From assembly GCF_000701345.1 (NCBI RefSeq), contig NZ_JNIJ01000009.1:124001-188000 (forward strand): a DNA stretch of 64,000 nucleotides, given 5' to 3'. The notes under the pieces are model-generated. The model was not told the DNA's origin. It did not search any database and was given only the letters and a program-made list of their open reading frames with translations. The translations under genes and the position numbers were made by a program. Below, in pieces: positions 1-64,000 of this stretch (the stretch's first letter is position 1; every line of letters starts with the position of its first letter). The DNA is from Bradyrhizobium sp. URHD0069. Its GTDB lineage: Bacteria > Pseudomonadota > Alphaproteobacteria > Rhizobiales > Xanthobacteraceae.

Positions 1-1
1 A

Positions 2-163
2 AAGAGGCTGATCGATTTGACGACCGACGCGGTGAGCCGCGGAGCATTTGGCTCACCGACGTTCTTTGTCGGAAATGAAATGTTCTTCGGCAAGGATAAG
101 CTCCGCGACGTCGAAGAATCGATCGTCGAGCAGACCAGCCGACTTGTTCCAAAAATTGCCTAA
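2..163 (+). CDS. 2-hydroxychromene-2-carboxylate isomerase family protein, C-terminal fragment
   Basis: The frame is open from the window edge and gives 53 residues before TAA. The stretch GAFGSPTFFVGNEMFFGKD followed by an acidic helix (LRDVEESIVEQ) is the typical C-terminus of the DsbA-fold, glutathione S-transferase kappa-like isomerases, where GSPTFFV carries the cis-proline. Family members isomerise chromene carboxylates in naphthalene breakdown or act on glutathione adducts of unknown identity. The N-terminus lies outside the window, so the active-site serine cannot be checked. The SDR that follows 100 bp later on the same strand may belong to the same operon. Confidence 0.72.
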   Translation, partial: KRLIDLTTDAVSRGAFGSPTFFVGNEMFFGKDKLRDVEESIVEQTSRLVPKIA

Positions 164-266
164 GATCGGGAATCGCGGCCTGCGAACGTCAGCTGGATGT
201 CCGGGAGTTGCATGGCGAGAATAGATTGTCCACGGCCGATAGATCTAACCTCACCGGGAGAAGACC

Positions 267-1004
267 TTGCAGAAGAGAAACGCGACCGTGGCCGTGATCG
301 GCGCCGGGGACTACATCGGCGGCGAGATCGCCAAGAAGTTTGCTTCAGAGGGGTTCACGGTATTCGCCGGGCGCCGCAACGGCGCCAAGCTCGAACCTCT
401 GGTGAAAGACATCGAGGCGGCCGGAGGCGAAATTCACGCGCGTTCGCTCGATGCGCGCAAGGAGGAGGAAATCATCTCCTTTCTCGGCGATGCCGACAAG
501 CACGCTCCGCTCGAGGTCTGCATCTTCAACATCGGCGCCAATGTCAACTTCCCAATCCTCGATACCACCGAGCGCGTGTTCCGCAAGGTTTGGGAAATGG
601 CCTGCTATTCCGGCTTTCTCGCAGGCCGCGAGGCAGCGCGGCTGATGCTGCCCCGGGGCAAGGGCAATATCTTCTTTACCGGCGCGACGGCGAGTCTGCG
701 CGGCGGGCCGGGCTATGCGGCTTTCGCCAGCGCCAAGTTTGGGCTGCGTGCCGTCGCACAGGCGATCGCGCGCGAGTTGGGTCCGAAGAACATCCACGTC
801 GCCCATCTCATCATCGACTCCGGCGTCGACACCGAATGGGTGCGCCAGCGGCGGATCGAGGCGCTGGGACCGGATGCCCTCAATAACCCCGATCTGCTGA
901 TGCCGCCGTCGTCGGTCGCGGAATCCTACTGGCTGCTTTATCAGCAGCCGCGCAGCGCCTGGACCTTTGAGCTGGAAATACGCCCCTTCGGCGAGAAGTG
1001 GTGA
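267..1004 (+). CDS. SDR-family protein with degenerate catalytic residues
   Basis: This 245-residue protein has the size and Rossmann layout of a classical short-chain dehydrogenase. The nucleotide loop is GAGDYIGGEIAKKF near residues 12-25, and NIGAN replaces the usual NNAG near residue 90. The start is a TTG preceded by GGGAG at 256-260. In the catalytic segment GYAAFASAKFGLRA the Lys is kept, but the Tyr of the YxxxK motif is Phe, and the Ser normally 13 residues earlier is Ala (GATASLRGG). It may therefore bind NAD(P) without normal SDR chemistry, or use other residues. The substrate is unknown. A remnant of an acyl-CoA dehydrogenase begins 15 bp downstream, which suggests this was once part of an acyl-CoA or carboxylate catabolic operon. 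Confidence 0.85.
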   Translation: MQKRNATVAVIGAGDYIGGEIAKKFASEGFTVFAGRRNGAKLEPLVKDIEAAGGEIHARSLDARKEEEIISFLGDADKHAPLEVCIFNIGANVNFPILDTTERVFRKVWEMACYSGFLAGREAARLMLPRGKGNIFFTGATASLRGGPGYAAFASAKFGLRAVAQAIARELGPKNIHVAHLIIDSGVDTEWVRQRRIEALGPDALNNPDLLMPPSSVAESYWLLYQQPRSAWTFELEIRPFGEKW

Positions 1005-1019
1005 CGGGAGCTGTTTGCG

Positions 1020-1151
1020 ATGGAGCTCTGCCTTTCCGAAGAGAACGCTGCGCTTCGCGACGAGGGGCGTGACTTCGCACTGTTGCCCCCGAGCACAAAT
1101 AGGGCTGCGTTCAAGCCGCAGGTAAAGACATGCTTCTTCACCTCGATGTGA
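1020..1151 (+). pseudogene. Acyl-CoA dehydrogenase N-terminal remnant
   Basis: A short frame begins with ATG after GGGAG (1006-1010) and reads MELCLSEENAALRDEGRDFA, which matches the first helix of acyl-CoA dehydrogenases (pattern M-[D/E]-[F/L]-x-L-[S/T]-E-E-x-x-x-[F/L]-R-[D/E]-x-V-R-x-F). After about 20 residues the similarity stops, and the frame ends after 43 codons. A whole enzyme has about 380 residues, so this looks like the 5' end left by a deletion. The call rests on eye-level similarity over one helix. Confidence 0.45.
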
Positions 1152-1522
1152 TTCCAGGAGTTGATACTACCAAAAGCTGCATACTGGCAGGGAGGAATGC
1201 AAGGACCTACGTTGGCGACGTCATTGATGCAATGAGGACATCGCCGCGGCGCGCTTGGTCATGCTCGTGAACGGATTACTTATGGGCTTGGTTTCCATGA
1301 GCGCGCAACGCGCAGTGAGCGCGTAAAGCGCAGAGAGCCTGTGGGAGAACCGAGCATGATAAAACAGACCGGATAGTCCGGAGCCGCTGATGGGATCCTT
1401 CGGTTCAGAGACCGTTCGGAAAATTGGGAGTTCGCAGAACGAAAGGCTCGTCAATCTGGTAGAGCAAGCAGCGTAGGGCCGCCGGGTCAACGTCATTAGC
1501 CTCGGCCCAATTAAAGCCCCGG
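1152..1522. other. Non-coding stretch, nothing recognised
   Basis: This interval lies between two decayed gene fragments. No frame in it has a recognisable domain, and the short open frames have no ribosome site. It probably consists of sequence too degraded to identify. Confidence 0.4.
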
Positions 1523-1704
1523 CTGGAGGGGCGACCCGGTGATCCAGACGACGAACGTGCTTTTATCGGAGCCGAATTGACGCGGCTGAGCAGCCGGTGA
1601 GGTTCTCGTCGTCTCAGCGCGTCAAGGCCGGCGATTTCCTAATCCAGATCGATGCCGACTACGAAGATGCCGACTACGAAACTGAGTCGCTCAGGCAGAA
1701 GTAG
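1523..1704 (+). pseudogene. HlyD/EmrA-type membrane fusion protein remnant
   Basis: Three frames together read as the start of a membrane fusion protein. The frame at 1541 gives DPDDERAFIGAELTRLSSR and then stops at TGA. A second frame at about 1599 gives GEVLVVSA. A third from about 1615 gives QRVKAGDFLIQIDADYEDA and runs to TAG at 1702-1704. This order (periplasmic strand, TRLSSRxxGEV, then QRVKAGDxLxxIDDxDY) is that of the HlyD biotinyl-lipoyl-like domain. At least two frameshifts break it. It lies directly before an intact FUSC/DUF1656/HlyD operon, so it may be a decayed paralogue. Confidence 0.6.
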
Positions 1705-3750
1705 ATGAAGATGTCGACGGCAGCTATACAGAACCCAACAGAGCGCGAACATCGCTCCTATCATCTGGGCCTCGCGCAATGGCCGGCTGGCACGACGACC
1801 CTGGCGTTCGAGATTTGGGTGGCGCTGGCTGTCAGCTACTATATTGCCTTCGCGCTTGAACTCAACGCCGCGGCAAGCGTGGGAACAGGCCTGCTCATAT
1901 TGGTGGGACCGACCCAAGGCATGATCCTGTCCAAAGCGATCTATCGCATCGCAGGAACATTGTTTGGAGCAGTCTTCGCGATAATCCTGACGAGCCTCTT
2001 TTCACAAGACCGGACGATGCTCATCGCCGTTTTTGCGGTGTATATGGCATGTCTCGTTGCGATAGCAACGCTTCTACGTGACTTCCGCGCGTATGGATGT
2101 ATCCTGGCCGGCTATACGGTCGCACTTATTTCGATTGTCGACGTCGACGCCCCCACGGCTACCTTTATGGCTATGCTCGATCGGGTCGCCGTCATTCTGC
2201 TTGCCGTGCTCGTCCTTGCATTCGTGAGCGCAATTTTCGCGATCGCTGAATCGACACGATCACTGCAATCCAAGCTACGTCTTGCTACGAAGGATATCGT
2301 GGCCATGGCCTTGGCCGCTCTCGATCAACGCGTACCACCTGATCCATCGCAATGTGTCGCGATGAGCGCGAGGCTTATGCCATTACGAAGCGAGATCGGG
2401 TTTGCAACGCCGGAATTGCTTGATGGATGGGCGCGCGCGAAAGGCGCTCGAAGCGCGCTGCTCGGCCTGTTTGAAGCGATCTCCGCTATCCAGGCCGTGG
2501 GTCTAGGTTTGCGCAACATGTCCGCGGCATCTTCGACCGTCGACCGCGCAATCTCCCTCATGCGCGCAGCAATTGTCGCGCAGCGCCCTGAGAAACGGCT
2601 GGCTGACATTGAGGCTCTCATGCAGCAGGCAATGGAAGCAGGGGAGCTCTCTATTGATGAGGCATACGTTCTGGATCGCTGCAAATTCATGATTGAAGTA
2701 TTTCGCGACATTCGTGACGGTCTACTTTCAAGTCGGGTTGGACGGCTTCCACGAAGATCCGTGAGCCTTCCCGTGCATCAAGACTATATCGCGGCGGTTC
2801 TTAATGCTCTGCGCGTAGGCCTCACGGTCGGCATCGTTGGATTGCTTGCCGTGCTGTCTGGACTGCCCGGCGCGAACCTGATGATCATCGGAACAATCGT
2901 TTTCGTCTCCCTCGGATCTGTTCTGCACGATCCCCTTGCAATGGGAAGAGCGGCACTCTTAATGACGCCGGCCGTAATCATCACAGGCACGATCTATGAC
3001 TTCCTGATTTTCCCAAATATCAGTGACTATCCGTTGTTCATCATCTCTCTCGCGCCGGTGGTGGCAATCGCCTGCTGGTTGATCAAAATCGGCAAAGGCC
3101 CAATGGGAATTTTTTATGGTGTGCAAAGCATATCGCTTATCTCGCCAGCCAACGTGCAGACGCTCGATCCAACGACTTTTGTGGATACTGCAGCCTTCCT
3201 CGTCGCCGGAAGCGTATGCATTTTCTTTTCCTTGCTTCTGATCGTCCCGGTTGATCCTGCCCTGCTTCGTCTTCGCCTGGCTTTGGCTGTGGGTCGTACC
3301 TTGCGCAGAGCTTTGGCTGACGAGAATAGTCTCAATCAGCCCAGGGCAAGCCTTCACTATGACCGCTTAAGTCAGTTCAGTTCATGGCAGAACGGCGAGC
3401 CGGTTACTCCCGCACGCCGCAACGTCATGAAGCGGCTTTCCGACCTGGGCAATCTTAGTTTCGCGGTGCGGCGATCATGGATGGCACTCGACCAGGCGAG
3501 GATCGCCGTTGACCCTGCCATCGACGCAAAGGCAAGGCAGATCCTTCCGACATTATCGGCAGTGGAGATACTCGATCTGTCTCGGGCCTATCTAGCCGCT
3601 GCTGCAGGCCTCGATCGCTCGAAGCGCCTTGACCTCGTACATGCCGCAGCCGCGCTTTATGGCACCGCGGTTCTAACGACGTCAGAAATGAGATTGCTCG
3701 GGCATCTGAAGTTGCTGCGTTATCATTCGCAAGGGGGTCTGAAGCCATGA
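1705..3750 (+). CDS. FUSC-family inner membrane efflux protein (AaeB-like)
   Basis: The 681-residue product has the FUSC/AaeB architecture. An N-terminal block of hydrophobic helices (about residues 35-180) is followed by a soluble alpha-helical region (about 185-350), a second block of membrane helices (about 365-520) and a cytoplasmic helical tail. AaeB-type proteins export aromatic carboxylic acids together with a HlyD-type adaptor; here the substrate is not known. It overlaps the next gene by four bases (ATGA) and is followed by DUF1656 and HlyD genes, the standard aaeB-aaeX-aaeA set. An alternative ATG lies two codons downstream, and neither has a strong ribosome site. Confidence 0.86.
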   Translation: MKMSTAAIQNPTEREHRSYHLGLAQWPAGTTTLAFEIWVALAVSYYIAFALELNAAASVGTGLLILVGPTQGMILSKAIYRIAGTLFGAVFAIILTSLFSQDRTMLIAVFAVYMACLVAIATLLRDFRAYGCILAGYTVALISIVDVDAPTATFMAMLDRVAVILLAVLVLAFVSAIFAIAESTRSLQSKLRLATKDIVAMALAALDQRVPPDPSQCVAMSARLMPLRSEIGFATPELLDGWARAKGARSALLGLFEAISAIQAVGLGLRNMSAASSTVDRAISLMRAAIVAQRPEKRLADIEALMQQAMEAGELSIDEAYVLDRCKFMIEVFRDIRDGLLSSRVGRLPRRSVSLPVHQDYIAAVLNALRVGLTVGIVGLLAVLSGLPGANLMIIGTIVFVSLGSVLHDPLAMGRAALLMTPAVIITGTIYDFLIFPNISDYPLFIISLAPVVAIACWLIKIGKGPMGIFYGVQSISLISPANVQTLDPTTFVDTAAFLVAGSVCIFFSLLLIVPVDPALLRLRLALAVGRTLRRALADENSLNQPRASLHYDRLSQFSSWQNGEPVTPARRNVMKRLSDLGNLSFAVRRSWMALDQARIAVDPAIDAKARQILPTLSAVEILDLSRAYLAAAAGLDRSKRLDLVHAAAALYGTAVLTTSEMRLLGHLKLLRYHSQGGLKP

Positions 3751-3938
3751 AGGAATTCGTCGTCGCAGGGCTACTGATCTCGCCGCTCGTGAAATATGCA
3801 CTGATCGGGGCATTGATCTTTATTCCGATCCGTTTCGCTCTCGTTGTCACCCGAGTGCAAAAATGGTTCTGGCATCCGTTGCTTGCGGAAGCCGCCATTT
3901 ATATCTGCGTTGTCGCAAGCCTGAACATCTTCATCTGA
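3747..3938 (+). CDS. DUF1656 small membrane protein (AaeX-like)
   Basis: This 63-residue protein has two predicted membrane helices (about residues 15-33 and 44-62). The character around the first, LLISPLVKYALIGALIF, is typical of DUF1656, the AaeX family. Such genes sit between FUSC and HlyD genes in many proteobacteria, and their exact role in the pump is unsettled. The start overlaps the FUSC stop (ATGA), which implies translational coupling, and the HlyD gene begins 10 bp after its stop. Confidence 0.85.
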   Translation: MKEFVVAGLLISPLVKYALIGALIFIPIRFALVVTRVQKWFWHPLLAEAAIYICVVASLNIFI

Positions 3939-3948
3939 AGGGCATACG

Positions 3949-5001
3949 ATGTTCAACCGCGCCCGTCGAACGATCCGTTTCGCACTGACGTTCCTTCTGC
4001 TCGCGTTCGCGGCCTTCGCGGTCGTTGGCTTATGGGAACATTATATGGTGGCACCGTGGACCCGCGACGGTCAGGTCCGTGTACAAGTCGCCGATATTGC
4101 GCCCCAAGTAGCCGGTCAAATCGTCGAGCTGTTGGTCCAGGACAACCAGTTTGTCCACAAAGGCGACCTTCTCTATGTGATCGACCAGGGCGATTACAAA
4201 GTAGCGCTGGACCTGGCCAAAGCGGACGTCGCGAGCAAGGCTGCTGACCTCGAAGTCAAGAAGAATGAAAATGAGCGGCGCCGGAAATTGACGGACCTCG
4301 CCGCGTCTGTCGAAGAGAAGCAGATTTATGAGGGAAGCTACTCCGTCGCCCGGGCTGCTTATCAGACATCGCTCGCCAACCTTGAGCAGGCCCAACTGAA
4401 CATGCGGCGCACGGAGGTGCGCGCCACCGTGAACGGCTTCGTTACGAATCTTCTGCTTCGCGTTGGAGATTATGCAAACCGGGGATCGCCAAATATCGCA
4501 ATAGTTGATTCGGATTCGTATTGGGTCGCTGGCTATTTCGAGGAGACTAAACTCGGCAGCTTTCAAGTCGGTGATGCCGCCGAAGTCAATTTAATGGGAT
4601 ATGATGGGAAATTGACGGGGCATGTCGAAAGCATAACGCGCGGAATCAGCGCACCAAATGCAACCGTCAGCACCCAGGGCTTGCCCTCGGTCGAGGCCGT
4701 TTATACGTGGGTGCGGCTTGCCCAGCGGATTCCCGTTCGAATCAAAATCGACAGCGTGCCCCCGGCAGTAACGCTGACTGCAGGCTTGACAGCGACGGTG
4801 ATTGTCACTCCCTCTGCGGCCCCCACACCGACGGCCCTATACGAAATACGATCTCTTTGGAGCCTTATAAGAGAATCGTTAGCCAAAGGCTGGCGCCATT
4901 CGGAGGTGCGCTCGTCGCGCGTCATAGATGCGTGTCGTCAGGACGGATGCAGCTGGTGGGCTGCAATTTGCAAATCGTGCCATGGAGAAGCAATCAGTTG
5001 A
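3949..5001 (+). CDS. HlyD-family periplasmic adaptor (AaeA-like membrane fusion protein)
   Basis: One N-terminal membrane helix (about residues 13-30) is followed by a lipoyl-like half motif (QVAGQIVELLVQDNQFVHKG), a coiled-coil hairpin (about 80-150), the second half (ATVNGFVTNLLLRVGDYANRG) and a beta-barrel domain (YWVAGYFEETKLGSFQVGD). It should bridge the FUSC pump to an outer membrane channel, which is not encoded here. GAAGGG seven bases before ATG supports the start. The last 60 or so residues, after ATVIVTPSAA, are Arg/Cys/Trp-rich and unlike the family, so the 3' end may have been altered and the frame may run on into former non-coding DNA. Confidence 0.87.
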   Translation: MFNRARRTIRFALTFLLLAFAAFAVVGLWEHYMVAPWTRDGQVRVQVADIAPQVAGQIVELLVQDNQFVHKGDLLYVIDQGDYKVALDLAKADVASKAADLEVKKNENERRRKLTDLAASVEEKQIYEGSYSVARAAYQTSLANLEQAQLNMRRTEVRATVNGFVTNLLLRVGDYANRGSPNIAIVDSDSYWVAGYFEETKLGSFQVGDAAEVNLMGYDGKLTGHVESITRGISAPNATVSTQGLPSVEAVYTWVRLAQRIPVRIKIDSVPPAVTLTAGLTATVIVTPSAAPTPTALYEIRSLWSLIRESLAKGWRHSEVRSSRVIDACRQDGCSWWAAICKSCHGEAIS

Positions 5002-5103
5002 ATTTGATCGCTATCGGGGCATAGCGAACACTGGCGAACCGTCCGCCCAGCAGATTTATGGGTTCACGGTCTAGGAATAACATCGCGGCACAAAGGAGAG
5101 CGT

Positions 5104-5577
5104 ATGATGGCCTTCAATGTCAACGTCAATGGAAGTGCGCGCAGCGTCGATGTCGATGGCGACACACCGCTGCTCTGGGTCCTTCGCGACGTGCTCGGTA
5201 TGACCGGGACGAAATTCGGCTGCGGCATGGCACTGTGTGGCGCCTGCACCGTGCATATTGACGGCGTCGCCACCCGTTCCTGCATCACGACAATCGACAG
5301 CATCGGCAACTCGCACATCACGACCATCGAAGCAGTGGGTGCGACCGCAGCCGGTGCCAGGATTCAGAAGGCCTGGCTTGACCACGAGGTCGTCCAATGC
5401 GGCTACTGCCAGTCCGGCCAGATCATGTCGGCCTCAGCGCTGCTTGCAAGCAATGCGCATCCCAACGACGCCGACATCGACGACGCCATGAGCGGAAATA
5501 TCTGCCGCTGCGGAACCTATGTGCGGATCCGCGAAGCCATCAAGCTTGCCATGCAAACGAACAAAAAGGGAGGCTGA
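5104..5577 (+). CDS. (2Fe-2S)-binding small subunit of a molybdenum hydroxylase (IorA-like)
   Basis: The 157-residue protein has both iron-sulfur domains of the xanthine oxidase family. The plant-type ferredoxin cluster is [20 protein letters not shown] with a later Cys, and the helical domain has [10 protein letters not shown] and NICRCGTY. It passes electrons from the molybdopterin subunit encoded two bases downstream. AAGGAG upstream fixes the start. No FAD subunit gene is adjacent, so this is the two-subunit type seen in isoquinoline 1-oxidoreductase and some aldehyde dehydrogenases that reduce membrane quinone or cytochrome c. Confidence 0.92.
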
Positions 5578-5579
5578 CT

Positions 5580-7757
5580 ATGATCCTCGATCGCATCGCG
5601 TCCCGCACTCCTGACACGAATCTGTCGCGACGTAGCTTCCTGACAACCAGCGCGACGGTCGGCGGTGGTCTCATGCTGAGCCTCAGCCTGCCTCTTGGCC
5701 GAAGCGAAGCCGCTCGCCCCGATGGCTTTGCGCCGAACGCTTTCATTCGTATCGACAGCGACGGCCAGGTCGTCCTGACCATGCCTTATGTCGAGATGGG
5801 GCAAGGCACCTACACATCGATCCCGATGCTGATTGCCGAAGAGCTCGAGGTGAGCCTTAAGCAGGTGCGGCTGGAGCATGCGCCGCCGAACGAAAAGCTT
5901 TACGCCAACCCGTTGCTCGGCGTGCAGGCGACCGGCAATTCGAACGCGATGCGCGGTGCATGGAAGCCACTGCGTGAGGCCGGCGCCACCGCAAGGACCA
6001 TGCTGGTCGCAGCAGCGGCCAATCGCTGGGGGGTCGATGCAAAATCCTGCCGCGCGCAGGATGGCGAGGTGATCCATGTGTCGACCGGCCGGCGTCTGAA
6101 ATATGGCGAGCTGGCCGTCGAGGCGGCAAAGATGCCCGTCCCCGGAAATGTCACCCTGAAATCGCCGGAAGATTTCAAGCTGATCGGCACGCCGGCCAAG
6201 CGGCTCGATGCGCCGGCAAAGGTCAACGGGACCGCGGTCTACGGTATCGACGCTCGGCCGCCCGGCGTGAAGATTGCGACTTTGGCGCAATCGCCTGTGT
6301 TCGGCGGGCGCGTGAAGAGTCTGGATGACACGGCTGCCAGGGCGGTGAAAGGTGTGCGCCAGATCGTCCGGCTCGACGACGTGGTTGCGGTCGTAGCCGA
6401 TCATATGGGAGCTGCAAAAAAGGGATTGGCTGCGCTCAAGCTCGAATGGGATGACGGTCCGAATGCCAATCTCGCCACTGAAGAGATCGCGCGCGAGCTC
6501 GAACAGGCGACGCTTGGCTCGGGCGCTGTGGCGCACAACATCGGTGACGCTGACAAGGCCATGGCGAGTGCCGCCACCAAGGTCGAGGCGATCTATCACC
6601 TTCCATTCCTGGCCCACGCCACGATGGAGCCGATGAACTGCACGGTGCACTTCCGCAAGGATGAGTGCGAGATCTGGATCGGCAGCCAGGCTGTGGCGCG
6701 TGTCCAGGCGATGGCCGCGGAGGCCGCAGGCCTGCCGCCGGAAAAGGTCATCGTCCACAATCATCTGATCGGTGGCGGCTTCGGTCGACGGCTGGAGGCT
6801 GACGGTGCGGTCCGCGCCGTTGAGATTGCCAAGCATGTCGATGGTCCCGTGAAGGTCGTGTGGACGCGTGAGGAAGACATTCAGCACGACATGTACCGGC
6901 CTTATTGGTTCGACCGTATCTCCGCCGGGCTCAACGAGCAGGGCAGGCCGGTCGCCTGGAAGCATCGTTTCGCCGGCTCCTCGGTGCTTGCGCGATGGCT
7001 GCCGCCGGCCTTCAAGGACGGCCTCGATCCCGACTCGACGGAAGGCGCGATCGATCTCGTCTACGACCTGCCGAATTTCCACGTCGAATATATCCGCGTC
7101 GAGCCTCCGGGCATCCCGACGGCGTTCTGGCGCAGTGTCGGCCCCTCGCACAATGTCTTCGTCACTGAAAGCTTCATCGATGAAATGGCGGTCGCCGCGA
7201 AACAGGATGCGGTCGCCTACCGTCGAGCGCTGCTCGACAAGTCCCCGCGCGCCAAAGCGGTCCTTGATCTTGCCGCGGAAAAAGCCGGCTGGGGACAGGC
7301 CATGCCCAAGGGAACCGGTCGCGGCGTCTCGCTGCAGTCAGTGTTCGGCAGCTATCTCGCGCAGGTGGCCGAGGTCGAAGTCTCGAAAGAGGGCGCTGTC
7401 CGCGTCCGGCGTGTGGTCTGCGCGGTCGATTGCGGCACCGTGGTCAATCCCGATACGGTGCAGGCGCAGATCCAGAGCTGCATCATCTTTGGCGTAACGG
7501 CTGCGCTCTACGGCGAGATCACGCTGAAGAACGGCCGTGTCGAGCAGACCAACTTCGATACCTATCAGATGCTGCGCATAAATGAGGCGCCCGCGATCGA
7601 GGTCCACATCGTCAAAAGCGCGGAGCCGCCGGGCGGGATGGGTGAGACCGGGACATCGGTGATCGTTCCCGCGATCGCCAATGCGATCTTTGCCGCCACC
7701 GGTAAGCGCCTGCGCAAAATGCCGGTCGATGCCAGCGTGCTGAAACAACCGGTGTGA
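5580..7757 (+). CDS. Molybdopterin-binding large subunit, xanthine oxidase family (IorB-like)
   Basis: The gene starts at the ATG two bases after the small subunit stop, with GGGAGG in front; a longer upstream open frame is only overlap. The 725-residue product begins with a twin-arginine signal (SRRSFLTTSATVGGG and a hydrophobic run), so the folded enzyme is probably exported with its partner. Molybdopterin-binding features include VEMGQGTYTSIPMLIAEE, GGGFGRRLEADG and PGGMGETGTS, whose Glu is the conserved catalytic base. Substrate is not predictable; the family hydroxylates N-heterocycles, aldehydes or nicotinate. No XdhC-like maturation factor lies nearby. Confidence 0.9.
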   Translation: MILDRIASRTPDTNLSRRSFLTTSATVGGGLMLSLSLPLGRSEAARPDGFAPNAFIRIDSDGQVVLTMPYVEMGQGTYTSIPMLIAEELEVSLKQVRLEHAPPNEKLYANPLLGVQATGNSNAMRGAWKPLREAGATARTMLVAAAANRWGVDAKSCRAQDGEVIHVSTGRRLKYGELAVEAAKMPVPGNVTLKSPEDFKLIGTPAKRLDAPAKVNGTAVYGIDARPPGVKIATLAQSPVFGGRVKSLDDTAARAVKGVRQIVRLDDVVAVVADHMGAAKKGLAALKLEWDDGPNANLATEEIARELEQATLGSGAVAHNIGDADKAMASAATKVEAIYHLPFLAHATMEPMNCTVHFRKDECEIWIGSQAVARVQAMAAEAAGLPPEKVIVHNHLIGGGFGRRLEADGAVRAVEIAKHVDGPVKVVWTREEDIQHDMYRPYWFDRISAGLNEQGRPVAWKHRFAGSSVLARWLPPAFKDGLDPDSTEGAIDLVYDLPNFHVEYIRVEPPGIPTAFWRSVGPSHNVFVTESFIDEMAVAAKQDAVAYRRALLDKSPRAKAVLDLAAEKAGWGQAMPKGTGRGVSLQSVFGSYLAQVAEVEVSKEGAVRVRRVVCAVDCGTVVNPDTVQAQIQSCIIFGVTAALYGEITLKNGRVEQTNFDTYQMLRINEAPAIEVHIVKSAEPPGGMGETGTSVIVPAIANAIFAATGKRLRKMPVDASVLKQPV

Positions 7758-7857
7758 GTCGTTGGCGCAGCAAATACGAAGGGCGAAACGCAGCGCGCAA
7801 GCGGCTACGGCGTAACGCGGCGTAGTACGCAATCCAGGGGGATCTGTCCTTTTCTCA

Positions 7858-7894
7858 CATGCCGCCGCAGCTCTTGCGGCTCTGCCGCGGCATG
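7858..7894. repeat. Inverted repeat between convergent genes
   Basis: CATGCCGC at 7858-7865 pairs with GCGGCATG at 7887-7894, and CCGCAG/CTTGCGG-type pairing extends inside. It lies in the 172 bp between the molybdopterin subunit and the convergent CGNR gene. There is no T run, so it is at most a Rho-independent-like stem of doubtful function. Confidence 0.35.
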
Positions 7895-7929
7895 AAGAGC
7901 ACTAAGCCGTTAGTGGAGGGCAGGCTAGG

Positions 7930-8604
7930 CTAAGGAGTCCGTTTTCGTGCACGCTTGGAGCGCTTTCGGTGCGCAGCCTGCTTTGCTCGATTGCCGCAGA
8001 TCGCCATGCTGCACCACCTGCGCGTACGGCCTCGGGTTCGATCGACGAACAGAAGCGTGCACTCCGGCCCCTCGCACGCTTTCACATAGGTGAAGTCCTC
8101 TATACACACGAGGTCGGCTAGCGATCGCGCTAACGGAAGGAGCAGCGAATCGGGTGACTGCCAGCGCCGCTGCGGGCGCCAAGCCAGACCGGAATTTCCT
8201 TTTTCCTCTTGTCCGTGGTCATGGTCCTCCTTGTAAGGCCGTTCACGAACCGCGATCTGACCGAACTCTTCGTCGCGCGCCAGCAACTGATTGAGTGGTT
8301 CGAGTTGGCGCAGTGCGTTCGGCTCAATTGGTTTACCCATATGTTTATAGACAAAGGGTTTGAACCAATCCCTTAGCGCGCGTGCTTGCGCCGCAATAGC
8401 GTCGAGCTCCCCGGGAAGAGCGCTCTTCCGAAAACCCTTCAACGCGTTGTTGGGTACCAATCCAGCTTGCTTGATCCAGGTGAGAAGATCTTCCCCCGAG
8501 GCCAGCCACTCGACCTTGGTATCCACCGGGACCGCAATGGAATTCAAGAAGTCGAGTCCAGGGTTGTCGGCGATGAAAAATGGCGGCGGGAGCTTGGCTG
8601 TCAT
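7930..8604 (-). CDS. ABATE/CGNR zinc-finger protein, likely transcription regulator
   Basis: The 224-residue protein has the ABATE N-terminal region (FFIADNPGLDFLNSI near residue 9, with an alpha-helical middle) and a C-terminal CGNR zinc finger: CEGPECTLLFVDRTRGRTRR, then WCSMAICGNRAKQAAHR. Cysteines come as C-x4-C pairs, and the finger is thought to bind DNA. It is transcribed away from the hydrolase-reductase-dehalogenase operon across a 298 bp spacer, so regulating that operon is the natural guess. The effector is unknown. Confidence 0.85.
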   Translation of the reverse strand: MTAKLPPPFFIADNPGLDFLNSIAVPVDTKVEWLASGEDLLTWIKQAGLVPNNALKGFRKSALPGELDAIAAQARALRDWFKPFVYKHMGKPIEPNALRQLEPLNQLLARDEEFGQIAVRERPYKEDHDHGQEEKGNSGLAWRPQRRWQSPDSLLLPLARSLADLVCIEDFTYVKACEGPECTLLFVDRTRGRTRRWCSMAICGNRAKQAAHRKRSKRARKRTP

Positions 8605-8902
8605 GGGCGCTCGAGAGAAGCGGCAAACATCGAAACAAACATAACCATTTGTATGGGCCCTAACAAGTTACCCTCCGTCCATAACCCCATTGAAGGGCCA
8701 ACTGGAACGGCTATGCCGGCACAACCAGCGATGCCGCACGCGAGAAATTTTAATGACGATCGGCGTGCCTGTAACAATCCGCGAAAGATAGTCACGTGAG
8801 ATTGAGCAGGATGCGACTGGAACAGCCAGGTTCTAGAGCTATAGTAACCTGACAAATAGCATCAGAAAAGTTACTCTGCTCCGGCAAAGCGGGAACCCTT
8901 TG

Positions 8903-9763
8903 ATGAGCAAGATTCATTATCGGAAGGCCGACGTCGACGGGTTCCAGGTATTCTATCGCGAGGCGGGGAGGGTCGAGGCGCCGGCGCTCCTGTTGCTTCA
9001 CGGATTTCCAAGTGCCGGCCATATGTTTCGCGAGCTGATCCCGGCCTTATCGGATCGCTTTCACATCGTGGCGCCGGATCTGCCTGGCTTCGGCCAGTCC
9101 GACATGCCATCTCGCGACAAGTTTTCCTACACTTTCGGAAGATTAGCCGAAGTGATTGAGCGCTTCACCGAAGTGATCGGACTTGTTCGCTTCGCGATCT
9201 ACGTCTTCGATTATGGCGCGCCGACCGGTTTTCGACTGGCTGTTCGCCATCCGGAGCGGATCACCGCAATCGTCTCCCAGAATGGCAACGCCTATGAGGA
9301 GGGGCTGAGCGATGGGTGGAATCCCATCCGCGCCTATTGGCAGGACCCCTCGCAGGCCAATCGGAACGCGCTCCGATCGTTCCTCGCCCCCGAGACGACG
9401 ATTTGGCAATACACTCACGGTGTATCCGACACGACCTATGTGTCTCCGGACGGCTATTCGCTCGATAACTTCTATTTGGCCCGCCCCGGGGCTGATGAAG
9501 TCCAGCTGGACCTGTTTGGCGACTACAAGAGCAACGTCACGCTTTACCCGGTTTTTCAGGAGTACTTCCGCAACCACAAGCCGCCCTTCCTGGCCGTTTG
9601 GGGCAAGAACGATCCGTTCTTTCTGCCGCCGGGCGCGGAAGCGTTTAAGCGTGACATTCCGGGCGCGGAAGTGCGTTTCTTTGACACTGGCCACTTCGCA
9701 CTTGAGACGCACTGCAACGAAATCGCCGCGGCGATGCGCGACTTTCTCTCGCGTTCCAAATGA
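8903..9763 (+). CDS. Alpha/beta hydrolase with Asp nucleophile (haloalkane dehalogenase/epoxide hydrolase-like)
   Basis: The 286-residue protein has the oxyanion loop HGFPSAGHMF near residue 32, and the nucleophile elbow VFDYGAPTG near residue 100, where Asp replaces the Ser of esterases. The acid is in WGKNDPFF and the catalytic His in DTGHFALETH near the end. Asp nucleophiles are the mark of haloalkane/haloacetate dehalogenases and epoxide hydrolases. The Trp that follows Asp in haloalkane dehalogenases is Tyr, so halide binding is not assured. The ATG at 8903 is preferred over a TTG one codon upstream. It heads an operon with an MDR reductase and a type II HAD protein. Confidence 0.86.
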   Translation: MSKIHYRKADVDGFQVFYREAGRVEAPALLLLHGFPSAGHMFRELIPALSDRFHIVAPDLPGFGQSDMPSRDKFSYTFGRLAEVIERFTEVIGLVRFAIYVFDYGAPTGFRLAVRHPERITAIVSQNGNAYEEGLSDGWNPIRAYWQDPSQANRNALRSFLAPETTIWQYTHGVSDTTYVSPDGYSLDNFYLARPGADEVQLDLFGDYKSNVTLYPVFQEYFRNHKPPFLAVWGKNDPFFLPPGAEAFKRDIPGAEVRFFDTGHFALETHCNEIAAAMRDFLSRSK

Positions 9764-9816
9764 GAGCCCATAGGCCGCCTCCGCCTTTCAAGTAATCTTC
9801 TCCAGGGAGCGATCTG

Positions 9817-10791
9817 ATGCGTGCAATTGTTCTCGAAAAATTTGGTGGCCTCGATGCTCTGGTCATCAAGGACCTTCCGGAGCCCGAGCCGAAGGCGGGA
9901 TACGTCGTCATCCAAGTAAAGGCGTTCGGCATCAATCACGCTGAGATGCACATGCGCAGGGGCGAATGGGCGGAGGCGGCTCCCGTCAGCGGCATCGAGT
10001 GCGTGGGCATCGTGAAATCCTGCCCCGGTGGGGAGTTTCCGATCGGCGCGAAGGTAGCCGCGCTCATGGGCGGTCTCGGGCGCACGATCAACGGCAGTTA
10101 TGCCGAATATACCCGCGCACCGGCTTCAAACGTGGCGCTGATCGAGTCGGACCTGCCGTGGGCGGAACTCGCAGCGATTCCTGAAACCTACGCGACCGCC
10201 TGGACCTGCCTGTTCCGCAATCTCAAGATCGAGAAGGGGCAACTGCTCGTCATTCGCGGCGCGACGTCCTCATTCGGTCAGGCCGCGCTCAAGATGGCCG
10301 TCAATGCCGGAGTCCGGGTGATCGCGACGACTCGTAACCGCGATCGCTTCGCCATGCTTGAGAAAATCGGAGCCGAGCGCTGCGAAATCGAGCGACGCGA
10401 CTTGTCGAAGCACATCGCTGAAGCGAAGAAGATCGATGCCGTGCTGGACCTGGTGGGCAATAGCGTCATGCTCGATTCCCTTGCCATGCTGCACCGTGGT
10501 GGCCGCTCCTGTCTGGCCGGCTGGCTTGGCGGTCTCGATCCCATCCCCGACTTCAACCCTCTGCTGCAGATGGCGAGCGGCGTCTATCTGACGTTCTTCG
10601 GCAGCTTTGTGTTCGGAACTCCGGGCTTTCCCCTTTCGGACGTGCCTCTTCAACAAATTGCAGCGGACGCTGCGGCCGGTCGGCTCGACATCAAGCCCGC
10701 CAGAACGTTCCGTTTCGAAGAGATCCGCGAGGCCCATCGCGTGATGGAGGCCAACGAGGCCAATGGGAAGATCGTCGTGGTTCACGCTTGA
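9817..10791 (+). CDS. Zinc-independent MDR oxidoreductase (quinone reductase-like)
   Basis: The 324-residue protein has the GroES-like N-terminal domain (KAFGINHAEMHMRRG) and a Rossmann domain with ATSSFGQAALKMA. The catalytic zinc Cys of alcohol dehydrogenases is absent, which places it with NADPH:quinone reductases and enoyl reductases. CAGGGAG precedes the ATG. It follows the alpha/beta hydrolase by 53 bp and precedes the HAD gene by 141 bp, so the three are probably co-transcribed. The true substrate is unknown. Confidence 0.86.
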   Translation: MRAIVLEKFGGLDALVIKDLPEPEPKAGYVVIQVKAFGINHAEMHMRRGEWAEAAPVSGIECVGIVKSCPGGEFPIGAKVAALMGGLGRTINGSYAEYTRAPASNVALIESDLPWAELAAIPETYATAWTCLFRNLKIEKGQLLVIRGATSSFGQAALKMAVNAGVRVIATTRNRDRFAMLEKIGAERCEIERRDLSKHIAEAKKIDAVLDLVGNSVMLDSLAMLHRGGRSCLAGWLGGLDPIPDFNPLLQMASGVYLTFFGSFVFGTPGFPLSDVPLQQIAADAAAGRLDIKPARTFRFEEIREAHRVMEANEANGKIVVVHA

Positions 10792-10932
10792 GGCGGCGGC
10801 CAATGCTCGAAATTCGATAAGAGGATAGGAGAAAGAGAAATTTAGAATGTCAAAATCGGCCCCGTGGCAGCGTTCCACCAAACAGACAATGTCATCCGGC
10901 CATAGATGCAACAAAAATCGGAGTTTATTTAC

Positions 10933-11619
10933 ATGGCCGCTCTTCCTCTGATCGTCTTTGACGTCAATGAAACGCTTCTGGACCTTCAAACTATGGAGCC
11001 AACTTTTGAACGCATCTTTGGCGAGAAGAGCGCCATGCGCCTTTGGTTCGCTAACCTCATCATGTATTCCGCGGCTCTGACTGTGGCCGGCTGCTACGTT
11101 CCGTTCACCGATATCGGTTCGGCTGTGATGAAGATGCTTGGGGATACGCAAGGCATCAAGATTGATGACGCGGATAAGAGAGAGCTTACCGAGAAGTTTT
11201 CGACGATGCCGCCGTACCGGGAGGTGCCGGGAGCGCTACGCAAGCTGCGCGATGCGGGTTTCCGGCTGTTCACCCTCACGGACAATCTGCCTGAGGTTCA
11301 AACCCGTCAGCTTGAACACGGCGGCATTGTCGATCTTTTCGAGCGGCGCTTCAGCGCGGACGGCGTGAAGCACCACAAGCCATCGCGTCAGGCTTACGCC
11401 CACGTCGAGAAGGAGCTTGGGGTCGGGCCCTCCCAGCTCTGTCTCATCGCCTGCCATATCTGGGACACGCTTGGCGCCGTGGCGGCCGGCTGGGAAGCGG
11501 CGCTGATCAAGCGGGTCGGCAACGATGTGCTGGGAGTCGGTCCTCAGCCGCAGATCGTCGGCGATGACCTGAATGACGTTGCCGATCAGCTTATCGCCCG
11601 ACACAGGGGGCGGAGCTAA
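10933..11619 (+). CDS. HAD-superfamily protein, type II haloacid dehalogenase-like
   Basis: The product (228 residues from this ATG) starts LPLIVFDVNETLLDLQTM, with the nucleophile Asp of the first HAD motif. It continues with FTLTDNLPE (motif II), VKHHKPSRQAY (motif III Lys) and ACHIWDTLGAVAAGW (motif IV region). The order and the 230-residue length fit L-2-haloacid dehalogenases. Asn in FDVNET replaces the Tyr or Phe seen in known dehalogenases, and the Ser/Asn of motif II is Thr-Asp, so activity is not certain. An ATG nine codons upstream lacks a ribosome site, while GGAG lies nine bases before the chosen start. Confidence 0.82.
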   Translation: MAALPLIVFDVNETLLDLQTMEPTFERIFGEKSAMRLWFANLIMYSAALTVAGCYVPFTDIGSAVMKMLGDTQGIKIDDADKRELTEKFSTMPPYREVPGALRKLRDAGFRLFTLTDNLPEVQTRQLEHGGIVDLFERRFSADGVKHHKPSRQAYAHVEKELGVGPSQLCLIACHIWDTLGAVAAGWEAALIKRVGNDVLGVGPQPQIVGDDLNDVADQLIARHRGRS

Positions 11620-11712
11620 TCCCCTGGCGATGTTCCCTGACGTCGTTAGACAACAAGCCAAGACAAGGAGAGACCCAATGCTCAACTCAGCGATCAGGCG
11701 GAGGGAATAGTC

Positions 11713-13110
11713 ATGTCTCAGACCGAACACTTCGATGTCGTAATCCTCGGCAGCGGCCAAGGCGGAAAGAAGCTCGCATGGCATTTGGGTCATTCCGGCA
11801 AAAAGGTTGCCGTCGTGGAGCGCCGCTGGGTCGGTGGCTCGTGCCCCGCCGTCGCCTGCATGCCGTCCAAGAACGAACTCTGGAGCGCGCGGGTCGCCCA
11901 TCTCGTCCAGAATGCCGCGCAGTTCGGTACGCTGGCGGCTGCTGTTAAGACCGACATGCGCAAGGTGCGCAGCCGCAAGCAGGACATGATCGATCGCGAG
12001 ATCGAATTCCACCTGAACGCATACAAGAGCAGCCACGCTGAACTGATCATGGGCAGCGGCCGCTTCATGGGCCCGAAGATCATCGAAGTCGCCCTGAACG
12101 ATGGCGGCACCCGCCTGCTTACCGGCAACGAGGTCGTCGTCAATGTCGGCACGCACGCCGCGATTCCGGATATTCCGGGCCTTGAAGCGGTCCGCCCACT
12201 CACGCACATCGAGGTGTTGGAGCTCGACTATCTGCCGTCGCACTTGATCGTGTTGGGCGGAGGCTATACCGGGATCGAAATGGCGCAGGCCTACCGCCGC
12301 TTCGGCAGTCGAGTGACGATCATCGAGCCTGGTCGGCAACTGATGGGCCGCGAGGATGCCGATGTCGCGGAAGAGATCCTGGGTATCCTGACCGCTGAGG
12401 GCATCCAAATCTTGCTCGACGCTCAGCCGGTCGGCGTTCACGGCCTCTCCGGAGACGAGATCACCGTTACGATGCGGACAGCGGCCGGCGAGCAGAAGGT
12501 CGAAGGCAGCGATCTGCTTGTGGCGGCGGGACGTATCGCAAACACGGGCGATATCGCCCTCGACAAGGCGGGCGTGGCGCTCGACGCCCGCGGTTTCGTC
12601 CACGTCAACGAACGGCTGGAAACGACGGCGTCCGGCGTGTGGGCCATCGGCGAATGCGCCGGCAGCCCGCAGTTCACGCACGTTTCCGTGGACGACTTCA
12701 GGATCGTCAGGGACAACATGGCCGGCGGCAATCGCAGAACCGACGATCGGCTGGTTCCGTATGTCATGTTCACCGATCCGCCCCTCGCTCGCGTCGGCCT
12801 TTCCGAGGGCGAAGCGCAGCGCAAGGGAATTCCGGTGCGGGTCGCCACGCTTCCGATGAGCAACGTCTTGCGCACGGAGGCGACCGACGAGACTCAAGGC
12901 TTCATGAAGGTGGTGGTTAGCGCCAGTGACGACCGCATCCTTGGCTTCACCATGATCGGTTCCGAGGCCGGCGAGGTCATGGCTGCAATTCAGACCGCGA
13001 TGCTCGCCGAGCTTCCTTACACGAAGCTGCGCGACGCCGTCATCACGCACCTTACGATCGCCGAAGGTTTCGGCCCTCTTTTCGGCAACGTGCCGGCACG
13101 GGCTGCGTGA
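11713..13110 (+). CDS. FAD-dependent pyridine nucleotide-disulfide oxidoreductase
   Basis: The 465-residue protein is a class I flavin disulfide reductase. It has the FAD loop GSGQGGKKLAWHLG, the redox pair in GGSCPAVACMPSKNE (C-x4-C), the NAD(P) loop GGGYTGIEMAQAYRRFG near residue 180 and the C-terminal His-Glu in HLTIAEGFGPLFG. Mercuric reductase-like and dihydrolipoamide dehydrogenase-like enzymes share this plan, but no metal-binding domain or vicinal C-terminal cysteines are present. GGAGGG seven bases before ATG supports the start. It follows the HAD gene by 93 bp and may recycle a thiol or quinone for the cluster. Confidence 0.87.
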   Translation: MSQTEHFDVVILGSGQGGKKLAWHLGHSGKKVAVVERRWVGGSCPAVACMPSKNELWSARVAHLVQNAAQFGTLAAAVKTDMRKVRSRKQDMIDREIEFHLNAYKSSHAELIMGSGRFMGPKIIEVALNDGGTRLLTGNEVVVNVGTHAAIPDIPGLEAVRPLTHIEVLELDYLPSHLIVLGGGYTGIEMAQAYRRFGSRVTIIEPGRQLMGREDADVAEEILGILTAEGIQILLDAQPVGVHGLSGDEITVTMRTAAGEQKVEGSDLLVAAGRIANTGDIALDKAGVALDARGFVHVNERLETTASGVWAIGECAGSPQFTHVSVDDFRIVRDNMAGGNRRTDDRLVPYVMFTDPPLARVGLSEGEAQRKGIPVRVATLPMSNVLRTEATDETQGFMKVVVSASDDRILGFTMIGSEAGEVMAAIQTAMLAELPYTKLRDAVITHLTIAEGFGPLFGNVPARAA

Positions 13111-13389
13111 TCGCAACTGACTCTATTATCGCCAAAACTACGATCGCGCTTATCCAGCTCTAGGCGTGGGGAGGGCAGCGCGCTACTTTGCGTCCGAACC
13201 TGATCGGGAAAACCTTTCGGCAAGATCACGGAATTGCACGCGTTCATCTCGTACTGCAATGTCGTACCGGACAAAGGCGGTGTAAGCGCTTGAAATGAAA
13301 GAAAAATACTTTAGCAGTCGATCTTGAATTTCCGTCGGCCCAAAAATCAGCTATTGCCAAGTGAGACAATAAAGCGAAATAACATCAAC

Positions 13390-14379
13390 ATGTTAGCGCA
13401 TAGATTTTCCGTTGCCCCGATGATGGACTGGACCGACCGGCATTGCCGCGTCTTCCATCGCCTGATGACGCGGCATGCGCGGCTTTATACGGAGATGCTG
13501 ACGACGGGCGCGATCATTCATGGTGACCGCACGCGTCTGCTCGGCTTCAATGCCACCGAACATCCGGTCGTGCTGCAACTTGGCGGCTCGAGCCCGCGCG
13601 ATCTCGCGACGTGTGCGAAGATCGGCGAGGATTTCGGCTACGACGAAATCAACCTCAATGTCGGCTGCCCATCGGATCGGGTGAAGGACGGCCGTTTCGG
13701 CGCCTGCCTGATGGCGGAGCCGGCGCTTGTCGCCGCTTGCGTCGATGCCATGAAGCGCGCGGTCGGCATTCCGGTCACGGTCAAATGCCGGATCGGGATC
13801 GACGATCAGGATCCGGAAGTGGCGCTGGACGTGCTGGCGCGCAGCGTCGTCGCCGCCGGCGCGGATGCGCTGATCGTGCACGCCCGCAAAGCCTGGCTCA
13901 ACGGATTGTCGCCGAAGGAAAATCGCGACGTCCCGCCGCTCGACTACGACAGGGTATATCGGCTGAAGGCTTCACTGCCGAACGTTCCCATCATCATCAA
14001 TGGCGGCATCGCAAGCCTCGCCGAGGCCAAGCAGCATCTCAGCCATGTCGACGGCGTCATGCTGGGACGTGCCGCGTATCAGGAGCCATGGCGGTTGCTC
14101 GCCGCCGATCCCGAATTGTTCGGCGAGGCGGCGCCGCACGCGACCATGAAGGACGTGTTCGAGTCGATGATGCCATACATCGAGAGCCAGCTCGCGCACG
14201 GCACGCGGCTGCACTCGATCACGCGGCATTTCGTCGGCGCATTTCATGGCGTGCCGGGGGCGCGCGCGTTCCGCCGTCACCTGGCTGAAAACGGCGTCAA
14301 AGCCGATGCCGGCGTCAATGTTCTGCGCGATGCGATTGCGCTGGTGGAGGATCGCGTGATGGCCTCGATCGCTGCGTGA
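13390..14379 (+). CDS. dusA: tRNA-dihydrouridine(20/20a) synthase DusA
   Basis: The protein starts with FSVAPMMDWTDRHCRVFHRL and has YTEMLTTGAIIHGDR, VLQLGGSSP and NVGCPSDRV, then KDGRFGACLM with the catalytic Cys. HARKAWLNGLSPKENR and IINGGI form the phosphate end of the FMN barrel. All match DusA, which reduces U20/U20a in tRNA using FMN and NADPH. Length from this ATG is 329 residues. A TTG at 13324 would add 22 residues that do not look conserved; neither start has a strong ribosome site. Its stop is 4 bp from the stop of the convergent protease gene. Confidence 0.94.
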   Translation: MLAHRFSVAPMMDWTDRHCRVFHRLMTRHARLYTEMLTTGAIIHGDRTRLLGFNATEHPVVLQLGGSSPRDLATCAKIGEDFGYDEINLNVGCPSDRVKDGRFGACLMAEPALVAACVDAMKRAVGIPVTVKCRIGIDDQDPEVALDVLARSVVAAGADALIVHARKAWLNGLSPKENRDVPPLDYDRVYRLKASLPNVPIIINGGIASLAEAKQHLSHVDGVMLGRAAYQEPWRLLAADPELFGEAAPHATMKDVFESMMPYIESQLAHGTRLHSITRHFVGAFHGVPGARAFRRHLAENGVKADAGVNVLRDAIALVEDRVMASIAA

Positions 14380-14383
14380 GGCG

Positions 14384-14896
14384 CTACGGATAGCCGTGCA
14401 GCATCAGGCGGTCGGCGCGCACTTCCCAGCGTTCCAGCCGGTCCAGAAAGCTCATGCCGAGCAGATTGGTCTTCATCTGTCCGTGCGGCACCACAAGCGC
14501 CGGGACTGAACGCTCGACGAGCTTGCCGATGGCAAGGCGATCGAGCGTCAGCCGTGCCGCCCTGGTATGTCCGCCGGCGGTCTCGACGTTGACATTGTAT
14601 TCGAGCAACTCCAGCGGCAGCCCGGCCGCCTTTGCCGTCTCGTAGGTCAGTACGACCGAAGTCGCCCCGGTGTCGATCACCATCGGCGCGCTTACGCCGT
14701 TGATTTTGGCCCGCAGCGCGAATTCACCGCCCTGACCGCGCGAGATCTGCACGGCGCGCGTTGCAGCTGTCGTCCGGTTGCGCAGCAAGTCCGAGACGGT
14801 GTCGCTGGCGCGGGCGACCTGTTCTGGATCTTTATAGGCGACGACAGCGCCGGCCGTCGCAGCGAGCAGGAAAACGACGAGCAAGAAGCGGCTCAC
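14384..14896 (-). CDS. TIGR02281-family retropepsin-like aspartic protease, membrane anchored
   Basis: The 170-residue protein has an N-terminal membrane helix (residues 3-20) and one aspartic protease domain with the active-site motif MVIDTGATSVVLTYETA near residue 73 and NLLGMSFLDRLERWEV near residue 143. A single-domain retropepsin fold works as a homodimer, probably in the periplasm. Its substrate is unknown. It lies 25 bp after the DUF1289 gene on the same strand and is common in alphaproteobacteria. Confidence 0.85.
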   Translation of the reverse strand: MSRFLLVVFLLAATAGAVVAYKDPEQVARASDTVSDLLRNRTTAATRAVQISRGQGGEFALRAKINGVSAPMVIDTGATSVVLTYETAKAAGLPLELLEYNVNVETAGGHTRAARLTLDRLAIGKLVERSVPALVVPHGQMKTNLLGMSFLDRLERWEVRADRLMLHGYP

Positions 14897-14921
14897 AGCG
14901 GGCCTCCCATGCAGGTGTTGG

Positions 14922-15131
14922 TCAGTCGCGCTTTTGATTCCCCGCCATTTCGGGCTGAGACAGGCCAGCGTCGGCCATGCGCGCCGGCAGCAGTGCCATC
15001 ACCGCAAGCCTCTCCGCGCGTTCCATTCGCTGCCAGCGCGCGATCTCCGGAAGCGTACGGCCGCAGCCGAAGCAGAGGCTGGATTTGGGATCGATGATGC
15101 AGACTGCGATACACGGCGTTTCTTTGCTCAT
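14922..15131 (-). CDS. DUF1289 small cysteine-rich protein
   Basis: This 69-residue protein carries TPCIAVCIIDPKSSLCFGCG near its start, with four Cys in the DUF1289 spacing, followed by RTLPEIARWQRM. The cysteines probably bind a metal or iron-sulfur cluster; the function is unknown. It sits between the histidine kinase (45 bp upstream) and the aspartic protease and is likely co-transcribed with both. Confidence 0.82.
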   Translation of the reverse strand: MSKETPCIAVCIIDPKSSLCFGCGRTLPEIARWQRMERAERLAVMALLPARMADAGLSQPEMAGNQKRD

Positions 15132-15176
15132 TCAGGGACAGTGATGGGTATTTTCTCGTTGGCGCAAGTGCTCCAG

Positions 15177-16826
15177 TTACAATCCGGTGCCGGCGTTCAT
15201 GATCGGCCTGTTGCGGGCCCGGCGCTTGTCGTCGGCGGTCCCGGTGCTGGCGGTTTCCGGTTGCAGCGGCGGAGCTTCTTCGGCCATCGGAGCCAGCGCC
15301 GACATCACGCGCTCCGGCGGGAAAGTGACGATGACCTCGGTACCGATGCGAAGTTTTGATTTCAGCGTAAATGTGCCGCCGTGCATGTCGATCAGGCTTT
15401 TTGCGATCGGCAGCCCGAGGCCGGCACCCTGTTCGGCGGATTTGATCGAATTGGATCCCTGACCGAACGACGCCAGCACGATGGGGATTTCGTCCTCCGC
15501 GATGCCGGAGCCGGTATCCTTGACGCTCAGATATTGCCCGCCCGACGCGGTCCATCCGACTTTCAGCCAGATCTCCCCGCCCTGGGGCGTGAACTTGATG
15601 GAGTTCGACAACAGATTGAGCACGATCTGACGTGTGGCGCGCTCATCGCCCCAAATCCGCGGCATGCCATGCTCGAACACCTCGTGAATGGTGATGCCGC
15701 GGCTGGAGGCGCGCAGTTTCAGCAAGTGATGGCAGTCGGCGACGACATGCACGAGCGACACCGCTTCTTCGTTGAGCTCGTACCTGCCGGCCTCGATCCG
15801 CGACAAATCGAGAATTTCATTGATGAGATTCAAGAGATGCACGCCAGAATTATGAATGTCGGCGGAATATTCCTTGTAGACCGGTACCGCATGATCGCCG
15901 AAAATTTCGCTTTTCATGACCTCGGAAAATCCGAGGATCGCATTGAGCGGCGTTCGCAGCTCGTGGCTCATTTGCGCGAGAAACCGCGATTTCGCGACGT
16001 TGGCCGCCTCCGCCCGGTGCCGCGCCTCATCGGATATCGATTTCGCCTGCTCAAGCTCGCCGATCAGCGCGTCCTTTTCGGCACGCGCCTCCAACGTCGC
16101 GAGCGTCGTGGAATGCAGACGATGGGCGAGCAGCGCAAAGTAGGCTTCGGCGGCGAGCGCGAGCCCCGCGAGAACGTAATTGTCGAACGTGCCGCTCAGC
16201 ACGAAATTCAGGGCAATCGCCGACGTCACCGGAACGGTCACGGCAAGAGCGGCGATCGGCAGGCTGGCGGCGAGCATGCTTGATACCGCGATTACCAGCA
16301 GCATCAGGAACATCATCAGCGTGTTCGAGACCACGTCGGAGCTTGTCGGGTGGATCAGGATCGCCGTCCAGCACATTCCATAAAGCAGATCGAGCAGGAT
16401 AAATCGCGTTCGCCACTTCCGGGTTGCGGTGACCGAGGGCGACTCGGCGAGGAACCTGGCGCAGTTGCGGATGACGACGGCATGAATGCAGAGCATGCCG
16501 CAGGTCCACGCCGCCGCCGAAACCGGCTCTACCCAAAAGCCGAACAGCAAGCCGGTCGCCACCACGAGCAGCATCACGACATAGGATGCCGAGATGCGGG
16601 TTTGGACATATTGCCGAAGCAGCTCGCGATCGAAGGCGGGGCGGGTTCCGCTGGTCGACGTTAACCGGTCGCGCGCCTCGCGCACCCGCTGCGCGGCTAT
16701 GCGGCGGTGACTGACCGGCGCTGCAATCGGCGGTTCAGCCGGAAGCTGGACAACTTCAGGCTTATCTGCGGGATTACTCATCAAACAACACAAAATCCTG
16801 CCCGCGAACAGCGCGAGCTTTTGCAT
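15177..16826 (-). CDS. Membrane-bound sensor histidine kinase (PdhS/DivJ/PleC-like)
   Basis: The 549-residue protein has about six hydrophobic helices between residues 75 and 240, a short coiled coil, then a HisKA domain with FLAQMSHELRTPLNAILGF (His288). The ATPase has LNLLSNSIKFT (N box), DTGSGIAEDE (G1) and GAGLGLPIAKSL (G2). This HisKA type is that of the alphaproteobacterial cell-cycle kinases PleC, DivJ and PdhS, which act on DivK. There is no receiver domain or neighbouring response regulator. A perfect CtrA-type site lies 56-71 bp before the start. A second ATG 15 codons in (16781) is also possible. Confidence 0.87.
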   Translation of the reverse strand: MQKLALFAGRILCCLMSNPADKPEVVQLPAEPPIAAPVSHRRIAAQRVREARDRLTSTSGTRPAFDRELLRQYVQTRISASYVVMLLVVATGLLFGFWVEPVSAAAWTCGMLCIHAVVIRNCARFLAESPSVTATRKWRTRFILLDLLYGMCWTAILIHPTSSDVVSNTLMMFLMLLVIAVSSMLAASLPIAALAVTVPVTSAIALNFVLSGTFDNYVLAGLALAAEAYFALLAHRLHSTTLATLEARAEKDALIGELEQAKSISDEARHRAEAANVAKSRFLAQMSHELRTPLNAILGFSEVMKSEIFGDHAVPVYKEYSADIHNSGVHLLNLINEILDLSRIEAGRYELNEEAVSLVHVVADCHHLLKLRASSRGITIHEVFEHGMPRIWGDERATRQIVLNLLSNSIKFTPQGGEIWLKVGWTASGGQYLSVKDTGSGIAEDEIPIVLASFGQGSNSIKSAEQGAGLGLPIAKSLIDMHGGTFTLKSKLRIGTEVIVTFPPERVMSALAPMAEEAPPLQPETASTGTADDKRRARNRPIMNAGTGL

Positions 16827-16881
16827 TGTCTATCTCTGGCGCTAAATCATTAAGAGCTGCCTTAAAGGGCTAAAGAATCTC

Positions 16882-16897
16882 GTTAACGGGAGATTAA
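16882..16897 (-). promoter_or_regulatory. CtrA-type binding site (TTAA-N7-TTAAC)
   Basis: Read on the minus strand, TTAA (16897-16894), seven bases and TTAAC (16886-16882) form a perfect match to the CtrA consensus. It lies 56 bp upstream of the histidine kinase start and points the same way. CtrA is the master cell-cycle and motility regulator of alphaproteobacteria. The match is exact, but binding is inferred. Confidence 0.55.
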
Positions 16898-17027
16898 ATT
16901 TGCCTGTTCCGCGGGCCTCTCGAAAGGGTACGGTTCCAGTCGGGCGATCTGCTCAGCCAGTCGCTGATTTTCAAATGCTGGCGACGAATATCCGTTAACG
17001 ACCGAAATTGAGAACCGAAATAAGGCA

Positions 17028-17234
17028 TCATCTCCAAAAACGCCGAAGCGTCGTATCGTTCCAGTTCTTGCAAAGGGCCTTCAACCGGCTGATGGGCTTC
17101 TTATCATCGGCATCCGCTTTGGCCTCATACTTCTCAGCCAACCGCAACAAGCGGCTCTTCTCGACCTGATCGGTAAGAGAGATGGCCAGCCTGCGGCAAA
17201 GCTTCGCCTGTTCTTGCTTGAACGAAGATTTCAT
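17028..17234 (-). CDS. Small hypothetical helical protein
   Basis: From the ATG at 17234 the product has 68 residues: MKSSFKQEQAKLCRRLAISL, then DQVEKSRLLRLAEKYEAKAD and a basic tail. This is the pattern of small rhizobial proteins of the form CRxLA-x-x-x-D-x-x-x-[K/R]-x-x-L-x-x-LA-x-x-Y-[E/D]-x-x-A, abundant in Bradyrhizobium and of unknown role. An upstream extension of 36 residues is open but unlike the family. Confidence 0.6.
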   Translation of the reverse strand: MKSSFKQEQAKLCRRLAISLTDQVEKSRLLRLAEKYEAKADADDKKPISRLKALCKNWNDTTLRRFWR

Positions 17235-17694
17235 CCTCGCGCCTTGTAGGTAACCGGAGGCCTCGGTTATCGCAGTGCCTAAGTGATGGAGTTGATATCC
17301 ATTAGAATATGCACACAGGCGCTTTGGAAGGAGATTATGCACACAGGCGCTTTGGAAGGCTTAGGACATATCGGCGCGGTCCGGTGAGCCGGCCGCGGTG
17401 GTTGCATCGCAGCAAAAATCAACATGCAAAAAAATTGCGAGGTCAGGAATTGGTCAAGGCGCTGCGGGTGGCAGAGGAAGCCCGTCGACAAAGGATTTAT
17501 CGGAACCGCGCTACGTTACACGCGCATTTTGTCAACTCCAGAATGTAGCCGTGATCCACACATCTCACTCGTTGAAGTTCCCCATTCGGACGCCGTACCT
17601 ACACTGCCCATTTGTTATTGACGGGCGTCAAGTCAGAGATGCCGCTCCCGGAAAACTCTATCCAGCTCGTGCTACACGCAGAACAGGCGTCTGC
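17235..17694. other. Intergenic region with a tandem duplication
   Basis: This 460 bp gap lies between the small minus-strand gene and the coiled-coil gene. It contains the 24 bp direct repeat annotated separately. A plus-strand frame open from 17398 runs into the coiled-coil gene but has no domain before 17695, so it is treated as the leader. Confidence 0.45.
17308..17359. repeat. 24 bp tandem direct repeat, period 28
   Basis: The sequence TATGCACACAGGCGCTTTGG plus AAGG occurs at 17308-17331 and again, identical, at 17336-17359, with AGAT between. An exact copy in non-coding DNA implies recent duplication. Confidence 0.85.
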
Positions 17695-20487
17695 ATGCGC
17701 CATGCCATCGAGACCGCACCGAGAGATGGGAAAGTCGTCATTCTCGAGGATGACGCCAGTGGGACCTATTACCTCGCTCACTGGTCGCCCGAGGTGGGTG
17801 CATGGGTCGGTGAATCCGGCGAGCCAATCAAAATCGCGCCGACGCATTGGCATCCAATGTCGCGCGACAAATATCTCCTGCAGGAGGACGAAGGATCCAG
17901 CAACCCCTCTCAGGTCGGGCCGTCGGGATGGCGGCGTCGCTATAATTTCTTCGTCGACGTCGTTGCAGCGGCAGCGCTCATCGGCCTGTTTTTTTATGTC
18001 ACCCGAGACGCCGGTCAACGGGATATCGTTAGGGTCGGCACGATCGTCGAGCAAGAGACCCGGTTGCCGAGCCAGGACTCGGGGAAGACCGACGTATTGG
18101 CGCTTGAGCAGCACGCCGAGGCCGATCAGGCCAGAGCGCAGTCGGGGGCGCAGGAAGCTGCGCAGGTCAAGCAGGCTGCGCAGGTCAAGCAGGCCGTGGA
18201 GGCGTCCGCGCCGGAAGCGCGACAATTTCTGGGTAAGGCGCAGCGTCCCGAGGTTTTGGCGAATGAGCTTGCCGACGCCGGGCGCGCCATCGAAGGGCTC
18301 GATGTGCAACTGCGGGCGGAAGCCGCGAACACCGCACAATCGCTCGGACAGGAGCGCGAGAAAACGGCCGCCCTCGCGCAGGAGGCCACCGCGGCGCGAC
18401 AAGAGCTGACCGCAAGCACGGCGCAACATCGTCAAGCGCTCGACGAGGAACGCGCGCGCAGTGCCGCACTGGCGAGCGAACTGGCGACGGCGCAGCGTGA
18501 AATTGAGACGCAGACGGCGCTGTTGAAGGCAAGCGAGGAAACAGCGCTGCTCAAGCAGGCGGAAGCCGCGAAGACCGCACAATCGCTTAGTGCCGCACTG
18601 GCGAGCGAACTGGCGACGGCGCAGCGTGAAATTGAGACGCAGACGGCGCTGTTGAAGGCAAGCGAGGAAACAGCGCTGCTCAAGCAGGCGGAAGCCGCGA
18701 AGACCGCACAATCGCTTAGTGCCGCACTGGCGAGCGAACTGGCGACGGCGCAGCGCGAAATTGAGACGCAGGCGGCGCTGTTGAAGGCGAGCGAGGAAAC
18801 AGGAGAGCTCAAGCAGGCGGAAGCCGCGAAGGCCGCACAATCGCTCGGACAGGAGCGCGAGAAAACGGCCGCCTTCGCGCAGGAGGCCGCCGCCGCGCAA
18901 CAAGAGCTGACCACGAGCACGGCGCAACATCGTCAAGCGCTCGACGAGGAACGCGCCCGCCGTGCCGCGCTGGCGAGCGAACTGGCGACGGCGCAGCGCG
19001 AAATTGAGACGCAGGCGGCGCAATTGCGCAAGGCGAGCGAGGAAACAGGGCAGCTCAAGCAGGCGGAAGCCGCGGAGACCGCACAATCGCCCGGACAGGA
19101 GCGCGAGACAACGGTCGCCCTCGCGCAGGAGGCCGCCGCCGCGCAACAAGAGCTGACCGCAAGCACGGCGCAACATCGTCAAGCGCTGGACGAGGAACGC
19201 GCGCGCAGTGCCGCACTGGCGAGCGAACTGGCGACGGCGCAGCGCGAAATTGAGACGCAGGCGGCGCTGCTGAAGGCGAGCGAGGAAACAGGGGAGCTCA
19301 AACAGGTGGCCGCGAAGACCGTACAATCGCTCGGACAGGAGCGCGAGAAAACGGCCGCCCTCGCGCAGGAGGCCGCCGCCGCGCAACAAGAGCTGACCAC
19401 GAGCACGGCGCAACATCGTCAAGCGCTGGACGAAGAACGCGCCCGCCGTGCCGCACTGTGGAGCGAACTGGCGGCGGCGCAGCGCGAAATTGAAGCGCAG
19501 GCGGCGCAATTGCGCAAGGCGAGCGAGGAATCAGGACAGCTCAAGCAGGCAGAAACCGCAAACAGCGCACAATCGCTCGAACAGGAGCGGCAGAAAACGG
19601 CCGCTCTCGCGCAGGAGGCCGCCGCCGCGCAACAAGAGCTGACCGCAATCACGGCGCAACATCGTCAAGCGTTGGAGGAGGAACGCGCCCGCCGTGCCGC
19701 ACTGTGGAGCGAACTCGCGGCGGCGCAGCGCGAAATGGAAACGCAGGCGGCGCAATTGCGCAAGGTGAGCGAGGAAGCAGGACAGCTCAAGCAGGCAGAA
19801 ACCGCAAACAGCGCACAATCGCTCGAACAGGAGCGGCAGAAAACGGCCGCCCTCGCGCAGGAGGCCGCCGCCGCGCGACAAGAGCTGACCGCAAGCACCG
19901 CGCAACATCGTCAAGCGTTGGAGGAGGAACGCGCCCGCCGTGCCGCACTGGCGAGCGAACTGGCGACGGCGCAGCGCGAAATTGAGAAGCAGGCGGCGCT
20001 GTTGCGCAAGGCGAGCGAGGAAGCAGGACAGCTCAAGCGGGCGGAAGCCGCGAAGACCGCACAATCGCTCGGACAGGAGCGGCAGAAAACGGCCGCCCTC
20101 GCGCAGGAGGCCGCCGCCGCGCGAAAAGAGCTGACCGCAAGCACGGCGCAACATCGTCAAGCGTTGGAGGAGGAACGCGCCCGCCGTGCCGCACTGGCGA
20201 GCGAACTGGCGACGGCGCAGCGCGAAATTGAGAAGCAGGCGGTGCAATTGCGCAAGGCGAGCGAGGAAACAGGGCAGCTCAAGCAGGCGGAAGCCGCGAA
20301 GACCGCACAATCGCTCGGACAGGAGCGCGTGAAAACGGCCGCCCTCGCGCAGGAGGCCGCCGCGCGACAAGAGCCGACCGCACGCACACGGCGCCACGTC
20401 GTCAAGCGCTCGACGAGGAGAGCGCGCGCGGCGCCGAACTGGTTCGCGATCTGGCCATGGCAAAGCGCGAAATTGAGACGCTGGTAG
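17695..20487 (+). CDS. Membrane-anchored repetitive coiled-coil protein (frameshifted C-terminus)
   Basis: The start is placed at MRHAIETAPRDGKVVILEDD, a domain start I recognise from rhizobial proteins; the frame is open 99 codons further upstream without support. The 930-residue product has an N-terminal domain (1-60) rich in Trp and His (YYLAHWSPEVGAWVGESGEP), a single membrane helix (84-103) and then more than 700 residues of Ala/Gln/Glu/Lys-rich heptads. The heptad region is made of repeats of about 82 residues (ALAQEAAAAQQELTASTAQH, QALDEERAR, ASELATAQREIETQA, KASEETGQLKQAEA). At about 20380-20402 a net +2 insertion relative to other copies changes frame, so the annotated end is an aberrant Arg-rich tail. 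The function is unknown; a cell-envelope or polar scaffold is possible. Confidence 0.8.
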   Translation: MRHAIETAPRDGKVVILEDDASGTYYLAHWSPEVGAWVGESGEPIKIAPTHWHPMSRDKYLLQEDEGSSNPSQVGPSGWRRRYNFFVDVVAAAALIGLFFYVTRDAGQRDIVRVGTIVEQETRLPSQDSGKTDVLALEQHAEADQARAQSGAQEAAQVKQAAQVKQAVEASAPEARQFLGKAQRPEVLANELADAGRAIEGLDVQLRAEAANTAQSLGQEREKTAALAQEATAARQELTASTAQHRQALDEERARSAALASELATAQREIETQTALLKASEETALLKQAEAAKTAQSLSAALASELATAQREIETQTALLKASEETALLKQAEAAKTAQSLSAALASELATAQREIETQAALLKASEETGELKQAEAAKAAQSLGQEREKTAAFAQEAAAAQQELTTSTAQHRQALDEERARRAALASELATAQREIETQAAQLRKASEETGQLKQAEAAETAQSPGQERETTVALAQEAAAAQQELTASTAQHRQALDEERARSAALASELATAQREIETQAALLKASEETGELKQVAAKTVQSLGQEREKTAALAQEAAAAQQELTTSTAQHRQALDEERARRAALWSELAAAQREIEAQAAQLRKASEESGQLKQAETANSAQSLEQERQKTAALAQEAAAAQQELTAITAQHRQALEEERARRAALWSELAAAQREMETQAAQLRKVSEEAGQLKQAETANSAQSLEQERQKTAALAQEAAAARQELTASTAQHRQALEEERARRAALASELATAQREIEKQAALLRKASEEAGQLKRAEAAKTAQSLGQERQKTAALAQEAAAARKELTASTAQHRQALEEERARRAALASELATAQREIEKQAVQLRKASEETGQLKQAEAAKTAQSLGQERVKTAALAQEAAARQEPTARTRRHVVKRSTRRARAAPNWFAIWPWQSAKLRRW
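18340..20402 (+). repeat. 246 bp tandem repeat array inside the coiled-coil gene
   Basis: Copies of the block encoding QERxKTAALAQEA start near 18352, 18856, 19099, 19339, 19585, 19831, 20077 and 20323. The spacing of the last four is exactly 246 bp, and one earlier unit is 240 bp. Within the array, a 129 bp sub-unit beginning AGTGCCGCACTGGCGAGCGA is directly duplicated at 18460, 18589 and 18718. The units keep the reading frame, apart from the final one. Confidence 0.9.
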
Positions 20488-20567
20488 CGCTGTTGCGCAA
20501 GGCGGACGACGAAGCAGTGCCGTTCAAGCAGGCGGCGGATATGCGGATGCTCTTCGCCGACTACTGA
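20403..20567 (+). other. Out-of-frame continuation of the coiled-coil gene
   Basis: From 20403 a different plus frame resumes the repeat pattern: QALDEESARGAELVRDLAMA, then KREIETLVALLRKADDEA and VPFKQAADMRMLFADY before TGA at 20565-20567. This is the natural C-terminus that the frameshift at about 20380-20402 disconnects. Either the gene is a recent pseudogene at its 3' end, or the assembly has an error, which tandem repeats favour. Confidence 0.7.
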
Positions 20568-20878
20568 TCAAGCCAGGCTATACCGAGGTCGAGGGCGCGG
20601 CACGAAACCCGAAGGGCAATTTTTGTTGGCGATTTTGTTGATCGGGGCCACGGGCAACGGGAAGTTTTGCAGATCGCGCGCGCCATGTGTGAGGCGGACA
20701 CCTTCGACTTGGCCGCCTGCTTGCTCGCCTTTTTCGCGCCGCGCTGCGCCATAGCCGCAAAGGTCTTCACGGAACAGGCATCGGCATTAAGCGAGCGAGG
20801 GCTGCTTGCGGCAGCCCTCGACTACAGTCGCGAGGGTGACACGCTTGTGGTTACGAAGCTCGTTGTTGAGTGCGAAGC
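20568..20878. other. Intergenic region with a GC-rich hairpin
   Basis: CGAGGGCTGC (20796-20805) pairs perfectly with GCAGCCCTCG (20811-20820) around a 5-base loop. It lies downstream of the minus-strand dehydrogenase gene and could end its transcript, although no T run follows. A Lys/Ala-rich minus frame at 20561-20770 was not accepted as a gene. Confidence 0.45.
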
Positions 20879-21748
20879 TCAGCGTTCCAAGCGGGCGAGC
20901 AGGCTGGAAGTGTCCCAACGCTTGCCGCCCATCTTCTCGACCTCCGAATAGAACGCATCGACCAGCGCGGTGACCGGCAGGCTGGCTCCGTTGCGCCGTG
21001 CCTCGGCAAGACAAATCGAGAGATCCTTGCGCATCCATTCCACCGCAAAGCCGAAGTCGAATTTTCCCTCGTTCATGGTCTTGTAACGGTTTTCCATCTG
21101 CCAGGACTGCGCGGCGCCTTTCGAGATGGTGTCGATCACCGCGTGGACGTCGAGTCCGGCTTTTTTCGCAAAATGAATGCCCTCCGAGAGTGCTTCGACC
21201 AGGCCGGCAATACAGATCTGGTTGACCATCTTGGTCAGCTGGCCTGAGCCCGCTGGCCCGAGCCGCTTGCACATCCTGGCATAGGCCGCGATCACGGGCT
21301 CGGCGCTTGCGCAAGCGTCTTCGCTGCCGCCGCACATCACGGTCAACGCGCCGTTTTCCGCACCGGCTTGTCCGCCGGATACCGGGGCATCGACGAACTT
21401 GAAGCCGCGTTTGGTCGCCTCCGCATCGAGCTCGCGCGCAATCTCGGCCGAGGCGGTGGTGTGATCGACGAAGGTCGCGCCTCGCTTCATGCCCGCGAAT
21501 GCACCGTCGGCGCCGATCGTGATCGCACGGAGGTCGTTGTCGTTGCCGACGCAGGCCATGACGAAATCCTGGCCTTCCGCTGCAGCTTTCGGCGTCGGCG
21601 CCGTGCGGCCGCCGAATTTTTCGGCCCATGCCTTCGCCTTGGACGACGTCCTGTTGAAGACCGTCACCTCGTGACCGCCTTTTTTCACCAGATGTCCTGC
21701 CATCGGGAAGCCCATGACGCCGAGACCGAGAAAAGCGACTTTAGCCAT
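20879..21748 (-). CDS. NAD(P)-dependent beta-hydroxyacid dehydrogenase (3-hydroxyisobutyrate dehydrogenase family)
   Basis: The 289-residue protein has the Rossmann loop FLGLGVMGFPMAGHLVKKG at the N-terminus and the substrate-binding motif DAPVSGGQAGAENGALT near residue 120. The catalytic Lys is in GSGQLTKMVNQI near residue 172. This is the full beta-HAD signature shared by 3-hydroxyisobutyrate, tartronate semialdehyde and 6-phosphogluconate-like dehydrogenases. Substrate cannot be read from sequence. It is divergent from the VOC gene 227 bp away. Confidence 0.92.
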   Translation of the reverse strand: MAKVAFLGLGVMGFPMAGHLVKKGGHEVTVFNRTSSKAKAWAEKFGGRTAPTPKAAAEGQDFVMACVGNDNDLRAITIGADGAFAGMKRGATFVDHTTASAEIARELDAEATKRGFKFVDAPVSGGQAGAENGALTVMCGGSEDACASAEPVIAAYARMCKRLGPAGSGQLTKMVNQICIAGLVEALSEGIHFAKKAGLDVHAVIDTISKGAAQSWQMENRYKTMNEGKFDFGFAVEWMRKDLSICLAEARRNGASLPVTALVDAFYSEVEKMGGKRWDTSSLLARLER

Positions 21749-21975
21749 ATTTGCAACCTTGGGTTTTGGACGGCCTTTGCATTCGCCTGGCCGTATGCTG
21801 GAGAGGGGCGGGTGGGCTGGTTCGGTGTCTCGAAACAGGTTCCGCTGAAGACGAAGAACCCCACATTAAACGCTGCAGCATGAAGGGCAATGTCCTCGTT
21901 TGGCGGCTATGCAAGGATTTATGCTAGGAAGAGCCTTCGGCAACCACCATTTCAAGATAAAGGGAGTGACATTGC

Positions 21976-22365
21976 ATGAGTGTAGGCGTGCTCGATCATT
22001 TCAACATCCGGACCCGAAAGCTCGCCGACACGGTCCGGTTCTATGAGGATGCCCTGGGACTGAAGAAGGGCGACCGGCCGAATTTCGCATTTCCCGGGGC
22101 ATGGATGTACAGCGAGGGTAAGCCCGTGGTCCATCTCGTCGATATTTCCCCGACGGATGAGCAACAGAAGCCGGATTCAGGCGTTGTCCATCATGTCGCT
22201 TTCGCCAGCCGTGGTTTTGCCGGCATGAAGCAGCGGCTTCAGTCCAAGGGCATGGCGTTCGACGTGCGGCAGGTGCCCGGCGGCGATCTCTGGCAGATTT
22301 TCGTCAACGACCCCAATGGCGTGATGATCGAACTCAATTATGAAGCGGCTCAAGAACAGGGCTGA
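21976..22365 (+). CDS. VOC-family protein (glyoxalase/dioxygenase-like)
   Basis: The 129-residue protein starts SVGVLDHFNIRTRKLADTV, with the first metal His in LDHFNI. It has VHHVAFASRGFAGMKQRL in the middle and NDPNGVMIELNYE at the end, with the terminal Glu ligand. This is the complete vicinal oxygen chelate module. It may be a lyase, isomerase, dioxygenase or a resistance protein; the context does not decide. AAGGGAG precedes the ATG by about ten bases. Confidence 0.88.
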   Translation: MSVGVLDHFNIRTRKLADTVRFYEDALGLKKGDRPNFAFPGAWMYSEGKPVVHLVDISPTDEQQKPDSGVVHHVAFASRGFAGMKQRLQSKGMAFDVRQVPGGDLWQIFVNDPNGVMIELNYEAAQEQG

Positions 22366-22466
22366 GACTCGGGATCACCATGCTGCTGGAGCCCTGATGC
22401 GGCGCAAGAGCGGTATCCTTTTTCACGGGATCGCTCTATGTGTCGCCTCGGGATAGGAGACAGGCA

Positions 22467-23597
22467 TTGAGCATAACGCAGCAGCAGGTTCTCGACGCTC
22501 TCGCCAAGGTGACGTCGCCGCGCGGCGTCGCCTTGACCGACGCCAATGTGTTGTCGGCAATCACCGCCAAGGATGGCAAAGTGTTCTTGTCGATCAACGT
22601 CGATGCCGCAGAGGCCGGCGCATGGGAAAGCGTGCGCGCGAAGGCCGAAGCGGCCGTGCGGGCGATTCCCGGCGTCACCGTAGCGATGATCGCGCTCACC
22701 GCCGAGCGCAAGCCCGGTTCCGCGGCCGCGCCGCCGCCGCCACGTCCCGCGCAGGGCGTGCCGCATGTCTCATCGCATCGGCCGCCGCAAAGTCCGACCT
22801 CGCCGATGTCGAAGCAGTCGGAAATTCCCGGCATCGCTGCGGTCATTGCGGTGGCTTCCGGCAAAGGGGGTGTCGGAAAATCGACCACCGCGCTCAATCT
22901 GGCGCTTGGCCTGCGCGACCTCGGCTTGCGCGTCGGCTTACTTGATGCCGATATCTATGGGCCATCGGTCCCGAGATTGACCGGGATTCGCGAGAAGCCG
23001 CAGCTGAACGACGACAGGAAGATGCTTCCGATTGCGCGCTTCGGTCTGGCGATCATGTCGATCGGCTTTCTGGTCGAGGAAAACACCGCGATGATCTGGC
23101 GCGGGCCGATGGTGATGTCGGCCATCACGCAGATGCTGCGGGATGTGGCGTGGGGTACGCTGGATATCCTCGTGGTCGACATGCCTCCCGGCACCGGAGA
23201 CGCGCAACTGACGCTGGCGCAGAATGTGCCGCTGAAGGGCGCGATCATTATTTCGACACCGCAGGATCTTTCCCTGATCGATGCGCGGCGCGGGCTCGCG
23301 ATGTTCAAGAAGGTCAATGTGCCGGTTCTCGGCATTGTCGAAAACATGAGCTATTTCCAGTGCCCGCATTGCGGCACGCGATCGGACATCTTCGGCCACG
23401 GCGGCGCACGGCAGGAGGCGGAGCGGCTTGCGGTGCCGTTTTTGGGCGAAATTCCGCTGCACATGTCGATTCGCGCCACGTCGGATTCGGGGACCCCCGT
23501 CGTGGAGAGTGAGCCGGATGGACCGCACGCCGCGATCTATCGGGCGATCGGTGCAAAAGTCCGCGATCAGCTTCGCGGCGTTATCGCTGCGGCCTGA
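22467..23597 (+). CDS. apbC: Iron-sulfur cluster carrier ApbC/Mrp (NBP35 family ATPase)
   Basis: An N-terminal MIP18/DUF59 domain (about 1-80) and a low-complexity Ala/Pro linker are followed by a P-loop domain with the deviant Walker A VASGKGGVGKSTTALNLAL. Later come DMPPGTGDAQLTLAQ and the CxxC pair in FQCPHCGTRSDIFGHGG that holds the bridging 4Fe-4S cluster. The protein loads clusters onto apo-proteins. The TTG at 22467 is chosen because ATAGGAGA lies just before it; a GTG nine codons upstream is unsupported. Length is 376 residues. Confidence 0.93.
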   Translation: MSITQQQVLDALAKVTSPRGVALTDANVLSAITAKDGKVFLSINVDAAEAGAWESVRAKAEAAVRAIPGVTVAMIALTAERKPGSAAAPPPPRPAQGVPHVSSHRPPQSPTSPMSKQSEIPGIAAVIAVASGKGGVGKSTTALNLALGLRDLGLRVGLLDADIYGPSVPRLTGIREKPQLNDDRKMLPIARFGLAIMSIGFLVEENTAMIWRGPMVMSAITQMLRDVAWGTLDILVVDMPPGTGDAQLTLAQNVPLKGAIIISTPQDLSLIDARRGLAMFKKVNVPVLGIVENMSYFQCPHCGTRSDIFGHGGARQEAERLAVPFLGEIPLHMSIRATSDSGTPVVESEPDGPHAAIYRAIGAKVRDQLRGVIAAA

Positions 23598-23784
23598 GCC
23601 CGTTTCCCTAACATATGCGACTTTCGTTTAATAAATGCTGTCATGCCTTTGTCCTTTGTCCCGTATTCCGCGGCTGAACTTCCGTGTTAAAGACCGCCCG
23701 CCAGAGCGCCCGGGACGACGCAGAATCGCGCCGCCGCAGGGCCATGTTGGAAATCTGGGAAACGCCCAACAAGGAGATGCCTGA

Positions 23785-24873
<1,089 letters not shown>

Positions 24874-24880
24874 TCGGTAA

Positions 24881-24939
24881 CGTTTTCGAGCGCAGCGGCT
24901 ACCGGTTCGCGTCAAGAAAACGTGCCAAACAAAAGATAG
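24881..24939. repeat. Dispersed intergenic repeat, GTTTTCGAGCG family, copy A
   Basis: CGTTTTCGAGCGCAGCGGCT, then ACCGGTTCGCGTCAAGAAAA and CGTGCC. The same mosaic (GCGTTTTC-A/G-AGCGAAG ... CGGTTCGCGTCAAGAAAACGCGTCAAA) recurs in this window at 33501-33585 and 63147-63245, always between genes. I recognise it as a common Bradyrhizobium intergenic element. Confidence 0.65.
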
Positions 24940-24984
24940 GGCCTTGGTTTGAGAACCAGGGCCACCTCGTAAGTCGCAGACCGC

Positions 24985-25013
24985 AAGCCCGGCCTTCCAA
25001 GGCCGGGCTTTTT
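24985..25013 (+). terminator. Rho-independent terminator after the first TakP gene
   Basis: AAGCCCGGCCTT (24985-24996) and AAGGCCGGGCTT (24999-25010) form a perfect stem, followed by a run of five T (25009-25013). It ends the first receptor transcript before the second receptor gene. Confidence 0.85.
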
Positions 25014-25122
25014 GCATTGCGGCAGCTAAGTTCACCATGGAAATCCAAAACCGGATGTTCCATGCTGGGAACAAGCCTCGACAAGAAGGCTGACACACAC
25101 CCCCCAGGAGAGGAAAAACTCA

Positions 25123-26211
25123 ATGAAGCGACGAGACTTTATCAAGGTCACCGGAATAGGCGTGGCAGGTGCTGCGACGCTGGCAGCGCCGGCGATCGCG
25201 CAATCGATGCCGGAGATCAAATGGCGCATGACGGCAAGCTGGCCGAAGTCGCTCGACACGCTGTGGGGCGGCGTCGAGCAGATGGCGAAGGCGGTCGGCG
25301 AAGCCACCGACAACAAATTCCAGATTCAAACCTTTGCCGCTGGCGAAATCGTACCGGGCCTGCAGGTTCTTGACGCCGTGCAAAATGGCACCGTCGAGAT
25401 GGGACATACGGCGTCCTACTATTACTTCGGCAAGGATCCGACATTTGCCTTCGGCACGGCGGTGCCGTTCGGGCCCAACCAGCGCATCAATCAGGCATGG
25501 TACATGCTCGGCGGCGGCAAGGAACTCCTCAACGATTTCTTCAAGGGCTACAATGTTCATTCCGTTCTCGCGGGCAATACCGGCTGCCAGATGGGAGGCT
25601 GGTTTCGCAGGGAGATCAACAGCGTCGATGATTTGAAGGGGCTCAAGGTGCGCATCGGCGGCTTTGCCGGGCGTGTCTTGCAGAAGCTCGGCGTCGTCCC
25701 GCAGCAGCTCGCCGGTGGCGATATCTATCCGGCGCTCGAAAAAGGCACCATCGATGCCGCCGAGTGGGTCGGTCCCTACGATGATGAGAAGCTCGGCCTC
25801 TACAAGGTCGCGCCGCACTACTATTATCCCGGATGGTGGGAAGGCGGCCCGATGCTCATGGCCTACATCAATCTCGAGAAATGGAATGCGCTGCCCAAGC
25901 ACTATCAAGCCATTATCGAGCAGGCTGGACAGTATGCCAACAACTGGATGATGGCGAAGTACGATCAGGGTAATCCGCCGGCGCTGCGCAAATTGCTGGC
26001 CGGCGGTAGCAAGCTGCATTCGTTTTCGCCGCCGATTATGCAGGCCTGCCTCAAGGCTACGAAGGAACTATACACCGAAACTGCGGCGACCAATCCGAAT
26101 TTCAAGAAGGTGCTGGAGTCGATGACCGCTTTCTCGAACAACGGATACCAATGGTTCCAGGTCGCGGAGCTCGGTTACGACAGCTTCATGGCGCGCAATC
26201 CGCAGGGTTGA
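25123..26211 (+). CDS. TRAP transporter receptor, TakP-like (second paralogue)
   Basis: A close paralogue of the gene at 23785 with the same length (362 residues) and signal type (MKRRDFIKVTGIGVAGAATL). The conserved ligand-site motifs are SWPKSLDTLWGG, NTGCQMGGWFRREI and [14 protein letters not shown]. Between the two, the segment around residues 105-135 differs most (FGPNQRINQAWYMLGGG against [17 protein letters not shown]). The two receptors may offer different 2-oxo acids to one permease. CCAGGAGAGG precedes the ATG. Confidence 0.92.
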   Translation: MKRRDFIKVTGIGVAGAATLAAPAIAQSMPEIKWRMTASWPKSLDTLWGGVEQMAKAVGEATDNKFQIQTFAAGEIVPGLQVLDAVQNGTVEMGHTASYYYFGKDPTFAFGTAVPFGPNQRINQAWYMLGGGKELLNDFFKGYNVHSVLAGNTGCQMGGWFRREINSVDDLKGLKVRIGGFAGRVLQKLGVVPQQLAGGDIYPALEKGTIDAAEWVGPYDDEKLGLYKVAPHYYYPGWWEGGPMLMAYINLEKWNALPKHYQAIIEQAGQYANNWMMAKYDQGNPPALRKLLAGGSKLHSFSPPIMQACLKATKELYTETAATNPNFKKVLESMTAFSNNGYQWFQVAELGYDSFMARNPQG

Positions 26212-26241
26212 TCGCGTCCGCAGAACATTAAAGGCAAATAA

Positions 26242-26269
26242 AAACCCCGGTGCGAAAGCTCCGGGGTTT
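26242..26269. terminator. Bidirectional terminator between convergent TRAP genes
   Basis: AAACCCCGG (26242-26250) and CCGGGGTTT (26261-26269) pair around a GAAA-containing loop. A-rich and T-rich flanks on both sides serve both the receptor gene and the convergent permease operon. Confidence 0.8.
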
Positions 26270-26290
26270 CTGTTGACGAAAACAGAATTG

Positions 26291-27898
26291 CTACTGTTTT
26301 GCTGGAGGACCGAAATCCAGCGGCGGCGGAAGTTCGATCTCCGGAACCTCGATCTTGATCTTGTTCAGATCGACGTTCAGCGGCCTGTCGAGCAGGCCGG
26401 TCACGGTGATCGGGAAGGCAATCACGAGTGCGACCATGATCAACTGCAATCCGATCCAGGGCAGCGCGCCCCAATAGATGTCGGAGCTCTTCACTGATTT
26501 CGGAGCGACACCGCGCAAATAGAACAGCGCAAACCCGAATGGCGGATGCAGGAACGACGTCTGCATGTTCACGCAAAGCATCACGCCGAACCAGATCAGC
26601 GCGGCATCCGGTCCGACAACCGGCGTCAGGAGTTTCTGCGCGATCGGAGCGATCATCGGCAGAATAATGAAGGCAATCTCGAAGAAATCCAGGAAGAACG
26701 CCAAGAAGAAAATGAAGAGATTGATGAAGATCAGGAAGCCCCAGACACCGCCGGGCAACGACGTAAGCAGATGCTCTAACCATACGCCGCCGGAGACGCC
26801 GAGGAACACCACCGAGAAACAGGTTGAGCCGATCAGGATGAACACCACCATGGTGGTAATGCGCATTGTCGTCTGATAGCCCTGCTTGATCAGGTCTCGC
26901 AGGGCGGGAATGCGGACCGCCTCGAGGCAAATCCACACCACCGCGAAATAGGTGATGGCAAAAGCGATCTTGAAGATAAGTCCCGCTGTAAAGAACATGC
27001 CGATTATGGTGCCGATACCGGCGGCGATCACACCGGCGACCAAGATTTTGTGGCCCGTCGTGCTGAATTCCTTGCTGTGTATCGCTGCGAGCACGATGGC
27101 GCCGACCGCGCCCATGGCGCCAGCCTCGGTCGGCGTTGCAAGACCCATCATCATAGTGCCGAGTACGACGAAGATCAGCACGGCCGAGGGGATGATGCCA
27201 AGCAGACATTTGCGCCAAAGCGGCCAGCCGGTCAGCGTCAACTCGGTCTTCGGTACCGGCGGCACATGGTCCGGTTTGATGAGGCCAAGCAAAAACGTGT
27301 AGCCGGCGAACAGTGCGATCTGGAAAAGCGACGGTCCCCACGCCCCAAGATACATATCGCCGACCGACTTGCCGAGCTGATCGGCCAGCACGATGAGCAC
27401 GAGCGAGGGGGGCACGAGCTGCGTGATCGTCCCGGACGCCGCCAGCACGCCGGTGATGTAGCGGATATTGTAGCCGTAGCGGATCATCACCGGCATCGAG
27501 ATCATCGCCATGGCGATAACTTGCGCCGCCACCGTACCGGTGATGGCTCCAAGGATGAAGCCGACGATGATGACTGAGTAGCCGAGGCCGCCGCGGATCG
27601 GTCCAAAGAGCTGCCCCATCGAATCGAGCATGTCTTCTGCAAGACCGCACCGCTCGAGGACTGCACCCATGAACGTGAAGAAGGGTATCGCGAGCAGAAG
27701 TTCGTTCGAAAGAACACTGCCGAATATGCGGCCCGGAATCGCCTGAAGAAAATTCAGGTCAAAGAAACCGAGATGGATCGCTAGGAAGCCGAACGAAAGT
27801 CCTACCGCGGCGAGCGTAAAGGCTACCGGGAAGCCGATCAGCATGGACAGAACCAAACCGCCGAACATCAGCGGTGGCATCATTTCCAGCGTGATCAT
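26291..27898 (-). CDS. TRAP transporter large permease (DctM/TakM-like)
   Basis: The 535-residue protein is a multi-helix membrane protein with DctM hallmarks: ELLLAIPFFTFMGAVLERCG, ASGTITQLVPPSLVLIVLAD, GLATPTEAGAMGAVGAIVLA and TSFLHPPFGFALFYL. It is about 100 residues longer than the usual DctM because of an insertion of extra helices in the middle, as in TakM-type permeases for 2-oxo acids. Its start overlaps the DctQ stop by four bases. It imports the substrate handed over by a TakP-type receptor using the sodium gradient. Confidence 0.93.
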   Translation of the reverse strand: MITLEMMPPLMFGGLVLSMLIGFPVAFTLAAVGLSFGFLAIHLGFFDLNFLQAIPGRIFGSVLSNELLLAIPFFTFMGAVLERCGLAEDMLDSMGQLFGPIRGGLGYSVIIVGFILGAITGTVAAQVIAMAMISMPVMIRYGYNIRYITGVLAASGTITQLVPPSLVLIVLADQLGKSVGDMYLGAWGPSLFQIALFAGYTFLLGLIKPDHVPPVPKTELTLTGWPLWRKCLLGIIPSAVLIFVVLGTMMMGLATPTEAGAMGAVGAIVLAAIHSKEFSTTGHKILVAGVIAAGIGTIIGMFFTAGLIFKIAFAITYFAVVWICLEAVRIPALRDLIKQGYQTTMRITTMVVFILIGSTCFSVVFLGVSGGVWLEHLLTSLPGGVWGFLIFINLFIFFLAFFLDFFEIAFIILPMIAPIAQKLLTPVVGPDAALIWFGVMLCVNMQTSFLHPPFGFALFYLRGVAPKSVKSSDIYWGALPWIGLQLIMVALVIAFPITVTGLLDRPLNVDLNKIKIEVPEIELPPPLDFGPPAKQ

Positions 27899-28434
27899 TG
27901 TGTCGGCCTCTCATATTTCGCATCGATCGTCACATGACCTTGGAGGGCAGCGATGCGCTTGATGACTTCTGAGACGCCCTGCAACGCCAACATCACGAAA
28001 CCGGCCGGTACCACAATTTTAATCGGCCAGCGGACCAAGCCGCCGGCGTTGCCGGAGATTTCACCAACGGAGTAGGCTTGCATGAAAAATGGCCAGGAAA
28101 GATAGCTAAGCAGAAGGCACGCCGGTATCAGGAAGAAAAGTGTGCCGATCAAGTCGAGCCAGAGCTGGCCCCGCTCGGAGAGAAGCAAGTAGAATATTTC
28201 GACTCGAACATGTTCGTTGCGTTTGAACGTGTACGACGCGCCGAACATGACGAGGATGGCGAACATGTACCACTGCAGTTCAAGCCAGCCGTTCGAGCTG
28301 TAACCGAACGCGTAGCGGATCATTGCGTTGCCGGCGCTTACGATACAGGCAGCCAGGACGAGAAAATTGCAGATGTAGCCGATCTTTTCGTTGATCTGGT
28401 CGATAGCTCGGCTAACTGCCAACAATGGACGCAT
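27895..28434 (-). CDS. TRAP transporter small permease (DctQ/TakQ-like)
   Basis: Four hydrophobic helices and the motif GWLELQWYMFAILVMFGASY mark the DctQ subunit, which binds to and stabilises DctM. The start is placed at the ATG at 28434, which has GGAGAG six bases upstream; an ATG eight codons earlier lacks a site. Length is 179 residues. The ATGA overlap with the large permease indicates coupling. Confidence 0.9.
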   Translation of the reverse strand: MRPLLAVSRAIDQINEKIGYICNFLVLAACIVSAGNAMIRYAFGYSSNGWLELQWYMFAILVMFGASYTFKRNEHVRVEIFYLLLSERGQLWLDLIGTLFFLIPACLLLSYLSWPFFMQAYSVGEISGNAGGLVRWPIKIVVPAGFVMLALQGVSEVIKRIAALQGHVTIDAKYERPTQ

Positions 28435-28733
28435 CGCGTTCTCTCCGGCGGTCGCCATCAGAGCACGCCGATCGTTTCAACAAGCATCGCTCCGCCACCA
28501 CGCATTAAACGCGTGACGTCATGGCTCATCTGCAAGAGCGATTGCAACGATAGTCCTCCCCCAAAATACCTTTGCCGTCTTGACCGCGCCCGTCAGGCGC
28601 AGCGGCCTATACAGCCGAGCAAGCATAAGGCAGCCGCACCATTTCAGCGCGTTGTGGCGCCGTCAATTGAAAAATGGACAAGTTGACGCGGGGGGCAAAC
28701 AGCGGGATGGCCTGACGAATCAGGGGCCGGAAT

Positions 28734-29759
28734 TCAGCCGCCGGTGACGCTCATATGGCGGCTGACGCTCGGGCGGTTGTGCCTGCGATCGATAATGAAG
28801 TCGTGGCCCTTCGGCTTGAGGCCGATGGCACGATCGATCGCCGCGCTGAGCAGGTCATCATCGCCGGACGCCCGCAGCGGTTTGCGCAAATCGGAGGCAT
28901 CCTCGTGGCCGAGGCAGGTATGTAGCGTCCCGGTGCAGGTGATCCGCACCCGATTGCAGGACTCGCAGAAGTTGTGGGTCATCGGCGTGATGAAGCCGAG
29001 CTTGCCACCGGTCTCGCTGACGCGAACGTAACGGGCGGGCCCGCCGGTATTATCGTCGAGGTCGGTCAAGGTGAATTGCTTGGCGAGACGCGCGCGAAGC
29101 AGCGACAGCGGCACATATTGGTCGATGCGCCCTTCGCCGATGTCGCCCATCGGCATGACCTCGATCAGCGTAAGCGCCATGCCTTTGCCGTGCGCCCATT
29201 CCATCAGCGAGGGGATTTCATCCTCGTTCAGATTCTTCAGCGCAACCGCATTGATCTTGACAGCGAGACCCGCCGATCGCGCGGCCTCGATGCCGGCCAC
29301 GACCTTGTCGAAATCGCCCCAACGGGTGATGGCGCGGAATTTCGCCGGATCAAGCGTGTCCAGCGATACGTTGATGCGGCGTACCCCGCAGTCCCGCAAC
29401 TCGCCGGCGAAACGCGCCAGCTGTGAGCCATTGGTCGTCAGCGTCAGTTCATTGAGCGCACCGGTGTCGAGATGGCGCGAGAGCGAGCGCACCAGCGACA
29501 TCACGTTGCGCCGGACCAGCGGCTCGCCGCCGGTCAGCCGCAACTTCCGTACGCCCTTGGCGATGAACGCCGAACAAAGCCGATCAAGCTCTTCGAGCGT
29601 CAGCAAATCGGCTTTGGGCAGAAATGTCATGTCTTCGGACATGCAATAAAAGCAGCGCAGATCGCAGCGATCCGTGACCGATACCCGCAAATAGCTGATC
29701 GTCCGGCCAAACGGGTCGGTCATCGGGCGGGTCAGCGATGTATTGGAGGGTCCGGTCAT
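28734..29759 (-). CDS. moaA: GTP 3',8-cyclase MoaA
   Basis: The 341-residue radical SAM enzyme has the first cluster site in [17 protein letters not shown] (C-x3-C-x2-C) and [13 protein letters not shown]. The second cluster is in [15 protein letters not shown] plus a Cys in TLHTCLG, and the protein ends in the conserved double glycine (RHMSVTGG). It performs the first step of molybdopterin synthesis. The molybdenum hydroxylase at 5.1-7.8 kb would need this cofactor, although the two loci are not adjacent. Confidence 0.96.
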
Positions 29760-29878
29760 TCAATACGCCTTGTCACTGCGGCAGCCGCCATGATGGGCGC
29801 GACGCAAAGTTTATGATCCCAATGTATGCATGATGCAATCCGCGCACAATCCGCACCTTCCTGGTGCGGTGCCGGCGA

Positions 29879-30352
29879 TCAGCGGCTGGCCGCAGGCGGC
29901 GGGGGTGCTTGCGCCGGGTCGGGGAACGGCGATCCCGCAGGCGCCGCGGCGGCTTTGGGCGCTGTTGGCTGTTTCGGCTTCAGCATTTTCCGGGCTGCCC
30001 TCGGCGGCGGGCCCGCCGGCTGGAGCTCTGCGATCACCGGGTTGGGATCGACGGTCGTCGAGGCAGGGGAGGAGAAATCTCCGGGGCTACGGATCACCTG
30101 TACCGGGACCGTTGCCGGCTGGAACTTGTTCAGCGTGTAGGTGACCGAGAAACCAGCCTCGGGCGCGGGCACGGCGACGGAGCAGGGGGTCTTGCAGCCC
30201 GGCCCTAGCGATGTCAGGGCGTCCGCTCCTGGCGGTACCGACTCGAGCTGGACCTGCACGGTTGGCGGCGTTGGTTTGAAGGCGTCCAGAGAAAGCGAGG
30301 AACAGCCGGCCAGGCTTGCCCCCGCCATGGCAATCACGATGACACGACGCAT
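29879..30352 (-). CDS. Proline-rich lipoprotein, PEGA-like
   Basis: The 157-residue protein has a lipobox (ASLAGC near residue 16). A beta-rich segment VQVQLESVPPGADALTSLGP, then CKTPCSVAVPAPEAGFSVTY, resembles PEGA-type domains, with two Cys in CKTPC. A Pro/Ala-rich tail follows. It is probably anchored to the outer membrane. A TTAACCAT CtrA-type half site lies about 100 bp upstream on the minus strand near 30450, of doubtful weight. Function is unknown. Confidence 0.8.
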   Translation of the reverse strand: MRRVIVIAMAGASLAGCSSLSLDAFKPTPPTVQVQLESVPPGADALTSLGPGCKTPCSVAVPAPEAGFSVTYTLNKFQPATVPVQVIRSPGDFSSPASTTVDPNPVIAELQPAGPPPRAARKMLKPKQPTAPKAAAAPAGSPFPDPAQAPPPPAASR

Positions 30353-30504
30353 GATCTATCCGTCACTTACTGCGGCAAACTGCCACAATCCCCGCGCGGA
30401 CCATAGGAGCGTCAGGACAGGGGCGCAACCGCGCGGACCTGCATCGCAAATTGATGGTTAATTTCCGGATGGAGTACTGAAAAATATCGAATGGAAGCAA
30501 ATAC

Positions 30505-31200
30505 TTAAAATACTTGTATGACCTTTCTCTGCAACATCAGGCTTTCCACTGCCGCAGTCAAATCTCTCATGTGACCGATCAGCAGATCCGGTTTGAGATC
30601 GGCGATTGGCACATCGGTATAGCCAAATTCAACGCCGATCACGGGAATACCGGCGCGCCGGGCTACGCCGATATCGGGGCCGGCATCGCCGACCATGATC
30701 GCCGACGACAGCTGCCCGCCCGCGCGCGCGACCGTCTGCCGGAGTATGGCCGGGTCAGGCTTCGAAACGCCGAAGGTGTCTGCGCCGCAAATCGCAGAAA
30801 ATCGCGAACTCAATCCGAGCTGGTCGAGCAGCAGCTTCGACAGCCACTCCAGCTTGTTGGTGCAAACCGCAAAGCGAAATCCGCGTGCGGCCAGCTCATC
30901 GAGCGCGCTTTCCAGGCCCTCGAACGGGCGCGAAAAGTCAGCAATATGCGCTGCATAGTGGTCGATAAAGTCATTCGTAAGCCGGGTGATGTCTTCGACC
31001 CCGGCCGTGCGGCCCTCCAATTCCAGGCCGCGTTCGATCAGCTTGCGGGCACCCGCGCCAATCATGTTGCGCGCCGATTGCAGCGGCACCGGGGGCAGGC
31101 CCTCGCGGTCAAGAACGAAGTTGAGCGCATTGATCAAATCGGGCGCCGTATCAACCAGCGTGCCGTCAAGATCGAATACAACGGTGCGGGGAGAGGTCAT
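30505..31200 (-). CDS. gph: Phosphoglycolate phosphatase (HAD family)
   Basis: Starting at ATG 31200, the 231-residue protein begins SPRTVVFDLDGTLVDTAPDL (motif I) and has FAVCTNKLEW (motif II), FGVSKPDPAIL (motif III) and MVGDAGPDIGVARRAGIPVI (motif IV). The cap region and length fit Gph, which removes 2-phosphoglycolate arising from DNA repair or RuBisCO oxygenation. The frame remains open far upstream, but that part is antisense to the SDR gene and has no domain. Confidence 0.88.
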   Translation of the reverse strand: MTSPRTVVFDLDGTLVDTAPDLINALNFVLDREGLPPVPLQSARNMIGAGARKLIERGLELEGRTAGVEDITRLTNDFIDHYAAHIADFSRPFEGLESALDELAARGFRFAVCTNKLEWLSKLLLDQLGLSSRFSAICGADTFGVSKPDPAILRQTVARAGGQLSSAIMVGDAGPDIGVARRAGIPVIGVEFGYTDVPIADLKPDLLIGHMRDLTAAVESLMLQRKVIQVF

Positions 31201-31287
31201 CGAGAAATCGCTATCGGTCCCCGAACGATCATGCAAGTAGGAGATGCAATTACGAGATGAAGGCTTCGGCCGATCCGGGAGGCACTG

Positions 31288-32124
31288 ATGCGAGAGATTG
31301 CAGGCAAGACAGCCTTTGTCACCGGCGGGGCAAGCGGCATCGGGCTCGCACTCGGGCGGGCCTTTGCGGAAGCCGGCATGAACGTGATGCTGGCCGATAT
31401 CGAGACGGACGCGCTGCAGGCGGCCGTCAAAAACCTGCAGGCATTCGCGCCGAATGTGCGCGGCACGATCTGTGACGTTGCAGATCCCGCAAGTGTGGAG
31501 CGGGCCGCGCAGGCCTCGTTCGAAGCGTTTGGGAATGTGCATGTGGTCTGCAACAATGCCGGCGTCGCGGCGGGCGGCGGCATCGACCTTATCTCGCTCG
31601 ACAATTGGCGGTGGGTGCTCGACGTCAATCTGATGGGCGTGCTTCATGGCATCAAGAGCTTTCTGCCCCACATCCGCGCCCACGGCGAAGGCGGTCATAT
31701 CGTCAACACCGCGTCGATGGCCGGCATATACAGCGGGCTCGGCTTCAGCCCCTACGGGGCGAGCAAATTTGCGGTGGTCAGCATGTCCGAGGGCCTGGCG
31801 ATGCAGCTTCGGCCCCACGGCATTGGCGTGAGCGTGCTTTGTCCGAGCTTCGTGCGCACCCGTATCGGCGAGAGCGGGCGCAATCGGCCGCAGCGGTATG
31901 GTCCGGCGCAGCCGCTGGATCCGGCGAGCCCGGCGGCAGCCATGGTCGCCGAGATTGCACGGCAACTCGAGGCCGGCCTGGAACCTGCGGCCGTTGCCGC
32001 GCGGGTCCTGGCCGCCGTCAGGGACGACGAACTCTACGTCTTTACCCATCCCGACATGCGCAGCGAGGTTGAGGAGCGGTTCGCGGCCATCCTGGCGGCG
32101 ATGGACAAGGTGCCGGTTCACTGA
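31288..32124 (+). CDS. Classical SDR-family oxidoreductase
   Basis: The 278-residue protein has an intact SDR core: [27 protein letters not shown], the catalytic Ser in [11 protein letters not shown] and the pair in [14 protein letters not shown]. The C-terminal extension after residue 200 is longer than in FabG-type enzymes and binds a bulkier substrate. It is divergent from gph and followed by rpiA. Substrate is unknown. Confidence 0.9.
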
Positions 32125-32246
32125 TTGCGGCTCCAAAGGCCGCTTATAGCGCTGTTCCTCGCGGGAAAACGACGCTAGATATGGCCCGCCGACGTCGCCG
32201 GTGCATGACCGGTGAGCGGCTCCTGGGGCATCGTTTGCACGTGAAT

Positions 32247-32939
32247 ATGGACGAATTGAAACGCCAAGCGGCGGCCCGCGCGCTTGAACATGTCCGCGAC
32301 GGCATGAAGCTCGGTCTCGGCACCGGCTCGACTGCGAAACATTTTGTCGAACTTTTGGGCGAACGGGTTCGCGCCGGGCTCAACGTCGTTGGCGTGCCGA
32401 CATCGGAAGCGACCCGCATCGACGCGATACGGTGCGGCATTCCATTGACGACGCTTGACGACATTGATCGGCTCGATCTGACGGTGGATGGCGCCGACGA
32501 AATCGACCCGGCTCTCAACCTCATCAAGGGCGGCGGCGGCGCGTTGCTGCGCGAAAAGATCGTCGCCGCGGCGTCCGATCGCATGATCGTGATCGCCGAT
32601 GATTCCAAATGGGTCGCAGATCTCGGCCGCTTTCCACTACCGGTTGAGGTCATTCCGTTCGGGCTGGCGGCGACGCAACACGCGATCGGAAAGGCATTTG
32701 CGGAAAGCGGCAATTCCGGGCAAATGGTGGTCCGAACGGGCAAGGACGGTCACGTTTTTGTCACTGACGGCGGCCACTGGATTGTCGACGCCCATCTTGG
32801 ACGAATAGCCGATGCTCCGCGCCTGGCGGGCTTGCTGGCCGTCATCCCGGGCGTGGTCGATCACGGGCTGTTCATCGGTCTTGCGGGCATGGCGATACTG
32901 GCGGGCTCGCAGGGAATTCGCGTTGTTGAACGGCCGTAA
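32247..32939 (+). CDS. rpiA: Ribose-5-phosphate isomerase A
   Basis: The 230-residue protein carries [40 protein letters not shown] and [10 protein letters not shown], the substrate and catalytic motifs of RpiA. It interconverts ribose and ribulose 5-phosphate. A GTG two codons upstream (32241) may be the actual start; longer extensions are not conserved. It lies 24 bp before the DUF2059 gene. Confidence 0.94.
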
Positions 32940-32963
32940 CGCCGCAATGTTAGGAGAATCGGA

Positions 32964-33488
32964 ATGAAGAGCTTTTCTAGAATTTTTTCGGCTGCGGGCC
33001 TCGCATTGGGGCTGGCTCTGACGGTCGTTCCGGCGGGCGCACAACAGAAGGCGCCTCCGCTCAAGGAAGCTTCCTCGTCGGCTATCTCGGCGGCAAAGGA
33101 AATTCTGGCGATGAAAAATGCAAGCGCCATGTATGCCAACGCCGTTCCCAACATCGTCCAGCAGACCAAAGATCAGTTGATGCAAAGCAACCTCAACTAC
33201 CAAAAAGATCTCAATGAAGTTGCCGTTGTCGTCGCCCAAAAGCTTGCCGGTCGCGAAAAGGAAATCGGGGAAGGGATGGCGAAAGTTTACGCCAACGAAT
33301 TCAGCGAGCAGGAGCTGAAGGATCTGGTCACGTTCTACAAGTCGCCGCTTGGTCAGAAGCTGCTCGCGTCGGAGCCGAGGGCCATTCAGTTCAGCATGTC
33401 CTATATGAACCAGTGGGCGCAGGGTTTTGCCGAAAGCGTCAATGGTGAATTCCGCGCCGAGATGCGCAAGCGCGGCAAGGAAATCTGA
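32964..33488 (+). CDS. DUF2059 secreted protein
   Basis: The 174-residue protein has a cleavable signal peptide (hydrophobic run to AGAQQK near residue 26) and the DUF2059 motif YANEFSEQELKDLVTFYKSP followed by LGQKLL. The family is periplasmic, all helical and of unknown function. TAGGAGAATCGG before ATG is a good ribosome site. It probably forms an operon with rpiA. Confidence 0.86.
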   Translation: MKSFSRIFSAAGLALGLALTVVPAGAQQKAPPLKEASSSAISAAKEILAMKNASAMYANAVPNIVQQTKDQLMQSNLNYQKDLNEVAVVVAQKLAGREKEIGEGMAKVYANEFSEQELKDLVTFYKSPLGQKLLASEPRAIQFSMSYMNQWAQGFAESVNGEFRAEMRKRGKEI

Positions 33489-33500
33489 TCCCGCAACTAC

Positions 33501-33585
33501 AGCGTTCTCGAGCAAAGTGCATTCGGTTCGCGTGAAGAGAATGCGTCAAAACAACGATTAGAGCGTCGGTTTTATTGAAGCTCTA
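33501..33585. repeat. Dispersed intergenic repeat, GTTTTCGAGCG family, copy B
   Basis: AGCGTTCTCGAGCAAAGTGC, ATTCGGTTCGCGTGAAGAGA and ATGCGTCAAAACAAC are followed by TAGAGC ... GCTCTA (33559-33585), an outer inverted repeat. It lies directly before gor, and a 15-base fragment of the same element (34989-35003) follows that gene. Confidence 0.65.
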
Positions 33586-33602
33586 GTGTTCGGTCGGGCA
33601 AT

Positions 33603-34988
33603 ATGGCTGAGTTCGACGTCGATCTGTTTGTCATCGGAGGAGGTTCGGGTGGCGTGCGCGCCGCCCGGATCGCCGCCGGTCACGGCGCGCGCGTCATGAT
33701 TGCCGAAGAATACCGGATGGGCGGGACCTGCGTGATCCGCGGCTGCGTGCCGAAGAAGCTCCTGGTTTATGCCTCCCACATCCATCAGGAGATCGAGGAC
33801 GCCGCGGGCTTCGGCTGGACCATTCCTTCCGCGACGTTCGACTGGCCGACCCTGATCGCCAACAAGGACAAGGAGATCGCACGACTGGAGGCGGCCTATA
33901 CCGCCAACGTGCAAAAATCCGGCGCGCGTATCGTCAAGACGCGCGCGGTGTTCGAGGACGCCCATACGCTTCGGCTCACGACGGGCGAGGCTGTGAAAGC
34001 AAAATATGTGCTGATCGCGACCGGCGGTGCTCCCAATCACGGGCTTGCGATCCCCGGCATCGACCACGTGATCTCGTCCAACGAAGTGTTTCATTTGGCC
34101 GAGCTGCCGAAGCGCATCATGATTCAAGGCGGCGGCTACATCGCGCTGGAGTTTGCCGGCATTTTCGCCGGATTCGGTTCCGACGTGACGGTGATCTATC
34201 GCGGCGAAAATATCCTGCGCGGCTTCGACGACGACGTCCGCACCCATGTGCGCGCCGAGATGGAAAAGCAGGGCATCACCATTCTCACCGGCAACACGGT
34301 CAGCAGGGTCGACAGGCACGGCAAGGAGTTCACCACGCATCTGTCCAACGGATCGAGCGTCGCCTCCGATCAGGTGATGTTCGCGATCGGCCGGCATCCC
34401 AACGTCGCCAATCTCGGGCTGGAGAAGGCCGGCGTCGCCATTAATCCGAGCAATGGCGGGATCGCGGTCGATAATTTTTCGCGCACCTCGGTGCCGAACA
34501 TCTACGCGATCGGCGACGTCACACATCGCCTCAACCTGACGCCGGTCGCGATCCGCGAGGGTCACGCGTTTGCCGATACGGTGTTTGGCAAGCGGCCGAT
34601 TGAAGTCGACCATGTCGACATTCCCACGGCGGTGTTTTCCCAGCCGGAGGTCGGCACGGTGGGACTGACGGAAGCGCAGGCGCGCGCGCAATTCAGCCAC
34701 GTCGATATCTACAAAACTGACTTCAGGCCGATGAAGGCAACGATGTCAGGCCGCGATACGCGGGTTCTGATGAAGCTGGTTGTCGATGGCACCACCGGCC
34801 GCGTCGTCGGCTGTCACATCGTCGGCGACGGCGCGGCCGAAATCGTGCAGGTGCTCGGCATCGCCGTCAAAATGAAAGCAACTAAGGCCGATTTCGACGC
34901 GACCATGGCGCTGCATCCCACCGCGGCGGAAGAACTCGTGACCATGCGGACGCCGACCGCGCGCTATGTGCGGCAGGCGGCGGAGTAG
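33603..34988 (+). CDS. gor: Glutathione-disulfide reductase
   Basis: The 461-residue flavoprotein has GGGSGGVRAARIAAGHGARV (FAD), the redox motif GGTCVIRGCVPKKLLVYAS, the NADPH loop GGGYIALEFAGIFAGFG, SRTSVPNIYAIGDVT and the C-terminal HPTAAEELVTMRTP with the catalytic His-Glu. This matches plant and alphaproteobacterial glutathione reductases. It regenerates glutathione in the cytoplasm. Intergenic repeat elements flank both sides. Confidence 0.94.
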   Translation: MAEFDVDLFVIGGGSGGVRAARIAAGHGARVMIAEEYRMGGTCVIRGCVPKKLLVYASHIHQEIEDAAGFGWTIPSATFDWPTLIANKDKEIARLEAAYTANVQKSGARIVKTRAVFEDAHTLRLTTGEAVKAKYVLIATGGAPNHGLAIPGIDHVISSNEVFHLAELPKRIMIQGGGYIALEFAGIFAGFGSDVTVIYRGENILRGFDDDVRTHVRAEMEKQGITILTGNTVSRVDRHGKEFTTHLSNGSSVASDQVMFAIGRHPNVANLGLEKAGVAINPSNGGIAVDNFSRTSVPNIYAIGDVTHRLNLTPVAIREGHAFADTVFGKRPIEVDHVDIPTAVFSQPEVGTVGLTEAQARAQFSHVDIYKTDFRPMKATMSGRDTRVLMKLVVDGTTGRVVGCHIVGDGAAEIVQVLGIAVKMKATKADFDATMALHPTAAEELVTMRTPTARYVRQAAE

Positions 34989-35027
34989 CGTTTTCGAGCG
35001 AAAGCCCCGGACTTTGGTGGATTTGCG

Positions 35028-35591
35028 TCACTCAGCGGGCGCGACCTCATCGTGAGCCGGCACGGGCGCCATCGAGTCGAACACACCGTCGCGTCGGATG
35101 AGCGCATGGAAAAGCGCCGCGGCGACGTGCATCAGGATCAGCGCGAAGAATACGAAAGCCAGGTAGAAATGCGCATTCCATAGCAGCGTATGCAGGCTGT
35201 CGCTCTGCGGCAGTATTGGTGGAAGGCGAACGCCCCCGTACAGCACGACCGGATAGGCGGCGGCCGACAGCATCCCCCAGCCGAGCAGCGGCATGACGAT
35301 CATGAGGACATAGAACGCGTAATGCGACAGGTGCGCTGCGAGCTTGAGCGGCTCGGGCAGGTCGGCCGGCAGTCTCGGCGCGCCATAGTGCAGGCGCGCT
35401 GCCAGGCGGATCAACGCGAGTACCAGAATGGTGATGCCGAGCGATTTGTGAATCGAAACGAGCGTCAGATATTTCGGCGTGATGGTGGACACCATGCCCA
35501 CGCCGACGAAGAGCATCGCGAGAAGGCAGACCGCCATGAGCCAGTGCAGCAGGCGCTGGAGCGGGGTGAAATGTTGGCGGAGGCCGATCAT
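35028..35591 (-). CDS. Cytochrome b561
   Basis: The 187-residue protein has four membrane helices and the b561 haem histidines in LLHWLMAVCLLAM, SIHKSLGITILVLALIRLA, LSHYAFYVLMIVMPLLGW and NAHFYLAFVFFALILMHVAA. It should pass electrons across the inner membrane. The start overlaps the stop of the catalase-like gene by four bases, so the b561 protein is likely its electron partner. Confidence 0.92.
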   Translation of the reverse strand: MIGLRQHFTPLQRLLHWLMAVCLLAMLFVGVGMVSTITPKYLTLVSIHKSLGITILVLALIRLAARLHYGAPRLPADLPEPLKLAAHLSHYAFYVLMIVMPLLGWGMLSAAAYPVVLYGGVRLPPILPQSDSLHTLLWNAHFYLAFVFFALILMHVAAALFHALIRRDGVFDSMAPVPAHDEVAPAE

Positions 35592-36646
35592 GGCTTGGCG
35601 TCCGTTGCAGTTCGTGGATAGTACTTGGCCTCCGCCGCACGAAGGTCATATGATTTGATGTAGACGGATGACCGCGCGCTTGGGAACGGGTCGTCCGATG
35701 TCCGGATGCCCGAAGGCAGGACGGTCGGATCAAAGTTGATGTCACGGCAGGGACCGTCCCGCTCGGCTTGGATCTGCTGAACGATGAGCGTGCCGACCTC
35801 GACTGTACGACGCTCATCCGGCCAGGCCTTGCTCGGATCGGCAGTTGGATCTTCCGGATTGGCGACGGTCACTACCATGGTCCAGCGCACCGGTGCGCTG
35901 CGCACTCGTTCTGTGACGTCCTGCTCGAGGAAGTCGGGGTCGCGCTTCGCCAGATCATCGCGCGAGACCGGAACGGGTTGCGCCGCCGGCAAGAGCGACC
36001 ATCGCACCGTACTCTCTACGCCGGAACCGGCGGTGAAAATGAAGCTGTTAAGGCTGTTGAATCGCTGTTCCGTATAGCTGCCAGTCCAGGGCGCACTCTT
36101 GGCCCATGCGTCGAATGCCGAAAACTCCGGATGCGCGCTGCTGAATGTCTTCATCGCGTTCGGGTCCTTGCTCGCCGATGCGCGCAGCATCTCATAAAAT
36201 GCTTGCGGCGTTGACACTGGAAAGAATGGTGGATTGATCATGGCGGTGCGCCATTCCTGGCCGTCCGGCGTCGATATCTGCAGCCCGATGCCCCGCACCC
36301 GTACCGTCGCATCCGGCGCGTTCGGATTAGGGGTGCCGAGATTGAAGCGCCCGAGCGCCGGATACTGGCCGCGGTTAAAAACCTGGGCCCGCGACAGCTC
36401 AGACCCGGCGCCGTTCGCTTCGAATATTCCGGTGAAGCAGATACCCTTGGCGTGGTTTCGCCGATGGCCGAGCGGCACGGCGGTCGGCGGCTTGAACGCA
36501 TCCACCATCTTGTCCGGTGTGAGGCGCTGCGGCGAGAACCATCCCGCCGTGTAGGCGAAGGCGGCAGCAGCGCCACCGATGACGACGGCGATCAGCACAA
36601 GCCGTCCAAGCACGGAACGCCCGGAAAGTTGGCGCGGCTGTTCCAT
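35588..36646 (-). CDS. Membrane-anchored catalase-family peroxidase
   Basis: The 352-residue protein has one N-terminal helix (about residues 14-35) followed by a minimal catalase domain: GHRRNHAKGICFTGIFEANG holds the distal His, and NRGQYPALGRFNLGTPNPNA the haem-pocket segment. The C-terminus SSVYIKSYDLRAAEAKYYP corresponds to the proximal Tyr helix. It is shorter than true catalases (about 480 residues) and resembles SrpA-type catalase-related peroxidases exposed to the periplasm. It is paired with cytochrome b561 by ATGA overlap. Confidence 0.88.
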   Translation of the reverse strand: MEQPRQLSGRSVLGRLVLIAVVIGGAAAAFAYTAGWFSPQRLTPDKMVDAFKPPTAVPLGHRRNHAKGICFTGIFEANGAGSELSRAQVFNRGQYPALGRFNLGTPNPNAPDATVRVRGIGLQISTPDGQEWRTAMINPPFFPVSTPQAFYEMLRASASKDPNAMKTFSSAHPEFSAFDAWAKSAPWTGSYTEQRFNSLNSFIFTAGSGVESTVRWSLLPAAQPVPVSRDDLAKRDPDFLEQDVTERVRSAPVRWTMVVTVANPEDPTADPSKAWPDERRTVEVGTLIVQQIQAERDGPCRDINFDPTVLPSGIRTSDDPFPSARSSVYIKSYDLRAAEAKYYPRTATDAKP

Positions 36647-37109
36647 TCAACCCTCACTGTTGTGATGGATGGGCCTGCGAGCGAATTTGCCGTTCTCCAC
36701 GACCAATCCGCTCAAAATCCTGTGAGCTATTCGGATATGTTTGGCTTTTAGCGTTCAGGCGCAGCGCCGGTCTTTCAAACCGCCAGAACTCTTTCAGAAT
36801 CGCACGTCGCGCGAGCAGAAGACCCAGCCGCGGCATGAGAAAAATCCATGACCCCCAGCAAGTCTGCGCACCCCGAGAAGCGGACTTCGCGAGACGTAGC
36901 TGCCCATGGTGTGTGCCAATATCGGTCATGTCCCATGACCTTCACGCCCGGTCATCCGACGGCCTGAGGGTCACGTCGGGGATCTCATCATACACCGACC
37001 TGCCTGCCGGGCACATCCTCTGCCGGGCCGGATGGCTTTACCGCTTCTTACGGTTTTACCACTAGATTTTCCCGCAACCGCGGTATTCCCGCTGTTGCGG
37101 AATTGTAAC
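36647..37109. other. Divergent promoter region with two inverted repeats
   Basis: The gap lies between the catalase gene (minus) and the MHYT gene (plus). It contains GGTCATG-TCC-CATGACC (36924-36940), a perfect 7-3-7 palindrome fit for an operator, and CCGCAAC (37072-37078) with GTTGCGG (37094-37100) just before the MHYT start. A minus frame at 36654-36929 has no recognisable domain. Confidence 0.45.
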
Positions 37110-39515
37110 ATGTTCAAGGTCTACAATTGCATCGCTTACGCCCACGATTTGAGGCTTGTCGGCCTCGCGGCCGTGATCTGCATCCTGGCGTCTTTCGCAG
37201 CGATTAATCTGCTTCATCATGCCTGCAAATCGAGCGGCCACATGCGGCGCGTGTGGCTTGCGGTATCGGCCATATCCACCGGCTTCGGTATCTGGGCAAC
37301 GCACTTCGTCGCGATGCTTGCGTTCACACCGGGAATCCCGAGCGGCTATAATATTGCCTTAACCATCCTGTCGTTACTCGCGGCCATCCTGCTGACCGGC
37401 GCAGGACTTGCTATCTCCCTCATTCCGAACGGGCGCCATGGGCCATGGATTGGCGGCGCCATCGTCGCCGGTGGCATCGCCGCGATGCACTACACCGGAA
37501 TGGCTGCATTTGAAATCGCGGGCATCATCCTGTGGGATCCTGTTCTTGTCTTCGCATCGATTGTACTCGGTGCCGGAATCGGTGCCGTCGCACTTCCCGT
37601 TGGTCTTCATAAAAAGGAAGAGAAATGGAAGATCGGCGGCGCCGTGCTGCTGACGCTCGCGATCTGCAGCCATCACTTCACCGCGATGGGCGCAGTGTCG
37701 ATCATTCCCGACCCCAGTATTGCGGTTTCGGAATCAGCGCTGCCAGCCGCATGGCTGGCGGCGGGGGTGGCGATCGCGAGCTTCGCCATTATCGGATTGG
37801 CGCTGGCGGGTGTCGTGCTCGATATCCGAGACCGTCGCCGCTCGGAACTTGAAGTCAACCGGATGCGCGATCTCGCGAATGCCTCGGTTGAGGGACTTCT
37901 GGTTTGCGACGGAGAGGTGATTGTCTCCGTTAACACAAGTTTTGCCGTTCTGACGGGTTTATCGACAGCAAGTCTCGTCGGTGCAAGGCTTGAGCGCTGT
38001 TTTCCGAACCGGGTCGCATGCGCTAAACTGCTGTCCGGATCGAGCCTGCCGATCGAAACAGAATTACGCCACCTCGACGGCTCGATGACCCCTGTTGAGT
38101 TGATCCTGCGGCCGATCATTTTTGCCGGACGGCCCCATCACGTCGTCGCTGTTCGCGATCTGCAAGCCCGCAAGGAGGCCGAGCAACACATTCACTATCT
38201 CGCACATCACGACGCGTTGACTTCACTTCCCAATCGCAGCCACTTCAACGGGCGGCTCGACCAGGAACTTGTCGCCCTAAACAAAGGCGACAGTCTCGCC
38301 GTGTTCTGCCTCGACCTCGATCGGTTCAAGGAAGTCAATGACCTGTTCGGCCACGCCGTGGGCGACGCAGTGCTTCAGAGCGTGGCTTCGCGCGTCACCG
38401 CAGTGCTCGACGAGCGTCAGATGATGGCACGTCTGGGGGGCGACGAGTTCGCCGTTCTGATGCCCGGAGTTGCAAATCCCGCCGCGGCAAGCCGACTTGC
38501 CGAGACCATTCTGGAAGCGCTGCGCGCACCAAGCGATACGCCGGAAATCAACAGCATCTCGGCGAGCATCGGCATTGCGCTTTATCCTGATGACGCGACG
38601 GATAGTCAGTCGCTTCTCACCCATGCCGACACGGCCCTCTACCGCGCCAAGACCGAAGGCCGAAATACCTATCGTTTCTTCGAAGCAAAGATGGGCGCTG
38701 AGGTTCGCGAGCGCCGTATGCTCGAACATGATCTGCGACTCGCGATTGCGCGCGACGAGCTGCGGCTGGTGTATCAGCCCCAGACGGAAGTCCAGAGCGG
38801 GACCGTCACCGGCTTCGAAGCATTGCTGCGCTGGAAGCACCCGACGCGCGGCGAGATTTCACCTGCAATTTTCATCCCGATGGCCGAGGAGACCGGCGCG
38901 ATCCTGGAGATCGGCGACTGGGTGTTAAAGATGGCCTGCCGCGAGGCGGCAGCGTGGACCGAACCATTGACGGTCGCGGTCAACGTCTCGGCCGTGCAGC
39001 TCTACAATGCCAACTTCGTCCAGGAGCTGCACCAAATCCTCCTGGAAACCGGCCTGCCGGCACGCCGTCTGGAGATCGAGGTCACCGAGACGGCGCTTGT
39101 TCGCGATTTCGATCGGGCGCTCACCACGCTGCGGCTGATCAAGGCTCTCGGCATCCGCATCGCGATGGACGACTTCGGGACCGGTTATTCATCGCTCTCT
39201 AACTTGCGGGCATTTCCGTTCGACAAGATCAAGATCGACGGCTCGTTCATCAAATCTGTCAATTCCAACGGTCAAGCCGCGACCATTGTTAGAGCGGTGT
39301 TGGGGCTTGGTCGCGGGCTCGGCCTTCCCGTGCTGGCCGAAGGCGTCGAGACCGACGCCGAGCTTCAATTCCTGCGCGACGAACTTTGCGATGAGGTGCA
39401 GGGTTATCTGCTCGGACGCCCGGCCGCCATCGGCAGCTTCCGCAATTTCACGCATGGGGACATTGTATTGGACGTGAGTGGCGATCTTCCTGTTTCGCGA
39501 GCAAAAAGCGCGTGA
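37110..39515 (+). CDS. MHYT-PAS-GGDEF-EAL cyclic di-GMP turnover protein
   Basis: The start at MFKVYNCIAYAHDLRLVGLA is that of the family; the frame is open 26 codons upstream without support. The 801-residue protein has seven membrane helices with MHYT repeats (THFVAMLAF, MHYTGMAAF, HHFTAMGAV). A short PAS-like domain (about 260-350) follows, then GGDEF with intact ARLGGDEFAVL (about 441) and EAL with EALLRW (about 569), DDFGTGYSSLSNL (about 687) and VLAEGVETDAEL. Both c-di-GMP synthesis and hydrolysis residues are present. MHYT domains are proposed to sense O2, CO or NO through bound copper. Confidence 0.93.
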   Translation: MFKVYNCIAYAHDLRLVGLAAVICILASFAAINLLHHACKSSGHMRRVWLAVSAISTGFGIWATHFVAMLAFTPGIPSGYNIALTILSLLAAILLTGAGLAISLIPNGRHGPWIGGAIVAGGIAAMHYTGMAAFEIAGIILWDPVLVFASIVLGAGIGAVALPVGLHKKEEKWKIGGAVLLTLAICSHHFTAMGAVSIIPDPSIAVSESALPAAWLAAGVAIASFAIIGLALAGVVLDIRDRRRSELEVNRMRDLANASVEGLLVCDGEVIVSVNTSFAVLTGLSTASLVGARLERCFPNRVACAKLLSGSSLPIETELRHLDGSMTPVELILRPIIFAGRPHHVVAVRDLQARKEAEQHIHYLAHHDALTSLPNRSHFNGRLDQELVALNKGDSLAVFCLDLDRFKEVNDLFGHAVGDAVLQSVASRVTAVLDERQMMARLGGDEFAVLMPGVANPAAASRLAETILEALRAPSDTPEINSISASIGIALYPDDATDSQSLLTHADTALYRAKTEGRNTYRFFEAKMGAEVRERRMLEHDLRLAIARDELRLVYQPQTEVQSGTVTGFEALLRWKHPTRGEISPAIFIPMAEETGAILEIGDWVLKMACREAAAWTEPLTVAVNVSAVQLYNANFVQELHQILLETGLPARRLEIEVTETALVRDFDRALTTLRLIKALGIRIAMDDFGTGYSSLSNLRAFPFDKIKIDGSFIKSVNSNGQAATIVRAVLGLGRGLGLPVLAEGVETDAELQFLRDELCDEVQGYLLGRPAAIGSFRNFTHGDIVLDVSGDLPVSRAKSA

Positions 39516-39837
39516 GGACGGAAAGTCGATGCCACGAAACGGGAAAGATTTGATCGTGAATGCGACCAGTACAGAGGTGCTTGAGAGGGGATCTAGCGGC
39601 GGCAACGCGCATTGAATCCAACGTTCGCAGCCCTTCGGTTACGGGTCAATCGCGTCAGTTTTACGATGTCCGAGTCACTTCCGCTTTTCCTCCGATAGCG
39701 GCGGTATAGCGGACGTCGCGGCTCATCGCATTCGATCGACGGGCAAGAGGAGGGCACCGCAAGATCAGGCGCTTCAGCGGCGCTCTTCAGCCCAGCATCC
39801 GCCAACAGAGCCTGCTGCTCGAGAAGAGCGGATCTCC
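39516..39837. other. Sparse interval with only a doubtful small frame
   Basis: A minus-strand frame at 39593-39847 would give 84 residues, containing CPSIECDEPRRPLYRRYRRK. It starts inside the end of the next minus-strand gene. It has no signal peptide, known domain or clear ribosome site, so I do not call it a gene. Nothing else is visible. Confidence 0.35.
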
Positions 39838-40134
39838 TTACGGCCATCGACCGCGCATGCAGCGTGCGTAGGCGTTGTCGAAGAGGGTGGACTGTCGAAG
39901 GGCGCGGGACCTATGGGCGGCCAGCGCACTAACGCCGGCGCGCCGCCCCCCGATGTTGAAATTCGACGTCGCCCATGGCGCCGAATAGCGAAGAGAGTAA
40001 TCCTCGGCGTAGGCACGGCAATTTGCCGATGATTGCGCAAAGGAGGTTGTGATCACCAGCGCTGATCCAAGCGTCGCTAAACCAGCCGCGACGACCAATT
40101 TTCGCCACCCCGCCAATAAGCTGTCGTGTTTCAT
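39838..40134 (-). CDS. Small secreted protein with conserved Cys at both ends
   Basis: The 98-residue protein has a signal peptide (LVVAAGLATLGSALVITTSF before AQSS). After it come ANCRAYAEDYSLRYS and, at the end, LFDNAYARCMRG. Rhizobial proteins with CxxYARDYSxRYS and YxxCMRG ends usually have a glycine-rich loop between them; here the middle is Arg/Ala-rich and shorter. Likely periplasmic; function is unknown. Confidence 0.65.
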   Translation of the reverse strand: MKHDSLLAGWRKLVVAAGLATLGSALVITTSFAQSSANCRAYAEDYSLRYSAPWATSNFNIGGRRAGVSALAAHRSRALRQSTLFDNAYARCMRGRWP

Positions 40135-40203
40135 TTTAAAGCCACTTCAATCGTTAGTAGCCTCGGCCGACTGATATTTACAGTTGCTCCCGGGATTGCA
40201 AAA

Positions 40204-40842
40204 TCAACGTCGGGGCGGACCTTCTTGGCCTCTTGTCGAAGCATCTGAAACGTCGCGGCCGACGGACAACATTTGAGTCCACTTTGCGATGTTGCTGAGT
40301 TGCCAACTCACGCCGGCAGCGGCCAGAATTATTGTGACCAATGACGGCAACACGCCGCCGGCGGCGCGGTCGAAAAATCCGACACCTGGGAGAATGTGGT
40401 TTGCCCCAGTCATCACCATGGCTGCACCACTGACGGCAGATGCAACGATAACAAATAAGTCGAAGAATCGCGGCACGAGCAAGCCTCCCACCACGCCGCA
40501 GACTAACGCCAGCACTCTGCCGAAGAAGCCGCCAAACCAGCCATCAATCCCGAAAGCGGCGGCCACAGAAAGGCCGAACAGGATGCCGCCGGAAACGCCG
40601 AGCAAAACGCGCCGATAGGGCTCAAGAATATAAGATGCGGCACCAAGAATAAACGCACCGGCAAGTCCGAGGACAATCGCAGTTGCACCAACATCCCCGG
40701 TGAATGCCCGACCCAGTAGAAGGCCGACGTCGAAACCAATAAGGGCATAGAGTAGTGGAAGCCACGCATAGAACATGAAAAGGCCGAATGCCATGATGGC
40801 GAGGCCAGTCAGTATCATCAGCAACCCGATGGTGAGCGACAT
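40204..40842 (-). CDS. Multi-pass membrane protein, DUF4203-like
   Basis: The 212-residue protein consists of about seven hydrophobic helices separated by short loops with many glycines (LIGFDVGLLLGRAFTGDVGA, LLGVSGGILFGLSVAAAFG), and ends with an Arg-rich cytoplasmic tail. The alternating Gly-rich helices resemble DUF4203/TM7-type proteins. No catalytic motif is visible. The promoter probably lies in the long gap beyond 40842. Confidence 0.65.
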   Translation of the reverse strand: MSLTIGLLMILTGLAIMAFGLFMFYAWLPLLYALIGFDVGLLLGRAFTGDVGATAIVLGLAGAFILGAASYILEPYRRVLLGVSGGILFGLSVAAAFGIDGWFGGFFGRVLALVCGVVGGLLVPRFFDLFVIVASAVSGAAMVMTGANHILPGVGFFDRAAGGVLPSLVTIILAAAGVSWQLSNIAKWTQMLSVGRDVSDASTRGQEGPPRR

Positions 40843-41568
40843 GAATACTCTCCCCCTCAGCGCAACCGATCACCTGACGAATATCTTGAACGAGCGAGAC
40901 AGAGACTGCTCCGAGCCGGAACACCTAACTTGTTACATCCAAACTGCAATGGTGTCACCAAGCCGGTCCGCGTGCCGCAGATCGGGCCGGCCAAACAGCC
41001 GTATTCAACTGACGGAGGTTAATCCTTAAATTGGCGCGGCAATGTCTGCCTTGGGGCAGACTAAGAAGTGTAGGCGCTTTAGCGTGAAGTCGGCTTTGAC
41101 CCTTTGACCCAATGAACAAACTTCGTCGGCTAGACCGGTTACGTCCGAAAAGTGCCCACCAGGAGACATAGGCGACTTCATTCGATCACCTAATCCGCCC
41201 GTCTCCTCAGTTTGGCCAAGCCAAGTGCCTTGGTCTTTGAAATGCTAAGTTCGAACATCGACGGCGCCCGTACCAATCTGCGAACGGGCTATGGGTAGTT
41301 GGTCCGCTCCCGCCGACAGAGTGGCTGCGGCGTCAGGTCATGCGGCCAAGCCGTTGCCGATCTCCAAAGTGTGCTCGCCGGAATCGTGAAGGTGCCCATC
41401 AAGGTCCGCTGCTGAACAAGTCCCTGTGCCGATTGTCGACGGCGATCTGCTGGCGAATATTCAAGCTAATCCAGGGCGTGTACTCATAAATTGTGTTTGT
41501 TCGGTAAGGCGCCGCGCTACTTCGGTCGAAGAGTGCACAAAAGCCCCGCAGAAACGCGGCGCTTACTC
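40843..41568. other. Long intergenic stretch, nothing recognised
   Basis: About 725 bp without a credible frame. Short frames on both strands lack ribosome sites and domains. Lower GC patches and a GACC-CTTTGACCC direct repeat near 41096 give it the look of decayed DNA. I cannot assign an origin. Confidence 0.4.
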
Positions 41569-41820
41569 TTAGGGCCTGTAGGTACCGGGGTCCGCGCCGC
41601 CAACCAAGCCGCCTCTGTCGTTCGAGCTGCCTCCGTAACGCCCCATGCCGACCGTACCTTGTTGGGTCCTGACGCCCGACTTGTACTTATTGGCCGACTT
41701 GTACTTATGCTGACTTGTGGATTGATGCTTTGGACTTGTGGATTGATGCTTTGTCTGTGCAAGCGCGAACGTGCTTGAAAGTGCGAACACAGAAGCCAAT
41801 GCTATTGTCGCAAGTTTCAT
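41569..41820 (-). CDS. Small secreted protein with KHQSTS and KYKS repeats
   Basis: The 83-residue protein has a signal peptide ([20 protein letters not shown]), then TKHQSTSPKHQSTSQHKYKS and ANKYKSG, and a Gly-rich tail. The repeats are visible in the DNA as duplicated TTGTGGATTGATGCTTTG units. The ATG at 41820 is chosen because GGGAG lies nine bases upstream; the ATG at 41826 is too close to it. It is basic and probably disordered. Function is unknown. Confidence 0.65.
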   Translation of the reverse strand: MKLATIALASVFALSSTFALAQTKHQSTSPKHQSTSQHKYKSANKYKSGVRTQQGTVGMGRYGGSSNDRGGLVGGADPGTYRP

Positions 41821-42218
41821 GGTCATTCTCCCTTGATCTTAGGGGATCGAACTTAACCCACCATGATTGTTTGTGTTCCAAACCGTCTCATGATTTTTTG
41901 TTCCAAACCGTCTTCAGCGCGACAGAAGCCGCCAAGCTGTTCACATCTCACAGAGCCTCAGTGCTCCAGCAATCGTCCGCGCGCGGTGATCGCACCGATC
42001 GCGATTCTACGCCTGTGCCGAAAGCGGTAACACACACTACTAAAGACACCGATAAATGAGTACACGCCTAAGACCGGTGCGAAAGACCTTGTCGTCATCA
42101 TGAAAAACGGAAAACATCTACAGGAACAGCATTCGGTAAACGCGTCCTCTCGTGCCATCGCTCGATCAACTGATCGTCCGATTGCGCGACGTGGCCATTG
42201 CTCGCGTGGGGAGGGGAG
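41821..42218. other. Intergenic stretch, nothing recognised
   Basis: About 400 bp between two minus-strand genes. A near-duplicate ATGATTGTTTGTGTTCCAAA / ATGATTTTTTGTTCCAAACC pair (41862-41912) is the only structure noticed. No frame has a domain. Confidence 0.4.
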
Positions 42219-43088
42219 CTACCCCAGCTCAAAGGTGGTGACGCCGAATATCCGCTCCAACCGCAACGGCGGGATCGCGCCTGTATACATGCGCGCAGTC
42301 TCGAACACTGGCGCGAGCCCCAGGTCTTGCGCCAACGCCACCGCGTCGCGGTTAATGCTTGGAACGTCGAGGAATATCTCGCCGCCGCCCGCGCTGGCCA
42401 GCAAAGCCGACAGAACCACCTCGGCGGTGGCGCGGTCGTCGGCCACCAGTGGGCCGATCTTGCGGCCCTTCCGGCATGGACGGATCACGCCCCAGCCGGC
42501 AAGCCCTCCATCGCGCACGAGCGCGCGACCGACATGCCCGGGCGAGCCGATCCAGGCGCGCAGGAACGCGGTGCGCGGAGCGGGGAACACGGTCGCGTCG
42601 TAAGCCTCCACAGTCGCCAATGGGACTTGGGTCAGCGCGATGACACCAGCCTGCGGCGCATCCGGCGTCGCGACGGTACCGCCGTAACGGACGTTGGCGT
42701 AAGCGAGCTTGAATCCGGAAACCCTGTAGTTTTGCTGCTGCGCCACCACGCCATCGAGCCCGATCACGCGTGGGCCAGCGTGCGCGATGGCCGCGTTCCA
42801 TATGCGCAGTCCGTAGCCACGGCCGCGCAAGTCCTCTCGCACGATATAGAAACCGAGGAAGGCGAAGCTCGCACCGTAATTGACGCAGGAGACGGTGGCG
42901 GCCGGAGCGCCTTCGAACTCGCCGATGAAGAAGCTTTCCGGATCGGCCGCGGCGAAGCAGGCGTCGTCGGCGAGGCCCGGGTTCCAGCCTTCGGTTGCCG
43001 CCCAGTTCACGGCTATTGAAATTTCGTCCGGCCGCATCGGCCGGATGCGCAAACCGCTCATGGCGGGCGATCGTACAGATGGACTCAT
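42219..43088 (-). CDS. GNAT acetyltransferase with C-terminal YitH-like domain
   Basis: The 289-residue protein begins with a GNAT domain (LRIRPMRPDEISIAVNWAAT, then FYIVREDLRGRGYGLRIWNA, the acetyl-CoA loop R-G-R-G-Y-G). A second acetyltransferase-like domain follows (AYDATVFPAPRTAFLRAWIG, ARMYTGAIPPL). This two-domain form is common and its substrates are unknown. The start could also be nine codons later. Confidence 0.85.
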   Translation of the reverse strand: MSPSVRSPAMSGLRIRPMRPDEISIAVNWAATEGWNPGLADDACFAAADPESFFIGEFEGAPAATVSCVNYGASFAFLGFYIVREDLRGRGYGLRIWNAAIAHAGPRVIGLDGVVAQQQNYRVSGFKLAYANVRYGGTVATPDAPQAGVIALTQVPLATVEAYDATVFPAPRTAFLRAWIGSPGHVGRALVRDGGLAGWGVIRPCRKGRKIGPLVADDRATAEVVLSALLASAGGGEIFLDVPSINRDAVALAQDLGLAPVFETARMYTGAIPPLRLERIFGVTTFELG

Positions 43089-43252
43089 GAACCGATATCA
43101 CCGCGGGTGAGACGTTACCGGCAACCGATAAAGCGCTATGGCAGCGCCGCCCGGGCAGGCCGGCCCAAACTCAGAGCCTGGGTACTGGACGAAGGAGCGG
43201 CCGGGCGCCGGCAGACAGTTGCAACGAATTGCCGCGGCGAAAGAACCAGTCT

Positions 43253-43489
43253 CTAGCGCCGCTCTTGGATTTGGCCGCTGCTGTCGACGACGAGGGATAC
43301 TTCCTTGCCGTTTTTCATCGCCCTGACGGCCGTACCTTCGGCGGTGGATTTGATTTCTCGGATTTGCGAATAACCCGCGGCTTCAAGCTTGGCTACAAGC
43401 TCCTGCTGGGTCAGGGCATGGGCAGGCGAGAAGACGCCAACCATCACAAGAGAACAAAGGACCGCTTGAGAGAGTGATCGCGCCGACAT
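43253..43489 (-). CDS. Small secreted PepSY-like protein
   Basis: The 78-residue protein has a signal peptide ending at AHALTQ near residue 25, then LVAKLEAAGYSQIREIKSTA, EGTAVRAMKNGKEVSLVVDS and SGQIQ. This is the alpha-beta-beta pattern of a single PepSY domain (helix LxxxGYxxI, strands, final xDxxGxV/I). It is presumably periplasmic; PepSY domains inhibit peptidases or sense the envelope. Confidence 0.75.
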   Translation of the reverse strand: MSARSLSQAVLCSLVMVGVFSPAHALTQQELVAKLEAAGYSQIREIKSTAEGTAVRAMKNGKEVSLVVDSSGQIQERR

Positions 43490-43802
43490 GATCTATGCTC
43501 CCTTGGCTTGTGCGAACCGAAAAAATTGCTCGGAAGCTTCAACGCCTATTCGACACTGCGGTTCCGCCCGCGGGGGCATGCTACGGCGCGACCGGCCGTG
43601 GACTACCGCACCCAGACTTCGTTGGCTCGAAGTTGAATCGACTAGTCATTCGATTCAGGCAATTCGGTGGGCGGCCCAAACGCGCGATAGCGCGCCGTAG
43701 TCCGACCGCGCGAGAGCGACATTTTGATAGGTGCCCCCTGAGTTAACGCATTGGTTATTTCTTTGCGTTCATTTTCACGATCTCATTCAACAGAGAGGCA
43801 CC
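43490..43802. other. Divergent intergenic region, nothing recognised
   Basis: The gap lies between the PepSY-like gene (minus) and gapR (plus) and should hold both promoters. No strong motif or credible frame was seen; an 8-base palindrome GACTAGTC occurs near 43648. Confidence 0.4.
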
Positions 43803-44072
43803 ATGTCTGACATCAGCATTCCCGGCGGACGGATCCGTTCTTTCGTAGAACGGATCGAGCACTTGGACACCGAATTGCAGGAGTTGAGCGAGTCGAAAAA
43901 GGAGGTCTTTTCAGAGGCCAAGGCTGAGGGTTTTGATGTGAAAATACTCAAGGAAATCATCAAGCTGAGGAAGGAAGATAAGGACGAGCGCGATGAGCGC
44001 GAAACTCTGCTTGATATGTATATGAGAGCCATGGAAACAGGCGGCTCGGAACCGGCCGCCAAGGCCGCGTGA
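43803..44072 (+). CDS. gapR: GapR (DUF2312) nucleoid-associated protein
   Basis: The 89-residue protein reads GGRIRSFVERIEHLDTELQE, then ESKKEVFSEAKAEGFDVKIL and KEIIKLRKEDKDERDERETL. This is the DUF2312 pattern, with two coiled-coil helices and a short third helix. In Caulobacter GapR clamps overtwisted DNA ahead of forks and transcription units. AGAGAGG lies seven bases before the ATG. Bradyrhizobia often carry more than one copy; whether this is the main one cannot be told from the window. Confidence 0.88.
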   Translation: MSDISIPGGRIRSFVERIEHLDTELQELSESKKEVFSEAKAEGFDVKILKEIIKLRKEDKDERDERETLLDMYMRAMETGGSEPAAKAA

Positions 44073-44339
44073 CTCAATCGAAATCAAGCGCGAGCGCCCA
44101 GCGAGCGCTCGCGCGCCATCCCGGTCCTTTGCCCGACGGGCAAATCACCGACTTTCCTGTCCAGCCCCATTTGCAAAAATATTCCGCTTCCCGTTTTACC
44201 CAAATCAAATCTATATCCCTCGCCGTCTCGTCCCACATGAGGGGCGTATCGCGATCGTCACGGACGCGGGATGGGATGCGGTGGACGCGGCAGCGTCGGG
44301 CGCGCATTGGCAATCGCAGGGCGAGTTGAACCTCGTGAG

Positions 44340-44383
44340 CGATTTGCGGCGCGCAGACGAACGATTTGCGGCGCGCAGACGAA
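44340..44383. repeat. 22 bp tandem direct repeat, two copies
   Basis: CGATTTGCGGCGCGCAGACG plus AA occurs at 44340-44361 and again at 44362-44383 with no mismatch. It lies in non-coding repeat DNA. Confidence 0.85.
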
Positions 44384-44627
44384 CGATGTTGCTTCCGTTT
44401 TCACTAAAGTTTCGCCGGAGGTGCACAGCCCGGCGAAGCCTCTTGGCGAAGACGGGTCGCGTACGGCAAAACCGTGTGGTCCTGGCACCCGTTGCTGGTG
44501 TCAAGTCGGCGGAGGTTTCGTTGGCCCAACCGGGCTCTGACAAAACCTTCAATCCGCCGATGACGGTGACAAGACGAATTCGTCGCCGGGGAGAGCACGA
44601 TATAAGCCGTTAAAACCATTGCGTGCG

Positions 44628-44719
44628 GGAATGCCGGGTGTTCCGGTGACCTGCGGTGACTACCGTGTGCTTACTACCATTGCACACGGGCTGCGGGTGC
44701 ACCGTGCACCCGGCATTCC
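44628..44719. repeat. Inverted repeat GGAATGCCGGGT
   Basis: GGAATGCCGGGT (44628-44639) pairs with ACCCGGCATTCC (44708-44719). The flanks (GCGTGCG and CACGC) add partial pairing. The internal part has TGCGTGCGGG/TGCACACGGG direct similarity. It is one of two stacked palindromic elements in this gap. Confidence 0.75.
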
Positions 44720-44806
44720 CCACGCCCTCATTCGGGCGAAAGATTTTTGCATCACTCGGGCGCATCGCGCCGCGAGAGCGCGGACGCGCATCTGAAATTG
44801 GAGCGA

Positions 44807-44923
44807 CGTCATTGCGAGGAGCGAAGCGACGAAGCAATCCATTCTTTCTTTTCAGCGAAATGGATTGCTTCGCGGAGCCTGTCATCGGGCGCGCATTCGC
44901 GCGACCGTTGGCTCGCAATGACG
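44807..44923. repeat. Nested palindromic dispersed repeat (CATTGCGAGGAGCGAAGCGA family)
   Basis: CGTCATTGCGAG (44807-44818) pairs with CTCGCAATGACG (44912-44923), and inside it GAAGCAATCCATT (44831-44843) pairs with AATGGATTGCTTC (44859-44871). I recognise this element as widespread in Rhodopseudomonas and Bradyrhizobium genomes. It can fold as a long double hairpin on either strand. Confidence 0.8.
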
Positions 44924-45015
44924 GTCTGCAAATTGTCTTTGGCTCTTTGAAAACTGAATCAGTTACATGATGCCGTCGCCGGGACGACACCAGGTTGAAG
45001 CGAGCGCCATCCAGC

Positions 45016-45981
45016 CTATTCCGCCGCCTCGATCCACTCCGCCGCACCTCGCCAGAGCGTGTCGCGGTGTTCGGGGCGAAAGAAGCCGAAATGGCCGATC
45101 TTGGCTGCCCCGGCGTCGGCGGGCGCGATGGTCAGGATTTCCGGCTTGATCGAGACAAATCCCGAGCACAGCAGTTCGACCGCCGGTTGTGTCGCCCAGG
45201 GATCATCGGAAAGGCACAGCGCGCGCATCGCTCCGCGGTAGTTCGGAAAATTCTTTAGGCCGCTGAGCGCGGGATCGTCGAACAAATAGCGTTTGCTCAT
45301 GACCCAACTGACCCATTCCAGAAACACGCCTTTCGGCAGATCCTCGCCCAAACCGCTCCAGCCCGGCGCATAGCCCAACAGGCGCGTGAGGGGGCTGCCG
45401 ACGAAATTCAGCATGGCATAGACACGATAGCGTTCCGGCCCGGCCATCAGCTTCCAGTATCCGGCCTGGGCCGCGATCAACAGCGCCCGCGAGACCTCGC
45501 CATTATTGGGAAGCAGTCCAAGCGCCTGGCCGCCGAAGGAATGTCCGATATAGTTGAGCGGCAGGGTTTTGTAACGCCCGCGCATCCAGGCGACGGCGGC
45601 AGAGACATCGAGCGCGGCCCAGTCCGACATCGAGGCCTTGAAGCCGACCAGCGATCTGGGCTGGTTGTAGCCGACCAGCGCCTTCTGCCGGCTATCGCCG
45701 GTGCCGCGGTAGTCGTAGGTCAGGACCGTGCAGCCGCGCCGCGCCAGATAGCCGGCAAAACCCCGGTAGATCTTGCGCGGCACGGCGGTGGCCGAATTGA
45801 TCAGGACGGCCTGGCGCTTCGCCCCGCGGGGCAAAAATAGCGTCGCCCCCAGCAGACATCCGTCCGCAGCGGGGAAGGTGATGTCATCGATGAAAACGTC
45901 GTCCAGCGCAGCCTCCGCCACCCGCGATTTCCCCGCGCTTTCGCGGTCCCTCCAACAAGGGCGATTCGGCTTTTGCCGCAA
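45016..45981 (-). CDS. Alpha/beta hydrolase (COG4757-like predicted esterase)
   Basis: The 321-residue protein has a Ser nucleophile in NYIGHSFGGQALGL near residue 142. It also has the strand LTYDYRGTGDSRQKAL with DYRGxGxS, and the catalytic His in KIGHFGFFRPEHRDTLWRGA near the end. The order and the FFRPEHRDTLW tail match the COG4757 group of predicted esterases. The substrate is unknown. It is divergent from the DAHP synthase gene, 113 bp away. Confidence 0.83.
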   Translation of the reverse strand: MRQKPNRPCWRDRESAGKSRVAEAALDDVFIDDITFPAADGCLLGATLFLPRGAKRQAVLINSATAVPRKIYRGFAGYLARRGCTVLTYDYRGTGDSRQKALVGYNQPRSLVGFKASMSDWAALDVSAAVAWMRGRYKTLPLNYIGHSFGGQALGLLPNNGEVSRALLIAAQAGYWKLMAGPERYRVYAMLNFVGSPLTRLLGYAPGWSGLGEDLPKGVFLEWVSWVMSKRYLFDDPALSGLKNFPNYRGAMRALCLSDDPWATQPAVELLCSGFVSIKPEILTIAPADAGAAKIGHFGFFRPEHRDTLWRGAAEWIEAAE

Positions 45982-46048
45982 GGGCTTGTCTCGGGTATCG
46001 GAAATCCAACTGGCGGACCGTGACCGGCCTGTGTATAACCCGGCTCCG

Positions 46049-46076
46049 CCGCTACCTCCGATAAGTAGCGGTTTTT
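46049..46076 (+). promoter_or_regulatory. Terminator-like hairpin in the leader of the DAHP synthase gene (possible attenuator)
   Basis: CCGCTAC (46049-46055) pairs with GTAGCGG (46065-46071) and is followed at once by TTTTT (46072-46076), all within 19 bases of the ATG and just before the AAGGAG ribosome site. The divergent gene starts at 45981 on the other strand, so this cannot be the terminator of an upstream plus-strand gene. Control by transcription attenuation is the inferred role. A short GTG frame (46020-46064) ends inside the loop. Confidence 0.55.
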
Positions 46077-46094
46077 GTTTAAGGAGTTGACGTC

Positions 46095-47483
46095 ATGTCC
46101 GAGCGGTGGACACCCGACAGCTGGCGCGCCAAGCCGGTCAAGCAAGTACCCGATTATCCCGACGCGAAGGTGTTGGCCGATGTCGAGGCGCAGCTTGCCA
46201 CGTTTCCTCCGCTGGTTTTTGCAGGCGAGGCCCGCAACCTGAAAAAGGCGCTTGCGCGTGTAGCCGCAGGCGAGGCCTTCCTCCTTCAAGGCGGCGACTG
46301 TGCCGAAAGCTTCGCCGAGCATGGCGCCAACAATATCAGGGATTTCTTTCGCGTGCTGCTGCAGATGGCGGTGGTGCTGACCTATGCCGGCGCGGTGCCG
46401 GTGGTGAAGGTCGGGCGCATCGCCGGGCAATTTGCCAAGCCGCGCTCGTCGTCCACCGAAAAGATCGACGGCGTCGAGCTGCCGAGCTACCGCGGCGATA
46501 TCGTCAACGATATCGCGTTCACGGCGGAGTCGCGCATCCCCGATCCGCAGCGCCAGTTGATGGCGTATCGCCAGTCGGCGGCGACGCTAAACCTGCTGCG
46601 CGCCTTTGCGACCGGCGGCTTCGCCAATCTCGGCAGCGTGCACCAGTGGATGCTTGGTTTCCTGAAAGATTCCCCGCAGTCGCGCCGTTACAAGGAGTTG
46701 GCCGATCGCATCTCCGACGCGCTGAACTTCATGCGCGCCTGCGGGCTCGATCTCGAAAGCCACCCCGAGCTGCGGGCCACCGACTTCTACACCAGCCACG
46801 AGGCGCTTTTGCTCGGCTACGAGCAGGCTTTCACACGGGTCGATTCCACGACCGGCGACTGGTACGCGACCTCGGGTCATATGATCTGGATCGGCGACCG
46901 CACCCGCCAGCTCGATCACGGCCATGTGGAATATTTCCGCGGCATCAAGAATCCGATCGGCTTGAAATGCGGTCCCTCGCTCAAGACGGACGAATTGTTG
47001 CGGCTGATCGACGTGCTCAATCCCGACAATGAGCCGGGGCGCCTGACGCTGATCAACCGCCTCGGTTCGGACAAGGTCGGCGATCATCTGCCGCAAACGA
47101 TCCGCGCCGTGCAGCGCGAGGGCCGTGCGGTGGTCTGGTCATGCGATCCGATGCACGGCAACACCATCACCTCGACCAGCGGCTACAAGACCCGTCCATT
47201 CGACCGGATCTTGTCGGAGGTGAAGTCGTTCTTCGCTATCCACGCGGCGGAGGGCACCCACGCCGGCGGCGTCCATCTGGAAATGACCGGCCAGGACGTG
47301 ACCGAATGCATCGGCGGCGCGCGCGCCATCACCGACGAGGACCTCAACGATCGCTATCACACTGTCTGCGATCCCCGTCTCAATGCCGAGCAGTCGATTG
47401 ACATGGCTTTCCTGATCGCGGAATTGCTCAAGCAAGAACGCGGCAGCAAGGTCAAGCCGATGCCGGTCGCGGCGGGACTTTGA
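46095..47483 (+). CDS. aroG: 3-deoxy-7-phosphoheptulonate synthase, class II
   Basis: The 462-residue protein begins [20 protein letters not shown] and has [40 protein letters not shown] and [16 protein letters not shown]. These are the substrate and metal motifs of plant-type class II DAHP synthases. It condenses PEP with erythrose 4-phosphate, the first shikimate step. AAGGAG seven bases before ATG is a strong site. The terminator-like hairpin in the leader suggests regulation. dgkA starts one base after its stop. Confidence 0.95.
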
Positions 47484-47484
47484 G

Positions 47485-47838
47485 TTGCTGCGGTTCTGGC
47501 GGGCCACGATCAATACGCGTAACGGCCTGGCCTTTGCTATCCGCTCGGAGCAGGCCATTCGCGAAGAGCTCGTCGCGCTGGCGCTATCCCTGCCATTGGC
47601 ATGGCTGGTCGGCGCCACCACGATGCGTCGCATCGAGCTGGTCGCCGTCGTCGTGCTGGTGCTGGTCGTCGAACTGCTCAACACCGCGATCGAGAAGCTC
47701 GCCGACCGCCTGACGACCGATCACGATCCGCAGATCGGGCGGGTCAAGGATATGGGTTCCGCCGCGGTGGGCGTCGCGCTTGTGATGGCCGGGTTGTTCT
47801 GGCTGTTCGCCATCGCCGAACGCATAGGCGCGATCTAA
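47485..47838 (+). CDS. dgkA: Diacylglycerol kinase
   Basis: From a TTG start the 117-residue protein reads LRFWRATINTRNGLAFAIRS, then EQAIREELVALALSLPLAWL and VELLNTAIEKLADRLTTDHD. This is the three-helix integral diacylglycerol kinase with the catalytic E-x-x-N-T-A-I-E segment. It recycles diacylglycerol to phosphatidate. The start lies one base after the DAHP synthase stop, so translation may be coupled. Confidence 0.93.
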   Translation: MLRFWRATINTRNGLAFAIRSEQAIREELVALALSLPLAWLVGATTMRRIELVAVVVLVLVVELLNTAIEKLADRLTTDHDPQIGRVKDMGSAAVGVALVMAGLFWLFAIAERIGAI

Positions 47839-47882
47839 AGCATGCAATTGCAGTTTGCCCGTGCGCAAGGCACCATCGCTCA

Positions 47883-49640
47883 ATGACCGAACGCGCCGCA
47901 CATTTTACGATCACGCTGGCCCAGCTGAACCCGACGGTCGGCGATGTCATGGGCAACGCCGCCAAGGCGCGCGCCGCCCGCGCGCAGGCGCGTGCCGACG
48001 GTGCCGACCTCGTCATTTTGCCCGAACTGTACATCGCCGGCTATCCGCCGGAAGACCTGGTGCTGAAGCCGGCGTTTCAGGCGGCATGCCGCGCCGCCAT
48101 CGAGGAGCTTGCGCGAGATACCGCCGACGGCGGTCCGGCGATGCTGATCGGCAGTCCCTGGGTCGAGGACGGCAAGCTCTACAACGCCTGTGCCTTGCTG
48201 GACGAAGGCCGCATCGCGGCTATTCGGTTCAAGGCCAACCTGCCGAATTACGGCGTGTTCGATGAAAAGCGCCTGTTCGCGCGCGGGCCTGCCGCGGGAC
48301 CGGTGACCATCCGCGGTATCCGGGTCGGCGTGCCGATTTGCGAGGACATCTGGCTAGAGGAGTCGGAGGACTACGAAAACGTCGTCGAATGCCTGGCGGA
48401 GACCGGTGCGGAAATTCTGGTCGTGCCGAACGGCTCGCCCTACGCGCGGGACAAAAACGACTTGCGGCTGTCGATCGCGGTGGCGCGCGTCACCGAGAGC
48501 GGGCTGCCGCTGATCTATCTCAATCAGATCGGCGGACAGGACGAGCTCGTATTCGACGGCGCATCGTTTGCGTTGAATGCCGATCTTTCGGTGGCGGCGC
48601 AATTGCCGGCTTTCGAAGAAAACATCACGACGTTGCGCTGGATCAAGACTGACACCGGCTGGCGCTGCAGCGGACCCGTGTCGCCCGTCGTCGATGGCGA
48701 CAGGGGCGACTACGCGGCTTGCGTGCTGGGGCTGCGCGACTATGTCGGGAAAAACGGATTTCCCGGCGTGCTGTTGGGCATATCCGGCGGCATCGACTCC
48801 GCGCTGTGCGCGGCGATTGCGGTCGATGCGCTGGGGGCGGAGCGCGTTCGCGGGGTGATGCTGCCGTTCCGGTTCACCGCGCAGGTGTCGCTCGATGACG
48901 CAGCAAAACTCGCGAGCAAGCTCGGCATCCGCTATGAGGTGCTGCCGATCGCGCAGGCGGTGAACGGCTTTGAAGAGATTTTATCTGGTATCTTCGCCGG
49001 CCTGCCGCGCGATATCACCGAAGAGAACCTGCAGGCACGCACACGCGGCACGCTGCTGATGGCGATCTCCAACAAAACCGGGGCGATGGTGGTCACCACG
49101 GGCAACAAGTCGGAAATGTCGGTGGGCTACGCCACGCTCTATGGCGACATGAACGGCGGCTTCAACCCGATCAAGGATATCTACAAGACCGAAGTGTTTC
49201 GGCTTTCGAGCCTGCGCAATTCATGGAAGCCGGACGGCGCGCTCGGCCCATCCGGCGAAGTCATTCCGGTCAACATCATCACCCGGCCGCCGACCGCGGA
49301 ACTGCGCGAAAACCAGACCGATCAGGATTCGTTGCCGCCCTACGGGGTGCTCGATGCGATCCTGGAACGGCTGGTCGAGCGGGAGGAGCCGCTGGCGTCG
49401 ATCGTGGCCGCGGGGTTTGACCGCGAGGTAGTGGCGCGGATCGATCGCCTCCTCAACGTCGCCGAGTACAAGCGGCGGCAGGCCGCGCCGGGTGTCAAGG
49501 TGACACAGAAGAATTTCGGCCGCGACCGCCGCTATCCCATCACCAATCGCTTTCGCGATATGGGCGAAGGGCTGCCCAAACCCGACGACAAGCTGGTGGC
49601 GCGCGCGAGCCGCGGATCGGCGGAAGCGTTTGACGGATAG
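47883..49640 (+). CDS. nadE: Glutamine-dependent NAD+ synthetase
   Basis: The 585-residue protein (start at ATG 47883; the frame is open upstream only as a shadow of dgkA) has an N-terminal nitrilase domain. Its triad lies in LPELYIAGYPPEDL (Glu), KANLPNYGVFDEKR (Lys) and VGVPICEDIW (Cys). The C-terminal synthetase domain has the PP-loop LGISGGIDSALCAAIAVDAL and TTGNKSEMSVGYATLYGDM. It makes NAD from deamido-NAD using ammonia channelled from glutamine. Confidence 0.95.
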   Translation: MTERAAHFTITLAQLNPTVGDVMGNAAKARAARAQARADGADLVILPELYIAGYPPEDLVLKPAFQAACRAAIEELARDTADGGPAMLIGSPWVEDGKLYNACALLDEGRIAAIRFKANLPNYGVFDEKRLFARGPAAGPVTIRGIRVGVPICEDIWLEESEDYENVVECLAETGAEILVVPNGSPYARDKNDLRLSIAVARVTESGLPLIYLNQIGGQDELVFDGASFALNADLSVAAQLPAFEENITTLRWIKTDTGWRCSGPVSPVVDGDRGDYAACVLGLRDYVGKNGFPGVLLGISGGIDSALCAAIAVDALGAERVRGVMLPFRFTAQVSLDDAAKLASKLGIRYEVLPIAQAVNGFEEILSGIFAGLPRDITEENLQARTRGTLLMAISNKTGAMVVTTGNKSEMSVGYATLYGDMNGGFNPIKDIYKTEVFRLSSLRNSWKPDGALGPSGEVIPVNIITRPPTAELRENQTDQDSLPPYGVLDAILERLVEREEPLASIVAAGFDREVVARIDRLLNVAEYKRRQAAPGVKVTQKNFGRDRRYPITNRFRDMGEGLPKPDDKLVARASRGSAEAFDG

Positions 49641-49644
49641 GTGA

Positions 49645-49715
49645 GAGCATGATCCGGAAAAGCGGGACCGGTTTTCCTCCGGACCACGCGAAGCGCCTGC
49701 CCGGAGATCATGCTC
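49645..49715. repeat. Dispersed palindromic repeat GAGCATGATC
   Basis: GAGCATGATC (49645-49654) and GATCATGCTC (49706-49715) are perfect outer arms. The centre carries CGGAAAAGCGGGACCGGTTT and TCC, the core of a repeat I recognise from Bradyrhizobium intergenic regions. It sits between the convergent nadE and DUF2865 genes and could act as a bidirectional terminator. Confidence 0.75.
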
Positions 49716-49736
49716 AAACGAGATGAGAATCAGAAC

Positions 49737-50882
49737 CTAGCGCGCGGGGATAAAGGTCGGACCCACCGAACGGATCGGCTTGCTATCCGATGCGGTACCG
49801 GTTGAAGGCGCTGGTTCTGCCGGCGCGTCGGAGGCCGGCGTGCTTGCTGTCGTACCTGCGGGCGCAGCACCCTTCTTGGCAGGGGCGGGAGCTGTCTTCG
49901 ACGGCGGACGCGACATCTTCTTCGCGCTCTCTTCGGTGACGATGATGTCGCCCTGTTGCTCGGCGGCGGCTTTGTCGTCGATGCTCTTCAGTGCGTCGGA
50001 CCAGGTCTGGCCAGCAGCCTTGCAGGCACAAGACGGATTGAACTCCTGACGGTAGCGAAACGCATTCGGAGACGACGAATAGGGCTGGCCGTTGATCGAC
50101 ACCGCCTGGTTCATGTCTTCGCCGGGGTTGCGATAGGTGAAGAGCGTCGCCTCCGCCGCCGGGCAGAGATTTTTGCAGGTCCTCTCGTCATCGGGGAAGC
50201 GGGCGGGCACGGTGGCGAACGAGATCGGGAAGTAAGCGCCGTCGCAGGAGCGGACGCAGACCGTGCGATAGGTGCCGGATTGCGGGCCGAGGTCGGCGCT
50301 GAGCGGGGCTGGATTGTTGTTGGTACCGAACAGATTCTCCAGAAAACTGCCCGGGCCGCGCGCCGCGTTGGCATATTGCGGCCCGCAATTATTCTGCCCG
50401 AGCGCCAGCAGGACCGAGCGGCGTTGATTTTCGCGATCGGCGCCGGCAAAGCCGCCCCCGCGCAGCCGCTCAAGGCTGGTGGTGATCTGATCCAGATTGG
50501 CGCGCATCTGCTGAATTTGGTTGTTGACCGGACCGCATTGCGCCGACTGGCCGCTGAACAGCGAGAAGAATCCGGAACTGTCGCAGCCCATCCGCTTGGC
50601 CTGCGACGTGACGCGATCGAGCTCACCCTGCTGTTTGGCAGCCGCCTCCTGGTAGCGGCGGATTTGGTCGTCCTTGGCCGGGTCGCCGCTGCTGCCGCGG
50701 TCGATGGTCGCCAGTTGCGCTTCCAGCCGCAGGCACATCGGATTGACGGCCGGTCCCTGTTGCTGTGGCGGCGCACCGGGCGGATTCTGCGCCCAGGCGT
50801 CAACGCTCAGCGCGCTTACGCCAAGTAGCGCAGCGCAGGCCAGGATGCAGCGGGAGAGGGCAGTCATCAGCGTTTCAGGCAT
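49737..50882 (-). CDS. DUF2865 secreted protein
   Basis: The 381-residue protein has a signal peptide (about 31 residues, ending VDAWAQ) and a helical region with several Cys (MCLRLEAQLATIDRG, KRMGCDSSGFFSLFSGQSAQ). The DUF2865 core is RTVCVRSCDGAYFPISFATV, CPAAEATLFTYRNPGEDMNQ and FNPSCACKAAGQTW. The C-terminus is Pro/Ala/Lys-rich and disordered. The family is restricted to alphaproteobacteria, is periplasmic and of unknown function. An ATG five codons later is an equal candidate for the start. Confidence 0.84.
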   Translation of the reverse strand: MPETLMTALSRCILACAALLGVSALSVDAWAQNPPGAPPQQQGPAVNPMCLRLEAQLATIDRGSSGDPAKDDQIRRYQEAAAKQQGELDRVTSQAKRMGCDSSGFFSLFSGQSAQCGPVNNQIQQMRANLDQITTSLERLRGGGFAGADRENQRRSVLLALGQNNCGPQYANAARGPGSFLENLFGTNNNPAPLSADLGPQSGTYRTVCVRSCDGAYFPISFATVPARFPDDERTCKNLCPAAEATLFTYRNPGEDMNQAVSINGQPYSSSPNAFRYRQEFNPSCACKAAGQTWSDALKSIDDKAAAEQQGDIIVTEESAKKMSRPPSKTAPAPAKKGAAPAGTTASTPASDAPAEPAPSTGTASDSKPIRSVGPTFIPAR

Positions 50883-51035
50883 ATCCGGCCATTAGAAGGA
50901 TTCCGCGCAAAGGCTGCAAAGCCGGGAGGCACGGCCAACGCGGTTTCACATACCCGCTTCTCGGGGCATCGTCACGTCGTTTCCGGGGCGCCGATGTGGC
51001 GGATCGGCCGCCCGCGATCTTGCGGGGCAGACGAT

Positions 51036-51341
51036 TCAGCGCTGGCAGGTAATTGCGACGTATTCGCTGCAACCGGCATGATTGCAGCTCTCACCTGCGG
51101 TGGGGACCGACCCCGTGATCTCATCTGGCTCGACGCGCCGGTAAGCCGAGGCCTGGGCGAAATCCCGCGACTGGCAATAGGACCGGGCGGCATGCGCGCC
51201 GCATTTTTCGCCCCTGGCGAGGCACTGGTCGATACCGTAGCTGTCAGCCTGGTTGGCGATGATGAAGACGCGGCTATCGGCCCGCGCAGCCGAGGTGGCG
51301 AGCAGGAGCACACAGGCCAAAAGTGCTGATGGGGATCGCAT
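51036..51341 (-). CDS. Small secreted six-cysteine protein
   Basis: The 101-residue protein has a signal peptide (LLACVLLLATSAARA) and a mature part with Cys in DQCLARGEKCGAHAARSYCQ, ESCNHAGCSEYVAITCQR, probably three disulfides. The pattern RVFIIANQADSYGIDQC is one I associate with conserved rhizobial hypothetical proteins. A TTAACCAT element lies about 60 bp upstream (51400-51407). Confidence 0.7.
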   Translation of the reverse strand: MRSPSALLACVLLLATSAARADSRVFIIANQADSYGIDQCLARGEKCGAHAARSYCQSRDFAQASAYRRVEPDEITGSVPTAGESCNHAGCSEYVAITCQR

Positions 51342-51613
51342 TGTGCACCGAGAACGAGGGGACCAGCCTCATTCGATAAACCCGAAACATTAACAATGAT
51401 TAACCATGGCGGGGCGGGCCGTTTGGTGCCCCAAGCAGGCTTTTCTGAGGCACTTGACGCAATCCCCTCAGCTGGCCCATGGTATTCCACATGAACGGTT
51501 TCCTCGCCATTTGCGGCATTTGCCGCGAGATTATGAGCTAGCGATTCGCTGGCTGAGGCCGTCTTTTCTCACGTGAGATCATTGGACGCCCGGCCGCAAG
51601 GGACGGGATATCC

Positions 51614-53017
51614 ATGCATTTGAGCCTCTACGATACGTTGAACAGGGAAAAGCGGCCATTCGTGCCGCTCGATCCGGCAAACGTGCGCATGTATGTCTGC
51701 GGACCCACGGTCTACGACTTCGCCCATATCGGCAACGCGCGCCCGGTGATTGTGTTCGACGTGCTGTTCCGGCTGTTGCGCCATCTCTACGGCGCCGATC
51801 ACGTCAAATATGTTCGCAACATCACCGACGTCGAGGACAAGATCAACGACCGTGCCGCGCGGGATTTTCCCGGCCTGCCGCTGAACGAAGCTATTCGCAA
51901 AGTCACCGAACTGACCGAAAAACAGTTTCACGACGATGTCGATGCACTCGGCTGCCTGCGCCCGACGGTCGAGCCGCGCGCTACCGAGCATATCGCGGAA
52001 ATGCGCACCATCATCGACAAGCTGGTGCAGGGCGGTTTTGCCTATGTCGCCGAAGACCACGTGCTGTTCTCGCCACAGGCGATGAATGCGGCGAATTCGA
52101 TTTTGCCGCGTTATGGCACGCTCGCCAACCGCTCGCTGGATGAGATGATCGCGGGCGCGCGCGTCGATGTCGCGCCCTACAAGCGCGATGCCACCGATTT
52201 CGTGCTGTGGAAGCCGTCGAAGCCGGGCGAACCGTCATGGCCATCGCCGTCAGGGATCAAGGCCGAGGGCCGTCCGGGCTGGCACGTCGAGTGCTCGGCG
52301 ATGGCCTGGAAACATCTCGGCGAGCAGTTCGACATCCATGGCGGCGGCATCGATCTGGTTTTTCCGCACCACGAGAACGAGCTCGCGCAAAGCTGCTGCG
52401 CTTTCCACGAGAGTCGCATGGCGAATGTCTGGATGCACAACGGCTTCCTGCAGGTCGAAGGCGACAAGATGTCGAAGAGCCTCGGCAATTTCGTCACCAT
52501 CAGGGATTTGCTGGCCGATTGGCCAGGTGAAGTGCTGCGTCTCAACATGCTGAAGACGCACTACCGATCGCCGATCGACTGGACGCTGAAGGGCGTGGAA
52601 GAAAGCGCGAAGACACTTGACGACTGGTATTGGGTCGCCGCGGATGTGAAGGGCGAACGGCCATCTGACGCTGTTGTCGAAGCGCTGTCGGACGATTTGA
52701 ACACGCCGCAGATGATCGCCTTGTTGCACAGTCTGCGGAACAACGCGGCTTCCGGAAACGACCGAGACCGCAGCGAGTTTGCTGCTTCCTTGCGGTTTCT
52801 CGGTTTCCTGTCCGAGAGTGCGGCGCAATGGAAGAGCCGGAAACAGCAAGCGAGTGGGATCGACATGAAAAAAGTCGATAGTCTCATCTCAGATCGTACC
52901 GCCGCTCGTGCGCGAAAAGACTTCAAGGAATCCGATCGTATCCGCGACGAACTCGCTGCAATGGGTGTCGTCATCAAGGATTCCAAGGAAGGCACCACAT
53001 GGGAGATTGCGCGATGA
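51614..53017 (+). CDS. cysS: Cysteinyl-tRNA synthetase
   Basis: The 467-residue enzyme has [20 protein letters not shown] (zinc Cys and HIGN), [34 protein letters not shown], the zinc-site segment [16 protein letters not shown] and [15 protein letters not shown] (KMSKS). This is a complete class I CysRS. Its stop overlaps the start of the small membrane peptide (ATGA), and the operon continues to cimA. Confidence 0.96.
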
Positions 53018-53127
53018 GCCGCCCTGACACACCTTTCCCAAAGCATTGGCGCTATTACATCGTTCTCAAATGGGTCGTCATCGCGGCAGCCGTGGTGCTT
53101 GCGCTAAAACTATTTGGGGTATTTTGA
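53014..53127 (+). CDS. 37-residue single-pass membrane peptide
   Basis: ATG overlaps the cysS TGA, and the frame reads [20 protein letters not shown], then [16 protein letters not shown] before TGA at 53125-53127. It has a basic, aromatic N-terminus and one helix of about 20 residues that reaches the end. The translational coupling with cysS and a position 4 bp before the GNAT gene argue for a real gene. Function is unknown. Confidence 0.65.
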
Positions 53128-53131
53128 AGCG

Positions 53132-53644
53132 ATGGGACAGACGCTGCCCAAGCCGGCTTTGCGACCATTCCTTGCGGCGGATACGCCGGTGTTGGCGGCG
53201 ATCTTCGTGGCCTCAATCGAGGAACTGACCGGCGACGACTATAACGAAGCGCAGCAGGAAGCCTGGGCGAGCGCCGCGGACGACGAAGAACAATTCGGCA
53301 AGCGTCTTGCCGGCGAACTCACGCTGATCGCGACGCTGCGGAATGCGCCGGTCGGGTTTGCCGCGCTAAAGGGCGCCGATCATATCGACATGCTCTACGT
53401 TCACCCCAGCGCCGCCCGGCAGGGCGTGGCATCGATGCTGTGCGAGGCGCTGGAAAAACTCGCCGGCGGACGCGGCGTGAAGAGTCTTACCGTCGATGCC
53501 AGCGACAATGCGCAGGAGTTTTTCTCCAAGCGCGGATATGTCGCCAAGCAGCGCAACACCGTGACGATCAACGGCGAATGGCTTGCCAACACCACGATGC
53601 AGAAGACGCTGGCCGACGGCGCTGCGCCGGGAGGTCCGAAATGA
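53132..53644 (+). CDS. GNAT-family acetyltransferase
   Basis: The 170-residue protein (from ATG 53132) has GADHIDMLYVHPSAARQGVA, then SMLCEALEKLAGG (acetyl-CoA loop R-Q-G-V-A) and DASDNAQEFFSKRGYVAKQR, the standard end of a GNAT fold resembling YafP-like proteins. Substrate is unknown. It overlaps the cimA start by four bases, making a coupled cysS-peptide-GNAT-cimA string. Confidence 0.86.
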   Translation: MGQTLPKPALRPFLAADTPVLAAIFVASIEELTGDDYNEAQQEAWASAADDEEQFGKRLAGELTLIATLRNAPVGFAALKGADHIDMLYVHPSAARQGVASMLCEALEKLAGGRGVKSLTVDASDNAQEFFSKRGYVAKQRNTVTINGEWLANTTMQKTLADGAAPGGPK

Positions 53645-55239
53645 ACCGCGAACGGCTCTATCTGTTCGACACCACGCTACGCGACGGTGCGCAGACCAAC
53701 GGCGTCGATTTCACGCTGCATGACAAGCAGTTGATCGCGCAGATGCTCGACCAACTCGGCATCGATTATGTCGAGGGCGGCTATCCCGGTGCGAATCCGG
53801 CCGATACCGAATTCTTTGCCAAGCGGCCGAAGTTCGGTCACGCGAGCTTCACGGCGTTCGGCATGACGCGGCGTCCGGGGCGCTCGGCCTCCAACGATCC
53901 GGGGCTGGCGGCGCTTTTGGAAGCCAAAGCCGACGCAATCTGTTTTGTCGCGAAGTCGTCGGCCTATCAGGTACGGGTCGCCCTGGAGACCACCAACGAG
54001 GAGAATCTGGCCTCGATCCGCGACAGCGTGAAGGCCGCCAAAGCCGCCGGCCGGGAGGTCATGCTCGATTGCGAGCATTTTTTCGACGGCTACAAGGAAA
54101 ACCCCGAATTCGCGCTTGCCTGCGCCAAGGCAGCCTATGATTCCGGCGCGCGCTGGGTGGTGTTATGCGACACCAATGGCGGCACCATGCCGCACGAAGT
54201 CGAGACCATCGTCACCGAGGTGGTGAAACATATTCCCGGCGATCACGTCGGCATTCACGCCCATAACGACACCGAGCAGGCGGTTGCCAATTCGCTGGCC
54301 GCGGTGCGCGCGGGCGTGCGGCAAATCCAGGGTACGCTAAACGGGCTCGGCGAACGCTGCGGCAACGCCAATCTGTGTTCGCTGATCCCGACCTTGCGGC
54401 TCAAGAGCGAATTTTGCGATGCTTTCGAGATCGGCGTGTCGCTGGAAAAGATGGCGACATTGATGAAGGTTTCGCGCAGCCTCGACGACATGCTCAATCG
54501 GGCGCCGAACCGCCACGCGCCCTATGTCGGCGAGAGCGCGTTCGTCACCAAGACCGGCATTCATGCTTCGGCCGTGCTCAAGGATCCGCAGACCTACGAA
54601 CACGTGTCGCCCGAAGCGGTCGGTAATCACCGCAAGCTGCTGGTTTCCGATCAGGCCGGCCGCTCGAATGTGATCGCCGAACTCGATCGGGCCGGCATTC
54701 CCTACGAGAAAAGCGACCCGAAGCTGGTCCGTCTCGTCGAGGAGTTGAAGGACCGCGAAGCCGCAGGCTATGCCTATGAGTCTGCTAACGCGTCGTTCGA
54801 TCTCTTGGCGCGGCGCACGCTCGGCCGGGTGCCGGAATTTTTCCGGGTCGAACAATTCGATGTCAATGTCGAGCAGCGCTACAATGCCAACGGCCAGCGT
54901 GTGACCGTTGCGATGGCGGTGGTGAAGGTCGATGTCGCCGGCGAACGGCTGATCTCGGCGGCCGAGGGCAACGGCCCCGTCAACGCGCTCGACGTCGCGC
55001 TGCGCAAGGATCTCGGCAAATACCAGAAGTACATCGAAGGCCTGAAGCTGATCGATTACCGCGTGCGTATCCTCAACGGTGGTACCGAAGCGGTCACGCG
55101 GGTGCTGATCGAGAGCGAAGACGAGGAGGGCGAGCGCTGGACCACCATCGGCGTGTCGCCCAACATCATCGACGCGTCGTTTCAGGCGCTGATGGATTCG
55201 GTGATCTACAAGCTGGTGAAATCAGGCGCGCCGACCTGA
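53641..55239 (+). CDS. cimA: Citramalate synthase (2-isopropylmalate synthase family)
   Basis: The 532-residue protein starts LYLFDTTLRDGAQTNGVDFT and has DCEHFFDGYKENPEFAL, LCDTNGGTMPHEV, the metal His pair in GIHAHNDTEQAVANSLAAV and NGLGERCGNANL. The LeuA regulatory domain occupies about residues 395-525. The FDGYK and NRERLYLFDTTLRDGAQ features mark the CimA branch, which condenses pyruvate and acetyl-CoA on the threonine-independent route to isoleucine. The real start is the ATG that overlaps the GNAT stop; the frame runs further upstream without support. Confidence 0.93.
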   Translation: MNRERLYLFDTTLRDGAQTNGVDFTLHDKQLIAQMLDQLGIDYVEGGYPGANPADTEFFAKRPKFGHASFTAFGMTRRPGRSASNDPGLAALLEAKADAICFVAKSSAYQVRVALETTNEENLASIRDSVKAAKAAGREVMLDCEHFFDGYKENPEFALACAKAAYDSGARWVVLCDTNGGTMPHEVETIVTEVVKHIPGDHVGIHAHNDTEQAVANSLAAVRAGVRQIQGTLNGLGERCGNANLCSLIPTLRLKSEFCDAFEIGVSLEKMATLMKVSRSLDDMLNRAPNRHAPYVGESAFVTKTGIHASAVLKDPQTYEHVSPEAVGNHRKLLVSDQAGRSNVIAELDRAGIPYEKSDPKLVRLVEELKDREAAGYAYESANASFDLLARRTLGRVPEFFRVEQFDVNVEQRYNANGQRVTVAMAVVKVDVAGERLISAAEGNGPVNALDVALRKDLGKYQKYIEGLKLIDYRVRILNGGTEAVTRVLIESEDEEGERWTTIGVSPNIIDASFQALMDSVIYKLVKSGAPT

Positions 55240-55247
55240 CATCGATT

Positions 55248-55329
55248 CCGTCATTCCGGAATGGTCCGCAAGACCCTATCCGGAATTTCGAGATTTCCGG
55301 ATTCGCGCTAACGCGCGCCCGGGGTGACG
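55248..55329. repeat. Dispersed intergenic repeat (CCGTCATTCCGG ... GGGGTGACG)
   Basis: CCGTCATTCCGG opens and CCGGGGTGACG closes the element. Inside it ATCCGGAA (55278-55285) pairs with TTCCGGAT (55295-55302) around TTTCGAGAT, followed by CGCGCTAACGCGCG. I recognise this as a degenerate copy of a frequent Rhodopseudomonas/Bradyrhizobium repeat. It may end the cimA transcript. Confidence 0.7.
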
Positions 55330-55375
55330 TGTTGACATCTGATACTCTCTTCACGCGACTCGGGAGAAATCTCGG

Positions 55376-55771
55376 ATGATCGATCATGTTTCGGTTGGCG
55401 TGAGGGACCTGGAGCGCGCCGGGCGTTTCTATGAACTGGCGCTGGCGCCGCTCGGTCTGTCACGCCTGGTTACACGGCCCGCGGCGGTCGGTTTCGGCAA
55501 GAGCTATCCGGAGTTCTGGATCAACCTGCGCGCAAATATGACCCCGGTCGCGCCGGGCAGCGGCGTGCACATCTGCCTTCGGGCGAAATCGGCCGGCGAG
55601 GTCGACGCGTTCCATTTGGCGGCGCTGAACGCCGGCGGCCGATCCGATGCCGCGCCAGGCCTGCGCCCGCACGATCGGGTGCGTTATTACGCGGCGTTCG
55701 TTATCGACCCCGACGGCAATCGCATCGAGGCGGTGACGTTCCCAAGCGACGATCCAGAGGCGCCGCGATAA
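55376..55771 (+). CDS. VOC-family protein (glyoxalase I-like)
   Basis: The 131-residue protein starts IDHVSVGVRDLERAGRFYEL with the first metal His, has GSGVHICLRAKSAGEVDAFH in the middle and FVIDPDGNRIEAVTF at the end, with the metal Glu. This is a complete single VOC module of the lactoylglutathione lyase-like type. GGGAGAAAT precedes the ATG. The stop is 3 bp from the stop of the convergent LOG gene. Confidence 0.9.
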   Translation: MIDHVSVGVRDLERAGRFYELALAPLGLSRLVTRPAAVGFGKSYPEFWINLRANMTPVAPGSGVHICLRAKSAGEVDAFHLAALNAGGRSDAAPGLRPHDRVRYYAAFVIDPDGNRIEAVTFPSDDPEAPR

Positions 55772-55773
55772 GC

Positions 55774-56388
55774 CTACAGCCGGCGCGCCATTTCAGGCGC
55801 CAGCTCTTCTGTGCCCTCCGGCGCGCGGGCCGCGGCGGCATGCAACCGCGGCAGGATATCCTCGACCCGTTCGGCTTTGAGAATATCCACCGCCAGAGAA
55901 GCTCGAATGAATTGCGTTGCACGCATGTGCGCGAGCAGTGCAAACAGCGGTTCCCAGAAGCCGTCGATGTTGGCGAGCAGGATCGGCTTGGTGTGACGGC
56001 CAAGTTGCTGCCAGGTCAGCTGCTCCACCAGCTCCTCCAGCGTGCCGATGCCGCCGGGCAGCGCCACGAATGCATCGGAACGCTCGAACATCAGCCGCTT
56101 GCGTTCGTGCATGTCGGGTGTGACGATCATTTCCTGAACGCGCTTCAGGGCATGTTCGCGGGAGGTGAGAAAATCCGGAATAATGCCGGTGACGGTGCCG
56201 CCGTGATCGAGGACGGATGTAGCTACCGCGCCCATCAGCCCAATCGAGCCGCCGCCATAGACGAGCCGGATGCGGTTCTCGGCAAGAACCTTACCCAGTT
56301 CGATGGCAGCTTCGATAAAATGGGGATTTGTACCGGGGCCGGAGCCGCAATAAACGCAGACAGTTTTGATCTTGACCATTTCGAGCAT
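55774..56388 (-). CDS. LOG-family (TIGR00730) nucleoside 5'-monophosphate phosphoribohydrolase
   Basis: The 204-residue protein has VCVYCGSGPGTNPHFIEAAI, LVYGGGSIGLMGAVATSVLD and FVALPGGIGTLEELVEQLTW, the P-G-G-x-G-T-x-x-E signature of the lysine-decarboxylase-like LOG fold. These enzymes cut ribose 5-phosphate from AMP or cytokinin nucleotides. In plant-associated bacteria they may contribute cytokinin, and in others they are general nucleotide hydrolases. Confidence 0.92.
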   Translation of the reverse strand: MLEMVKIKTVCVYCGSGPGTNPHFIEAAIELGKVLAENRIRLVYGGGSIGLMGAVATSVLDHGGTVTGIIPDFLTSREHALKRVQEMIVTPDMHERKRLMFERSDAFVALPGGIGTLEELVEQLTWQQLGRHTKPILLANIDGFWEPLFALLAHMRATQFIRASLAVDILKAERVEDILPRLHAAAARAPEGTEELAPEMARRL

Positions 56389-56595
56389 GTGGCACTGCAG
56401 CGTAAAGGCGTCAAGCCTATCCGATTCGCAAAGCCAGCTGAATATATCGCCAAATGCCGCGAAATCGTCAAAGAATTACTTGCCGTCAGGTGCAGGCGGC
56501 GTTCAGACGCTGTATATGACGGGAACCATGCAGATGAACGAACAGACACGCGCGACAGCGGAGCCGCGCAACGATTTGCTCCAGGCACCTAATTG

Positions 56596-58554
56596 ATGGC
56601 TCACACCGATTCGTCCCGGAGTGCCGGCGAAGCGCTGCCTCCCTCTCACCAATCCATCGACCGGGCGACTCTGATCGGGACGCTGGTACATCTGTGGCCG
56701 TACATCTGGCCCAGCGACCGCGCCGATCTCAAGATGCGTGTGGCCTGGTCGATGGTGCTGCTGCTGGTCGCCAAGCTGGCGACGCTCTTGGTGCCGTTCA
56801 CGTTCAAATGGGCGATCGACGCGCTCACCGGCGCCGATACCGCGCCGGTGCAACCGTCGAACTGGACGATGTGGCTGATCGCCTCGCCCCTGATCATGAC
56901 CTTAAGCTACGGCGCCGTCCGCGTGTTGATGGCGGTCCTGACCCAGTGGCGCGACGGAATTTTCGCTCGCGTGGCGATGCACGCGGTGCGCAAGCTCGCT
57001 TATCTCACCTTTGTCCACATGCATGAACTGTCGCTGCGCTTTCATCTGGAGCGCAAGACCGGAGGGCTGACGCGCGTGCTGGAGCGCGGCCGTCTCGGCA
57101 TCGAAGTCATCGTGCGGATGGTGATTCTGCAACTGGTCCCGACCATCGTCGAGGTGTCGCTGCTGATGGCCGTGCTGCTCTGGCAGTTCGACTGGCGCTA
57201 TGTGCTCGCCACCATGATCACGGTCGTGATCTACATGTACTACACCTATCTCGCCACCGAATGGCGGATCGAGATTCGGCGCAAGATGAACGACTCCGAC
57301 ACCGAGGCGAACACCAAGGCGATCGACTCGCTTCTGAATTACGAGACGGTCAAATATTTCAGTGCCGAGGAGCGCGAAGCCGCGCGCTACGACCGTTCGA
57401 TGGAGCGCTACGAGCGCGCCAGCGTGAAAACCTATACGTCGCTTGCGGTTCTCAATACCGGGCAGGCGATCATCTTCACGATCGGTCTGACCGCCATCAT
57501 GCTGATGTGTGCGATCGGCGTGCGCAACGGCACCAATACGGTTGGCGATTTTGTCATGGTCAATGCCATGATGATTCAGCTTTATCAGCCGCTGAACTTC
57601 ATGGGCATGGTCTATCGCGAGATCAAGCAGGCCATCATCGATATCGAAAAGATGTTTGGCGTTCTGTCGCGGAATCCGGAGATCAAGGATGTTCCCGGCG
57701 CCCAGCCGTTGATCGTGTCGTCAGGCAGCGTGCGCTTCGAGGATGTGCGATTTTCGTATGATCCCGAACGCCCGATCCTGAAAGGGCTCAGTTTCGAGGT
57801 GCCCGCCGGCAAGACGGTCGCGATTGTCGGTCCGTCCGGCGCGGGCAAATCGACCATTTCCCGCCTGCTGTTCCGCCTCTATGACGTCTCAAGCGGCAAG
57901 ATTCTGATCGATGGTCAGGATATCCGAAACGTCACGCAGGCGTCGCTGCGGGCATCGATCGGCATGGTGCCGCAGGACACCGTGTTGTTCAACGATACCA
58001 TCCGCTACAACATCCGCTACGGCCGCTGGGATGCCAGCGACGCCGAAGTAGAACAGGCGGCACAGCTGGCGCAAATCGATAGCTTCATTCGCATGTCGCC
58101 GACAGGCTATGAGACCCAGGTTGGCGAGCGCGGCTTAAAGTTATCCGGTGGTGAAAAGCAACGCGTCGCGATCGCGCGCACGGTGCTCAAGGCGCCGCCG
58201 ATCCTGGTGCTTGACGAAGCAACCTCGGCGCTCGACAGCCATACCGAGCAGGAAATTCAGGATGCGCTGGAGCGGGTGTCGCGCAACCGCACCTCTTTGG
58301 TGATCGCGCATCGGCTGTCCACGATCGTGGCCGCCGACGAAATCATCGTCCTGGATCAGGGTCGTATCGCCGAGCGCGGGACGCACGGGCAGCTTTTGGC
58401 AAGCGGCGGACTTTATGCCAGTATGTGGAACAGGCAGCGCGAGGCTCAAGAGGCGCGGGAGAAGCTGGCGCGGATTGCCGACGAGAACGAAGCGCCGAAC
58501 CGGGTGCCGCCACCGGTCGACGACGCGCTGGTGACGCCAGCGGCTGCCGAATGA
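56596..58554 (+). CDS. ABC transporter ATM1/HMT1-type exporter (fused permease-ATPase)
   Basis: The 652-residue half transporter has six helices between about residues 45 and 330, with NDSDTEANTKAIDSLLNYET, a hallmark of the Atm1 family. The ATPase has GPSGAGKST (about 412), VPQDTVLFNDTIRYNI (Q loop), GLKLSGGEKQRVAIART (signature), ILVLDEATSALD (Walker B) and IAHRLSTI (H loop). Bacterial Atm1 homologues export glutathione-linked metals or sulfur species. The ATG at 56596 is used; a TTG one codon earlier is not needed. Confidence 0.93.
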   Translation: MAHTDSSRSAGEALPPSHQSIDRATLIGTLVHLWPYIWPSDRADLKMRVAWSMVLLLVAKLATLLVPFTFKWAIDALTGADTAPVQPSNWTMWLIASPLIMTLSYGAVRVLMAVLTQWRDGIFARVAMHAVRKLAYLTFVHMHELSLRFHLERKTGGLTRVLERGRLGIEVIVRMVILQLVPTIVEVSLLMAVLLWQFDWRYVLATMITVVIYMYYTYLATEWRIEIRRKMNDSDTEANTKAIDSLLNYETVKYFSAEEREAARYDRSMERYERASVKTYTSLAVLNTGQAIIFTIGLTAIMLMCAIGVRNGTNTVGDFVMVNAMMIQLYQPLNFMGMVYREIKQAIIDIEKMFGVLSRNPEIKDVPGAQPLIVSSGSVRFEDVRFSYDPERPILKGLSFEVPAGKTVAIVGPSGAGKSTISRLLFRLYDVSSGKILIDGQDIRNVTQASLRASIGMVPQDTVLFNDTIRYNIRYGRWDASDAEVEQAAQLAQIDSFIRMSPTGYETQVGERGLKLSGGEKQRVAIARTVLKAPPILVLDEATSALDSHTEQEIQDALERVSRNRTSLVIAHRLSTIVAADEIIVLDQGRIAERGTHGQLLASGGLYASMWNRQREAQEAREKLARIADENEAPNRVPPPVDDALVTPAAAE

Positions 58555-58611
58555 CCGAAACATAATTTCCTCTCCCGCCACGGGTGAGTGGCCAACAGAT
58601 CAGTGAAATCG

Positions 58612-59310
58612 ATGTCGATTGCCAATTCTATCCGCGCACAAATTCCGCCGATCCACCCAGAGGGCTATCCGTTTATCGGCGCCTTTGCGCTTGCTAGTCT
58701 GATCCTGTTCTGGATCTGGACGCCGCTTGGCTGGCTCGGCACGCTGCTGACGATCTGGTGTGCGCTGTTTTTCCGCGATCCGGCGCGGGTGACGCCGGTG
58801 CGCGAAGGCCTTGTGGTGGCGCCGGCCGACGGGCGGATCTCGATGGTGACGCAGGTGTTGCCGCCGGCCGAACTAGGTCTCGGCGACAAGCCGCTGCCGC
58901 GTATTTCGATATTCATGAGCGTGTTCAATTGCCACGTGAACCGCAGTCCGGTGGCGGGACGGATCGATCGCATCGCGTATCGGCCGGGCACCTTTATCAA
59001 TGCCGACCTGGATAAAGCGAGCGAAGACAACGAGCGCAACTCGCTTGTGATCTCCACTCCGAACGGGCGCATCGGGGTGATCCAGATCGCCGGGCTGGTG
59101 GCGCGGCGGATCGTATCGTTCGTTCGCGAAGGACAGACGATCGGCGCCGGCGAGCGTTTCGGCTTGATTCGCTTCGGATCGCGTCTCGACGTATACCTGC
59201 CCGACGGCACCACAGCGCTGGTCTCCGAGGGCCAGACCGCGGTCGCCGGGGAGACCGTCCTGGCCGATTTCAGGCTTGGCGATGGCGGACGAACTTACCG
59301 CGCCGATTAA
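58612..59310 (+). CDS. psd: Phosphatidylserine decarboxylase proenzyme, archaetidylserine type
   Basis: From the ATG at 58612 (an upstream GTG adds eight residues) the 232-residue proenzyme has two N-terminal helices, [52 protein letters not shown] and [16 protein letters not shown]. Gly189-Ser190 in FGS is the self-cleavage site that forms the pyruvoyl group. It makes phosphatidylethanolamine from phosphatidylserine, and its product partner pssA follows 78 bp downstream. Confidence 0.95.
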
Positions 59311-59388
59311 CCATCCAGGCGGCCGAACCGGGTCGGCCGACCGCCACATTGGCGGAATGGGCCGGTGCCTGCTATATGTAGGCCTGCC

Positions 59389-60270
59389 ATGCAGATGCCT
59401 GTCGACCCCAAAAATCCCGAAATGCGCCGCCGCCGGTTTCGTCCGATCCCGGTGCGGATGCTGGTGCCCAACGTGATCACCTTGCTCGCGATTTGCGCGG
59501 GCTTGACGGCGATCCGCCTGTCCACCGAAGGGCGGATGGAATTGGCGGTGGCGGCGATCGTCTTTGCAGCCCTGCTCGATGGGCTCGACGGCCGCGTGGC
59601 GCGCATGATCAAGGGCCAGTCGAAATTCGGGGCGGAGCTGGACAGCCTCGCCGATTTCGTCAATTTCGGCGTCGCACCGGGTCTGATCCTGTACTCTTGG
59701 CAGTTGAATGAGCTGCACAACGGCGGCTGGATCGCGGCGATGGTTTTCGCGATCAGCGGCGGCCTGCGGCTTGCACGCTTCAACGCGACCATGGACGATC
59801 CGAACAAGCCCGCCTTTGCGGCTAATTACTTCACGGGCGTTCCGGCGCCCGCCGGCGCCATCACCGTGCTGCTTCCGATCTACCTTGGATTCCTCGGTCT
59901 GCCGAAACCGCCGGCGATGCTGACGGCGTTCTATACGCTGCTGATCGCGTTCCTGATGGTGTCGCGCCTGCCGGTGTTTTCCGGCAAAACCGTTCGCATG
60001 CGGGTGCCGCCGGAAATGGTGTTGCCGGTTTTCGTCTCCGTGATCTTCTTCATAGCGCTGTTGATCGGTTATCCCTGGCACATTTTGTCGGCGGGTTCGG
60101 TGCTCTACCTCTTGAGCCTGCCGGCCGGATGGAAGTCTTATCGCGACCACGCGCGCGCCGCCGCCGTGCCGTCCGCAACCCCGGCCGATGTCGCTTCGTC
60201 AAGTCCGGCGACACCGTTCGCAGCGGTCAGCGAATCCGAACAGGACGATCGGCCGGCGCGGCTGAATTGA
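59389..60270 (+). CDS. pssA: CDP-diacylglycerol-serine O-phosphatidyltransferase
   Basis: The 293-residue membrane protein has the CDP-alcohol phosphotransferase motif D-G-x-x-A-R-x8-G-x3-D-x3-D in LDGRVARMIKGQSKFGAELD, followed by SLADFVNFGVAPG. Six to eight helices and a Pro/Ala-rich cytoplasmic tail follow. It makes phosphatidylserine, the substrate of psd just upstream. Two ATGs (59389, 59395) are possible; a GTG at 59365 is less likely. Confidence 0.94.
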   Translation: MQMPVDPKNPEMRRRRFRPIPVRMLVPNVITLLAICAGLTAIRLSTEGRMELAVAAIVFAALLDGLDGRVARMIKGQSKFGAELDSLADFVNFGVAPGLILYSWQLNELHNGGWIAAMVFAISGGLRLARFNATMDDPNKPAFAANYFTGVPAPAGAITVLLPIYLGFLGLPKPPAMLTAFYTLLIAFLMVSRLPVFSGKTVRMRVPPEMVLPVFVSVIFFIALLIGYPWHILSAGSVLYLLSLPAGWKSYRDHARAAAVPSATPADVASSSPATPFAAVSESEQDDRPARLN

Positions 60271-60426
60271 GCGGACTGTTCGACGGGCCGGCAACTTCAT
60301 CTCTTAGACTAAGATATCTGCCATGAGTTCTCGCCGAGTTGGGTTGGGTCCCAAACTCGGGTATATGGCTGATCCTAGGCCGCCTTCAAACAATGGCCAG
60401 CCCATAAAAAACTGGAGAGAAACGCC

Positions 60427-61146
60427 GTGACGAATTCCACTAAGGCGCTGCTGCCTGCTGCACTTCTTGAAGCGTTGGGGCGCTATGACACGCCGACGAT
60501 CTGCAACGCGCTGGAAATCGTCGCGCCGGAACGTCGTCTGATCGGCTATACGACCAAGCCGCTGGTATGTCCTTTTCCCGATCTGCCGCCGATGGTCGGA
60601 TATGCGCGCACGACGACGATCCGCTCGGTCCTCGCTTCCGGTCTTCCGGCCGCCGAACAGCAGAAACGGCGGATCGCCTATTACGAATATGTCGGCACCG
60701 GAGCGGGGCCGCGCATCAACGTCATTCAGGACATCGATGGCCCAGACGTGGGATTTGGCGCTTTCTGGGGCGAGGTTCAAAGTTCGGTGCACAAGGCGCT
60801 TGGCTGTCTCGGCGTGATCACCGACGGATCAATCCGCGACATCCCGCAATGGGCGCCCGGCTTCCAGGCGCTTGCAGGCTCGATCGGACCGTCTCACGCC
60901 TACGTTCATGCCGATAGTTTTGGCGGCGAAGTTCGGGTGGCCGGAATGACGGTGCGCTCCGGCGATCTCATTCACGCCGATCGTCACGGCGCCGTGGTCA
61001 TCCCGCTCGACATCGCCGCGAAGCTGCCGGATGCGGCTGAGCTCTGTGGCCGCCGCGAGACGCCAATTCTTGAAATTGCCCGCAGCCCGTCATTTACCCT
61101 GGAAAAGCTGAAAGAGGCGCTGGCCCGCTCGGCCGAAATCCACTGA
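60427..61146 (+). CDS. RraA-family protein (HMG/4-hydroxy-4-methyl-2-oxoglutarate aldolase-like)
   Basis: The 239-residue protein (GTG start after GGAGAG) has DTPTICNALEIVAPERRLIG at the start, FWGEVQSSVHKALGCLGVIT in the middle, DGSIRDIPQW (the G-x-x-R-D pyruvate and metal site) and HADRHGAVVIPLDIAAKLPD. It fits class II pyruvate aldolases of the RraA fold, not the RNase E inhibitor. It may cleave a hydroxy-oxo acid or hydrate a substrate imported through the following Bug receptor. Confidence 0.86.
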   Translation: MTNSTKALLPAALLEALGRYDTPTICNALEIVAPERRLIGYTTKPLVCPFPDLPPMVGYARTTTIRSVLASGLPAAEQQKRRIAYYEYVGTGAGPRINVIQDIDGPDVGFGAFWGEVQSSVHKALGCLGVITDGSIRDIPQWAPGFQALAGSIGPSHAYVHADSFGGEVRVAGMTVRSGDLIHADRHGAVVIPLDIAAKLPDAAELCGRRETPILEIARSPSFTLEKLKEALARSAEIH

Positions 61147-61275
61147 CGAAGAAGGCGAGCGCCTCGAATGAAAATTGGGCGGTGTTCTTCCAGCGGTACG
61201 TGGACTGCATACGAATATTTTCGGGTTTCTAATCGCAACGGTTGACAAACGGGTTTGTTTTTCAGGGGGAGAGTC

Positions 61276-62244
61276 ATGAGAAGATTGCTGGTCGCGCTGT
61301 CATTGATACTCGTCGCCGGCATCGCCGGCGCGCATGCGCAGAGCTATCCGTCGCGTCAAATAACGCTGGTAGTTCCATTCCCGGCGGGCGGATCGACCGA
61401 CGCCGCCGCCCGTATCATGGCTGAGCGCATGCGCGCCTTGCTCGGCCAGCCGATCATCATCGAAAACATCGGCGGGGCCGGCGGCAGCATCGGGGTCGGC
61501 CGGGTCGCGCGCGCTGCGCCTGACGGTTACACGATCGACATCGGCCAGTGGGACACCCATGTCGGCAGTATTATCTATAAGCTCGATTACGACCTGGAGA
61601 AGGATTTCGAGCCGATCGCGCTGATTTCCAACAATCCGCAGCTGATGGTCGCCAAAAAGGATCTTCCGGCCGACAATCTGAAAGACCTCGTCACCTGGAT
61701 GAAGGCAAACCCCGGCAAGATCAACTTCGTCAACCAGAATGCGGCGGCAAACGTCAGCGGCGTCACCTTCGAGAAACTCACCGGACAGAAAGTGCAGTTG
61801 ATTCCCTATCGCGGCGCGGGCCCCGCGATGACCGACCTCATCTCCGGCCAGGTCGATCTTCTGGTGGTGCAAGGCGCGGTGGCGCTGCCACAGGTTCGCG
61901 GCGGAAAGATCAAGGCGCTCGCTAACCTGTCGCCGCAGCGCTCGGTCTCGATGCCGGACATTCCGACCGCCGACGAAACCGGTGTGCCCGGACTTTACAT
62001 GTCCGGTTGGTTCGGCTTCTTCGCGCCGAAAGGTACGCCGAAGGACATCATCGCCAAGCTGAATGCCGCGACCGTCGAAGCGCTTGCCGATCCGGCCGTG
62101 CAGAAGCGGTTTATGGAGTTGGGGCTCGATGTCGCTCCGCGTGAGCAGCAGACGCCGGAAGGATTAGCGGCTTTTCAAAAAGCCGAGATCGACAAATGGT
62201 GGCCGATCATCAAGGCTGCCGGCATCGGTGCGCAGGCGCAGTGA
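61276..62244 (+). CDS. Bug/TctC-family periplasmic solute receptor
   Basis: The 322-residue protein has a signal peptide (LLVALSLILVAGIAGAHAQ) and the Bug fold. Motifs are YPSRQITLVVPFPAGGSTDA, ENIGGAGGSIGVGRVARAAP, DGYT, PYRGAGPAMTDLISGQVDLL and WFGFFAPKGTPKDIIAKLNA. Such receptors bind carboxylates (tripartite tricarboxylate transport); no tctA or tctB gene is nearby, so it is an orphan. GGGGGAGAG before ATG 61276 defines the start; a TTG at 61255 is rejected. Confidence 0.92.
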   Translation: MRRLLVALSLILVAGIAGAHAQSYPSRQITLVVPFPAGGSTDAAARIMAERMRALLGQPIIIENIGGAGGSIGVGRVARAAPDGYTIDIGQWDTHVGSIIYKLDYDLEKDFEPIALISNNPQLMVAKKDLPADNLKDLVTWMKANPGKINFVNQNAAANVSGVTFEKLTGQKVQLIPYRGAGPAMTDLISGQVDLLVVQGAVALPQVRGGKIKALANLSPQRSVSMPDIPTADETGVPGLYMSGWFGFFAPKGTPKDIIAKLNAATVEALADPAVQKRFMELGLDVAPREQQTPEGLAAFQKAEIDKWWPIIKAAGIGAQAQ

Positions 62245-62268
62245 GGGTGAGGGCGGAAGTGCCTTCAA

Positions 62269-63096
62269 ATGAAGATGGATGGCAAGACGGTATTGATCAC
62301 CGGCTCGACCGATGGCGTCGGCCGCTACGTCGCCGCCAAATTGGCCGCGGCCGGTGCAAAAGTCCTGATCCATGGCCGCGACAAGCGGCGCGCTAAAACC
62401 CTTGCCGATGAGATACGCGCCCGAGGCCATGGCGACCCAATCTTCTATCCGGCCGATTTGTCGTCGCTTGCGGATGTGCGGCAGCTCGCGCAAGCGGTGA
62501 CTGCCGAGCACAACCGGCTCGACGTCTTCATCAGCAATGCAGGGATCGGATCACGGACGCTCGGGACCGAGCGGCGGACCAGCGCAGACGGACATGAACT
62601 GCGGTTTGCCGTGAACTATCTCTCCGGATTTCTGCTGGCTCGCCTGCTGCTTCCCCTGTTAAAGGCAAGTGCGCCGTCGCGTATCGTCAATGTCGCTTCG
62701 CTCGGCCAACATCCGATCGATTTCGACGATGTGATGCTGACCAAAGACTACAACGGCACGCGCGCCTATGCGCAGAGCAAGCTCGCGCAGATCATGTTTA
62801 CCGTTGATCTTGCCGCAGAACTCAAGGGCTCGGGTGTGACGGTAAACGCGCTGCATCCCGCCACCTACATGAACACCACCATGGTGCGCGAGGGCGGCAT
62901 CACACCCGTCAGCACGGTCGAGCAGGGCGGCGAGGCTATTCTGCATCTTGCGGTTGGCGACGATGTGGCGGGCAAGACCGGGCTATTCTTCAACGGCATG
63001 CAGCAATCCCAAGCCAATCCGCAGGCCTATGATGAGGCTGCCCGCAACCGCTTGCGCGCTCTAAGCCTTCAACTCACGGGCTTGACCGCCGCCTGA
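62269..63096 (+). CDS. SDR-family oxidoreductase (retinol dehydrogenase-like)
   Basis: The 275-residue protein has VLITGSTDGVGRYVAAKLAA, SNAGIGSR (the N-N-A-G position) and AVNYLSGFLLARLLLPLL. The catalytic Ser is in VNVASLGQHPIDFDD, and YAQSKLAQIMFTVDL carries Tyr-x3-Lys. The NYLSGFLLxxLLLP pattern is that of the RDH/WWOX-like SDR branch. It starts 24 bp after the Bug receptor gene and is probably co-transcribed with it. Confidence 0.9.
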   Translation: MKMDGKTVLITGSTDGVGRYVAAKLAAAGAKVLIHGRDKRRAKTLADEIRARGHGDPIFYPADLSSLADVRQLAQAVTAEHNRLDVFISNAGIGSRTLGTERRTSADGHELRFAVNYLSGFLLARLLLPLLKASAPSRIVNVASLGQHPIDFDDVMLTKDYNGTRAYAQSKLAQIMFTVDLAAELKGSGVTVNALHPATYMNTTMVREGGITPVSTVEQGGEAILHLAVGDDVAGKTGLFFNGMQQSQANPQAYDEAARNRLRALSLQLTGLTAA

Positions 63097-63146
63097 CACC
63101 GTCGAACATCCGCCCGACCCGCGTACATGGTCTTTCCGACTAATCT

Positions 63147-63245
63147 AGAGCGTTTTCAAGCGAAGCGGTGCCCGGCTCGCGTCAAGAAAACGCGTCAAAT
63201 CAAGAATCCAGAGCCCGTTTCGATTCGATCGAAACGGGGCCCTAG
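63147..63245. repeat. Dispersed intergenic repeat, GTTTTCGAGCG family, copy C
   Basis: AGAGCGTTTTCAAGCGAAGC, GGTGCCCGGCTCGCGTCAAG and AAAACGCGTCAAATCAAG match copies A and B. The end is a strong hairpin, CCCGTTTCGAT/ATCGAAACGGG (63214-63237), followed by GCCCTAG. The element ends the SDR operon, and the motA leader begins right after it. Confidence 0.7.
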
Positions 63246-63252
63246 TCTTTTG

Positions 63253-63267
63253 TTAACCAATTGTTAT
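63253..63267. promoter_or_regulatory. Imperfect CtrA-type site upstream of motA
   Basis: TTAA, seven bases, TTAT (63253-63267) matches TTAA-N7-TTAA with one mismatch. The reverse reading gives ATAA-N7-TTAAC. It lies about 120 bp before motA. Flagellar genes are CtrA targets in several alphaproteobacteria, so the position is sensible, but the match is imperfect. Confidence 0.3.
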
Positions 63268-63389
63268 GCCTACCAAATTCGGTAACGCGTCTTTAATGGC
63301 GAGGGACGTAGGGTCCTATTGCGCGGTCCGGAATGGGCCGCGCCACCGTCCAGGATGGCCGGTCGTTCGCGTACGCGTTGGAGTTTCCC

Positions 63390-64000
63390 ATGGATATCAT
63401 GACGGGCATTGGGCTCGTGTTCGGCATCATTGTCGTGTTGATGATGATTTTCATGGGTGGCGACCTGCACATGTTCATCAGCGAACATGCGATGATCATC
63501 ATTTTCGGCGGATCGATCGCCGCCACCATGATCCGCTTTCCGCTCAGCGCCATTTTGCACGGACTGCCGCTCGGTGCGAAATTTGCTTTCACGCTGAGCC
63601 GGCTGTCCGCGCGTGATCTGGTCGACGAACTTGCCCGCATCGCGGAGATTTCGCGCAAGCAGGGACCGGTCGGCCTGGAAAAGGTCGAGACCGACGAACC
63701 GTTCCTCGCCAAGGGAATTCGTTACGTCGCCGACGGCTACGATCTCGAATTCATTCGCGACAATCTCGAACGGGACCGCGATAACTTCCTGATGCATCTC
63801 GATGAAGGCGGGAAAATCTACCGCGCCATCGGCGACTGCGCGCCGGCGTTCGGCATGATCGGCACCTTGATCGGCATGGTGCAGATGTTTGCCAACATGA
63901 CCGACCCTTCGAAACTCGGTCCGTTCATGGCGACCGCGCTGCTGGCGACGCTTTACGGCGCGCTGATCGCCAACCTGTTCTGCCTGCCGATCGCCGACAA
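63390..64000 (+). CDS. motA: Flagellar motor stator protein MotA, N-terminal part
   Basis: The frame is open to the window edge: 203 residues starting DIMTGIGLVFGIIVVLMMIF. It has GGSIAATMIRFPLSAI (helix 2), LVDELARIAEISRKQGPVGL (cytoplasmic loop) and IGDCAPAFGMIGTLIGMVQM (helix 3), where the conserved Pro of the proton path lies in CAPAFG. The final helix starts at GPFMATALLATLYGALIANL. It forms the ion channel with MotB. TTGGAG lies six bases before ATG. Confidence 0.93.
   Translation, partial: MDIMTGIGLVFGIIVVLMMIFMGGDLHMFISEHAMIIIFGGSIAATMIRFPLSAILHGLPLGAKFAFTLSRLSARDLVDELARIAEISRKQGPVGLEKVETDEPFLAKGIRYVADGYDLEFIRDNLERDRDNFLMHLDEGGKIYRAIGDCAPAFGMIGTLIGMVQMFANMTDPSKLGPFMATALLATLYGALIANLFCLPIAD

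Follow-up and report, generated by a model that had tools for sequence, protein, structure and literature searches.

TolA is held by an inner-membrane anchor, sends a long helix towards the periplasm and ends in a C-terminal module; the usual width of the periplasm is 20-30 nm. Coiled coils are treated as spacers (PMC5082667), the polar growth proteins of the Rhizobiales include a TPR/Sel1 protein and a SPOR protein (PMC7327166), and a review that covers TAXI and orphan binding proteins reports TAXI-TRAP systems as always occurring with fused DctQM permeases (PMC5812351). Here, we have compared with its relatives a rod gene that is located in the window, i.e. the whole 64-kb stretch of DNA that was analysed. 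We consider it fairly probable that this gene is a displaced, C-terminally truncated and repeat-expanding paralog within a family of probably periplasm-facing rods; an initial annotation, which had likened it to phase- or length-variable surface rods, is partly supported.

The rod gene and its repeat array

The gene is laid out in the window as follows:

17695-20487, plus strand: rod gene, 930 aa as read, with a Trp/His domain, one membrane helix, repeat units and a broken terminal unit
17695-17880, plus strand: Trp/His-containing N-domain of about 62 aa, without a Pfam match
17947-18003, plus strand: membrane helix, residues 85-103, with a net charge of +3 before it and +1 after it
18334-18576, plus strand: repeat unit 1, 81 codons
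18460-18846, plus strand: three tandem 129-bp copies, from TRF and codon reading
18835-20304, plus strand: six further repeat units of 80-82 codons each
20305-20487, plus strand: main-frame version of the terminal unit; past a 2-bp insertion near 20379-20386 its tail is out of frame and runs to a stop
20397-20567, plus strand: what remains of the terminal coil unit, read in the shifted frame; it is homologous to other units as far as about 20540, after which come unrelated residues and a stop

The Trp/His-rich N-domain and the single membrane helix that had been described from the first reading are both present, and the N-domain carries the consensus residue at 12 of the 12 columns that are invariant or nearly invariant in a 14-row alignment. 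The 246-bp array is equally real: TRF reports 9.0 copies at 18315-20535, with 85% matches, next to 3.0 copies of a 129-bp unit at 18460-18845. In codons, the order of the array, which had been counted as at least eight 246-bp units, is 81, two of 43, then 82, 80, 82, 82, 82, 82 and the terminal unit, i.e. seven full-length units of 80-82 codons (240-246 bp each), two extra 129-bp units and one terminal unit. The 129-bp copies at 18460-18588 and 18589-18717, which had been called almost identical, differ at 0 of 129 positions, and the third has 9 differences over the same length; we read this as a recent tandem duplication inside the array, as had been proposed.

The reading frame is open for 930 codons, for which the chance from base composition is about 9e-10; the other two plus frames contain 14 and 19 stops, and the antisense frames 1, 15 and 20. 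Since one antisense frame contains just 1 stop, the open frame rules out chance less firmly than it appears to. Minus-strand mirror ORFs are located opposite the rod gene at 17599-19509 and 19531-20523 (1 stop in 930 codons), and this long antisense frame is likely an effect of codon composition.

The heptad character that had been assigned to the units is broadly right: with an L/I/V/M/F/W indicator, the hydrophobic period is 3.54, with a power of 0.35, and none of 60 shuffles exceeds 0.20; on the Kyte-Doolittle scale the top power is 10.7 at a period of 3.24, inside the shuffle range (mean 10.0, top 14.5). The period of 3.54 fits a coiled coil; the Kyte-Doolittle scale gives no signal above the shuffles.

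The rod family and its TAXI neighbour

By its sequence, the window gene belongs with a group of membrane-anchored coiled-coil proteins that forms a family in Bradyrhizobium and Bosea: it has the family signature, in which an N-domain with conserved A, P, W, P, H and W is followed by one membrane helix. The best match to the window protein outside its own genome, among 265 genus genomes, is 57% identical over 153 residues. Family matches occur in 44 of 146 genus genomes at E 0.001 and in 20 of 265 at E 1e-20 or better, while a profile of the N-domain matches 9 of 297 genomes of the order (four of the genus Bradyrhizobium and five weak ones); the named relatives are B. tropiciagri, B. ivorense, two Bosea strains and one further member of the Rhizobiales.

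Modules and neighbours were compared in a set of 43 genes, which consists of 36 of the 52 non-own matches, the window gene, its paralogs on contigs C2 and C42 of the same genome, and four of the five named loci; the fifth, L102, is on a contig that breaks off inside the gene and was not included. The architecture read from these genes is an N-domain, a membrane helix, a coil, built of tandem units in many members, and a C-terminal module. The modules, counted by blastp, are TPR-like in 35 genes and BA14K-type in six, and two genes, the window gene and L069, have neither. The TPR label is a mild one, TPR_14 being over the Pfam cut-off for the ends of L037 and C42 and just under it for L105; the full BA14K motif is over the cut-off in three of the six BA14K-type genes (L044, L058 and C2). 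The other three, L038, L056 and L059 (genomes G120, G103 and G057), have the common pre-motif region, followed by a different, mutually similar basic tail. L069 (G051:C91) has the N-domain and the helix with an unrelated C-terminal half, and is without TPR, BA14K or TAXI.

TRF ranks a period of 246 bp first in the window gene, C2, L040, both Bosea genes and four of nine further genes that are introduced below; other members have periods of 147-489 bp or no TRF array. Paralog C2 (539 aa) has about three 246-bp units and a BA14K end (PF07886, E 2.2e-7), and paralog C42 (702 aa) has 297-bp units and a TPR-like end. A DUF551-like N-domain was considered and rejected, as Pfam gives no such match at E 10 in four N-domains scanned. 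Structure prediction of the first 129 residues gives a weak small beta domain, the two models being poor (pLDDT 66 and 62), and the first of them has no match in the PDB at E 0.001.

The N-side of the helix is the more positive one in 34 of the 43 genes, the window gene included, a rule that fails in 9 of 43; together with the likely periplasmic TAXI partner described below, this charge pattern suggests that the N-domain is located inside and the coil in the periplasm. The same pattern bears on the proposal that the gene encodes a surface rod, whose unit number differs among isolates and alters the reach of the protein. The very recent 129-bp duplication would agree with such a rod, as would the wide variation of array length across species (proteins of 265-1056 aa among the 43 genes and of 440-989 aa among the nine further ones), so that length does differ greatly among paralogs and species. 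Against it, the charges suggest an N-in orientation and no outer-membrane or secretion family is found among the Pfam and NCBIfam matches, which leaves surface exposure unsupported. Reach is not an obvious function either, because a straight coil of 690 residues is computed to measure about 102 nm, i.e. several periplasm widths. Finally, the unit lengths are multiples of three, so the gain or loss of a unit alters the length and keeps the frame, and a single 2-bp indel is found, at the very end; phase variation is unsupported, and we regard the surface rod as very improbable.

Of the 35 TPR-type members, 30 are followed, at a distance of 43-592 bp, by a TAXI gene in the same orientation, as against 0 of the 6 BA14K-type members and 0 of the 2 others; the TAXI gene is assigned by NMT1_3, which is over the Pfam cut-off, and by NCBIfam TRAP_TAXI at E 3e-11, which is under its cut-off. 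The pairing is not obligatory: five of the 35 TPR-type members are without a TAXI neighbour, among them C42, which has a 35%-identical TAXI gene in a different arrangement, and in the reverse direction 8 of 18 near relatives carry a TAXI gene of at least 66% identity, and seven of these TAXI loci have a TPR/coil gene upstream in three cases and no rod gene upstream in four. A 210-aa gene located behind the TAXI gene has a match in 29 of 30 TAXI loci and in 0 of 12 other loci searched (in the 30th TAXI locus, L035, the available sequence ends within a few bases of TAXI), and it has no Pfam or NCBIfam match (L127 8221-8853); the rod, TAXI and 210-aa genes may form a three-gene unit.

Around the rod-TAXI pairs of G144, G110, G031, G087 and G050 and around the TAXI gene on contig C52 of the window genome, the matches listed include no DctM permease at a distance of 40 kb or less (11 of the 12 matches of the window genome being among those listed); the nearest listed DctM is about 43 kb away, in G144. 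The window itself contains two tandem 362-aa paralogs at 23785-24873 and 25123-26211, which we take to resemble DctP-type TRAP binding proteins, and a DctM match is located near them (C6:150954, window position 26954). No publication on the rod family or the rod-TAXI pair was found by titles and the starts of abstracts, a search outside which most papers in subscription journals fall.

Probable displacement and truncation of the window copy

The surroundings of the window gene, and the site from which a rod gene seems to be missing, contain the following features:

16901-20877, unstranded: extra block of about 4 kb between a histidine kinase gene and a 3-hydroxyisobutyrate-dehydrogenase-like gene
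17304-17359, unstranded: 28-bp direct duplication upstream of the rod gene, 27/28 identical
17596-17694, plus strand: 5' flank common to the C2 paralog, 82% over 100
20742-20861, plus strand: serine recombinase fragment, 22 plasmid records by tblastn, best E 6e-6
L127 (G000:C52:13000-23000) 7053-7109: rod-gene stub on contig C52, 57 bp, 98.2% identical to the C42 3' end
L127 7205-8224: TAXI gene on C52, with the stub directly upstream

The kinase and dehydrogenase genes adjoin, with a gap of 125-1312 bp, in 10 of 10 relatives chosen from 146, and blastn finds no coil match in the gap of these ten; homology to their intergenic regions stops at 16892-16936 and resumes at 20876-20879. The 5' flank is also common, from 17616, to a tip-less copy of genome G545 (82% over 78). 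Most of the 12 listed plasmid matches to the recombinase fragment are annotated as recombinase; its Pfam Resolvase match (E 0.023) is under the cut-off and is not among the matches for a longer stretch. The C30 copy of G050 (L044) was rejected as a positional ortholog, as it is located past the kinase and the next gene and so occupies a different site.

One TAXI gene of the window genome, the one on C52, is close to the family partners (87%), while three others are at 26-39%. The 57-bp stub that precedes it has, to judge by its match to C42, the form of a footprint of a lost or moved rod gene; since the stub alone precedes this TAXI gene, the rod gene seems gone from its usual place, and three copies live elsewhere. 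Farther upstream on C52, none of the genes matches anything in 42 loci searched.

At its 3' end, the window gene is broken. The terminal unit had been credited with a net +2 insertion: the 2-bp insertion and its effect on the frame are there, but relative to two other units compared an in-frame 3-bp loss accompanies it, and the net length change is -1. The main-frame translation stops at 20487, while the coil runs on in a different frame until the stop codon 20565-20567, as had been observed; the ending LFADY, however, is not the natural C-terminus that it had been taken for, as likeness to family members stops at about 20535-20540 and the C-terminal modules of the family are missing. Neither a TPR-like nor a BA14K-type module is found in the window in any frame downstream of the rod gene, PF07886 is absent over the Pfam cut-off from the window protein and from its last 224 residues, and the whole 64-kb window has no match to two TAXI queries. 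A TPR or BA14K remnant was sought 3' of the gene and none was found; a phosphatase fragment at about 20.64 kb, proposed from a GDFVDRG-like string, is without Pfam support and was dropped.

In the shifted part, the differences at codon positions 1/2/3 are 8/13/22 against C2_3, 10/9/17 against C42_1 and 9/9/16 against C42_4, an excess at position 3 that is not seen against five window units, C2_1 or C2_2; the excess indicates that the frameshift is probably recent, or is a sequencing error. The second option belongs to a wider explanation, in which the draft assembly is wrong in part of the array or in the 2-bp insertion. Repeats in a single draft assembly of 129 contigs invite such errors, but the window units differ from one another, single-contig genomes contain arrays and lost ends of a similar kind, and the loss of the module is independent of the frameshift, given that no module is found in any downstream frame; we consider an assembly error quite unlikely. 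At an end that was already without its module, the frameshift looks like decay of an unneeded part.

The single-contig genomes are part of a search of ten loci, from which L155 and L157 were dropped because the search pattern gave no gene there. Of the nine further genes, four (L150, L152, L154 and L156) have a TPR end and a TAXI gene; L151a has a TPR end, L153 a BA14K end and L149 and L151b no tip, and these four are without TAXI; L158 is L105 again and is uncounted. In G545, a TPR rod is located beside TAXI (L150) and the second copy, L149 (969 aa), is tip-less, with an array that is 92% homogeneous; in G507, an intact pair (L152) occurs together with a tandem of the TPR rod L151a and the tip-less L151b (989 aa), whose array is 94% homogeneous. 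The arrays of the intact rods are less homogeneous (L150 81%, L152 84%), and that of the window copy stands at 85%. Similar tip-less copies with homogenised arrays in two single-contig genomes show the pattern to be a recurring one. A Y2 transposase (PF04986, E 3e-36) is located 3' of L149, and a resolvase-type helix-turn-helix (E 9e-4, under the cut-off) 3' of L151b; the two copies have a common 75-bp junction (89%), although the tree separates them.

This tree contains 49 of 51 genes, L039 and L069 being left out. In it, the window copy groups with C2 (86/89, a branch without a star), and L151b groups with L151a (100/100), the TPR-ended gene beside it in the tandem; this suggests that tips were lost twice or more. 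Against it, the starred branches are compatible with one origin in a label count (with the BA14K and tip-less rows alone, the shuffles are as low in 500 of 500), and L149 and L151b have their junction in common. More than one loss is thus suggested by the tree but not compelled by the label count.

Whether such a copy still does anything is the point on which an alternative must be weighed, namely that the window gene is a dying copy, under no selection since its relocation and the loss of its end module, so that the array expands and the frame shifts without consequence. The missing module and the frameshift, the recombinase scrap and the non-native position all fit such a copy, as does the fact that in two other genomes the tip-less genes continue into sequence unrelated to the family, close to remnants that resemble a transposase or a recombinase; the 0 sigma-70-like promoters found in 16850-21000 are uninformative, 0.5 being expected by chance. 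Against it, the gene retains 930 stop-free codons and the consensus in its conserved N-domain columns, and its units differ at codon positions 1/2/3 by 42/10/56 (504 codon comparisons). With C42 as the outgroup, 29 sites of the window lineage give 14 synonymous and 15 nonsynonymous changes, i.e. fewer nonsynonymous changes than the neutral expectation of 70-75% (P 0.006-0.030, the range depending on the assumed transition bias). The C2 lineage has 10 and 26 (P 0.42-0.68, with the same dependence), so that the sister that has kept its end module shows no such constraint. The pN/pS is 0.56 over all pairs of the seven window units, pairs that are not independent, and 0.54 for the N-region of the window gene against C2. 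These values are modest evidence that the N-terminal part of the window copy may still matter, and we hold the dying copy to be possible but doubtful.

Proposed role and comparison with known systems

In the reading that we prefer, a displaced and truncated paralog, the N-domain would be cytoplasmic, and the coil would dimerise and run in the periplasm; in intact members, to judge by the gene order, the TPR-like end would hold or read the co-encoded TAXI protein, which, with no permease gene found nearby, would act as a tether or receptor and not as an uptake system. The window copy, as far as its sequence tells, would have retained the anchor and the rod and lost the end piece; its repeats would have been multiplied and homogenised, probably by unequal recombination, and its 3' end would then carry an acquired frameshift. 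If it still acts, the protein would be a tip-less rod that, for example, pairs with its two paralogs. In a bolder version, which we regard as unlikely, the membrane-anchored rods with a TPR-like tip in Bradyrhizobium and Bosea would partner orphan TAXI proteins as receptors or tethers instead of transporters, and the recurring displaced, tip-less copies with expanding arrays would pair with intact rods and so compete with them, their length being adjustable.

Taken by itself, the window gene is a modest case of the expansion of a coiled-coil array after a functional end was lost. The pairing of rod and TAXI genes is the more interesting lead, since a conserved pair of a membrane rod and a TAXI-like protein, with no transporter gene found nearby, offers a testable idea for a TAXI role without a permease.

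The closest systems are found within the family. The TPR-type rods of B. ivorense (L105 6001-8502) and Bosea sp. WAO (L101) have the same N-domain, membrane helix and coil as the window protein, and in addition a TPR-like end and a TAXI gene downstream, whereas the window copy has neither. The BA14K-ended C2 (PF07886) is 84% identical to the window copy in the N-region and shares with it the 246-bp units and the 5' flank, but C2 retains its BA14K end, while the original end of the window copy, of whatever kind, is gone. Outside the family, the resemblance to TolA, whose model is absent from the Pfam matches up to E 1, is a comparison of how the proteins may work, and the C-terminal modules differ. 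The resemblance to TAXI-TRAP lies in the neighbour of the intact rods, a TAXI-like solute-binding protein; TAXI-TRAP pairs such a protein with fused DctQM, whereas the rod loci set it beside a membrane rod, with no DctM listed within 40 kb in six genomes.
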